Shown piece by piece: positions 1-36,927 of a stretch of DNA of 36,927 bases. Each line of letters starts with the position of its first letter. The first letter of the stretch is position 1. The DNA is taken from positions 82,212 through 119,138 of the forward strand of contig CAIUCZ010000030.1 of the NCBI GenBank assembly GCA_903897785.1, read 5' to 3'. Source of the DNA: Candidatus Falkowiibacteriota bacterium (GTDB taxonomy: Bacteria; Patescibacteriota; Patescibacteriia; Patescibacteriales; Patescibacteriaceae). The notes beneath the pieces were generated by a model. The model saw nothing but the letters and a program-made list of their open reading frames with translations, was not told the DNA's origin and did not search any database. The position numbers and the translations under genes were made by a program.

Positions 1-126
1 GTCAACGAATTTGGATATTTAATGTTGTAGACGAGCTCAAAAAAATGCTTATGTCATTATTTTTTTCACCAAGTTTAGTGAAAAGTTATCCGAAAACCGA
101 CATCTGAAATCCGACATCCGATGCAG

Positions 127-155
127 TTGACAAGTTTATTCGGCCTTGATATAAT
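127..155 (+). promoter_or_regulatory. Consensus sigma70-type promoter for secE-nusG
   Basis: TTGACA at 127-132 and TATAAT at 150-155 are separated by 17 bp, a full match to the housekeeping consensus. Transcription should begin near 162, so the hairpin at 166-187 would sit at the very 5' end of the RNA. It is the best promoter match I see in the window and fits a high-output translation and secretion operon. Confidence 0.85.
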
Positions 156-165
156 CCAACATAAC

Positions 166-193
166 AGCTCTAGATTTGGCAAGAGCTTTTTTT
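166..193 (+). terminator. Terminator-like hairpin at the start of the secE leader
   Basis: AGCTCT (166-171) pairs with AGAGCT (182-187) around a 10-nt loop and runs into seven T residues (187-193). It either ends transcription of an upstream gene or, because the promoter at 127-155 starts only a few bases before it, attenuates the secE-nusG transcript. A TTG-start extension of secE would run through this hairpin, which argues for the later secE start at 227. Confidence 0.6.
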
Positions 194-226
194 AAACCAA
201 ATAAACCGCTATTTTTAGCAAAAAAT

Positions 227-412
227 ATGTCAAAATTAACCGCTTACATCCAAGAATCCATTACCGAAATGAAAAAAGTCACTTGGCCGACAAAACAAGA
301 GACTTATCATTACACGGCCATGGTTATCGGTATCAGCTTGGGAGTTGCCATTTTTTTGTTTATACTTGATAAACTTTTTAGTTTTGGCATCAGCCAAATT
401 TTAATTAAGTAG
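227..412 (+). CDS. secE: Preprotein translocase subunit SecE
   Basis: Small essential membrane subunit that clamps SecY in the Sec translocon. The protein from the ATG at 227 is 61 residues, the usual size for single-span SecE. It has an amphipathic N-terminus with the family signature EMKKVTWPTKQE, then one membrane helix (roughly residues 29-47). An in-frame TTG at 176 would add 17 residues, but that stretch overlaps a terminator-like hairpin, so 227 is preferred. nusG follows 53 bp downstream, the common bacterial order. The gap carries short CGACTACCGACTA-type tandem repeats and no clear Shine-Dalgarno sequence. Confidence 0.92.
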   Translation: MSKLTAYIQESITEMKKVTWPTKQETYHYTAMVIGISLGVAIFLFILDKLFSFGISQILIK

Positions 413-465
413 TTTGCGGTTGGTATTCTTTTCGACTACCGACTACCGACTAACGACCATTTTTT

Positions 466-1011
466 ATGGCTAAACAAACATTAAATCAAGGCCGTCGCTG
501 GTATGTTTTGCACACCTATTCCGGTTATGAAGAGAACGTGGTGCAAAACCTAAAACAAAGAATCGAATCCATGGACATGGAGGATAAAATTTTTCACATT
601 CTGATTCCGAAAGAGAAGAAAATTAAAATCCAAGCCGGCAAGAGAAAAGTAATTGAAGAAAAAATCTTCCCCGGCTATATTTTGGTAGAGATGATTGTGA
701 CTGACGATTCTTGGTACACCGTGCGCAACACGCCGAATGTTACCGGCTTTATCGGTACCGGTACCACCCCGACGCCGATCAGCGAGCAAGAAGTTGAAAG
801 TTTGCAGAAACGCATGGGTGTGGAAGAACCAAAATATCAGATGGATGTTTCTGTTGATACGCCGGTCAGAATCGTTGACGGTCCGTTCAAGAACTTGGAA
901 GGCAAGGTTATCGAAGTGGACGAAGCGCGCGGCAAGATCAAAGTTTTGATTTCCATGTTTGGTCGCGAAACGCCGGTCGAGTTAGACTTTTTACAGATTA
1001 AGAAAATTTAA
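466..1011 (+). CDS. nusG: Transcription termination/antitermination factor NusG
   Basis: General elongation factor that binds RNA polymerase and couples it to Rho or ribosomes. The 181-residue length is typical. The N-terminal NGN domain begins around RWYVLHTYSGYEENV and includes IFPGYILVEM and the RNTPNVTGFIG segment. The C-terminal KOW domain is VRIVDGPFKNLEGKVIEVDE followed by FGRETPVELDF. It lies in a secE-nusG-rplK-rplA series on one strand. A 228 bp gap rich in repeats separates it from rplK, longer than usual for this operon, so a separate rplK promoter is possible. Confidence 0.97.
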   Translation: MAKQTLNQGRRWYVLHTYSGYEENVVQNLKQRIESMDMEDKIFHILIPKEKKIKIQAGKRKVIEEKIFPGYILVEMIVTDDSWYTVRNTPNVTGFIGTGTTPTPISEQEVESLQKRMGVEEPKYQMDVSVDTPVRIVDGPFKNLEGKVIEVDEARGKIKVLISMFGRETPVELDFLQIKKI

Positions 1012-1012
1012 A

Positions 1013-1138
1013 ATTTAATACGAATACAACGAATTAAAATCCGAATACTACGAATACAAAGAATTTTCCGACCACGTCATTTGTAGATTCGCCCCGCCTT
1101 TATAACATCCTTTGAGGGCGGGATCCCGCTGAAGCGGG
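1013..1138. repeat. Intergenic tandem repeat plus paired GC-rich hairpins
   Basis: The nusG-rplK gap begins with degenerate units of the CGAATAC/ACGAATT type (1013-1065), a repeat style seen again at 12.6, 20.3 and 21.5 kb. It is followed by two hairpins: CCCGCC (1093-1098) with GGCGGG (1117-1122), and CCCGCT (1125-1130) with AGCGGG (1133-1138). Neither has a T-tract, so they are not obvious terminators. From 1140 to 1239 I see only AT-rich sequence. Confidence 0.7.
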
Positions 1139-1239
1139 AAATCCTTATTTGTAGCATTTGAATTATATATTACCAAATAAAAAAAATCATCGTCTTCGAT
1201 TTAAATAAGAAGAGCTTCTACGTTTGATTTAAGAATTTT

Positions 1240-1665
1240 ATGGCCAAGAAAATTATCACCAAAATCAAATTGCAAATCAAAGGCGGCCAAGCCAATCCGG
1301 CCCCGCCAATCGGTCCGGCTTTGGGTCAACACGGTTTGAACATCGCCGGTTTCTGCAAAGAATTTAACGACGCTTCACGCGATCGCATGGGCGATGTCGT
1401 GCCGGTGGAAATCACCGTTTATGCCGACCGCACTTACAGTTTTATCATGAAGACCGCGCCGGCCGCCGAGCTGATCAAAAAATTTGCCAAGATCGGCAAA
1501 GGCTCGGGCAAACCGTTGAAAGAAAAAGTCGGTTCCTTGACCGGAAGCCAGTTGAAAGAAATCGCCGAGATCAAAATGCCCGACTTAAACGCCAACAACG
1601 TGGAAGCGGCGATGAAAATTATTGCCGGCACCGCTCGACAAATGGGGGTTACGATCAAAGATTAA
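1240..1665 (+). CDS. rplK: 50S ribosomal protein L11
   Basis: Binds the GTPase-associated region of 23S rRNA and supports factor binding and stringent-response sensing. The 141-residue length matches the family. Recognisable parts are the N-terminal [20 protein letters not shown], the proline-rich hinge region, and the C-terminal RNA-binding part with [20 protein letters not shown] and the ending [14 protein letters not shown]. The L1 gene follows after 68 bp that contain an L1-binding-like RNA element. No Shine-Dalgarno sequence is visible just before the ATG. Confidence 0.97.
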
Positions 1666-1676
1666 TTAATTTAAAT

Positions 1677-1725
1677 TGTGGGAGAGAATAATAATTAAAA
1701 ATTAAAGATTCTCGTAAATACCACG
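1677..1725 (+). promoter_or_regulatory. Ribosomal protein L1 binding-site mimic in the rplK-rplA gap
   Basis: The RNA can fold as GUGG (1678-1681) with CCAC (1721-1724), an asymmetric internal loop (GA on one side, GUAAAUA on the other), then GAGAAU (1684-1689) with AUUCUC (1708-1713). GUGGGAG on the 5' side and AAAUACCAC on the 3' side match, from memory, the strands at the base of the L1 stalk of 23S rRNA. L1 is known to repress its own operon by binding such mimics in mRNA. Placement 9 nt before the rplA start suggests direct repression of L1 translation. Confidence 0.7.
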
Positions 1726-1733
1726 AAAAATTT

Positions 1734-2444
1734 ATGACCGAAAAAAAAGCCAGAAAGGTTGTCAAAACAACCAAAAAAGTTGCTAAGCCTTTAGCGGCTG
1801 ACTATGTCAAAACTCAGGCTTATCCGATTACGCAAGCGATTGAGCTGGCCAAGAAAAACAGCCGCAGCAAATTTGACGCTTCGATTGAAGTTCATTTTCG
1901 TTTGGGGGTTAACCCAAAAAAAGGTGATCAACAAGTGCGTGGCGCGGTTTCTTTGCCGCATGGCACAGGCAAAACCATTAAAGTTGCCGCCTTTGTCTCT
2001 CCGGAAAATGAAGCCAAGGTCAAAGCGGCCGGCGCGGACTTGGTCGGCGGTCAAGATTTGATTGACGAAATCAAAAAAACCGAAAAAACCGACTTTCAAG
2101 TCGCGGTCGCCGAACCGATGATGATGAGACAGCTGGCCGCGATTGCCAAAATCTTGGGTACGCGCGGTTTGATGCCGTCGCCCAAGAACGACACGGTCAC
2201 CATGAACCCGGCCGAAGCCGTCGCGCAGCTGAAAAAAGGCAAAGTCAGTTTTAAAAACGATGACACGGCCAATTTGCACGTCGCCATTGGCAAAGTCTCT
2301 TTTGCTGATGCCGCCTTGCTGGAGAACTATCAGACCTTGTTGGACGCGGTCAAGAAAGCCAAACCGTCCACGGCCAAAGGCAGCTATCTGAAAAATATTT
2401 CCGTTTGCTCGACCATGGGTCCGGGCGTGAAAGTTGGATTTTAG
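1734..2444 (+). CDS. rplA: 50S ribosomal protein L1
   Basis: Builds the mobile L1 stalk that helps deacylated tRNA leave the E site, and acts as a translational repressor of its own mRNA. The protein is 236 residues with a lysine-rich N-terminus. Family features include SIEVHFRLGVNPKKGDQQVR, the GTRGLMPSPK segment near residue 143, and the C-terminal KGSYLKNISVCSTMGPGVKV. It is the last gene of the series and is followed by a strong terminator. rplJ and rplL, which follow in many bacteria, are absent here. Confidence 0.97.
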   Translation: MTEKKARKVVKTTKKVAKPLAADYVKTQAYPITQAIELAKKNSRSKFDASIEVHFRLGVNPKKGDQQVRGAVSLPHGTGKTIKVAAFVSPENEAKVKAAGADLVGGQDLIDEIKKTEKTDFQVAVAEPMMMRQLAAIAKILGTRGLMPSPKNDTVTMNPAEAVAQLKKGKVSFKNDDTANLHVAIGKVSFADAALLENYQTLLDAVKKAKPSTAKGSYLKNISVCSTMGPGVKVGF

Positions 2445-2460
2445 ATTTTGGATTCGCCTC

Positions 2461-2493
2461 GCCGTCCCGACGTTTTGTCGGGACGGCGTTTTT
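2461..2493 (+). terminator. Strong intrinsic terminator after rplA
   Basis: An 11-bp perfect stem, GCCGTCCCGAC (2461-2471) with GTCGGGACGGC (2477-2487), has a GTTTT loop and is followed by G and five T residues. The same hairpin sequence recurs at 16690-16716 and, with changes, at 21615-21641, so it belongs to a dispersed repeat family used here as a terminator. Confidence 0.9.
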
Positions 2494-2500
2494 GTTGCAA

Positions 2501-2532
2501 ACCAAAAAAATAGCCGGTTTATTTAACCGGCT
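2501..2532 (-). terminator. Intrinsic terminator of the minus-strand hypothetical gene
   Basis: On the minus strand AGCCGGTT pairs with AACCGGCT (2512-2519 and 2525-2532) and is followed by TATTTTTTTGG. It lies 7 bp past the stop of the gene at 2539-2838 and faces the rplA terminator. Confidence 0.85.
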
Positions 2533-2538
2533 TATTAT

Positions 2539-2838
2539 TTAATCAAAATTTACTGATACGCCATATTCATTTCTCAATCGTATCAATATTTTATCGGGGT
2601 CAAACTTGCAAACAAAGCTGACCAGCCTTGCGCCGCTCGGCGGTTGCTTTTCTTCGCTCTCTTGTTTGGCGATTTTAGCAACTACGGTTAAAGCGTTTTT
2701 GTCCGCTGCGTCAACGTAAATGTGCGAATGACCGGCGACGAATTCCTTGCCAATCTGGGTAATAGCGATTTGTATATTTTTCGCGTGCATAGCCTCAACT
2801 TGTGGAAACGTCGGAAAGAGAAAAACACGGGCCTCCAT
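2539..2838 (-). CDS. Hypothetical protein, 99 residues
   Basis: I do not recognise a family. The ATG at 2838 is preferred over the in-frame TTG at 2850 because a GGAG (2846-2849) lies at suitable spacing before it. The protein is soluble, with no signal peptide or membrane segment. It reads as alternating beta and helix: ARVFLFPTFPQVEAM, a central AGHSHIYVDAADKNALTVV, an acidic KQESEEKQPP linker, and RLVSFVCKFDPDKILIRLRN. It is monocistronic, with its own terminator and a possible TTGACA -35 box upstream (minus strand, 2901-2906). It stands alone on the minus strand between rplA and the P-loop kinase genes. Confidence 0.65.
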   Translation of the reverse strand: MEARVFLFPTFPQVEAMHAKNIQIAITQIGKEFVAGHSHIYVDAADKNALTVVAKIAKQESEEKQPPSGARLVSFVCKFDPDKILIRLRNEYGVSVNFD

Positions 2839-2927
2839 AGGATGCTCCAAATTAGTTTTTAAGAACTATTCATTTAAAACCTAATGTTTTTATTCAGTAT
2901 TGTCAATAAACTTCATTTTACACTCTT

Positions 2928-2956
2928 TTGACTTTTGGCCGGTTCTTTGCCACAAT
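2928..2956 (+). promoter_or_regulatory. Possible promoter for the P-loop kinase pair
   Basis: TTGACT (2928-2933) is followed after 17 bp by CACAAT (2951-2956), and the start codon at 2986 is about 30 bp further. The -10 box is weak (4 of 6), so this is tentative. Confidence 0.35.
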
Positions 2957-2985
2957 AACAACGCTTTAAATCATAAACAAATCTC

Positions 2986-3543
2986 ATGAACGACAAAATT
3001 ATTTTGGGCATCGTCGGGCAGATTTCTTCCGGCAAAACCACCGTCGCCAACTACTTAGCCGAAAAATACGACGGCACTATTTTTGGCTTTTCCCAACCCT
3101 TGCGCCGCGTCCTGGAAGTGTTAAACATTTCCCGCAGCCGCGAGAACCTGGCCAACCTCTCCTCAATTTTGCGCCGCCAGTTTGGCGATGACACGATTTT
3201 AAAAGCTTTGATCAACGAAATCAGAGAAGCGCCGAGCAAAGTGGTGCTAGTGGAAGGCTTGCGCCGCCAAGATGATTTTGAAGCGTTAAAAACTTTGCCC
3301 GGTTTTCATTTGATTGCTATTGCCGCCGAAGAAAAATTGCGCTTCCAGCGTCTGACTGCTCGCCGCCAAAATCCGGATGATGCCAACAAAACCTGGGAAC
3401 AGTTTTTAATCGACGAAAAACAAGAAGCGGAATTGCAAATCCCCTCGGTCATGAAGCAGGCGGAATTTACGTTGAATAATAACTTGGGCCATGAAAAACT
3501 GATCGAGCAATTGCAAGTTATGACAGATAAAATTTTTAAATAA
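2986..3543 (+). CDS. P-loop nucleoside/nucleotide kinase-like protein
   Basis: The protein (185 residues) starts with a beta strand and Walker A motif, GIVGQISSGKTT (residues 8-19). The overall plan resembles dephospho-CoA kinase and related AAA_18-type small-molecule kinases. VVLVEGLRRQDDFEAL around residues 87-102 looks like the strand-2 acidic site, and a lid-like RFQRLTARRQNPDDANKTWE follows. The substrate cannot be read from the sequence; a nucleotide, nucleoside or CoA precursor is possible. A thymidylate kinase-like gene follows 38 bp downstream on the same strand, so the two may be co-transcribed. Confidence 0.75.
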   Translation: MNDKIILGIVGQISSGKTTVANYLAEKYDGTIFGFSQPLRRVLEVLNISRSRENLANLSSILRRQFGDDTILKALINEIREAPSKVVLVEGLRRQDDFEALKTLPGFHLIAIAAEEKLRFQRLTARRQNPDDANKTWEQFLIDEKQEAELQIPSVMKQAEFTLNNNLGHEKLIEQLQVMTDKIFK

Positions 3544-3581
3544 TCTATTTTGTGCTTTTATTAACATTTTAAGGATAACCT

Positions 3582-4184
3582 ATGAAAGGCAAATTTATTG
3601 CCATTTATGGAATTAACAACCTAGGCAAAACTTATCAAGCCGAGCGCCTGGTCAAACATTTGCGCAATCTGGGCGTGGCTGCCAATTATCTCAAATATCC
3701 GATTTACGATTCGCCGAGCGGCAAAAAAATCAATGATTATTTGCGCCACGGCAGCCGCGAATTTGGTTTGACCAAGGATGACGCGCAAACGGTTTATATG
3801 CAAAATCGGCGCGAGTTTGAGCCGACACTCAAACGGTGGCTCAAAGACGGCATCACAATTGTGGCCGAAGATTACACTTTGACCGGCATCGCCTGGGGTA
3901 TGGCCGAAGGCTGGGAGGAAAAAAAATTGCTGGAGTTGAACAAGGGTTTGTTAAAGCCCGATTTGGAAATTCTGATGAGCGTTGACAATGTCGCCGACAG
4001 GTTCAGACAATCAATCGAGCCGGGACATTTGAACGAAGCCAATGAGGCAAAAATTGAATTGTCGCGGCAGTATCATCTGGCCTTGGCCAAACAATTTTAT
4101 TTGCCGGTGATCAAAGCCAACCAAGCAAGAAACAAAGTCGCCGATCGAATTTGGCAGCTGGTCAAGCCGTTGTTCACTCATTAA
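3582..4184 (+). CDS. tmk: Thymidylate kinase-like protein
   Basis: Thymidylate kinase makes dTDP from dTMP and ATP. The 200-residue protein has a P-loop variant GINNLGKT (residues 10-17), where classical Tmk has a GxxGxGKT-type loop. It also has KYPIYDSPSG in the position of the dTMP-binding arginine/proline loop, and EDYTLTGIAWGMAEGW in place of the DRYxxSxxAYQ segment. The start has a clear AAGGAT ribosome-binding site. The several deviations mean it could be a divergent Tmk or a paralogue with another nucleotide substrate. A terminator follows. Confidence 0.7.
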   Translation: MKGKFIAIYGINNLGKTYQAERLVKHLRNLGVAANYLKYPIYDSPSGKKINDYLRHGSREFGLTKDDAQTVYMQNRREFEPTLKRWLKDGITIVAEDYTLTGIAWGMAEGWEEKKLLELNKGLLKPDLEILMSVDNVADRFRQSIEPGHLNEANEAKIELSRQYHLALAKQFYLPVIKANQARNKVADRIWQLVKPLFTH

Positions 4185-4196
4185 TCTCTAACTTTA

Positions 4197-4228
4197 AGCA
4201 TGCTGATCACCGTCAGGATGCTTTTTTT
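4197..4228 (+). terminator. Intrinsic terminator after the thymidylate kinase-like gene
   Basis: AGCAT-g-CTGA (4197-4206) pairs with TCAG-g-ATGCT (4213-4222) around TCACCG and continues into a run of seven T residues (4222-4228). Confidence 0.85.
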
Positions 4229-4263
4229 AATACGGCCGATTGCACTTGCCCAAAAAGCAAAAA

Positions 4264-4295
4264 CCTAATAAACTTAGACTATAAGGTCTATTAGG
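4264..4295. repeat. Inverted repeat upstream of gatB
   Basis: CCTAAT (4264-4269) pairs with ATTAGG (4290-4295), and an inner AGAC pairs with GTCT. A microsatellite of AACTTTATGAACTTTATAAC units follows (about 4300-4352) and reaches the gatB start region. It may be an operator or a leader hairpin; there is no T-tract. Confidence 0.4.
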
Positions 4296-4366
4296 ATAAA
4301 GTTAGAAGTCGATAAAGAATTTCTTTATGAACTTTATAACTTTATGAACTTTCAACTACCGGTTAT

Positions 4367-5947
4367 ATGGAAAAATACCAAGTCATTATCGGCATGGAGA
4401 TTCATGCCGAGCTGGCCACCAAATCAAAAATGTTCTGCGCTTGCGCCAACCCGACCTTGGGCGCCCGGCCAAACAGCACGGTTTGTCCGATTTGCCTCGG
4501 GCATCCGGGCATGTTGCCGCTACCCAACGCTCAAGCGATTAGCTGGACAGTTCTTTTAGGTTTGGCGTTGCATTGCAAGATTAACCAGCTGTCAAAGTTT
4601 GATCGCAAGAATTATTTTTATCCCGATCTGCCCAAAGGCTATCAAATTTCGCAATATGATTTACCGCTGTGCTATGACGGCGAATTAAAAATCGAAGGCC
4701 TGCCCGGCGAAGAGACGAGCAATGTCGTGAGAGTGACGCGTATTCACTTAGAAGAAGATACAGGCAAATTGTCGCATCCGACCGGAAAGCCTCATTCGCT
4801 GGTGGACTTTAATCGCGCCGGTGCGCCGCTGGTGGAGTTGGTGACCGAGCCGGTGATAAAATCAGCCGGAGAGGCAAAATTATTTTGCCAGACCTATCAA
4901 CAAATTTTACGCTATCTGCAAATTTCTGACGCCGACATGGAAAAGGGCCAGATGCGCTGTGAAGCCAATGTCAGCTTGCAAGAGACAGGCAAGTTTTTTT
5001 ATGAATTCGGCCGCGGCCTTGTGCCTAAAGATGATTATGTTTTAAACAATAAAGTGGAGGTAAAAAATATCAACTCATTCAAAGCGGTCCAAAATGCAAT
5101 TTTGTTTGAGATTGAACGGCAGACAAAAATATTGAACAAAGGCCAAACGGTGTTGGCCGAAACGCGCGGCTGGAATGAAGAGAAAAATCAAACCATTAGC
5201 CAACGCGTCAAAGAAACGTCGGCTGATTATCGTTATTTTCCCGAACCGGATATTCCGCCCATCAGTTTGACCGAGTTGGAAATCGATAACTTGCGCGCCG
5301 CCCTGCCCGAACTGCCGGCCGCCAAGCTGGCGCGGTTTAAACATGAATACGGTTTGTCGGATTACGACGCCGAACTTTTGACGGTTGATTTGGCGTTGGC
5401 CGATTACAGCGAAGCAGTCATTTCCGAATTGCGCGCCTGGGTGGACGCCAGCGAGGATACTTGGGAACGGCAAAATATAAAATTATGTAAACTGGTTGCC
5501 AATTGGATAGTCAATGAATTGCTAAAACATTTAAACGCCGCCGTTGGGACGCGCGGCGATGTAGAGACGCATTGCAATGCGTCTCTACGACAACAAATTA
5601 AAATTAAGCCCGAACAGCTGGCGCATTTGTTGATTTTACTTTATCAAGATAAAATCAATTCCTCGGCCGGACAAACAATTTTTGCCGAAATGTACGAGTC
5701 GGGCAAAGATCCGGAAGAGATTATGCAAGACTTAAAGCTGGAGCAGTTGGACAACACTGATGATTTAATAAAGCTGATCGAAGAAGTGGCCATTGCCAAT
5801 CCGGCGCAAGCCGAACAATATCGCAACGGCAAAGACAGTTTGTTGCAGTTTTTTGTCGGCAAGATGATGGCCAAAACCGGCGGGAAAGCTAATCCCAAGA
5901 CATTGCAAGAACTTATACCGCAAGTCGTAAAAGTTAAAAGTTCATAA
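4367..5947 (+). CDS. gatB: Asp-tRNA(Asn)/Glu-tRNA(Gln) amidotransferase subunit B
   Basis: Activates Glu-tRNA(Gln) or Asp-tRNA(Asn) for amidation, with GatA supplying ammonia and GatC as the third subunit. Signatures are IGMEIHAELATKSKMFC, the zinc-site cysteines in CACANP and CPICLGHPG, DRKNYFYPDLPKGYQISQYD, and DFNRAGAPLVELVTEP. The C-terminal helical and YqeY-like tail follows. At 526 residues it is longer than the usual 475-480. Part of the excess is a linker around residues 394-410 that contains an in-frame 28-bp palindrome. The end (KVKSS and stop) is encoded by an intergenic repeat. gatA and gatC are not in the window. Confidence 0.96.
   Translation: MEKYQVIIGMEIHAELATKSKMFCACANPTLGARPNSTVCPICLGHPGMLPLPNAQAISWTVLLGLALHCKINQLSKFDRKNYFYPDLPKGYQISQYDLPLCYDGELKIEGLPGEETSNVVRVTRIHLEEDTGKLSHPTGKPHSLVDFNRAGAPLVELVTEPVIKSAGEAKLFCQTYQQILRYLQISDADMEKGQMRCEANVSLQETGKFFYEFGRGLVPKDDYVLNNKVEVKNINSFKAVQNAILFEIERQTKILNKGQTVLAETRGWNEEKNQTISQRVKETSADYRYFPEPDIPPISLTELEIDNLRAALPELPAAKLARFKHEYGLSDYDAELLTVDLALADYSEAVISELRAWVDASEDTWERQNIKLCKLVANWIVNELLKHLNAAVGTRGDVETHCNASLRQQIKIKPEQLAHLLILLYQDKINSSAGQTIFAEMYESGKDPEEIMQDLKLEQLDNTDDLIKLIEEVAIANPAQAEQYRNGKDSLLQFFVGKMMAKTGGKANPKTLQELIPQVVKVKSS
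5561..5588. repeat. Perfect 28-bp palindrome inside gatB
   Basis: GTAGAGACGCATTG is followed directly by its reverse complement, giving a perfect palindrome. It is read in frame as roughly VETHCNASL in a linker of the GatB tail region. Its look is that of the small mobile palindromes found dispersed in many bacterial genomes, but here it lies in a coding region. Confidence 0.85.
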
Positions 5948-5984
5948 AGTTATAAAGTGCGATACTTTAAGAACTTTATGAACT
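5939..5984. repeat. Long hairpin overlapping the gatB stop codon
   Basis: AGTTCATAAAGTT (5939-5951) pairs perfectly with AACTTTATGAACT (5972-5984), with further pairing inside. The stop codon TAA of gatB is part of the left arm. Related hairpins occur at 14633-14679 and 15795-15863. There is no T-tract, so 3'-end protection or weak termination are possible roles. Confidence 0.75.
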
Positions 5985-6035
5985 AAAATCGCCAACGTTA
6001 ATTTATTTTCAATAAAAAATCTAAACTGCAAATTT

Positions 6036-7049
6036 ATGAAAATTACGTTTTTTGATGTTAAGCCTTGGGAAAAAACTTTATTAGACGCGGCGCTAACCGG
6101 CCATGAACTGGCTTATTTTACCGAGCCGCTGCAAGAGGTCAAAGACTTGAGCACGGCTGTCGATGCCGACATCATTTCTGTCTTTGTTTCATCCAAAGCC
6201 AATAAAGACAACTTGCCGCAATTCAAAAATTTAAAAATGATTGCCGCGCGCTCCACCGGTTTTGATAATATTGATTTGTCTTATTGCCAAGAACATAAAA
6301 TCGAAGTGGCTTACGTCCCCTCTTATGGCGAAAACACTGTGGCCGAACATGCTTTTGCTTTGATTTTAAATTTGTCGCGCAATATTCATAAAGCTTATTT
6401 GCGCACTATCAAAGAAGATTACAGCCTGGATGGCCTTAAAGGTTTTGACTTGCAGGGAAAAACCTTGGGCGTGATCGGCGCCGGACGCATCGGTTTGCAC
6501 GCCATTCGCATCGGACGCGGCTTTGGCATGGACGTTCTGGCGTTTGATTGCTGTCCCAATGAATTTTTGAGCCAAACGATGGCGTTTTCTTACACCAAAG
6601 ATTTAAATGAACTGCTAAACAAATCAGATGTCATCACGGTGCACGTGCCCAATCTGCCGGAAACAAAACATCTGATCAACAAAGACAACATCAAACAAAT
6701 CAAAAAAGGCGCGATCCTGATCAACACCGCCCGCGGCGAAGTAATCGAAACCGAAGCGCTGATTGAGGCGCTGGATCAAGAAATTTTGAAAGGCGTCGGT
6801 TTGGATGTGCTGGAAAATGAAGCCTTGGTACTGGAAGAACATCGTTTGGCCGATCATCAACCGAGCAGCGACCAGCTGGCCGAACTGGCCAAAGATCATG
6901 TTTTGCTACGCCGCGATAATGTGATTTACACGCCGCACATGGCGTTTTATAGCCAGGAAGCGATTGATCGCATTACGCATTGCACTATAGAGAACCTTGT
7001 GGCGTTTGCCGCCGGCAAAAAAATTAATTTAGTCAAAACTAATCAATAA
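6036..7049 (+). CDS. ldhA: D-2-hydroxyacid dehydrogenase, probably D-lactate dehydrogenase
   Basis: NAD-dependent reduction of a 2-keto acid, most likely pyruvate to D-lactate, which would regenerate NAD in a fermenter. The protein is 337 residues. The split catalytic domain begins MKITFFDVKPWE; the NAD fold has GVIGAGRIGLHAIRIGRGFG and an acidic FDCC at the end of the second strand. Catalytic groups are the Arg in NTARGE, the Glu in GLDVLENE and the His in YTPHMAFYSQEA. The fermentative role is an inference. The lipoprotein gene starts 31 bp downstream and may share the transcript. Confidence 0.9.
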   Translation: MKITFFDVKPWEKTLLDAALTGHELAYFTEPLQEVKDLSTAVDADIISVFVSSKANKDNLPQFKNLKMIAARSTGFDNIDLSYCQEHKIEVAYVPSYGENTVAEHAFALILNLSRNIHKAYLRTIKEDYSLDGLKGFDLQGKTLGVIGAGRIGLHAIRIGRGFGMDVLAFDCCPNEFLSQTMAFSYTKDLNELLNKSDVITVHVPNLPETKHLINKDNIKQIKKGAILINTARGEVIETEALIEALDQEILKGVGLDVLENEALVLEEHRLADHQPSSDQLAELAKDHVLLRRDNVIYTPHMAFYSQEAIDRITHCTIENLVAFAAGKKINLVKTNQ

Positions 7050-7080
7050 ACATAGTTCTTAAAAAAACAAGGAGGAGCCA

Positions 7081-7536
7081 GTGAAAAAAATCACCAGGTT
7101 ATTTTTTATTGTTTGCACAATGATTACCGCCGCTTGCATCCCCAAAGACAATAAAGTTGAGCCGACCGCCGTCCAGATAAAAAATTTCACTTTTTTCTTG
7201 AACGACAATCCGGCCAAAGACACCGCCGATATCAAAGCGCTTAATGTCTGGCTACGTGCCAATCCCGACAAAAAAATAATTTATTTTGTCGATAATTTTG
7301 ACGGCCGGGATAACAGCGATTGTTATCTTTTATACTACATAAGCGGCAACAGTCAAAAACAAACATTCGCTCGCGTCAGCTGTTCGGCTTTATTAAAATC
7401 CGGCGAGAAAAATCAAGATGTAAACTTTATCCAAGTTTGGAGAAATCTTCATCCTGATTTTAATCTAATCTCTTTTTCCGCGTTATTTGCGGATAGTTGC
7501 GGCAGCCAAGGTTTTACCGTGCTTTATGAAAAATAA
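7081..7536 (+). CDS. Lipoprotein of unknown function (paralogue 1)
   Basis: A GTG start is preceded by a strong AGGAGG ribosome-binding site, unusual for this window. The first 19 residues form a lipoprotein signal: lysines, a hydrophobic stretch and the lipobox ITAAC with Cys19, followed by a charged linker. The mature domain of about 130 residues has LNVWLRANPDKKIIYFVDNF, which aligns with LNQWLRINPNKRVFFFTEEL in the next gene, so the two are paralogues. It also has three cysteines not shared with its neighbour. I do not recognise a family. A terminator follows, and the product probably sits on the outside of the membrane. Confidence 0.75.
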   Translation: MKKITRLFFIVCTMITAACIPKDNKVEPTAVQIKNFTFFLNDNPAKDTADIKALNVWLRANPDKKIIYFVDNFDGRDNSDCYLLYYISGNSQKQTFARVSCSALLKSGEKNQDVNFIQVWRNLHPDFNLISFSALFADSCGSQGFTVLYEK

Positions 7537-7548
7537 TCATGCAAAAAA

Positions 7549-7578
7549 ATCCGCCAGGCCAATGGCGGATTTTTATTC
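7549..7578 (+). terminator. Intrinsic terminator after the first lipoprotein gene
   Basis: ATCCGCCA (7549-7556) pairs with TGGCGGAT (7563-7570), followed by a T-rich tail. The A-run before it could make it bidirectional. Confidence 0.88.
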
Positions 7579-7592
7579 CTTTCTTTTGCGAG

Positions 7593-7621
7593 TTGACGAA
7601 ATCCGCCTTATGTGATATAAA
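7593..7621 (+). promoter_or_regulatory. Promoter of the second lipoprotein gene
   Basis: TTGACG (7593-7598) and TATAAA (7616-7621) are spaced by 17 bp. With the terminator just upstream this gives the second lipoprotein gene its own transcription unit. Confidence 0.7.
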
Positions 7622-7674
7622 GACAATCAGTTTCTCACATTCTCATGTTTTTTAACAACCAAAAGAGGTAAAAA

Positions 7675-8094
7675 ATGAATAATCTGATCAGCTATTTTTT
7701 ACTAATCTGGATAATTACGTTGTACGCTTGCGCATCTAAAGACAACGAAGCTAAGCCAATAACGCCAGAAAAGAAAGAAATCGTATTTGTTTCTCACAGA
7801 GGAGCAACTGATACGACGCTTAATCAGTGGTTAAGAATAAACCCGAACAAACGAGTTTTTTTCTTTACCGAAGAGCTTGACTTTATTTATAAAAATCCCG
7901 ACGTCTATTGGTACACGCTATATTACGATGACAAAGACAATTCGCGCGAATTTTTTTGGCAGATCGTCGTCAAAGCAAGTTCCGACTCCGAGCTGGCCTT
8001 GTTGGATAATCATCCAAAACTTAATCTTGTTGACTTTAAAGCCAATTCCGACTCCTTGGCAATCACGATTCTCTGGGAAAAAATTCTCCCCTAG
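7675..8094 (+). CDS. Lipoprotein of unknown function (paralogue 2)
   Basis: The 139-residue protein has a hydrophobic signal ending in the lipobox LYAC (Cys19), then a charged linker KDNEAKPITPEKKE. The mature part shares the TLNQWLRINPNKRVFFF core with the preceding gene, plus a similar WYTLYYDD strand. It lacks the extra cysteines of its neighbour. The start is preceded by AGAGG. It has its own promoter and terminator, so the pair looks like a tandem duplication that now has separate control. I do not recognise a family. Confidence 0.75.
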   Translation: MNNLISYFLLIWIITLYACASKDNEAKPITPEKKEIVFVSHRGATDTTLNQWLRINPNKRVFFFTEELDFIYKNPDVYWYTLYYDDKDNSREFFWQIVVKASSDSELALLDNHPKLNLVDFKANSDSLAITILWEKILP

Positions 8095-8104
8095 ACCATC
8101 AAAT

Positions 8105-8141
8105 ATCCGCTTGATCAAAAAGATAAAGCGGATTTTTATTT
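8105..8141 (+). terminator. Intrinsic terminator after the second lipoprotein gene
   Basis: ATCCGCTT (8105-8112) pairs with AAGCGGAT (8126-8133) and a T-rich tail follows. An additional inverted repeat, GTCACAG/CTGTGAC, lies at 8148-8176. Confidence 0.82.
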
Positions 8142-8210
8142 TGCTCGGTCACAGCTTTAAACAAAAATACTGTGACGCGGCGTAAGGTTTATTTTTTGAG
8201 CTTTAGATTT

Positions 8211-8243
8211 CCCGCCCGACTGAACGTTCAGCGTTCGGGCGGG
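8211..8243. terminator. GC-rich hairpin between convergent genes
   Basis: CCCGCCCGA (8211-8219) pairs with TCGGGCGGG (8235-8243); the loop contains the palindrome TGAACGTTCA. It lies between the + strand lipoprotein and the - strand miaA and could end transcription from either side, although both T-tracts are imperfect. Confidence 0.55.
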
Positions 8244-8291
8244 TGGATTTTATTTAAACTTTGAAATTTGGATTTTGGATTTTTTAGCGCT

Positions 8292-9209
8292 TTAAAATAA
8301 AAAATTTTCAATCAATCTATCAGCTTCTTTAAAACTATCAACCCAGTTAATTTCCGTCCCCTGTTTTTCCCACCGCTCAAACCAAGTCATTTGCTTTTTG
8401 GCAAACTGCACGCTGGCTTTTATAATCTGTTCGCGCAGTTGTTCCTCATCCAGCTTGCCTTGCAAATAATAAGCGATAAATTTATATTCCAAGCCAAAAC
8501 TTTCCAATCTTTTCCAGCTGACGCCTTCGTTATTCAAACGCGTCACTTCACCGATCATATCTTCTTCTTGCAACCGTTTGTCGCAACGTGCGGTGATTCT
8601 TTCGGTTAAAATTTCAGCTGGCGGATGAAAGCCGAGCAACAAACAAGCAAAATTCGGTTTAGTTTTTTGCGGCAAGGATTTTGCGGTTTGCAAAATTTCC
8701 AGATAACGGCTCAAACGGCGTTTGTTGTTGGCGTCGCTGTTGTTTAGTTCGCTAAAAAATTTAGGATTTAATATTTGTAAACGATTTTGCAATTCCGCCA
8801 AACTTAGATTTTCCAGATCTTCGCGTTGCTGCAAATCGGACACGCTGGCGCCGGATAAATTATAACCGTCAACCAAAGCCTGCAAGTATAAACCCGAGCC
8901 GCCACAAACAATCGGCAAATTTCCTCGTTCAACAATTTCAGAAATGGCTTGATTTGCTTGCACCACAAAATCCCCAACAGTGAAGTTGTCGTTTGGATTT
9001 GCTACGTCGATAAGATAATAAGGCACGTCGCCGTAGTCAGCCAAATCTTTCCCGCTGCCGATGTCCATGCCGCGATAAACCTGGCGGCTGTCGGCGCTGA
9101 TAATTTCTCCATTGAATTTCTGGGCCAAAGCGACCGCCAAGCCGGTCTTGCCGGAAGCGGTTGGACCCAAAATTACGATAATTTTAGCTGATTTATGATC
9201 GCTGGACAT
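8292..9209 (-). CDS. miaA: tRNA dimethylallyltransferase MiaA
   Basis: Adds a dimethylallyl group to N6 of A37 in tRNAs that read UNN codons. The 305-residue protein has the P-loop GPTASGKT (residues 15-22), the family segment SADSRQVYRGMDIGSGK, and LPIVCGGSGLYLQALVDG. The C-terminal part carries GVSWKRLESFGLEYKFIAYYLQGK and QFAKKQMTWFERW. miaB, the next enzyme acting on the same base, lies 0.9 kb away on the same strand, with the laccase-domain gene in opposite orientation between them. A plausible promoter lies at 9233-9260. Confidence 0.96.
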   Translation of the reverse strand: MSSDHKSAKIIVILGPTASGKTGLAVALAQKFNGEIISADSRQVYRGMDIGSGKDLADYGDVPYYLIDVANPNDNFTVGDFVVQANQAISEIVERGNLPIVCGGSGLYLQALVDGYNLSGASVSDLQQREDLENLSLAELQNRLQILNPKFFSELNNSDANNKRRLSRYLEILQTAKSLPQKTKPNFACLLLGFHPPAEILTERITARCDKRLQEEDMIGEVTRLNNEGVSWKRLESFGLEYKFIAYYLQGKLDEEQLREQIIKASVQFAKKQMTWFERWEKQGTEINWVDSFKEADRLIENFLF

Positions 9210-9232
9210 AAAATAATTTTTGTGTTAATTTA

Positions 9233-9260
9233 AGCATAATTCAATTAAATATTTTGTCAA
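9233..9260 (-). promoter_or_regulatory. Probable miaA promoter
   Basis: On the minus strand TTGACA (9260-9255) and TATGCT (9238-9233) are spaced by 16 bp, placing the transcript start near 9226, about 17 nt before the miaA ATG. Confidence 0.6.
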
Positions 9261-9279
9261 ATCAAACTTGGAGTTTTTC

Positions 9280-10080
9280 ATGAAATCCCTGCCAGAGAAT
9301 GATTTTCTCGCTCCTTTCCAACAAAAGCCGCTCGTCTACATCTTTAAAAAATTCCCGGCAGTTGCCGGCATTACCACCAGATCGTTCGGTGACTTCCAAA
9401 CGGAAAAAAAAGGCAACCCCAGAGAAAAGAGAAATAATCTTATTCTGCAAGAAATGTTTGCCTGCGGCAGTTATCACAAACTGCATGTCGCCCACAAAGA
9501 TAAAATCGATTTGGTGAGCGTCTACAACCACAAATCAAAAATTCACGATGAAACCGATGCCATTATTTTTGCGCCGAACATCCATGGGCAAAAAATTTCT
9601 TTGTCCGACTATCATGTTTTGCTGGCATCGCCGACCGCCGATTGCGCCATTGTTTGTCTGACCGACGAGAAAAAAAACTTTTCCGCCGTTATTCACAGCG
9701 GCTCCAAAGGCATTCGCTTGAACATCGTCGGCAAAACCATCCACGAAATCGAAACCAAACTAAACATCAAATCCGGTTCGCTGGTGGCCGCCGTTTGGCC
9801 GGGTATTCATCAAAATAATTACGAATTTGGTCCGGAGGTGTTTGATTTTGCCCCGACTAAATTCATTAAGATTATCAAAAATAAAGAAGGCACGCATTAT
9901 TTTTTGTCGCAAAAAGGCGCGGTTTGCGATCAACTGGCCAAAGCCGGCTTGCAAACAAAAAATATTATAACCGTGCCTGATAATTTTAATTATTTTGATT
10001 GGGAATTTGACGGCAAAACCATGCTTTTCTCGCACCGGCTGGGCGACGCGCAAAGAAACTGCGTGTTTATCGCGATTTAA
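9280..10080 (+). CDS. pgeF: Laccase-domain protein (YfiH/PgeF family)
   Basis: Members of this family are annotated as polyphenol oxidases. Some are reported to act in peptidoglycan-precursor editing or as purine nucleoside enzymes, so the reaction here is uncertain. The 266-residue protein carries the usual order: KRNNLILQEMF, KLHVAHKDKIDLV, ASPTADCAIVCLTD, AVIHSGSKG and a C-terminal FSHRLGDAQRNCVF. The metal-site His and Cys positions are kept, but the common HAGWRG motif reads HSGSKG. The ATG at 9280 has a GGAG 6 nt upstream and is preferred to a TTG at 9268. It is divergent from miaA and convergent with miaB. Confidence 0.8.
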   Translation: MKSLPENDFLAPFQQKPLVYIFKKFPAVAGITTRSFGDFQTEKKGNPREKRNNLILQEMFACGSYHKLHVAHKDKIDLVSVYNHKSKIHDETDAIIFAPNIHGQKISLSDYHVLLASPTADCAIVCLTDEKKNFSAVIHSGSKGIRLNIVGKTIHEIETKLNIKSGSLVAAVWPGIHQNNYEFGPEVFDFAPTKFIKIIKNKEGTHYFLSQKGAVCDQLAKAGLQTKNIITVPDNFNYFDWEFDGKTMLFSHRLGDAQRNCVFIAI

Positions 10081-10090
10081 AAAACAAACT

Positions 10091-10118
10091 CCTCTGACCG
10101 TCGGTCGGAGGATTTTTT
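10091..10118. terminator. Bidirectional terminator between pgeF and miaB
   Basis: CCTCTGACC (10091-10099) pairs with GGTCGGAGG (10103-10111) with one T-G pair; six T residues follow on the + strand, and an A-rich stretch on the left gives TTTGTTTT on the - strand. The two genes converge on it. Confidence 0.85.
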
Positions 10119-11382
10119 ATTTCACCAGCTCGCCGTACAGGCCAAAATTTTTTACCTCGTTGATTTTTACCTTGACCACCTGTCCGACCAAGCTTTTATC
10201 ACCTTGGCACTGCACAGTTTGATAAGTCTTGGTTTTGCCAAAACAACGCTCGCCCCGCGCGGAGTTGACTAAGACCTCAACCTCTTGGTTTAAAAATTTT
10301 TGATTATTCTCCAGCGCCGTCCGGCTCAAGATTTCATCCAAAGCTTTTTTGCGCTGGGATTTTTCCCCGGCTGAAACATCATCAATCATCCGTGCTGCCG
10401 GCGTGCCGGAACGCGGCGAAAACTCGGCAAGATAAGCCAGATCGTATTTAGCTTGACGGAATAATTCGGCCGTACACAAAAATTGTTCATGCGTCTCACC
10501 CGGAAAACCGACGATAATATCGGTGGTAATCGCCGCCTCGGGCATGGCCGTTCTGATTTTATTAATCAACGCTAAATAATGCTCGCGGGTATACTTTCGA
10601 TTCATGCGCGCCAGCACTTCATTGTCGCCCGCTTGTGCCGGCAAATGGATGTGCTGACAAATCTTTTGATTGCCGGCCATGACCGCGATCAGCTCATCGC
10701 TCATGTCTTTGGGGTGGCTGGTGGCATAACGCAACCAAAACTCACCCGGCAATTCGGCCACGGCTTTGAGCAACTGGGCAAAATTATAATCATCCGACTG
10801 GTAGCTATTCACATTTTGCGCGATCAAAGTGATTTCTTTGTAGCCGGCACTGATGAGCGCTCGGCATTCGGCCAAGACTTCTTCGGCCGGCCGATAAACT
10901 TCCCGGCCGCGCGCAGACGGTACGGCGCAATAAGTACACCAGTTGTCACAGCCGTTGCCGATCGGCACAAAGGCGGTGAATGTAGATGAATAACGCGGTA
11001 AGATACTCAAATAACTGCCGGTTTCATCATTAATCTCCGTGCGCTCCGGCTCTAGTAATTTAATTAGCTTGGGCAAAGAAAAAATCGGCAGCCAGATATC
11101 GACCACGTCCTTCAGTCTTTCTTGCACGTCAGAGCGGCCGGATAAACAACCGGTTAAAATCAATTTGCAGTTTGGATTATTGGCTTTGATTTGCGGCGCC
11201 AAACCGTAAACGCGGTCTTCGGCCATTTGCCGCACCGCGCAGGTAGTCAGAATAACCGCGCCGGCAGTGTTGATGTTCTGCGCCAGCGCGTAGCCGTAGC
11301 TTTCCAAATAATTAGCCAGACGTTCGGAGTCTGACTCGTTCATTTGACAGCCGATGGTTATAATAAAATAAGATTTATTCAT
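10117..11382 (-). CDS. miaB: tRNA-2-methylthio-N6-dimethylallyladenosine synthase MiaB
   Basis: Radical-SAM methylthiotransferase that modifies the base made by MiaA. The 421-residue protein has all three parts. The N-terminal UPF0004 domain contains three cluster cysteines (GCQMNE, TTCAVR, LTGCLS). The radical-SAM core has CDNWCTYC, with ARGREVYRPAEEVLAE next to it. The C-terminal TRAM domain includes VEVLVNSARG and VGQVVKVKI. It lies just past dnaJ on the same strand, separated by a paired inverted repeat (11401-11469), and ends at the shared terminator with pgeF. Confidence 0.96.
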   Translation of the reverse strand: MNKSYFIITIGCQMNESDSERLANYLESYGYALAQNINTAGAVILTTCAVRQMAEDRVYGLAPQIKANNPNCKLILTGCLSGRSDVQERLKDVVDIWLPIFSLPKLIKLLEPERTEINDETGSYLSILPRYSSTFTAFVPIGNGCDNWCTYCAVPSARGREVYRPAEEVLAECRALISAGYKEITLIAQNVNSYQSDDYNFAQLLKAVAELPGEFWLRYATSHPKDMSDELIAVMAGNQKICQHIHLPAQAGDNEVLARMNRKYTREHYLALINKIRTAMPEAAITTDIIVGFPGETHEQFLCTAELFRQAKYDLAYLAEFSPRSGTPAARMIDDVSAGEKSQRKKALDEILSRTALENNQKFLNQEVEVLVNSARGERCFGKTKTYQTVQCQGDKSLVGQVVKVKINEVKNFGLYGELVK

Positions 11383-11400
11383 GCAATATTATTTTAAGTG

Positions 11401-11469
11401 GTCACCCCGGCGTATGCCGGGGTCCAGTCTTTTGTTTACTGGCTGGATACCGGCATACGCCGGTATGAC
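11401..11469. repeat. Head-to-head pair of REP-like inverted repeats
   Basis: GTCACCCCGGCGTATGCCGG at the left and CCGGCATACGCCGGTATGAC at the right are imperfect mirror copies, each a small hairpin, joined by a spacer with CCAG and CTGG. This is the layout of two-copy extragenic palindromes. It fills the dnaJ-miaB gap. A single related hairpin is at 16731-16755. Confidence 0.8.
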
Positions 11470-11475
11470 CAATCC

Positions 11476-12573
11476 CTACAGCCCTTGCTCTTTTAATTCC
11501 TCAAGCACTTTCTTCTGTTGTCTATTCAAACTCTTCGGCACCTTAATTTCTACTTCCACCAGCTGGTCGCCTCGTCCGTGGCCATTCAAAATCGGTACGC
11601 CTTTATTTTTCAAAATCAAAATCTTGCCCGAGATCGTGCCTTCGGGAATTTTCAAATCCACCGGCCCGTCAACGGTTCTGATCTCGATCTTAGCGCCGAG
11701 CACCGCTTGGCTAAAACTAATCGGCACGTTGACGCGCAAGTTATAACCTTCGCGCACAAAATAATCATCAGCCCCGACGCGAATCTGCAAATACAAGTCG
11801 CCCGCCTGGCCGCTGCGGGGCGAGGCTTCACCTTGACCGGAAACGCGCATCGTTTCGCCGTCGGCAATGCCGGCCGGAATCTTGACGGTCAGAGTTGTCT
11901 GCTCGTTGACAATGCCTTGGCCGTGGCAACGCGGACAAGGATGAGTAATGATTTTGCCTTGTCCGCCGCAATGATCGCAGGTTGTTTGCACTTGCATGTT
12001 ACCCAAAATCGTTCGTTGCGTTTTAACGACGCGGCCGGAACCGTGACAAACCGTGCAGGTCTCCGGTTCATAGCCGATTTGCGCTCCCGAACCGCGGCAG
12101 TCGCTACAAGCAGTTGGTTTTTTCAAGCGAACTTCTTTATCGCAGCCAAACATCGCTTCACGAAAGTTGAGCTGTACCACAGTCTGCAAATCAGCACCGC
12201 GCTGTTGGCGCTGTTGTTGCCGACCGCCACCGAAACCAAAAATATCGCCAAAGCCGCCAAACATTTCACCCAGATCATCCATGTTGATGTTAAAACCCTG
12301 ACCGCCTTGCGAGAAATCGAATCCGCCAAAACCGTTGGCCCCGGCGCCTTGGCCGCCGGCATTATTTTGATAGGCCGAGCCGAAACGGTCGTATTGCGCG
12401 CGCTTTTCTTGGTTGCCCAAAACCTGATAAGCTTCATTGATTTCTTTGAACTTATCGTTATTGCCGCCGGCTTTATCCGGATGATGCTGATGCGCCAATT
12501 TGCGAAAAGCAGTTTTGATTTCCGCTTCGGTCGCCGCTTTGGGCACGCCTAAAATTTGATAATAATCCTTCAT
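11476..12573 (-). CDS. dnaJ: Chaperone protein DnaJ (type I Hsp40)
   Basis: Co-chaperone that delivers clients to DnaK and stimulates its ATPase. The ATG at 12573 gives the expected MKDYYQILGV start and 365 residues; an in-frame upstream ATG at 12600 would add nine residues encoded partly by repeat sequence. The J domain has HPD at 31-33, followed by a Gly/Phe-rich region. Four CxxCxGxG zinc-binding repeats (CSDCRGSG, CTVCHGSG, CDHCGGQG, CPRCHGQG) and the two beta-rich client-binding domains follow. It is last in the hrcA-grpE-hsp20-dnaK-dnaJ series. Confidence 0.97.
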   Translation of the reverse strand: MKDYYQILGVPKAATEAEIKTAFRKLAHQHHPDKAGGNNDKFKEINEAYQVLGNQEKRAQYDRFGSAYQNNAGGQGAGANGFGGFDFSQGGQGFNINMDDLGEMFGGFGDIFGFGGGRQQQRQQRGADLQTVVQLNFREAMFGCDKEVRLKKPTACSDCRGSGAQIGYEPETCTVCHGSGRVVKTQRTILGNMQVQTTCDHCGGQGKIITHPCPRCHGQGIVNEQTTLTVKIPAGIADGETMRVSGQGEASPRSGQAGDLYLQIRVGADDYFVREGYNLRVNVPISFSQAVLGAKIEIRTVDGPVDLKIPEGTISGKILILKNKGVPILNGHGRGDQLVEVEIKVPKSLNRQQKKVLEELKEQGL

Positions 12574-12597
12574 TAAGTTAAAAGTTAAAAGCCCACC

Positions 12598-12668
12598 CAT
12601 TCGTAGTTTCGTAGTATCTGCCTACAACCACGGCAGAAGCAGGTCGAGCGTAATTCGTAGTATTCGCA
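12598..12668. repeat. Repeat-filled dnaK-dnaJ gap
   Basis: Short TTCGTAGT / GTAGTATTCGCA-type units flank a hairpin in which CTGCC and GGCAG pair around CTACAACCAC. It resembles, in layout, the other gaps of the chaperone operon: tandem units around a GC-rich core. Confidence 0.55.
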
Positions 12669-12672
12669 TTTT

Positions 12673-14574
12673 TTATTTTTTCTCTTCAAACTCCGCCTCG
12701 ACCGGCTCATCTTTCTTGGTATCGTCTTTTTTTTCTTCTTCTTTAGGCGCCGTCTGATTTGTCATGTCCGCCATCGGATTTTGGTACATCGCCGCGCCAA
12801 TTTTTTGCGCCACCTGATTCAAATCTTCCAACGCTTTTTTAATTTCCTCCAAGTTGGTACCGGCTTTGACTTTCTTTACCTCTTCGATTTTTTCTTCCAA
12901 TTCTTTTTTATCTTCGGCTTTCATTTTTTCGCCTGATTCTTTGATCATTTTTTCCATGGAGAAAATCGCAGCTTCGGCTTGGTTATGCATTTCTACCGCT
13001 TCTTTTTTCTGGCGATCTTCTTCGGCGTGCAACTCGGCTTCATGGCGCATCTTTTCAATCTCGTCTTTTGATAAGCCGGAAGACGCGGTAATAGTAATCT
13101 TTTGTTCTTTGTTGGTCGCTTTGTCCGTCGCTTTGACGTTTAAAATGCCATTGGCATCCAAATCAAAACTGACTTCCACTTGCGGCACGCCGCGCGGCGC
13201 CGGCGGAATACCATCCAAAATAAATCGCCCCAGCGTTTTATTGTCAGCCGCCATCGGCCGTTCGCCTTGGACAATATGAATCTCCACGCTGGTCTGACTG
13301 TCGGCCGCCGTGGAAAAAATCTGGGACTTGGCAGTCGGGATCGTCGTGTTGCGCTCAATCAACGGCGTAGCCACGCCGCCCATAGTTTCGATACCCAAAG
13401 TCAACGGCGTCACATCCAGCAACAAAACATCTTTAACATCGCCTTGCAGAACGCCGGCTTGCACCGCCGCGCCCAAAGCCACCACCTCATCCGGATTAAC
13501 CGTCAAATTTGGCTCTTTGCCAAAAAACGCTTTGACTTTGGCTTGCACCAACGGCATGCGCGTCATACCGCCGACCAGCAAGATTTCATTAATATCTTTC
13601 AATTCAAAACCGGAATCTTTCAAGGCCTTGCGGCACGGTTCAATCGTTTGATCGACCAAATCGCCAACCAATTCTTCAAGCTGAGCACGCGTAATTTTTT
13701 TCACCAGATGCTGCGGACCATCGGCGTTAACCGAAATAAACGGTTGATTGACTTCTGTTTCCATGGCTGTCGACAACTCAATCTTGGCTTTTTCCGCCGC
13801 CTCTTTAATGCGCTGTAAAGCCAGGTTATCTTTGGACAAATCAATTCCGGTATCTTTCTTAAACCAGTCAATAATAAATTTGATTAAACGTTGATCAAAA
13901 TCTTCGCCGCCCAAGTGCGTGTCGCCATTGGTGGCTTTGACTTCCACCGTATCGGTGGAAATTTCCAGAACAGAAACGTCAAAAGTGCCGCCGCCCAAAT
14001 CATAAACCACGATTTTCTGGCCTTGTTTTTTATCAAAGCCGTAAGCCAAAGCCGCGGCGGTCGGTTCGTTGATAATCCGTTTGACATCCAGACCGGCAAT
14101 CTTGCCCGCATCTTTGGTCGCTTGGCGCTGTGCGTCGTCAAAATAAGCCGGCACGGTAATAATCGCTTCGGTAATTTTTTCTCCGAGCTTGGCTTCAACG
14201 TCGGCTTTAATTTTAGACAAAATCATGGCCGAAACCTCTTGCGGCGTTTTTTCTTCCGTGCCCATTTTCACTTTCACACCCTCGCCTGACTGCAAAATCT
14301 TGTACGGCACGTTTTTTAAATCGCGCTGCACTTCGTCGTCTGAAAAATGGCGGCCAATCAACCGTTTGACGGCATAAACCGTGCTTTCCGGGTTGGTCAC
14401 CGCTTGACGCTTGGCGGTTTGGCCGACCAGCCGCTCGCCGTTTTTGGCAATCGCCACCACCGACGGCGTGGTGCGGTTGCCTTCGATGTTCTCGATAATT
14501 TTTGGCTGACCGCCTTCCATGATGGCGACCGCCGAATTCGTAGTACCCAAGTCAATACCGATTATCTTGCTCAT
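12673..14574 (-). CDS. dnaK: Chaperone protein DnaK (Hsp70)
   Basis: ATP-driven chaperone that works with DnaJ and GrpE. The 633-residue length is normal. The nucleotide-binding domain starts with [19 protein letters not shown] and has [29 protein letters not shown] and [15 protein letters not shown]. The linker region is [19 protein letters not shown]. The beta domain has [16 protein letters not shown], and an alpha lid precedes an acidic, lysine-rich tail ending EAEFEEKK. It lies between hsp20 and dnaJ. The 148-bp gap to hsp20 contains a long 20-bp-stem hairpin. Confidence 0.98.
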
Positions 14575-14632
14575 AAGGTTAAAATTAGTTTTATATATTT
14601 TTTTATTCTATTTGAATAGTTAAAAGTTCATA

Positions 14633-14716
14633 AAGTTCATAAAGTTATAAAGCCCGACACTTTATAACTTTATGAACTTCCCGCCAGTAACGCTTGAGCG
14701 TAGCTCTGCGGGCTGG
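14633..14716. repeat. 20-bp perfect hairpin and GC-rich core in the hsp20-dnaK gap
   Basis: AAGTTCATAAAGTTATAAAG (14633-14652) pairs without mismatch with its complement at 14660-14679 around CCCGACA. A GC-rich segment with CCCGCCAG and CTGCGGGCTGG (about 14680-14716) follows and is a diverged form of the 36-bp core at 15208 and 15864. Confidence 0.85.
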
Positions 14717-14722
14717 TCAACT

Positions 14723-15154
14723 TTATGAACCATGCTTTGTCTCAATCTTAATTGTCTTAGATTTAGTCTCCGGCGCTTTGGGGATAGTGATTTTTAGCAC
14801 GCCGTCTTCAGCCACCGCTTTGGCCTGATCGCCCAATACATGAGTCGGCAAGGCAATGGAGCGATAAAAACTGCCGCGGCGAATTTCTTTGCGATAATAA
14901 TTCTTCTCGTCCACTTCGCTTTTCTTTTCCGACAAGCCGCGCACGCACAAAGTATCGTTCTCGATCGAGATTTCCACTTTGTCCGGATCAATGCCGGCCA
15001 GCTGCGTCTCGATGATAACACTGTCTTTGTCTTCGTACATATCGACGGCCGGGATAAAGGAATCGCCGCCGCGCAACATCGGCGACAAATTATTAAAATT
15101 TTTGTCGATGTCATCGAAATCGTCGAAGAACTGGGTCCATTTGATTAGAGACAT
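14723..15154 (-). CDS. Small heat-shock protein, Hsp20/alpha-crystallin family
   Basis: ATP-independent holdase that keeps unfolding proteins refoldable by DnaK. The 143-residue protein has a short N-terminal arm (WTQFFDDFDDIDKNF) and an alpha-crystallin domain of roughly 85 residues starting at FIPAVDMYEDKDSVIIETQL. The domain closes with the typical DGVLKITIPKAPE, and a C-terminal IKI motif suits oligomer contacts. It is inserted between grpE and dnaK, a less common arrangement of the HrcA operon. Its stop codon lies in the repeat unit GGTTCATAAAGTT. Confidence 0.93.
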   Translation of the reverse strand: MSLIKWTQFFDDFDDIDKNFNNLSPMLRGGDSFIPAVDMYEDKDSVIIETQLAGIDPDKVEISIENDTLCVRGLSEKKSEVDEKNYYRKEIRRGSFYRSIALPTHVLGDQAKAVAEDGVLKITIPKAPETKSKTIKIETKHGS

Positions 15155-15169
15155 AAATAGAACTGGATT

Positions 15170-15262
15170 TTGGATATTAGATGTTGGATATTGGATTTTT
15201 CCAAATTCCTGCCCGCAATGTTACACATAGCGTTGCAGGCGGGCCAAATTCTAAATTCCAAA
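15170..15262. repeat. Repeat element in the grpE-hsp20 gap
   Basis: TTGGATATTGGATTTTTCC-type units on the left mirror CCAAATTCTAAATTCCAAAT on the right. Between them is a 36-bp core (15208-15243) that is almost identical to those at 15864-15899 and 23171-23206. In the core CCTGC pairs with GCAGG and AATGTT-type bases with the AGCGTT side. Confidence 0.8.
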
Positions 15263-15269
15263 TTCCGCA

Positions 15270-15779
15270 TTAATTTTTTAATTTATAAACGGCGACTTTG
15301 GCCGCGACCACGACCTTGCCGTTTAATTTGTAACCGGCTTTGATTTCTTCGGCTACTTTATTATCTAATTTTTTATCATCTGTCGATTTTTGTTCCACCG
15401 CGTCCATACTGTGATGATCAAACACTTTGCCGGCGGTTTCAATTTCCTCAACGCCGTTATCGGCCAACACCGTTTTGAATTGCTTGATCACATATCGCAC
15501 CCCTTCCAGCCAATTATTTTTCTCTTCCGGCGCGAATTTAAAAGCGGTTTTTAGATGATCATAAACCGGCAACAACTCCAACAACAATCTTTCATTGGCA
15601 TAACGCACAATGTCCAGTTTTTCTTTGGCGGTCTGGCGCTGCAAATTTTGGTAATCGGCCAAGGCGCGCTTGTAGCGGTCTTCAAAGAAAACTTTGGCTT
15701 CTTCAGCCTCTAGTTCTTTATTAGCCTCGAGCTTAGCCTCAAGGTCATCATCTTCGATTGGGATTTGTTTTTCGGCCAT
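15270..15779 (-). CDS. grpE: Nucleotide exchange factor GrpE
   Basis: Releases ADP from DnaK. The 169-residue protein has an acidic coiled-coil start (EDDDLEAKLEANKELEAEEA), then the long helix with RYKRALADYQNLQRQTAKEK. The C-terminal beta domain includes GVEEIETAGKVFDHHSMDAV and ends GYKLNGKVVVAAKVAVYKL. The common RPAxVxV ending reads AAKVAV. It is second in the operon, downstream of hrcA and separated from it by a composite hairpin repeat. Confidence 0.95.
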   Translation of the reverse strand: MAEKQIPIEDDDLEAKLEANKELEAEEAKVFFEDRYKRALADYQNLQRQTAKEKLDIVRYANERLLLELLPVYDHLKTAFKFAPEEKNNWLEGVRYVIKQFKTVLADNGVEEIETAGKVFDHHSMDAVEQKSTDDKKLDNKVAEEIKAGYKLNGKVVVAAKVAVYKLKN

Positions 15780-15794
15780 ATGTTTTAGTTCATA

Positions 15795-15899
15795 AAGTTC
15801 TTAAAGTTATAGAGTTATAAAGTAAGTGCTCCCACTTTATGAACTTTATAACTTTAAGAACTTCCTGCCCGAAATGCTGCGCATAGCGTTGCAGGCGGG
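15795..15899. repeat. Composite hairpin repeat in the hrcA-grpE gap
   Basis: AAGTTCTTAAAGTTAT (from 15795) pairs with ATAACTTTAAGAACTT (to 15863), with an inner ATAAAGT/ACTTTAT helix. The 36-bp core at 15864-15899 follows immediately and ends at the hrcA stop codon. Confidence 0.85.
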
Positions 15900-16580
15900 T
15901 CAACTTAATTGTTCATGCACAAATTTTATTAAAGCTAAATTCGTTCTATAATCCATGCGCAACGGTCCCAACAATCCAAACAGCCCGACATTTTCCCCCA
16001 ATTTGTATTTGACCATTACCGCGCCGGTAAAATTGCCAAACGGACAAGTGTTGCCGGAAAAAATCTGCGGCGCAAAATCAATTTCGGAAAAATTATTATC
16101 AATGATTTCGTCCAGCTGATCAATTACCAAAGAAATATGCTGAATGGATTGGATTTCCTGAAACTCCGGTTGGGCCAACAGATTGCTGATACCGGTGTAA
16201 TAAAGATTATGACGATGAAATGCCCAGAAGACGGCCACGCCGGAAAGCTCGGCCAGCGCCTTGGCCGTTTGCTTGAAATCCGCTTCTTGCCTCTCACCCA
16301 AAGCCGTGCTCAAAGCGGCGGCTTCGGTCTTGCTTAATTTTTTTTCCGACAAATTTTCAATATACCACGCGTAAGCCACGGCAGTCGGCACCCGTCCGGC
16401 CGAAGTGTGCGGCTGATAAATCTGGCCTTCGGCTTCCAACTCGGCCATGTCATTGCGCACTGTGGCCGGGGAAATCTCGGCGCCGAACTTTTCGGCCACC
16501 ACGGCTGACGCCACCGGCTGGCCGGTTTTTAGATGTTCGTCAATAATGATTTGCAAGATAGCGCTTTTACGATCAGTCAT
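15900..16580 (-). CDS. hrcA: Heat-inducible transcription repressor HrcA (short form)
   Basis: Represses class I heat-shock genes by binding CIRCE; its folding is checked by GroEL in known systems. The N-terminal winged helix (MTDRKSAILQIIIDEHLKTG, ISPATVRNDMAELEAEGQIY, HTSAGRVPT) is well conserved. The C-terminal signature GPLRMDY near residue 205 is present. At 226 residues it is much shorter than the usual 340 or so, and the shortfall falls in the middle, where the inserted dimerisation domain normally sits. The operator at 16599-16625 overlaps its promoter, so it should repress itself and the chaperones downstream. Confidence 0.94.
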   Translation of the reverse strand: MTDRKSAILQIIIDEHLKTGQPVASAVVAEKFGAEISPATVRNDMAELEAEGQIYQPHTSAGRVPTAVAYAWYIENLSEKKLSKTEAAALSTALGERQEADFKQTAKALAELSGVAVFWAFHRHNLYYTGISNLLAQPEFQEIQSIQHISLVIDQLDEIIDNNFSEIDFAPQIFSGNTCPFGNFTGAVMVKYKLGENVGLFGLLGPLRMDYRTNLALIKFVHEQLS

Positions 16581-16588
16581 AAAAATAG

Positions 16589-16616
16589 TTTATCAAAATT
16601 GGCAGTCGGCTGTCAA
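16589..16616 (-). promoter_or_regulatory. hrcA operon promoter embedded in CIRCE
   Basis: TTGACA (minus strand 16616-16611) occupies the CIRCE spacer and is followed after 16 bp by GATAAA (16594-16589). Transcription would start near 16582, almost on the hrcA ATG at 16580, so the mRNA could be leaderless. HrcA bound at CIRCE would cover the -35 box. Confidence 0.65.
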
Positions 16617-16625
16617 GAGTGCTAA
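16599..16625 (-). promoter_or_regulatory. CIRCE operator upstream of hrcA
   Basis: On the minus strand TTAGCACTC, nine bases, then GACTGCCAA. The first half matches the CIRCE consensus exactly and the second at 7 of 9 positions. It is the only copy I found in the window, so the whole hrcA-grpE-hsp20-dnaK-dnaJ series is probably controlled from here. Confidence 0.85.
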
Positions 16626-16689
16626 AAAGGCGAAATTATTGGCTAATTTTAGGTAACATAAAACTCCAGAAAGCAAAAACTTCCGCCTT

Positions 16690-16755
16690 GCCGTCCCGAC
16701 GTTTTGTCGGGGCGGCGAGACATAAAATACAGATTCCCGCCTGCGCGGGAATGAC
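16690..16755. repeat. Two dispersed hairpin repeats between PBP2 and hrcA
   Basis: GCCGTCCCGAC/GTCGGGGCGGC (16690-16716) is a copy of the rplA terminator hairpin, here without a T-tract. TTCCCGCctgcGCGGGAA (about 16733-16750), followed by TGACG, is a single REP-like unit. Confidence 0.8.
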
Positions 16756-16792
16756 GTGTTATTTTATTTTTTAGCAAACCGACTGTATTTGA

Positions 16793-18838
16793 CTAACGAC
16801 TTTTGACTTTCTGACTTTGTGTTGACATGCTCGCAGGCGTGCTGGCTGCCGCCGTGCTCGTCCCCAGCCGCGCCGCTGAAAAATACCAGCGCAAAAAGTT
16901 GCGGGCCACGGGCGCCGCCGTGTAAGTCCCCTCGCCGCCCTCTTCCAGCATGACGGTAATTTCCACTTGCGGATGATCATAAGGCGCAAAGGCGGTAAAC
17001 CAACCGTGATTCGGTTTGGTGCTGGACCATTGGGCCGTGCCGGTTTTGCCGGCCACCGGCACTTGCACGTCTTTGAGTAGCTGCGCGCTGCCGGCGGTAA
17101 TCGTCTGGCGCATACCCTCACGCACAATTTCCACATTCTGCGGACTGACCAGATTACTTTTCAAAACCACCGGTGCGACGGTCGATAACAGTTGATCATC
17201 GCCGGACAAAATTTGCTTGACAAAATACGGTCGATAAAGCGTGCCGCCGTTGGCAAAATAGCAAGTCATCATGGCAATCTGCAGCGGCGTCACCAAAAAA
17301 TCACCCTGGCCGATGGCCACATGATAAGTGTCGCCGACGAACCATTGCGTATGCTGAGTTTTTTGCTTCCAATCTTTGGTCGGGATAAAGCCGGTTTCCT
17401 CACCCGGCAGATCAATCCCTGTTTTTTGCCCAAAATCAAACAACGAAAACCATTTATCCAGCCGATCGATGCCCAAACCGACAAAGTCCTGATAACCGCC
17501 GCCGATAATATAGAAAAAAGTATTGACCGATTGAGCAATCGCCTTGCGCACATCGGTTTTGCCATGGCCGCCGGCTTTCCAATCAGGAAAAAACCACTGG
17601 CCGTTCAAACGCAACCCGCCGGTGGACAGAAAGCTGGTGTTTTGATCGATGACGCCTTCTTGCAACGCCGCGGCCGCCACCACCGGTTTGATAACCGAAC
17701 CGGACGGATATTGGCCGTTGCTAATCCGTTGAAACAAGGGGTTGGCCGGATCGTTCAATAATTTCTGGTAATCGGTTTGACTGATGCCTTGAGCAAACAA
17801 ATTATTATCAAACGACGGCCAGCTGACAAAGGCGATAATTTGCCCGGTGTTCGGGTCCATGACAATCGCCATACCGCCGGAATCGGTCAGTTTATCTTTT
17901 TGCATTTCATTGGCCAAATCCTTTTCCAATTCTTGTTGAGCATTATAGTTCAAAGATAAAACCAAATTGTGCCCGTCCAAAGGCGCGGTTTGGCTGATAA
18001 CCGCCTTTTCTTTGCCTAAGGCGTCGACCTCGATCTGCTCGACGCCCGGCATGCCGCGCAAATCCGTTTCCCAATATTTTTCCAAACCGTCTTTGCCGAT
18101 GTAATCAAGCGGACTGTAGCCGGGATTAACTTTCAAATCATTATCATTGACTTTGCCAGTATAGCCGAGTACGTGCGATAAGCTGATCAGACTCATATCG
18201 TATTGCCGACGGCTTTGGCTGGAAAGCGCAACTCCCGGCATCTGAGCGCTGGCCAAATCAATCGCCATCGCTTTGTCATAAGCTAAATTGTCAGCGATAA
18301 ACAGCGGTTGATAGGCATCCAATGATTTAAAATCTACTTTAGACAATAAGTTATCAATTGCTTGCTGGCTGGGATCACCCAAAATGTCCGCTACCTTTTT
18401 AATCAAAGCTTCACGCGAGACGGCGTCTTTGGGCAAATCGGCCGGCACAAAATATAACAAAAAGTTGGCCACATTGCGCACCAACGGTTTTTTTTGATCA
18501 TCATAAATAATACCGCGATTAGCATCAATCGTCTGCAAACGCAAACGATTGCCGTCAGCCAAGGAGCGATAATAAGCGCCTTGGGTAATCTGCAGCCAAT
18601 ACAAACGCCATAGCAAAACGCCGAATAAAACGGCTGCCAGCACCCGCCACCAGGACAGGCGCGACAGCGAAAAACTATGGCGCACCGACGCGCCGCCGGC
18701 ATGGGTCGGAGCAAAGACTGATTCAGCATCAGGCCATTGCCGCCGGCCGGACAGCGGACCAAGATTAAACCGGCCGCTTTGCAAAACAAAGGGGTCGTCG
18801 TCAACGCGCGGTTTTTGCGGACTAAAAATTTTCATCAT
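16793..18838 (-). CDS. mrdA: Penicillin-binding protein 2 (elongation transpeptidase)
   Basis: Class B transpeptidase that cross-links peptidoglycan in the MreBCD elongation complex. The 681-residue protein has a cytoplasmic N-terminus of about 60 residues, one membrane anchor (about 64-84) and a dimerisation/pedestal domain. The catalytic domain has S381-x-x-K384, SVN at 437-439 and KTG at 598-600. The ATG overlaps the mreD stop as ATGA, so the two are translationally coupled. The C-terminus ends in an Ala/Ser/Thr-rich tail and QSQKVKSR, the last residues being encoded by an AGTCAAAAGTCGTTAG-type intergenic repeat. Confidence 0.95.
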   Translation of the reverse strand: MMKIFSPQKPRVDDDPFVLQSGRFNLGPLSGRRQWPDAESVFAPTHAGGASVRHSFSLSRLSWWRVLAAVLFGVLLWRLYWLQITQGAYYRSLADGNRLRLQTIDANRGIIYDDQKKPLVRNVANFLLYFVPADLPKDAVSREALIKKVADILGDPSQQAIDNLLSKVDFKSLDAYQPLFIADNLAYDKAMAIDLASAQMPGVALSSQSRRQYDMSLISLSHVLGYTGKVNDNDLKVNPGYSPLDYIGKDGLEKYWETDLRGMPGVEQIEVDALGKEKAVISQTAPLDGHNLVLSLNYNAQQELEKDLANEMQKDKLTDSGGMAIVMDPNTGQIIAFVSWPSFDNNLFAQGISQTDYQKLLNDPANPLFQRISNGQYPSGSVIKPVVAAAALQEGVIDQNTSFLSTGGLRLNGQWFFPDWKAGGHGKTDVRKAIAQSVNTFFYIIGGGYQDFVGLGIDRLDKWFSLFDFGQKTGIDLPGEETGFIPTKDWKQKTQHTQWFVGDTYHVAIGQGDFLVTPLQIAMMTCYFANGGTLYRPYFVKQILSGDDQLLSTVAPVVLKSNLVSPQNVEIVREGMRQTITAGSAQLLKDVQVPVAGKTGTAQWSSTKPNHGWFTAFAPYDHPQVEITVMLEEGGEGTYTAAPVARNFLRWYFSAARLGTSTAAASTPASMSTQSQKVKSR

Positions 18839-19350
18839 CGATGTTGCTCCAAAAACACCGGCCGAAAGCGATGATTCAGAGCATTATTAAAAATTAACAA
18901 CCCGGCGGCCAACAAAAAATTGGCGCCGACTTTTGGCAATATTATATTCCACGATAAATCAAGAATCGTTAAATAACCGCCGGTCAAAAGATAATCGCCC
19001 AGCCAAAAGCCAAGTTCATACAGTAAAACGCTGACAGCGGTCAAAATCAACAAAGTATAAGCCGAACGATCGGTCAGCCAATGCTTGAGCAATAATTGAT
19101 CGACCAGTAAAATCACTGCCAGCAAGCCGATCATCAAACCAAACGGATGAAATGATAGGTATTCTAATGGCAAGCCGATTGCCAGCAGCCAAAACCAAGC
19201 GGCGTTCAAAGAAAAAGCATTCAGAGCAAACACCAAACTGACCAAAGGCAAATTCAACCACGACAAACCATAGCCCAACTGGTCAATTAAACCCAATTGA
19301 AAACAGACTAATGCAAGAGCGAGAATGATGGCCAATAAACGCTTAAACAT
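18835..19350 (-). CDS. mreD: Rod shape-determining protein MreD
   Basis: Integral membrane partner of MreC. From the ATG at 19350 the protein has 171 residues, beginning MFKRLLAIILALALVC, with about five hydrophobic segments such as LFWLGDYL-type stretches and PLVSLVFALNAF. An in-frame start at 19398 would add 16 residues encoded by a dispersed repeat (19360-19445) and is not preferred. It lies between mreC and PBP2 and shares a 4-bp ATGA overlap with the latter. Confidence 0.88.
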   Translation of the reverse strand: MFKRLLAIILALALVCFQLGLIDQLGYGLSWLNLPLVSLVFALNAFSLNAAWFWLLAIGLPLEYLSFHPFGLMIGLLAVILLVDQLLLKHWLTDRSAYTLLILTAVSVLLYELGFWLGDYLLTGGYLTILDLSWNIILPKVGANFLLAAGLLIFNNALNHRFRPVFLEQHR

Positions 19351-19359
19351 AAAAATTTT

Positions 19360-19445
19360 GTCATCCCGAGCAGCGCGATGGATCTCGGCAACCACCAAAA
19401 AATATTTTTAAGGACGTCGAGATTCTTTACTTCGTTAGGAATGAC
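19360..19445. repeat. Dispersed repeat between mreC and mreD
   Basis: The element is bounded by GTCATCCCGAG and TTAGGAATGAC, which are inverted relative to each other. It contains GATGGATCTCGG and CGTCGAGATTC segments that can pair. The style is common among extragenic repeats in many bacteria. It overlaps a spurious N-terminal extension of mreD. Confidence 0.65.
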
Positions 19446-19477
19446 AGTACTAAATTTTTAATTATTAATTTTTAATT

Positions 19478-20314
19478 CTACTTTATCAACACTCCCACCA
19501 CCAACAACCTGTCTAAATTATCCAGCGGTTCGACAATCGCATCCTGCCACAAACCGTTATTTTCCTGATTGATCTGCACGATGCGGCCGATGGGCAAGCC
19601 GGCCGGCACGCTGGCGGTCAAACCGGAGCTGACCACCAGCTGGCCGACGGATAATTTTTCCGTTTGCGGAATAAAATTTAATTTGACCGTCAAACCCAAA
19701 TCGCCCTGGGCGATGCCGCTGGTTTGCGTTTCGTTGTTAATGGCCGCGGCCAAGCGGCAGTTTTGATTGGTAATCAAATAAACCTGTGCCGATGCATCCC
19801 GCACCTGCCCGACACAACCGATAATCGCGCCGGCTTGGCTAACCACCGCCTGGCCCGTAACCAGGCTGGCATTTTTGCCTTGATCAATCACCAACTCGTT
19901 ATTTTGCCAAGACGTGGCGCTTAAAAAATCGCGATAAATCACATTAGCCAGCACCAGATGGGCGCTTTGGCTTTGGTTAAATTTTAAATACTGGCGCAAA
20001 GATTCGTTTTCTGTTTGCAAGCTGTTCAGTTTGGCTTCATCCACCGCCAATTTTGTCAGCTGATCATCTTTATTTTTTAATAGACCAAGTAGCACCGCAC
20101 GACTGGTTTGATTGTTATAACTGCCACTGGGACTGGTCTGATACAACCAGCCGACCACCGGGCGGGTCAGCCACACGATTGCTTGATTAGCAAAAGACAG
20201 CCAGCCAGCCCAAGAAAAAATCGCCAACAAAAAAACCACGACCAGAGTGATGATGGTTTTTTTATAGTGCAGGACGGACTTTTTCTTGTTTATTAGCTGC
20301 ATGACAAAGTTCAT
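19478..20314 (-). CDS. mreC: Rod shape-determining protein MreC
   Basis: Membrane-anchored scaffold that links MreB to PBP2. The 278-residue protein has a basic N-terminus, one membrane helix (about residues 23-41, TLVVVFLLAIFSW), a short coiled coil (NKDDQLTKLAVDEAKLNSLQ) and a beta-rich domain with VTGQAVVSQAGAIIGCV and VVSSGLTASVPAGLPIGRI. A second ATG four codons in (20302) is an equally likely start. It follows mreB after a 166-bp gap that is nearly all inverted repeat. Confidence 0.92.
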   Translation of the reverse strand: MNFVMQLINKKKSVLHYKKTIITLVVVFLLAIFSWAGWLSFANQAIVWLTRPVVGWLYQTSPSGSYNNQTSRAVLLGLLKNKDDQLTKLAVDEAKLNSLQTENESLRQYLKFNQSQSAHLVLANVIYRDFLSATSWQNNELVIDQGKNASLVTGQAVVSQAGAIIGCVGQVRDASAQVYLITNQNCRLAAAINNETQTSGIAQGDLGLTVKLNFIPQTEKLSVGQLVVSSGLTASVPAGLPIGRIVQINQENNGLWQDAIVEPLDNLDRLLVVGVLIK

Positions 20315-20326
20315 TAATGCAAAAAA

Positions 20327-20458
20327 CGCGAATTGGCATGCGAATACCGCAAATTACATAGCGAAAAATGCGAATAAAAACCCAGGTTGGAAAATTTCAA
20401 AAAATATTAACAAGAAAATTCGCATTTTTTGTGGTTTCAATTCGTGGTATTCGCATAT
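20327..20458. repeat. Long inverted array of GCGAAT units between mreB and mreC
   Basis: The left arm has TGCGAATACC and GCGAAAAATGCGAAT; the right arm has the reverse complements ATTCGCATTTTTTG and GGTATTCGCA. The transcript could form an imperfect hairpin of over 100 nt. Similar units occur in the mreB-proS gap (21534-21600) and the nusG-rplK gap. Confidence 0.7.
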
Positions 20459-20480
20459 AAATTCGCATTTTTCGCATTAA

Positions 20481-21527
20481 TTAAATCTCACCGGTACTGG
20501 GGACTAAAACGCGCGCCAGTAATTCCGGATCAGCCAACAAGATGCCCAGCCCCCGCACGACGCAAGTCGCCGGATCATCGGCCAAACGCACGGGAATTTT
20601 GGTCGCCGCGGCAATCGCGCGATCCAAACCGCGCAACTGCGCCCCGGCGCCGGTTAACACAATGCCGTGTTCATAAATATCCGAGACCAGCTCCGGCGGC
20701 GTCGTTTCTAAAATAATTTTAATGTTATCAATAATCTGCGCCACGTCGCGCGCCAGCGCTTCCCGGATCTGGCCGTCGTAAATTTTAAATTCTTTGGGCA
20801 GACCGTTGATTAAATCTCGGCCGCGCACCATCATTTCCAGCATTTCTTTGGGAATCATGGCTGTGCCGACTTTAATTTTTATTTCTTCGGCCAGCTGTTC
20901 GCCGATCAAGACATTAAACTCTTCGCGCACGTATTGAATAATATCGTCGTTTAAATGATTGCCGGCCAAACGCAAATTTTTCCAGTTGACCACGCCGGAC
21001 AAAGAAATGACGGCGATCTCGGTAATACCGGCGCCCAAATCAACAATCATCGTCGCATCGGCCTCGGTCACCGGCAGCCGGGCGCCAAAGGCGGCGGCAA
21101 TCGGCTCTTCCACCAACAAGACTTGACGCGCACCGGCGGATTTGGCTGAATCTTCAATCGCCTTTTTTTCCACTTCGGTAATGTCGAGCGGCATGCCAAT
21201 CAAAACGCGAGGCCGCGGCACCAGCGTAAAATTTTCGCTGTGCACTTTATCGATAAAATATTTAAGCATTTTTTCCGTCACTTCAAAGTCGGAAATGACG
21301 CCGTCAGTCAACGGCTTGATGGCTTGAATATGAGCCGGCGTTTTGCCCAGCATTTTTTTGGCTTCCAGGCCGATGGCCAAAATCTCATCAGTTTTTAAAT
21401 TGATAGCGACAATCGACGGCTCGTTAATAACAATGCCTTTGTCTTGAGTGTGGACCAAAGTATTGGCCGTACCCAGGTCAATGCTTAAGTCTTTGCTGAA
21501 TTTTGTAAAGAAATCTCTAAATGCCAT
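20481..21527 (-). CDS. mreB: Rod shape-determining protein MreB
   Basis: Actin-like ATPase that guides lateral wall synthesis. The 348-residue length is standard. It has the phosphate-1 loop DLSIDLGTANTLVH (residues 14-27), VLIGMPLDITEVEKKA, the phosphate-2 loop MIVDLGAGITEIAVISL and the adenosine motif GIVLTGAGAQLRGLD. It heads mreB-mreC-mreD-PBP2. A TATAAC sequence about 14 bp upstream on the minus strand could be a -10 box, without a good -35 box. Confidence 0.97.
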   Translation of the reverse strand: MAFRDFFTKFSKDLSIDLGTANTLVHTQDKGIVINEPSIVAINLKTDEILAIGLEAKKMLGKTPAHIQAIKPLTDGVISDFEVTEKMLKYFIDKVHSENFTLVPRPRVLIGMPLDITEVEKKAIEDSAKSAGARQVLLVEEPIAAAFGARLPVTEADATMIVDLGAGITEIAVISLSGVVNWKNLRLAGNHLNDDIIQYVREEFNVLIGEQLAEEIKIKVGTAMIPKEMLEMMVRGRDLINGLPKEFKIYDGQIREALARDVAQIIDNIKIILETTPPELVSDIYEHGIVLTGAGAQLRGLDRAIAAATKIPVRLADDPATCVVRGLGILLADPELLARVLVPSTGEI

Positions 21528-21533
21528 TTGCGT

Positions 21534-21641
21534 AATGTTATAATGCGAATCTACGAATTGTATGCGAATACCGCGAATAACACCGCGAAAAATGCGAATC
21601 CCTAAACCCGCCTCGCCGTCACGACAAAACGTCGGGGCGGC
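21534..21641. repeat. Tandem GCGAAT units and hairpin between proS and mreB
   Basis: Units such as GCGAATCTACGAATT and GCGAATACCGCGAAT (21545-21600) are followed by GCCGTCACGAC/GTCGGGGCGGC (21615-21641), a third copy of the rplA terminator hairpin. There is no T-tract in the minus-strand direction. Confidence 0.7.
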
Positions 21642-21650
21642 ATCTTAAAA

Positions 21651-22925
21651 TTATTTATTTGCTAAAATTTTTAATTCATTCACAAGCTCGTCAATCTTAA
21701 TAATTTTAATTTCGCCTGTCGCTCTGTTTTTTACTTCAACGCTGGCTTCGGCCAAAGTTTTTTCGCTGACCAACACGCGCGTCGGACAGCCGATTAGGTC
21801 GCTGGCGGCAAATTTTTCCCCGGCCGATTTATCCTCGCGATCGTCGTATAAAACCTCGACGCCGACTTTAATTAAATCTTGATAAATTTTATCAGTCATC
21901 GTTCTTGCTTCGCCCGCCGTAGCTTTAGCAGAGGCCGGGTTCAAAGACAAAAGATGAACGGCAAACGGCGCCACTTCAACCGGCCAAACAAGGCCGCGTT
22001 CATCATGAAAAATTTCCGCCAGCGTGCCCATCAAGCGCGACGGACCGATGCCATAACAGCCCATCACCGGCGGCACGTCATTGCCTGCGGCGTCTTTAAA
22101 CGTAAAACCAAAAGCATCGGTAAACTTGCGGCCCAGTTTAAAAATATTGCCGACTTCAATCGCCTTTTTTTCTACCAAGTCTTTACTGCCACAAATCGGA
22201 CAAGTAGACTGTTCATCAATAATTTCTTTGTTAACCGCCGCCCGACATTGTTCGCAAGCAAAGATGGTGTCTTCGCCGGCCTCGGCCACAGTTTGAAATT
22301 CATGAGAATATTTGGCAAACGCTCCACCCGAAGCATAAGTGACATAAGTCAAATCCGCTAAGCCCAAACGGCGATAGATTTGGTGATAAGTTTCTATCAC
22401 TTGTTCGTAATATTTATCCAAGTCAGTCTGATCGGCATGAAAAGAATACAAATCTTTCATCGAAAATTCCCGGCCGCGCAATAAACCGGCTTTGGCCCGC
22501 AGTTCGTTTCTGAATTTCGTTTGGAATTGATAAACCGCTACCGGCAAATCGCGGTAAGAAAAAACATGTTTAGCCACCGCCGGGGTCACAACCTCTTCAT
22601 GTGTCGCGGCCAAAGCATATTCTTTATCATCCCCGCCTTTTAATTTAAACAAAACATCAAAATTATCCCAGCGGCCGGTAGCCTGCCAGTTTTCTTTGGG
22701 CGTCAAGGCCGGCATCAATATTTCTTGTCCGCCCAAAAGATTGATTTCTTGGCGAATAATATTTTTTATTTTTTCATGCACCCGCAAACCCAAAGGCAAA
22801 AAAGTATAAATACCGGCCGCCAGTTTATCGATAAAACCGGCCCGCATTAAAATCTGGGCATTAAAACTGGTTTCGTCTTTAGGCGCATCTTTAGACGTTT
22901 TAGTGAAGAGTTTAGATTGAAGCAT
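21651..22925 (-). CDS. proS: Prolyl-tRNA synthetase, short form
   Basis: Charges tRNA(Pro). Class II motif 2 reads KFRNELRAKAGLLRGREFSM and motif 3 GCYGIGPSRLMGTLAEIFHD. At 424 residues it lacks the large editing insertion of typical bacterial ProRS. Between motifs 2 and 3 it has instead a small four-cysteine ribbon (CEQC and CPIC, 16 residues apart) that probably binds zinc. The C-terminal anticodon-binding domain follows, including GCPTRVLVSEKTL. A low-complexity ASAKATAGEA stretch at the domain junction looks like an in-frame repeat insertion (21907-21935). Confidence 0.94.
   Translation of the reverse strand: MLQSKLFTKTSKDAPKDETSFNAQILMRAGFIDKLAAGIYTFLPLGLRVHEKIKNIIRQEINLLGGQEILMPALTPKENWQATGRWDNFDVLFKLKGGDDKEYALAATHEEVVTPAVAKHVFSYRDLPVAVYQFQTKFRNELRAKAGLLRGREFSMKDLYSFHADQTDLDKYYEQVIETYHQIYRRLGLADLTYVTYASGGAFAKYSHEFQTVAEAGEDTIFACEQCRAAVNKEIIDEQSTCPICGSKDLVEKKAIEVGNIFKLGRKFTDAFGFTFKDAAGNDVPPVMGCYGIGPSRLMGTLAEIFHDERGLVWPVEVAPFAVHLLSLNPASAKATAGEARTMTDKIYQDLIKVGVEVLYDDREDKSAGEKFAASDLIGCPTRVLVSEKTLAEASVEVKNRATGEIKIIKIDELVNELKILANK
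21907..21935. repeat. Probable repeat insertion within proS
   Basis: The bases encoding SAKATAGEA join the catalytic and anticodon-binding domains of ProRS. The low-complexity Ala-rich reading and GC-rich content differ from the flanks. I recall similar SAKATAG-type inserts in related genomes but see no second copy here, so this is inference. Confidence 0.4.
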
Positions 22926-22940
22926 AAAATTTTATTTTAT

Positions 22941-23004
22941 GAAGCTAGAAACCGAAAGCTGGAATCTGGAAATTTAGCTCCAGTTTCTAGCTTCCAGATT
23001 CCAG
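22941..23004. repeat. Interleaved inverted repeats in the proS leader
   Basis: GAAGCTAGAAAC (22941-22952) is complementary to GTTTCTAGCTTC (22983-22994), and CTGGAATCTGGA (22959-22970) to TCCAGATTCCAG (22993-23004). The order is interleaved, so the helices either exclude each other or form a pseudoknot. Confidence 0.65.
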
Positions 23005-23023
23005 ATTCTGCATTTATTCCTTT

Positions 23024-23052
23024 AATTTACTCTAAAAAAATCGCCCTGTCAA
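23024..23052 (-). promoter_or_regulatory. Possible proS promoter
   Basis: On the minus strand TTGACA (23052-23047) is followed after 17 bp by TAAATT (23029-23024). Another TTGACA lies at 23103-23098 with a poor -10. The -35 boxes are exact; the -10 boxes are weak. Confidence 0.45.
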
Positions 23053-23122
23053 ACCAGAATATTATTTAATCTTAGTAAAAATAACAAAAACTACCATTGT
23101 CAAATCGGTAACTCTAAAACGC

Positions 23123-23147
23123 CACAGTCCCCTAGCGGGAGACTGTG
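23123..23147 (-). terminator. Probable terminator after secF
   Basis: CACAGTC and GACTGTG pair, extended by CCC/GGG around TAGC; on the minus strand GCGTTTTAG follows. It separates the secD-secF transcript from the proS promoter region. Confidence 0.55.
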
Positions 23148-23170
23148 ACGAGACTAAAGACTTTTAACTT

Positions 23171-23206
23171 CCTGCCCGAAATGCTACGCATAGCGTTGCA
23201 GGCGGG
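23171..23206. repeat. 36-bp core repeat downstream of secF
   Basis: This is the third copy of the 36-bp core present twice in the chaperone operon (15208-15243 and 15864-15899). It is flanked by AACTTTTAACTT-type units, one of which encodes the end of SecF. Confidence 0.85.
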
Positions 23207-23213
23207 TTAACTT

Positions 23214-24230
23214 TTAACTTTTAACTTTTTTGTGTTGCCACTTTTCGAAAATAACCAGCAACGGCGAAGCCAAAAAGATGGAACTGTAAGTTCCAAAGAA
23301 AATGCCCATAAACAAAGCCAAAGCAAAGTAGCGGACCGATTCGCCGCCAAACACGAGAATCGACAGCAAAACCAAGAGCACGGTGACGGAAGTATTAATC
23401 GAACGGACCAAAGTCTGGTTAACGCTCATGTTAACGGTTTCCTCAAAATTCTCACGCGACTTGGGCAGATTTTCGCGCACGCGGTCAAAGACGACAATCG
23501 TGTCATGAATGGAAAAGCCCAAAACCGTCAGCAAAGCGGCAATAAACGGCGTATTGACTTCCACGCCGCCAAAATGCCCCAAAACGGCAAAGACGCCGAC
23601 GACCATCGGCACATCGTGCGCCAAGGCCAAAATACCGGCCAAACCGTATTTCCAGGACGGCAACGGCTTGGACACTTTACGAAAAGCGTAAGCAATATAA
23701 ATAATAATCAACAGCAAAACCAAAAGAATCGAATCAACCGCGTTGCGCGTCAGTTCACTGCCGATCGACGGACCGACCGCCGAAAATTGCAATTCAGTCA
23801 CCGCCGCCGGCGTACTGCTGGCGGCCTGCGTTTCCACTGTCACGGCGCCGACAGCCGATTGGCCGTTGACCGGTTGCACTTTGATGTCTTGCGCTTTTGG
23901 CGTATTGGCCGAGGCGACAGGCGCGACCAGTTTGTTCAAAGCTTTAAGCACGGCTTGATGCGTCGCTTCATCCGTGTTCTGAAAACGTAAAATCAAACCG
24001 TTGCTGCCGGTCGGCTGTGAAGTAAAACTTTGCAAATTCAAAGGCGTTACCGCGGCCTTGATCTGATCCGTGCCTGGCACTTGTCCGACAAACTGCACCT
24101 CCAACGAACTGCCGCCGGTAAAATCAATTCCGGGACGGACACCCCACAAACAAATCGCAATTAAGGCAATGGCTAAACAAACGCCGGAGATAGACAACCA
24201 AATTTTTCTGTTTTGAATGATCTTGTACAT
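23214..24230 (-). CDS. secF: Protein translocase subunit SecF
   Basis: Works with SecD to pull translocated proteins out of the channel using the ion gradient. The 338-residue protein has one N-terminal helix and the periplasmic segment with GIDFTGGSSLEVQFVGQ. Five C-terminal helices include FSIHDTIVVFDRVREN and NTSVTVLLVLLSILVFGGES. The periplasmic part carries an Ala/Thr/Pro/Val-rich insertion around residues 100-145. It starts 41 bp after secD. Its last codons (KKVKS and stop) are encoded by an AAAGTTAAAAGTTAA repeat. Confidence 0.95.
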   Translation of the reverse strand: MYKIIQNRKIWLSISGVCLAIALIAICLWGVRPGIDFTGGSSLEVQFVGQVPGTDQIKAAVTPLNLQSFTSQPTGSNGLILRFQNTDEATHQAVLKALNKLVAPVASANTPKAQDIKVQPVNGQSAVGAVTVETQAASSTPAAVTELQFSAVGPSIGSELTRNAVDSILLVLLLIIIYIAYAFRKVSKPLPSWKYGLAGILALAHDVPMVVGVFAVLGHFGGVEVNTPFIAALLTVLGFSIHDTIVVFDRVRENLPKSRENFEETVNMSVNQTLVRSINTSVTVLLVLLSILVFGGESVRYFALALFMGIFFGTYSSIFLASPLLVIFEKWQHKKVKS

Positions 24231-24232
24231 AA

Positions 24233-24266
24233 GAGTTAAAAGTTAAAAGTTGAAAGTTAAAAGTTA
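24233..24266. repeat. AAAGTTA tandem repeat between secD and secF
   Basis: Four degenerate AGTTAAAA/AGTTGAA units fill the short secD-secF gap. The same unit forms the end of secF and gatB. Confidence 0.7.
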
Positions 24267-24271
24267 GCAAT

Positions 24272-26308
24272 CTAACTCTGTGATCTCTTTTTCGAACCGA
24301 TCAACCAGTGATTTTTTTCCAGCCATTGTTCCGGAATCAGCTTCAAAAAGTTCCGCGTCACGACGATAGCGGTAAACATCGAGATCAAAACACCCAGCAA
24401 TAAAGTAATGGCAAAACCTTTCAAGACGCTGGTGGAGAATTGCATCAAGACCAGGCAGACGATAATCGTGTTAAAGTTACCGTCGCGAATCGACGGCCAA
24501 GCGCGGGAAAAGCCTTCGGTGACAGCTTCTTTCAAGCTCTTGCCCCAGCGCAACTCTTCCAACATGCGTTCAAAAATCAAAATGTTGGCATCAAGCGCCA
24601 TACCGACCGACAGAACAAACCCGGCAATGCCGGATAAGGTCATGGTCACCGGCCACAATTTGAAGACGGACAAAGAGAGCAGGCTATAAACCGTCAAAGC
24701 GCAGACCGCCAAAACGCCGGGCAAGCGATAACGAATAATCATGAACAAGGCGACAATCGCCAAACCAATCAAGCCGGCCAGCAAGCTGTCGTCAACCGAT
24801 TTTTGGCCCAGAGTGGCACCAACCGTTTGCTGATTCAATAAAGTAATCGGCGCCGGCAAAGCACCGCCGTTCAAGTCTTTAACCATACTTTGCGCTTCGG
24901 TCAAAGTAAACTTGCCGGAGATAACCGCTTTGCCGCCGGTAATTTTTTCATTGACCGTCGGCGCGCTGACTAATTGATTGTCCAAAAAAATCGCCACTTG
25001 TTTATTGACGTTGCGGCCGGTGATATCGCCAAACATTTTGGCGCCGTCGCCGGTAAACTCCAAAGAAATTTCCGGCAGGCCGGTGTTGTCGTACTGCAAA
25101 CTGGCGCGTTGCAAATCTTTACCGGACAATTCCGTATTTTTCCACGGACTGGCCGGGCCCAAGATATCATCAACGCCTTTGGTTTTAATAAAAATATGCG
25201 CCACTTGATATTCAGTCACCGGCTTGTCGGCTTCTTTATAAATCAAATGATAGCCAAACGCCGTTAGCACAGGATCGGAAATCTCGCCGACCTTCATGGC
25301 AAACACTTTATCGTTAAATTCTTTAACCATGGCCCCTTGCGCAAACCAACCGAGTTCGCCGCCATTGGAGCGCGAGCCTTGATCAGTGGAGTTGGCCTTG
25401 GCCAAGTCTTTAAAATTCTTGGCGGTCGCCTGTTTTTTCAAATCTTGAATTTTAGCCAAGGCTTCATCTTTGGACAAGCCGCTATCGCAATTGGCAATGC
25501 CGGTATAGCAAATTAAAATATGCGCCGCCTGGTCTTCTTTAGCCGGCCTGGTTGCTTCGACTTTAACAATCTCATCGCCGTTGGCAGTTTTGACCAAATC
25601 TTTGCTAAAACTGTTGATCGGCGTGCTTTGCACCGCTTTGGCAATTCCCGGATAATTATCCAAATTAATAAAACCTAATTCCCCGCCCTTGGCTTGCGTC
25701 GTGTCGTCTTCCGAATACTGCCGGGCCATGGCCGCAAAATCGCCGCCGGAAATCAACTTACCCAAAATCGCCGTCGCTTTTTGTTGCGACTGGGCGTTAT
25801 AATCAGTCATTTCTTTTTGTTGCGCCGCCGTCAAAGTTCTGGAAGGATTATTATTGGCTTCTCTGAATTCCAGCAACGGTGTTTTGCCGATTTCGTTAAT
25901 CGCGTCGTTAGTGTTTTTGACGCCGGCCAATTCGACGTCAATCCGATACTCGCCGTTTGGCGCCGTGGTCACATTGACCAGCGGTTCGGACACGCCCAAA
26001 ACATTGACGCGCTTTTCAATCACGTCGCGCACACCGTCCACCGCCGCCGTGCGATCGGCCATTGGTACGGCCGAAACATCGGCTTTGTAAGTCAACTGCG
26101 CGCCGCCGAGCAAGTCCAAACCCAAATGAAATGGCGTCGTCGGCACTTGCGGTAACCAGCCGCCGATTTTTTTGGCAAAAGAATCGTATTGATCGCCAAA
26201 TACAATCAAAGCTCCGGCAATAGTCAAAATAATAATTAAAACAAACGCCCACCAAGCCTTGCCTTTAGCTTTGGGGTGGAACATGCGGTAGAGAGTGCTG
26301 TCGGACAT
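24272..26308 (-). CDS. secD: Protein translocase subunit SecD with inserted parvulin-like domains
   Basis: SecD normally has a first membrane helix, a periplasmic P1 domain and five C-terminal helices. All are present: WWAFVLIIILTIAGALIVFG, FHLGLDLLGGAQLTY, later PEISLEFTGDGAKMFGDITG, and the membrane part with GMALDANILIFERMLEELRW. Counted from the upstream TTG at 26332, residues of roughly 160-385 are an insertion in P1. It resembles PpiC/parvulin prolyl isomerases: GGDFAAMARQYSEDD with KGGELGF, then AAHILICYTG, NFKDLAKANSTD, NGGELGWF, VGEISDPVLTAFGYHLI, and a further YQVAHIFIKTK strand. The ATG at 26308 is the preferred start (678 residues). Confidence 0.93.
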   Translation of the reverse strand: MSDSTLYRMFHPKAKGKAWWAFVLIIILTIAGALIVFGDQYDSFAKKIGGWLPQVPTTPFHLGLDLLGGAQLTYKADVSAVPMADRTAAVDGVRDVIEKRVNVLGVSEPLVNVTTAPNGEYRIDVELAGVKNTNDAINEIGKTPLLEFREANNNPSRTLTAAQQKEMTDYNAQSQQKATAILGKLISGGDFAAMARQYSEDDTTQAKGGELGFINLDNYPGIAKAVQSTPINSFSKDLVKTANGDEIVKVEATRPAKEDQAAHILICYTGIANCDSGLSKDEALAKIQDLKKQATAKNFKDLAKANSTDQGSRSNGGELGWFAQGAMVKEFNDKVFAMKVGEISDPVLTAFGYHLIYKEADKPVTEYQVAHIFIKTKGVDDILGPASPWKNTELSGKDLQRASLQYDNTGLPEISLEFTGDGAKMFGDITGRNVNKQVAIFLDNQLVSAPTVNEKITGGKAVISGKFTLTEAQSMVKDLNGGALPAPITLLNQQTVGATLGQKSVDDSLLAGLIGLAIVALFMIIRYRLPGVLAVCALTVYSLLSLSVFKLWPVTMTLSGIAGFVLSVGMALDANILIFERMLEELRWGKSLKEAVTEGFSRAWPSIRDGNFNTIIVCLVLMQFSTSVLKGFAITLLLGVLISMFTAIVVTRNFLKLIPEQWLEKNHWLIGSKKRSQS

Positions 26309-26425
26309 AAATTTGCGCAAAGCCGACGGCAAAATCGGCCGCCAACTTTTGTTGGTTTTTTTAGTTAAATTATTACAAAATTATAAGATATTCAAAGTTT
26401 AAGCTATGGGGTAAAAAAAATCAAG

Positions 26426-26920
26426 CTATTTGAATCTGACCGGCACCACAACAGATTTCGCCTTCTCCGGCAAACCGGACGGATTATCATTATGTAAAAT
26501 CAATTTACCGCTGATAGCCGACCAAGCTTTAAATTCCAATTTTGCGCTAAAAGACACCATTTCATCCGTCATCCAATCCGTTTGCGCATGCGCTTGGCTA
26601 CGGACTAAAACTTTACCGGACGCGTCTTGCAATTCAATCGGAAAAACCGCTTCAAAAAACCAATTGCCCGGCGCTTGACCGCTAATCTCCAGCGGACTTT
26701 TAACCAGACTGTTGGCAACCGGAGTTTGCACCGTCAAAGTGGCGACCGTGGTCGTCGTTGCCGTCGTCGTGGCCACGGTCGTGGTCGCAACTGTGGTTGT
26801 GGTTGAAATTGTCGATTGGCCGGCCTCCGGATGGCGCGCCAGCGGCAACAAACGAAAAACAAACAAAGCTAAAAGTAAAAAAATAACAATAAAGAGAAAA
26901 ACGATTTGACTACGCTTCAT
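26426..26920 (-). CDS. Membrane-anchored Gmad2 immunoglobulin-like protein
   Basis: The 164-residue protein has a basic start and a membrane helix (about residues 8-26), then a Thr/Ala/Val linker (about 36-70) of ATTTV-like repeats. A C-terminal Ig-like domain carries the Gmad2 signature: NSLVKSPLEISGQAPGNWFF, FPIELQDASGKVL, DWMTDEMVSFSAKLEF and ILHNDNPSGLPE. The product should be anchored on the outer face of the membrane. The linker is encoded by GTCGTCGTGG-type low-complexity DNA. It lies between secA and secD on the same strand, 79 bp after secA. The function is unknown; a surface or wall role is inferred. Confidence 0.82.
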   Translation of the reverse strand: MKRSQIVFLFIVIFLLLALFVFRLLPLARHPEAGQSTISTTTTVATTTVATTTATTTTVATLTVQTPVANSLVKSPLEISGQAPGNWFFEAVFPIELQDASGKVLVRSQAHAQTDWMTDEMVSFSAKLEFKAWSAISGKLILHNDNPSGLPEKAKSVVVPVRFK

Positions 26921-26998
26921 ATAATTAGTTAGGCAGTAAGTTTTGGCGGGACTAGCGCTGGACGAAAATTTTTAATTTTTAATTCTTAATTTTTAATT

Positions 26999-29767
26999 TT
27001 ACTTCCCGTGGCACTTTTTATATTTCAATCCGCTGCCACATGGGCACGGATCATTGCGCCCGACTTTATCGCCTTGCTCATTTTTAACTTTGCCGGAAAG
27101 CTCGGGCGCTTGACGCTCGGTCGCTTGGCCAAAGACGCCGGCTTCTTGATGCACTTCCTTGGCTTTGCCGGAAAATTCGGTCGGTGCTTCTTGGTAGCGA
27201 ATCGTCATCATGCTCGGATCGAAAACTTTAAAAATCGTATAAGCCACTTGCTTGGCAATCAAGTCGTTGAGCTCATGATACAGGCGGAAAGATTCTTTTT
27301 TGTATTCAACCAAAGGGTCGCGTTGGCCATAACCGCGCAAACCGATGCCGTGGCGCAAATGGTCCATCATTTCCAGATGTTCCACCCACAACTCGTCCAA
27401 AGCACGCAACAATAACGACTGGGCGATACGCGGCCAGTCGGCGCCGGCCGCCCGGGCGATTTCCACTACCTGTTGATAATTATCTTTGGCCACGGCCGTC
27501 AAATTTTCGATAATCATGGTGCGAATTTTGGCCTTATCCAGTTTGTGATTTTCTCCGGCCAATTTTTCCAGATCAATTTTTGTTTGCTCCGGCACTGGCA
27601 TCATTGTTTTGACCGTCTGATAAAGCTCGGCCAAATTCCAATCTTTAATAAACTCCGCTTGGGTATGCAAACTGACCACCTGCTCAATTTCTTGTTCCAA
27701 ACTGTTTAAGATTTCTTGATTTAACTTCTCCGCGGCCTCTGCGGAGACCGGTTTCAAATCCGGGCCGATGACCGCCAATAATTCGCGGCGGCGTTTATAA
27801 ATCGCTTCGCGGTGTTTGTTGATGACGTCATCGTATTCCACCAAATTTTTACGGATATCAAAGTTGTTGCCCTCGACGCGTTTTTGTGCCGACTCAATCG
27901 ACTTGGAAATCATCCGGTTTTCCACGGGCATATCTTCCGGAATTTTCATCGTCGTCATCAAACCCTTCATCCGCTCGCCGCCAAAAATGCGCATCAGATC
28001 ATCTTCCATGGAGACATAAAACTGCGAAGAACCCGGATCGCCTTGGCGTCCGGCACGGCCGCGCAACTGATTATCAATGCGCCGCGATTCATGGCGTTCG
28101 GTACCAATGACGTGCAAGCCGCCGGCCGCCGCTACTTGGTCGTGCGCCGCTTGGTCAAACGGCGTGCCGCCCAAAATAATATCGACGCCGCGGCCGGCCA
28201 TGTTGGTGGCGATGGTCACCGCGCCCGGTTGGCCGGCTTGGGCGATAATCTGCGCTTCTTTGTCGTGAAGCTTGGCATTCAAAATTTGCGGTTTGATGCC
28301 CTCGCGCTCGAGCAGTTCGGACAGCAACTCATTTTTCTCGATAAAAATCGTACCGACCAACACCGGCTGGCCTTTTTGGTGCCGTTCTTTTATTTCCGCA
28401 ATCACCGCTTTGTACTTGCCCAGCTCCGTGGCGTAAATCAAATCATTTTTATCTTTTCTGGCCACAGCTTTGTTGGTCGGAATGGCCACGGTGTCCAGTT
28501 TGTAAATTTTATAAAACTCTTCCGCTTCGGTCATGGCCGTCCCGGTCATACCGGCCAGCTTGTGATACATGCGGAAATAATTTTGAAAAGTAATCGTCGC
28601 CAAGGTGCGCGACTCGCGCTGAATCTTGGCCCCCTCTTTGGCTTCAATCGCCTGATGCAAACCTTCGGAATAGCGGCGGCCATACATCATGCGGCCGGTA
28701 AACTCATCGACAATAATCACTTCGCCGTCTTTGACGACATAATCTTTGTCGCGACGGAACAATACTTCGGCTTTGAGTGCTTGCTCCAGGTGATGTAATT
28801 CTTTGACCCCGCCGGAAATATAAAGGTTCTCTACATTCTGCGCTTTTTCCATGCGGCTGATGCCGGCTTCGGTTAAAGAGACGGCGCGCAATTTTTCATC
28901 GACCGTGTAATCTTTGGTTTCTTCCAACAAGCGCACCAGCTGGGCAAATTTATAATATTTGTCAGTCGATTTTTCGGCCGGAGCAGAAATAATCAACGGC
29001 GTGCGCGCTTCATCAATTAAAATCGAGTCGACTTCATCGACAATGGCAAAATTCAAATCGCGCTGAACCATCTGCTCTTCGGCATAGACCATATTGTCTT
29101 TCAAATAGTCAAAGCCAAATTCGTTGTTAGTGCCATAAAGCACGTCGGCCAGATAAGCCGCCCGGCGCGTGATTGGTTTGAAATGTTGCAAGCGTTCGTC
29201 GAATTGATTTTCATCGGTAAACTCCGGATCATAAAGATAAGCCGCTTCATGAACAATGACCGCTGTCGATAAACCTAAAAAATGATAAACCGGCGCCATC
29301 CAGCCGGCACCGACACGCGATAAATAATCATTAACCGTAATCAAATGCACGCCGCGGCCGGTCAAGGCGTTCAAATATAAGGGCGAAGTGGCGACCAAGG
29401 TTTTGCCCTCACCGGTTTTCATTTCGGCAATTTCACCGCGATGTAAAATCAAACCGCCGACCAATTGGACGTCATAATGGCGCTGGCCCAAAACGCGACG
29501 CGCCGCTTCGCGAATGGCGGCAAAGGCTTCGGCCGCAATCTCGTCTAAAATTTTATTTTCTTCTTCTTGGGTTTTGCTATTGACAAACTTGTCATTTTCT
29601 TTGCTTACCCCAAGTTTTCCCCGAAAATTAGCGGTAATTTCTGCAAATTCCTCATCTTTCAGGTTTTTAAACTTTTCCTCAAAGCTATTGATGCCGGCAA
29701 TGGTCGGTTCCAGACTTTTGATCACTTTGGCATTCGGATCACCAAAAATTTTACCCAGATTAAGCAT
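26999..29767 (-). CDS. secA: Protein translocase ATPase SecA
   Basis: Motor that drives preproteins through SecYEG. From the ATG at 29767 (MLNLGKIFGDPNAK) the protein has 922 residues; an upstream ATG at 29788 would add seven. Walker A is MKTGEGKT, the DEAD-like box VDEVDSILIDEARTPLIISA, and the second ATPase domain has TNMAGRGVDIILGGTP and QLRGRAGRQGDPG. The C-terminus ends in a zinc-binding DPCPCGSGLKYKKCHGK tail that contacts SecB-like partners or ribosomes in known SecAs. The promoter (29813-29841) is inside one copy of a direct repeat. A small hairpin, CTCCGC/GCGGAG, lies in the coding region at 27728-27746. Confidence 0.97.
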   Translation of the reverse strand: MLNLGKIFGDPNAKVIKSLEPTIAGINSFEEKFKNLKDEEFAEITANFRGKLGVSKENDKFVNSKTQEEENKILDEIAAEAFAAIREAARRVLGQRHYDVQLVGGLILHRGEIAEMKTGEGKTLVATSPLYLNALTGRGVHLITVNDYLSRVGAGWMAPVYHFLGLSTAVIVHEAAYLYDPEFTDENQFDERLQHFKPITRRAAYLADVLYGTNNEFGFDYLKDNMVYAEEQMVQRDLNFAIVDEVDSILIDEARTPLIISAPAEKSTDKYYKFAQLVRLLEETKDYTVDEKLRAVSLTEAGISRMEKAQNVENLYISGGVKELHHLEQALKAEVLFRRDKDYVVKDGEVIIVDEFTGRMMYGRRYSEGLHQAIEAKEGAKIQRESRTLATITFQNYFRMYHKLAGMTGTAMTEAEEFYKIYKLDTVAIPTNKAVARKDKNDLIYATELGKYKAVIAEIKERHQKGQPVLVGTIFIEKNELLSELLEREGIKPQILNAKLHDKEAQIIAQAGQPGAVTIATNMAGRGVDIILGGTPFDQAAHDQVAAAGGLHVIGTERHESRRIDNQLRGRAGRQGDPGSSQFYVSMEDDLMRIFGGERMKGLMTTMKIPEDMPVENRMISKSIESAQKRVEGNNFDIRKNLVEYDDVINKHREAIYKRRRELLAVIGPDLKPVSAEAAEKLNQEILNSLEQEIEQVVSLHTQAEFIKDWNLAELYQTVKTMMPVPEQTKIDLEKLAGENHKLDKAKIRTMIIENLTAVAKDNYQQVVEIARAAGADWPRIAQSLLLRALDELWVEHLEMMDHLRHGIGLRGYGQRDPLVEYKKESFRLYHELNDLIAKQVAYTIFKVFDPSMMTIRYQEAPTEFSGKAKEVHQEAGVFGQATERQAPELSGKVKNEQGDKVGRNDPCPCGSGLKYKKCHGK

Positions 29768-29797
29768 AAAATTCAATAAAAACAGCACCGGATTAAT

Positions 29798-29842
29798 TAA
29801 ATATCTGGTGCTATTATACGATTAAAAATTGAAAAATGCAAG
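29798..29842 (-). promoter_or_regulatory. secA promoter; direct repeat copy 1
   Basis: On the minus strand TTGCAT (29841-29836), 17 bp, TATAAT (29818-29813). Transcription should start near 29806, about 40 nt before the secA ATG. The whole 45 bp is repeated at 30827-30870 with few differences. Confidence 0.8.
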
Positions 29843-29848
29843 CGTTGG

Positions 29849-30163
29849 CTATAATTTAATTTCAATGCCGGTCTGATGAACTTCACCGGCCAGAACACTG
29901 GAATTGTTATAAAAATCAGCTACGTTAAAGTAATGCGGCTCTATCCTGACGTCGACATCCAAACTCGCCTTATTTAAAATAGTAATAATATCCCAATATT
30001 TTTTGTGGGAATTGCCGACAACGGCCAAATCGATATCGCTATTTTTTTGCGCCTTGCCCGTAGCATAAGAACCAAAAAGATAAACTCCGCTGACCGGGAA
30101 TTTATTTTTCTTTAACTGATTACCATAAGTAGCGACTATTTGTTTAACTTCTGTAACTGACAT
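29849..30163 (-). CDS. Minimal nucleotidyltransferase (MNT) protein, HEPN partner
   Basis: The 104-residue protein is a minimal DNA polymerase beta-type nucleotidyltransferase. It has the signature LFGSYATGKAQKNSDIDLAV with GS and the DxD acidic pair, and a third acid in DVDVRIEP. Such proteins pair with small HEPN proteins in toxin-antitoxin-like operons, where some transfer AMP to the HEPN partner. It overlaps the HEPN gene by 28 bp, which implies translational coupling. Its stop lies 7 bp from the -35 side of the secA promoter. Whether it is catalytic here is not known. Confidence 0.85.
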   Translation of the reverse strand: MSVTEVKQIVATYGNQLKKNKFPVSGVYLFGSYATGKAQKNSDIDLAVVGNSHKKYWDIITILNKASLDVDVRIEPHYFNVADFYNNSSVLAGEVHQTGIEIKL

Positions 30164-30549
30164 AATTTTTTATACATTTTTTCAATTTCTTTATAATATT
30201 TATTAGCGAATCCGGCAGTGCAAATTTTATAAAAATCATTTTTTTCGTCAGGATATCTGGTGCTCATATTAAAAGAATTAATTTGCTTTAATATCAACAA
30301 TTCGTCTTTCGGCAAAATTAATTTGGCCAACACTGTCAAATATGCCAAGTCGTGTATTCCTGGCGCATATTCTTCGCTGACTTCAACAACTATAGCCTTC
30401 AACAATTTTTCCAAAACAAGGTAGCCAAAGAATAAAGCGCCGCTATATTTTTTGTTCTTTTTTAACGATAAATAGATATCATAATCATGCGCAGTGCCGT
30501 TCAGCCAATATTTAATATTATCCTTCTTTTGTTTGATGCTTAAAGTCAT
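30136..30549 (-). CDS. HEPN-domain protein
   Basis: The 137-residue all-helical protein fits the HEPN family (PF05168-like): YDIYLSLKKNKKYSGALFFG, LVLEKLLKAIVVE, APGIHDLAYLTVLA and STRYPDEKND. The Rx4-6H catalytic motif of RNase HEPN toxins is not visible, so a toxic RNase role is not supported. It overlaps the upstream mntA-like gene by 4 bp (ATGA) and the downstream MNT gene by 28 bp, making a compact three-gene operon. The likely role is as partner of one or both nucleotidyltransferases. Confidence 0.85.
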   Translation of the reverse strand: MTLSIKQKKDNIKYWLNGTAHDYDIYLSLKKNKKYSGALFFGYLVLEKLLKAIVVEVSEEYAPGIHDLAYLTVLAKLILPKDELLILKQINSFNMSTRYPDEKNDFYKICTAGFANKYYKEIEKMYKKLCQLQKLNK

Positions 30550-30823
30550 ATAATTTTAACCAAATCTTTCATCACAAAGGCTTTGATGGCCGGCTGCAAG
30601 GCGTTCTTTGTCACCAGATCAACTTTCCGGCCCATTTCATCTTCCAAAGCGAATTTTAATCCGGCCAAATCAAACAAAGTTTTGCCTTTGCCAAAATCTA
30701 TTAACAAATCAATGTCACTTTTGGCTGTCGCTTCACCGCGCGCAAACGAACCAAACAAGCCGGCGCTTTTAACCCCTTGCTTTTTTAATACTTTTTTAAT
30801 TTGGCTAATTTTTTCTTATCCAT
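30546..30823 (-). CDS. MntA-like nucleotidyltransferase with an internal frame change
   Basis: From residue FGSFARGEATAKSDIDL on, this is a typical MntA-type antitoxin (GS and DxD motifs, FALEDEMGRKVDLVTKNAL, ending MKDLVKII). The N-terminal helix is in another frame. ATG at 30823 gives MDKKKLAKLKK, then Tyr and a stop at 30787-30785. The continuing frame (VLKKQGVKSAGLFGSF) is reached by a -1 shift at A AAA AAG (30797-30791). The gene is therefore either broken, an assembly error in an A-run, read by slippage, or started at a non-standard codon such as ATT. Its promoter is direct repeat copy 2. Confidence 0.7.
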
Positions 30824-30826
30824 AAA

Positions 30827-30870
30827 TAAATATCTGGTGCTATTATACGACTAAATTTGAAAAATGCAAG
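30827..30870 (-). promoter_or_regulatory. Direct repeat copy 2: promoter of the HEPN/MNT operon
   Basis: On the minus strand TTGCAT (30869-30864), 16 bp, TATAAT (30847-30842), with the predicted start about 12 nt before the mntA-like ATG. It is the same sequence as the secA promoter at 29798-29842 apart from a substitution and a short indel region. The two copies bracket the three-gene module. Confidence 0.8.
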
Positions 30871-30926
30871 ATAACCGCCGACAAACCGCAACTCAAAAAG
30901 CAAAGCACCGCCTTCGCCGTCAAAGT

Positions 30927-33170
30927 CTAAAAAGGTCTTTTGGGCGGATTAAAACCGGTTTCCGGCCAGCGAGCAACATTGGAAACGCGTAACTCGTCAA
31001 TTCCGCCGCCCCAAACCGGACTTTGTCCGTTAAACGCGCCGACTTCCAAAGGAGCGGTGTTGCCCAAATCTCGATTCCCGACGTCGGCATTGCCAACTTT
31101 TAGGCCGTTAAAAAACAAATAGATATTATTACCGCTTCTTTCAATGGCATAATGATTCCAGGTCAGTATTGTAGCCAGCTCGTCAAGAGCATGAGTAGTA
31201 AAGTTTACCTTACTTCCATTGGCCACATTTACATATTTTAATGTGCCGTCCGCCTTATGAGAAAGTGTCCAATAATTATCGGCGTTCTCATATTGGCTAA
31301 TCACCGCCTCGTCGTAGCGTTGACTATTTTCCAAGGCGGCCCAAAAATCAATCGTAAAATCATTTTTGCCAAAATTATAAGCATTGTTGCTGCTCGCAAG
31401 CGTGAAATAAGAATCGTCATTAAACCAAGCAATACCGGAGCCAAAGACGGCGGTAGCCGGGTTGGTCGATTCGGTTGGAGTTTTGATATAAGCACCGGAA
31501 CCAATATCGTTTGAGTTATTTAAAGTGGCATAATTACCCAACACAAAGCCTGAATATTGGCTGGAAATACTAATAAAATTTTTGCCGCCATCACAGGTAT
31601 ATGAATACAGTAACAATAAATCAACCAAAGGGGTGTTGGAAATTGAAGAGCTATAATGTCTAGAAGCATTACTGCCATACGCCGGTATCTTCTGCCCATA
31701 GGTCGCCGTTCCGTTATTGACATGCAGAAGCAGGGCGGTGCTGGTGTCGCTGGTAAGTAGATAAGAATTGGCATAGGCACCGGTCGGCGGATCAAAATAT
31801 TTATGGCCGTTCGCTCCGCCGGTCCAGTTGTTATTCGTGCTTTGCAAAACTCTAAATTCCTCAAAATAAAGAGGGTAAGCATTGGAGGAATCTATTGCTT
31901 GTCCAATTCGAAAACTATGATGATCGGGAGAATAATGATTATCAATTCTACTCTGCCATTGATTTTCCCATCTTGGTCCAAAGTAACTGCTATCAGGCAG
32001 AAAATCAACCAAATCCGGCACAATAACAAAAGAAGGGTTGGCGGTGTCGACCATAGCCTGTTGCACCCCGTCGACAAAAAGATACAGCATTTGACCGCTC
32101 CGCACAAAAGCCAGATGGTGCCAGCTGTCGCCGATATCTAAATTGCCGGTTGTTAGATTGTAATAGCCGCCCTCGGTATCAGTAATATTCCAAGTGATTA
32201 CGCCTTGGTAATATTGAGCCGACATAACCGCTGTCGTATTGGCTTCATTCATTTGAGAGAACAATGTTTGCGCTTGCTGATCAGCGCTGTTCAGATGAGC
32301 CCAAAAATCAATCACAAAATCGTCTTGGCCGAACGGAGAATAATAAGAAAAAGTAGATGTAGCGTAATGATTAAACACATATTTGCCCATGGAAGCTTTC
32401 ATGCAACCGCCGGTCACATACCACGCCGGCGCCGCCGAATTAAACTTTTGATAAACCAGCGGCGTCGAACTGACAATGCCGGCCAGGCTGGTGTCAAAAT
32501 TGGCCAAATAAGTCGTGTTGATATCCGGCACGCATTGATAAGCCGAACAATCGTCGCCAACCTCGCATTTGCCGTTATCCGGACCGCAAGCCACTTGCCG
32601 GCCGCAACCGTCGTCAATCGTGCCGCAAGCATACTGATATTGACAAGTTGCCGGTTGCCAGGCGACAAACTCGTTGGTCTGACAATCGCCGGTGCAATTA
32701 ACCACGTCCCCGCCGGCCGTTTCCATGACCAGGCCAGGTTGCAAATTGTCTTGCTTGTTTTCCAAAGAAAAATACAAAGCATAACCGTTGCCGCAGTTAG
32801 TCTGTTTGTAATAATAATCCGTCGTCGTATTGCCGACAAAATTCGGATCATGCGGCATGCTCGCCATATAAGTGTCGAGAGCGTCTTTGAGCGGCTGGCC
32901 CGGCGCCAAATCGCCCGGATAGCGATGATTGTTGTTTTGGCGATAAAGCTCCAGCGCCGAAGCCAAACCGCTCATATCGGACAAGCGCCGCTGGTCGCGA
33001 GCGTTGCTTTTGGTGGAAAAAGTGGACAGCCACAACAAAATCGACAAAATGGCGACCGTAAAAATAACGGCAACCAATTCCAACAAAGTAAACCCCATGC
33101 TTCGCTGTGCTACGCAGGGCAAGCCGTTTTTCGGTTGATGATAGGCAAACTTGTAATTTTTCAAAGACAT
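30927..33170 (-). CDS. Pseudopilin with two LamG-like domains (747 residues)
   Basis: The type IV pilin N-terminus is MGFTLLELVAVIFTVAILSI: processing is expected between Gly26 and Phe27, and Glu31 is at +5. The conserved pseudopilin helix (RDQRRLSDMSGLASALELYR) and MPHDPN loop follow. A segment with nine cysteines (about 159-214) leads to two concanavalin/LamG-like domains (about 218-430 and 475-745), with FVIDFWAHL and FTIDFWAAL as matching core strands. The leader is unusually long, and its part PCVAQRSM is encoded by repeat-like GC-rich DNA. It is probably a surface-exposed pilus subunit or tip adhesin; the ligand is unknown. Confidence 0.85.
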   Translation of the reverse strand: MSLKNYKFAYHQPKNGLPCVAQRSMGFTLLELVAVIFTVAILSILLWLSTFSTKSNARDQRRLSDMSGLASALELYRQNNNHRYPGDLAPGQPLKDALDTYMASMPHDPNFVGNTTTDYYYKQTNCGNGYALYFSLENKQDNLQPGLVMETAGGDVVNCTGDCQTNEFVAWQPATCQYQYACGTIDDGCGRQVACGPDNGKCEVGDDCSAYQCVPDINTTYLANFDTSLAGIVSSTPLVYQKFNSAAPAWYVTGGCMKASMGKYVFNHYATSTFSYYSPFGQDDFVIDFWAHLNSADQQAQTLFSQMNEANTTAVMSAQYYQGVITWNITDTEGGYYNLTTGNLDIGDSWHHLAFVRSGQMLYLFVDGVQQAMVDTANPSFVIVPDLVDFLPDSSYFGPRWENQWQSRIDNHYSPDHHSFRIGQAIDSSNAYPLYFEEFRVLQSTNNNWTGGANGHKYFDPPTGAYANSYLLTSDTSTALLLHVNNGTATYGQKIPAYGSNASRHYSSSISNTPLVDLLLLYSYTCDGGKNFISISSQYSGFVLGNYATLNNSNDIGSGAYIKTPTESTNPATAVFGSGIAWFNDDSYFTLASSNNAYNFGKNDFTIDFWAALENSQRYDEAVISQYENADNYWTLSHKADGTLKYVNVANGSKVNFTTHALDELATILTWNHYAIERSGNNIYLFFNGLKVGNADVGNRDLGNTAPLEVGAFNGQSPVWGGGIDELRVSNVARWPETGFNPPKRPF

Positions 33171-33206
33171 ATTTTGTTTTGTAGTTTACAGCTTTAGTTA
33201 TTGATG

Positions 33207-33212
33207 ATTATA
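33207..33212 (-). promoter_or_regulatory. -10 box upstream of the 747-residue pseudopilin
   Basis: TATAAT on the minus strand, 37 bp before the ATG at 33170. The -35 region (TTGTAG at 18 bp) is weak, so this is a partial promoter call. Confidence 0.4.
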
Positions 33213-33258
33213 GTATTAATTTTCTACTCACTACAAACTGCCAACTACTGGCTAGCGG

Positions 33259-34689
33259 CTAATACGCCGCGGTTGACGTAGTAAAGGTGGCGGTCCAGCG
33301 AGCAATGCCTTTGGAAATACGAAGCTCGTCCATATAGCCGCGCAGGTAGGTTGTGGCATCTCCATACTGGTATCCGCTGTAAATCCAATGATTGTAAGCC
33401 AAATTATTATTAGCATGTACTGTGCCGGTGCCATTTTGCGGGACACCATTTATATATAATGTCGATGTCCCGTTATATCTGACAACAGCAAGGTGGTACC
33501 AGGCATTAGTGCTCAAGACGCTATTGCCAACCAAGTAATTCTCGCCCGGCCCGCCTGTCACTCTGTCATCCCACGCCACCTTTCCAGAACCGTTTGTCAA
33601 ATAAAAATTCATATAGTTGGAGCCGTTGGTGTTATCATAATTAGACAATAAACACTGCCAAGTTTGCGTTGAGGTTTTATAAAACCATAAATCAATCGTA
33701 AAATCATTGGTTCCAAAATCAAAGTCAGAATCTGCACTCAACTTAAAATAAGTCCCGTTAAAATATCGGGAATGCGCGCCAAATTTATAAGTTGTCGCGT
33801 TATCAACCGTGCTATAGTCAGTCACCGTCTTATTATTCACAGAACTATCAAGAGTACTATTGTCAAAATGCAATAATAGCTTGGTGTAGCTGTCCTGCGC
33901 ACAAGAGCCGGTCGTGCAAGTTTGCCAAGCCGAACAAGCGCTTGCGCCACCGCATTTACAAACTCCGGCCGTGCAAGCGTCACTGGTCGTGGCCGAACAG
34001 GTTGTTGATCCGCCGCCGCAATAGCAACTGCCGGTGGTGCAGGTGTCGGTCATACCGGAGCATGCCGGCGCACTGCCGCATTTGCAAACATAAGCCGAAC
34101 AAGTGTCCGTGCTGCCGGAGCAAGTGCCACAGCTCAAAGTGTGATTGCACGGATCAACCGGCGCGCCACAAGAATAACCAAGCGACGAACAAGTACTGGA
34201 AGCGGTAGTACAAGAATAAGGCGAAGCGTTGGCCACGCAACTGTCAGTGCAAGCGGAAATCAAAGATCCCGGCGCAGCCACGTTTAGACCGGACGTGTAA
34301 GCGCTTGCTTGCTTTTCCAAAGAAAAATACAAAGTATAACTGACGCCGTTGTTGAGCTGTTTGTAAACATAATCCGTGCCGGTGTTGTTGGCGCTGTAGT
34401 TTGGATCGTGCGGCATTGACGCCAGATAAATGACAGCGCTGTCCGACAAGGGCGAACCGGGCACCACGGCCAGGGTCGTCGGATAAAGGCCGTTGTTATT
34501 TTGTTTATAAAGCTCCAGAGCGGTCGTGATATTCTTGATGTCAGTCAAACGTCTTTCGTCGCGGCTGCGCGATTTGGCCGGTCCGGTCATCACCAAAACC
34601 AAAGTCGCCAGCAAACCGATGATGGCGATGACGACGATCAACTCCAAAAGAGTAAACGCTTTTTTCGAATTAACCGATTTTATTTCCAT
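33259..34689 (-). CDS. Pseudopilin with cysteine-rich stalk and LamG domain (476 residues)
   Basis: The leader MEIKSVNSKKA is followed by FTLLELIVVIAIIGLLATLV; the residue before the cleavage point is Ala11, not the usual Gly, and Glu16 is at +5. The pilin helix RDERRLTDIKNITTALELYK follows, then a loop with MPHDPNYS. Residues 147-264 hold 22 cysteines in short near-repeats such as CSAYVCKCG and CTAGVCKCGG. The LamG-like domain (about 265-476) includes FDFGTNDFTIDLWFY and YHLAVVRYNGTSTLYING. AAGGAGG lies only one base before the ATG, too close for standard spacing. Confidence 0.85.
   Translation of the reverse strand: MEIKSVNSKKAFTLLELIVVIAIIGLLATLVLVMTGPAKSRSRDERRLTDIKNITTALELYKQNNNGLYPTTLAVVPGSPLSDSAVIYLASMPHDPNYSANNTGTDYVYKQLNNGVSYTLYFSLEKQASAYTSGLNVAAPGSLISACTDSCVANASPYSCTTASSTCSSLGYSCGAPVDPCNHTLSCGTCSGSTDTCSAYVCKCGSAPACSGMTDTCTTGSCYCGGGSTTCSATTSDACTAGVCKCGGASACSAWQTCTTGSCAQDSYTKLLLHFDNSTLDSSVNNKTVTDYSTVDNATTYKFGAHSRYFNGTYFKLSADSDFDFGTNDFTIDLWFYKTSTQTWQCLLSNYDNTNGSNYMNFYLTNGSGKVAWDDRVTGGPGENYLVGNSVLSTNAWYHLAVVRYNGTSTLYINGVPQNGTGTVHANNNLAYNHWIYSGYQYGDATTYLRGYMDELRISKGIARWTATFTTSTAAY
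33758..33972. repeat. 215-bp near-identical block, copy A
   Basis: This stretch of the 476-residue pseudopilin gene matches 35604-35818 of the 441-residue gene base for base, apart from a few substitutions and one short variable patch near 33847-33860. It encodes the end of the cysteine-rich stalk and the first LamG strands. Confidence 0.85.
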
Positions 34690-34706
34690 ACCTCCTTATG
34701 ATAGCA

Positions 34707-34949
34707 CTATTTTAATCTCTGCTCAATGTATTTTTTAAAGCTTAAAATTCTTTCTTTGTCGTCAGGCTTGAGTAAAATTTTTGAAGGTGCCATAGCCCCC
34801 GCCCCAATAACCAAAATAGCAGAATAACCTTGATGGCGGAGCCGTAGCACCCCCGAGAAGAAATTTTGGCGAATCCTAATAGTTCATTTCTGTTTTGGGT
34901 TATTTTTAACTAAAATCTCAAATGAATTATAACCAACACCGCTTTTCAT
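34707..34949 (-). pseudogene. Possible gene remnant in the 388-bp gap between pseudopilins
   Basis: The 34690-35077 gap has no full gene. Minus-strand reading gives MKSGVGYNSFEIL... (34949-34884), a TGA, and then in the same frame a stretch ending in MAPSKILLKPDDKERILSF... and a TAG at 34709-34707. A second short reading (LANLPIERIEMLKIFG) lies near 35050-34985 in another frame. Together these could be a decayed gene. A GC-rich repeat-like patch (about 34832-34858) interrupts it. The evidence is weak; it may be chance. Confidence 0.25.
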
Positions 34950-35077
34950 ATCTTTTGCTTGTTATTTTTAACAACTATCTGACATAAACGTAGCAAATAA
35001 ACCTATTCTTGGTAATACCGAATATTTTTAACATTTCAATTCTTTCTATTGGCAAATTTGCTAATAAACAGCTAAAG

Positions 35078-36403
35078 CTAATACGCCGCGGTTGGCGGAG
35101 TAAAGGTGGCGGTCCAACGAGCAATGCCTTTGGAGAATCTAAATTCATCCATATATCCTCCCAAATTTCTTCCTTGCGGAATGCCGTTTTCCATATCTTC
35201 GCCGATTACAAATACGCCGTTTAAATCTGTTATTGTAGGATTTGTTGTTTGTGTTGCTTTTGATACTCCGTCAAGATATAAATTCCAAACATTACCATTA
35301 CGAACAACAGCAATATGATGCCAAGTATTTAAAGTTACTAAATTAGTTATAATGCCTGTATCAAGACTTACAACATAACTTCCGGATGTCTGAAGATAAA
35401 ATATCAGATTATTATAACTTGTTCCAGTGCTTGAATAGATTGTAAAAAGCAATCTATTGGTTGAATTACTATGATTATGTGAAGCAATAAAGGCATAACC
35501 GCTCGCATTTATTGCCGGTAAATAAATCCAAGTATCAATCGTAAAATCAGAAGTCATATTCCAATCGGCGCTATCTGGAACAGTTAAATAAGCACTTGTA
35601 CCATTAAAATATCGGGAATGCGCGCCAAATTCATAAGTTGTCGCGTTATCAACCGTGTTATAGTCAGTCACCGTCTTATTATTCACAGAGCTATCGGTTA
35701 AATTATTTTCAAAATGCAATAATAGCTTGGTGTAGCTGTCCTGCGCACAAGAGCCGGTCGTGCAAGTTTGCCAAGCCGAACAAGCGCTTGCGCCACCGCA
35801 TTTACAAACTCCGGCCGTACAAGTATCAGATGTGCCGGAACAAGTGCCGCAAGAGCCGCTGCAACCGTCAGAACCGCAGGCTTTGCCTGTGCAGTTTGGC
35901 ACGCAAGGCGCGGCGGGCATAACGCAGCCGCCGGCCGGGCAAGCGCCCTGGTATAAAGCGACTTGACCGGGCGTAGCCGCATACAATCCCGCCGCCTGGC
36001 CGGAGCCGGAGCCGGAGCCGACCGCCAAATAATAAGCCAAAGAATAAGTCGTGCCGGTGGCGGTATAATAATAAGCCGCACCGTTTGTCGGATCGCCGGG
36101 GACCAACGATAAATAAGTCACCGTGCCGCCGGGATTTTTCAAAGCCTGGCCGGCGGTAATCGCCGCCGGATAGCCGTCGTTTTGGTTATAATATCTTTCC
36201 AAGGCGGTGGCGATATTTTTAATGTCGGTCAAGCGCCGCGCGTCTTGTGCTTTTTGTTTGGAACCGGTAAAACTTCGGGCGACAAAAGTCGCCAAAATGG
36301 CAATCACCGCCATGACGACCAGGATTTCGACTAGAGTAAAGCCTTTACTAGTTTGTAGTTTGTAGCTTGTAGTTTGTAGTGAGCGCCTCCTTAAAAAAAA
36401 CAT
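35078..36403 (-). CDS. Pseudopilin with cysteine-rich stalk and LamG domain (441 residues)
   Basis: The prepilin motif is KGFTLVEILVVMAVIAILAT with Gly21-Phe22 and Glu26 at +5. The pilin helix QDARRLTDIKNIATALERYY follows, then a Gly/Ser/Ala stretch, 14 cysteines between about 155 and 219, and a LamG-like domain (about 225-441) with WNMTSDFTIDTWIYLP and WHHIAVVRNGNVWNLYLDG. The leader MFFLRRRSLQTTSYKLQTSK is odd: its first codons include an AAGGAGG ribosome-binding sequence, and the rest is a TTGTAGT-type tandem repeat. It is the first of three pseudopilin genes in a row. Confidence 0.85.
   Translation of the reverse strand: MFFLRRRSLQTTSYKLQTSKGFTLVEILVVMAVIAILATFVARSFTGSKQKAQDARRLTDIKNIATALERYYNQNDGYPAAITAGQALKNPGGTVTYLSLVPGDPTNGAAYYYTATGTTYSLAYYLAVGSGSGSGQAAGLYAATPGQVALYQGACPAGGCVMPAAPCVPNCTGKACGSDGCSGSCGTCSGTSDTCTAGVCKCGGASACSAWQTCTTGSCAQDSYTKLLLHFENNLTDSSVNNKTVTDYNTVDNATTYEFGAHSRYFNGTSAYLTVPDSADWNMTSDFTIDTWIYLPAINASGYAFIASHNHSNSTNRLLFTIYSSTGTSYNNLIFYLQTSGSYVVSLDTGIITNLVTLNTWHHIAVVRNGNVWNLYLDGVSKATQTTNPTITDLNGVFVIGEDMENGIPQGRNLGGYMDEFRFSKGIARWTATFTPPTAAY
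35604..35818. repeat. 215-bp near-identical block, copy B
   Basis: This is the partner of 33758-33972. The equal length keeps the frame. Flanking LamG sequence is much more diverged, so this part was exchanged or duplicated more recently than the rest. Confidence 0.85.
36347..36392. repeat. TTGTAGT tandem repeat and ribosome-binding sequence in the pseudopilin leader
   Basis: Degenerate AGTTTGTAGTTTGTAGC units (36347-36382) encode TTSYKLQTS of the leader. AAGGAGG on the minus strand (36392-36386) lies just before the repeat and inside the annotated reading frame. Related units occur at 33181-33250 and 36477-36510. Confidence 0.7.
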
Positions 36404-36496
36404 ATTTTAAACTAAACAACCTTTAAATTGTTAATTAATTTATTTAGCATACGCATAACCTCACTAGTTTGTAATGAATTTTCTACAAACTACGAA

Positions 36497-36808
36497 CTAC
36501 TTACCACTAACTCGCCCCTTATATCGTGTCAGATTTTCCACTAAATGATCTTTGACCTTGTCGATCGCCTTATACAAATCGCTTTCGGTTTTTTCCACGC
36601 GCAATAAAGTGTGCGGCACATCCAGATTAACTTCGGCGCGAAAAATATCGCCTTTGTGATGATGATGTGTCGTCAGCTCCACCTCCACGTCGCAATGACT
36701 AGCCTCAATTGAACCTAAATATTTCTCCAAGCCGAAAAACTTTTCCGTAATGTAAGAACGTAAAGCGGGAGTTAATTCAAGATTAGTGGCTTTTATTCTT
36801 AATTCCAT
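36497..36808 (-). CDS. hpf: Ribosome hibernation promoting factor, short form
   Basis: Binds the 30S decoding region and inactivates ribosomes in slow growth. From the ATG at 36808 (MELRIKATNLELTPALRSYI) the protein has 103 residues, the length of short HPF/YfiA without the long-form dimerisation domain. The beta-alpha-beta-beta-beta-alpha order is clear, with VEVELTTHHHHKGDIFRAEV and ESDLYKAIDKVKDHLVENL. An upstream in-frame ATG at 36868 would add 20 residues that run through the -10 box, so it is rejected. In many bacteria hpf lies next to secA; here 6.7 kb separates them. Confidence 0.93.
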   Translation of the reverse strand: MELRIKATNLELTPALRSYITEKFFGLEKYLGSIEASHCDVEVELTTHHHHKGDIFRAEVNLDVPHTLLRVEKTESDLYKAIDKVKDHLVENLTRYKGRVSGK

Positions 36809-36830
36809 AAATCTAAGATTAAGTTTATGT

Positions 36831-36836
36831 ATTATA
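36831..36836 (-). promoter_or_regulatory. -10 box of hpf
   Basis: TATAAT on the minus strand, about 23 bp before the hpf ATG. The best -35 candidate, TTACAT, is 19 bp away and weak. Confidence 0.5.
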
Positions 36837-36927
36837 ACTGACGGTTTAGTTATAAATGTAAGAATCATCAGCGTTGTTTACATTATTATGGCAAAAAAAT
36901 TTGAGACTAACGAATGATAGGGGTGGA

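Follow-up and report, generated by a model that had tools for sequence, protein, structure and literature searches.

A predicted autogenous operator for ribosomal protein L1 directly before rplA in a member of the Patescibacteria

The gap between rplK and rplA in the stretch of DNA analysed here (36,927 nucleotides, hereafter the window) holds an RNA hairpin, at positions 1676-1726 of the plus strand, that is very probably (roughly 0.9) an autogenous operator for ribosomal protein L1, through which the protein would block initiation at its own gene. This reading draws on the fold, on evolutionary constraint, on likeness to the L1 site of 23S rRNA and on the tie of the element to rplA, together with the L1 autoregulation that is established in other bacteria, where the mRNA mimics the 23S site (PMC10931766). 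In the proposed mechanism, L1 exceeding the supply of new 23S rRNA would bind the hairpin; as the structure reaches to within 9 nt of the rplA AUG, the L1-bound hairpin would cover the ribosome-loading region, initiation on rplA would be blocked and L1 synthesis would fall. New 23S rRNA would then draw L1 off the hairpin, thus relieving the block.

The gene rplA (1734-2444, plus strand), which would encode the repressor and be the controlled gene at the same time, was identified by its sequence similarity to L1 proteins of solved structure (E 6e-66). Its upstream neighbour is rplK, for ribosomal protein L11 (1240-1665, plus strand), an open reading frame whose similar proteins precede rplA in relatives, and the gene order is secE-nusG-rplK-rplA, with secE and nusG named by sequence and place. 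The C-terminal motif STMGPGVKV of L1, which we take to be part of the RNA-binding surface, is retained as in B. subtilis L1. At the other end of the protein, a lysine-rich N-terminal extension of about 25 residues (window 1734-1810) precedes the region similar to B. subtilis L1, and longer extensions occur in some relatives. A Shine-Dalgarno-like motif is present at only 4 of the 31 open reading frames of the window, and there is none at rplA. Judged by L1, the closest named relatives of this uncultured bacterium are Candidatus Falkowbacteria, presumably of the class ABY1 of Patescibacteria.

The coding strand of the gap reads UU-GUGG-GA-GAGAAU-loop-AUUCUC-GUAAAUA-CCAC-GA-AAAAUUU-AUG. The outer helix consists of a 5' strand, UU-GUGG (1676-1681), whose conserved part is GUGG, and of a 3' strand, CCAC-GA (1721-1726), which is recovered by the fold and conserved in relatives; GUGG (1678-1681) pairs with CCAC (1721-1724), and the helix may be extended by U1677-G1725 and U1676-A1726. 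It opens into an asymmetric internal loop with GA (G1682-A1683) on the 5' side, conserved and written with the same letters in the 23S L1 stalk, and GUAAAUA (1714-1720) on the 3' side, where the first G and the last A are the conserved letters. Above the loop, the arms GAGAAU (1684-1689) and AUUCUC (1708-1713) form a perfect apical helix of 6 bp, whose pairs covary in relatives. Nine bases without a Shine-Dalgarno sequence (1725-1733) separate CCAC from the start codon. The minimum-free-energy fold of the gap is this same structure, with the outer helix, the internal loop of 2 nt against 7 nt and the 6-bp apical helix, at -10.9 kcal/mol and with a z of -2.5 against dinucleotide shuffles. An earlier sequence-only reading had described GUGGGAG and a facing strand around an asymmetric loop closed by a perfect 6-bp helix, 9 nt before the L1 start; direct reading and the fold confirm it, with CCAC ending at 1724 and the rplA ATG at 1734. 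In form, an irregular stem-loop supported by covariation and opened by an asymmetric internal loop, and in place, on the rplK-rplA mRNA between the two genes, the element corresponds to an L1 operator. The pattern GTGGGA-N10-40-ACCAC occurs once in the window, against 0.10 expected, and twice in the genome; with a covariance model, too, the window yields a single site. The second genomic copy of the pattern (C23:429-462), antisense within a glycosyltransferase-like open reading frame, was set aside as chance. A lone fold is weak evidence, and it is conservation and covariation in relatives that lift the predicted hairpin above chance.

Within the order, a match to rplA was found in 91 of 98 related genomes, and the DNA upstream of it was read for 89 of these. 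The plain pattern GTGGGA...CCAC lies between rplK and rplA in 75 loci out of 90 (a total in which one place figures twice), with a spacing of 4-13 nt to the rplA ATG, and the covariance model adds five loci (L055, L072, L076, L078 and L079), so that about 79 of the 89 loci carry the hairpin before rplA. GUGGGA is kept across relatives, as read from alignment and pattern matches, the invariance of its GA in the loci of the order being partly a matter of selection because GA belonged to the search pattern. The sites of L034 and L089 look degenerate by eye. No site was found in eight of the 89 rplA-bearing loci (L012, L017, L044, L045, L056, L068, L081 and L087), and the element can thus be lost. 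In L017, L044, L045, L068 (family f20), L081 and L087 the hairpin is gone and rplA still stands beside or near rplK; short direct repeats (AAAGTCCATAAAGTCC, AAAATCCATAAAATCC) occupy the gap in place of the hairpin in L044 and L045.

In five loci (L008, L009, L039, L042 and L057) the apical loop holds long AT-rich palindromes, with GTGGGAG and CCAC intact, and other long AT-rich inserts are found there in five more (L011, L049, L061, L075 and L077), as though insertions into the loop were tolerated. Several of the loop palindromes resemble a genome-wide repeat, AACTTTATAACTTTATGAACTTT, which is found at 99 places of the window's genome when up to 3 mismatches are allowed, compared with 0 for a reversed control, and six times in the window (within 4330-4352, 5937-5959, 14632-14680 and 15794-15864). 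Its copies mostly form inverted pairs 25-50 nt apart, making it a high-copy palindromic intergenic repeat.

Covariation supports the stems of the hairpin. Among 62 distinct sites, the apical stem directly after GTGGGA has a mean length of 5.2 bp, compared with 3.0 in shuffled sequences and 3.1 when the 5' halves are exchanged between species. In an alignment of 55 sequences, 89% of the cells are paired, the covariation score reaches 0.39, compared with 0.106 for shuffles, and 113 cells are altered on both sides against 38 in the shuffles; pairing drops to 40% when the partner is shifted by one column. Compensatory changes are found in all six apical pairs. The outer GUGG/CCAC helix is invariant in the aligned set because the pattern demanded it; among loci collected across the phylum with the covariance model, GCGG/CCGC in L218, L225 and L242 represents a compensatory change of the outer helix. 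Thus, the two strands are kept in relatives and both the apical and the outer pairs covary, which is the outcome that the sequence-only reading had called for. Two unpaired letters are also strongly conserved, with G after the stem in 52 of 62 sites and A before CCAC in 62 of 62, the modal length of the loop strand being 7; such conservation is as would be expected of contacts with a protein.

The distribution of the element across the phylum follows that of the gene for L1. A bare pattern search proved too unspecific at this scale, with similar counts in the controls, and searches anchored on the protein or run with the covariance model took its place. The sample comprised 117 Patescibacteria genomes, 101 with a Ribosomal_L1 match and 16 without. 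Under strict filters the covariance model gave 36 matches in the 117 genomes, one per genome, all 36 upstream of rplA and on the same strand, and none in the 16 genomes without rplA. With fuller filters, applied to 30 of these genomes, the element was found in 14 of 15 genomes with rplA and in 0 of 15 without it (Fisher p 2e-7, a value that overstates the number of independent events because the genomes are related). In these samples the element therefore occurs where L1 is encoded and in no genome without L1. The copy matched in genome G146 stands before rplK, where the rplK-rplA unit begins. In those Patescibacteria and Firmicutes in which Shine-Dalgarno sequences are used, CCAC abuts the AAGGAG of rplA.

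These data bear on two rival readings. A hairpin arising by chance, or left over from a palindromic repeat and devoid of function, might be suspected in a genome rich in AT-rich inverted repeats, one of them present at 99 places, especially as the z of the single fold is only -2.5; however, position and letters are conserved across the phylum and the stems undergo compensatory change, which makes the probability of this reading negligible. The choice of sequences by pattern does not rescue it, since the apical arms were not fixed by the pattern and the outer-helix changes came from the model search. The location in an intergenic gap would also suit a transcription terminator or attenuator that sets the ratio of the rplK and rplA products. 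This is very improbable, as CCAC is followed by GAAAAAUUUAUG with no U run, unlike an intrinsic terminator, while the conserved letters lie in an unpaired loop and match the L1 site, and the element tracks the presence of rplA.

A closer rival accepts an L1 site and has it act mainly on the whole rplK-rplA message, through stability or retro-regulation of rplK, rather than on rplA initiation alone. In its favour, rplK lies directly upstream in most loci, and operators of ribosomal proteins can control an entire operon, as in the case of uS8 (PMC10931766). The arrangement of the loci speaks against it. The hairpin stands directly before rplA in nine loci in which no adjacent rplK was found (L129, L131, L132, L135-L137, L141, L145 and L156, from Magasanikbacteria and others), in three in which rplK is about 2 kb off (L138, L147 and L154, likewise from Magasanikbacteria and others) and in three relatives in which other sequence intervenes (L055, L072 and L079). 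Because the hairpin accompanies rplA even if rplK is located elsewhere or other genes lie between the two, the element belongs to rplA; in the order, no more than about a dozen bases ever separate it from the start of that gene. Control exerted mainly on the whole message is for these reasons unlikely. Moreover, the covariance model gave no match upstream of rplK, either in the order's 89 loci or in the window. A pattern match upstream of rplK in L002 (the same place as L103) has no operator-like stem and no model match, and was discarded. Two sites, one before rplK and one before rplA, do occur in Chloroflexi (L164 and L172-L175) and in some Patescibacteria (L220 and L226). All in all, rplA itself, rather than rplK, is most likely the target of the switch in this lineage, as gene arrangement and site distribution suggest; the proposal of the sequence-only reading that L1 could be controlled separately from L11 is thus supported by the lack of an rplK site in the order and by a hairpin that follows rplA without rplK.

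The comparison with rRNA relied on the 23S genes of relatives, as that of the window's own organism is absent from its genome bin. The L1 stalk of these relatives has the form GGUGGGAG-hairpin-GUGAGAUACCACC, and in ten of them, four from the same family, it reads GGUGGGAG-CC-UUCG-GG-C-GCCGGUGAGAUA-CCACC or close variants. The mRNA site and the stalk (H76-H78) of the ten relatives have in common GUGGGAG opposite UACCAC, set around an asymmetric loop that is capped by a short hairpin. As the relatives' stalk shows the same strands, the mimicry holds, and the match to 23S rRNA that the sequence-only reading had proposed as a check was obtained for the L1 stalk of the lineage, its own 23S being absent. 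The two sites also differ: the 3' loop strand of the stalk has 12 nt and ends in GUGAGAUA, whereas that of the mRNA usually has 7 nt, and a G-C pair beneath GUGG is a feature of the rRNA, unlike the mRNA. The covariance model built on the mRNA gives the rRNA site no score, for which the difference of 12 and 7 nt may be the reason. When folded in isolation the 23S stalk did not yield the native helix, so the comparison with rRNA rests on sequence correspondence. The loss of H78 that has been reported for ABY1 (PMC12641178) explains why the rRNA site is so small, being itself one short hairpin.

One relative, G058, presents two peculiarities of its own. Its 23S gene (G058:C1:281758-286308; L100 and L101) gives two overlapping matches to the model, as would be expected if an insertion broke it up; insertions in rRNA genes are known for the group of this relative. 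In addition, 43 kb from this 23S gene, an isolated segment similar to the 23S L1 stalk (L102, about 1501-1589 on the minus strand; G058:C1:329206-329294) matches positions 2126-2215 of the RF02541 model with an E of 1.5e-14. Its stalk differs (GGCGGGAG...AAGAUACCGUCC), and it lies amid short repeats, with two normal tRNA genes about 1 kb off.

It is possible, though we consider it speculative, that in ABY1, whose 23S L1 stalk is reduced nearly to the mRNA hairpin after the loss of H78, L1 must discriminate between rRNA and mRNA by means other than H78, for example by the loop strand of 12 or 7 nt, and that the feedback is confined to rplA, whose start lacks a Shine-Dalgarno sequence. Since both binding sites are similar small hairpins in ABY1, what makes L1 prefer rRNA to mRNA is directly testable, and the loss of H78 in the same class represents a natural experiment on the preference of L1 for rRNA over its mRNA copy. 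If the element works as proposed, a classic feedback loop of ribosomal proteins would have outlived genome reduction in Patescibacteria; in this order it would be tied to rplA rather than to the L11-L1 unit, the element being absent from the sampled genomes without L1. No match of the window to Rfam 15 reaches the gathering score, with nothing relevant up to an E of 5 around the site, and the covariance model would thus allow annotation of an element without an Rfam match.

The lineage appears to be new for an L1 operator, as a literature search returned no paper describing one in Patescibacteria, which is weak evidence of absence. The arrangement itself is already known, since uL1 sites are described upstream of rplK in Proteobacteria and upstream of rplA in Actinobacteria and Cyanobacteria, with Firmicutes having both (PMC10931766). 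The sequence-only reading had treated placement between rplK and rplA as a trait of the lineage; this part does not stand, given its occurrence in Actinobacteria, Cyanobacteria and Firmicutes (PMC10931766) and, among the loci analysed here, in Chloroflexi. The closest counterpart is the uL1 operator of the rplK-rplA operon in Actinobacteria and Cyanobacteria, the same irregular bulged stem-loop mimicking the 23S site before rplA (PMC10931766). Compared with the known uL1 operators, the element described here is found in Patescibacteria, with no second site before rplK in the order and no Shine-Dalgarno sequence at rplA, and it follows rplA also where rplK is not adjacent. The operator of the E. 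coli type shares with it the protein and the principle of rRNA mimicry (PMC10931766); in E. coli the operator precedes rplK and reportedly reaches rplA by translational coupling (a primary study cited in PMC10931766), whereas the hairpin of this lineage lies directly before rplA.
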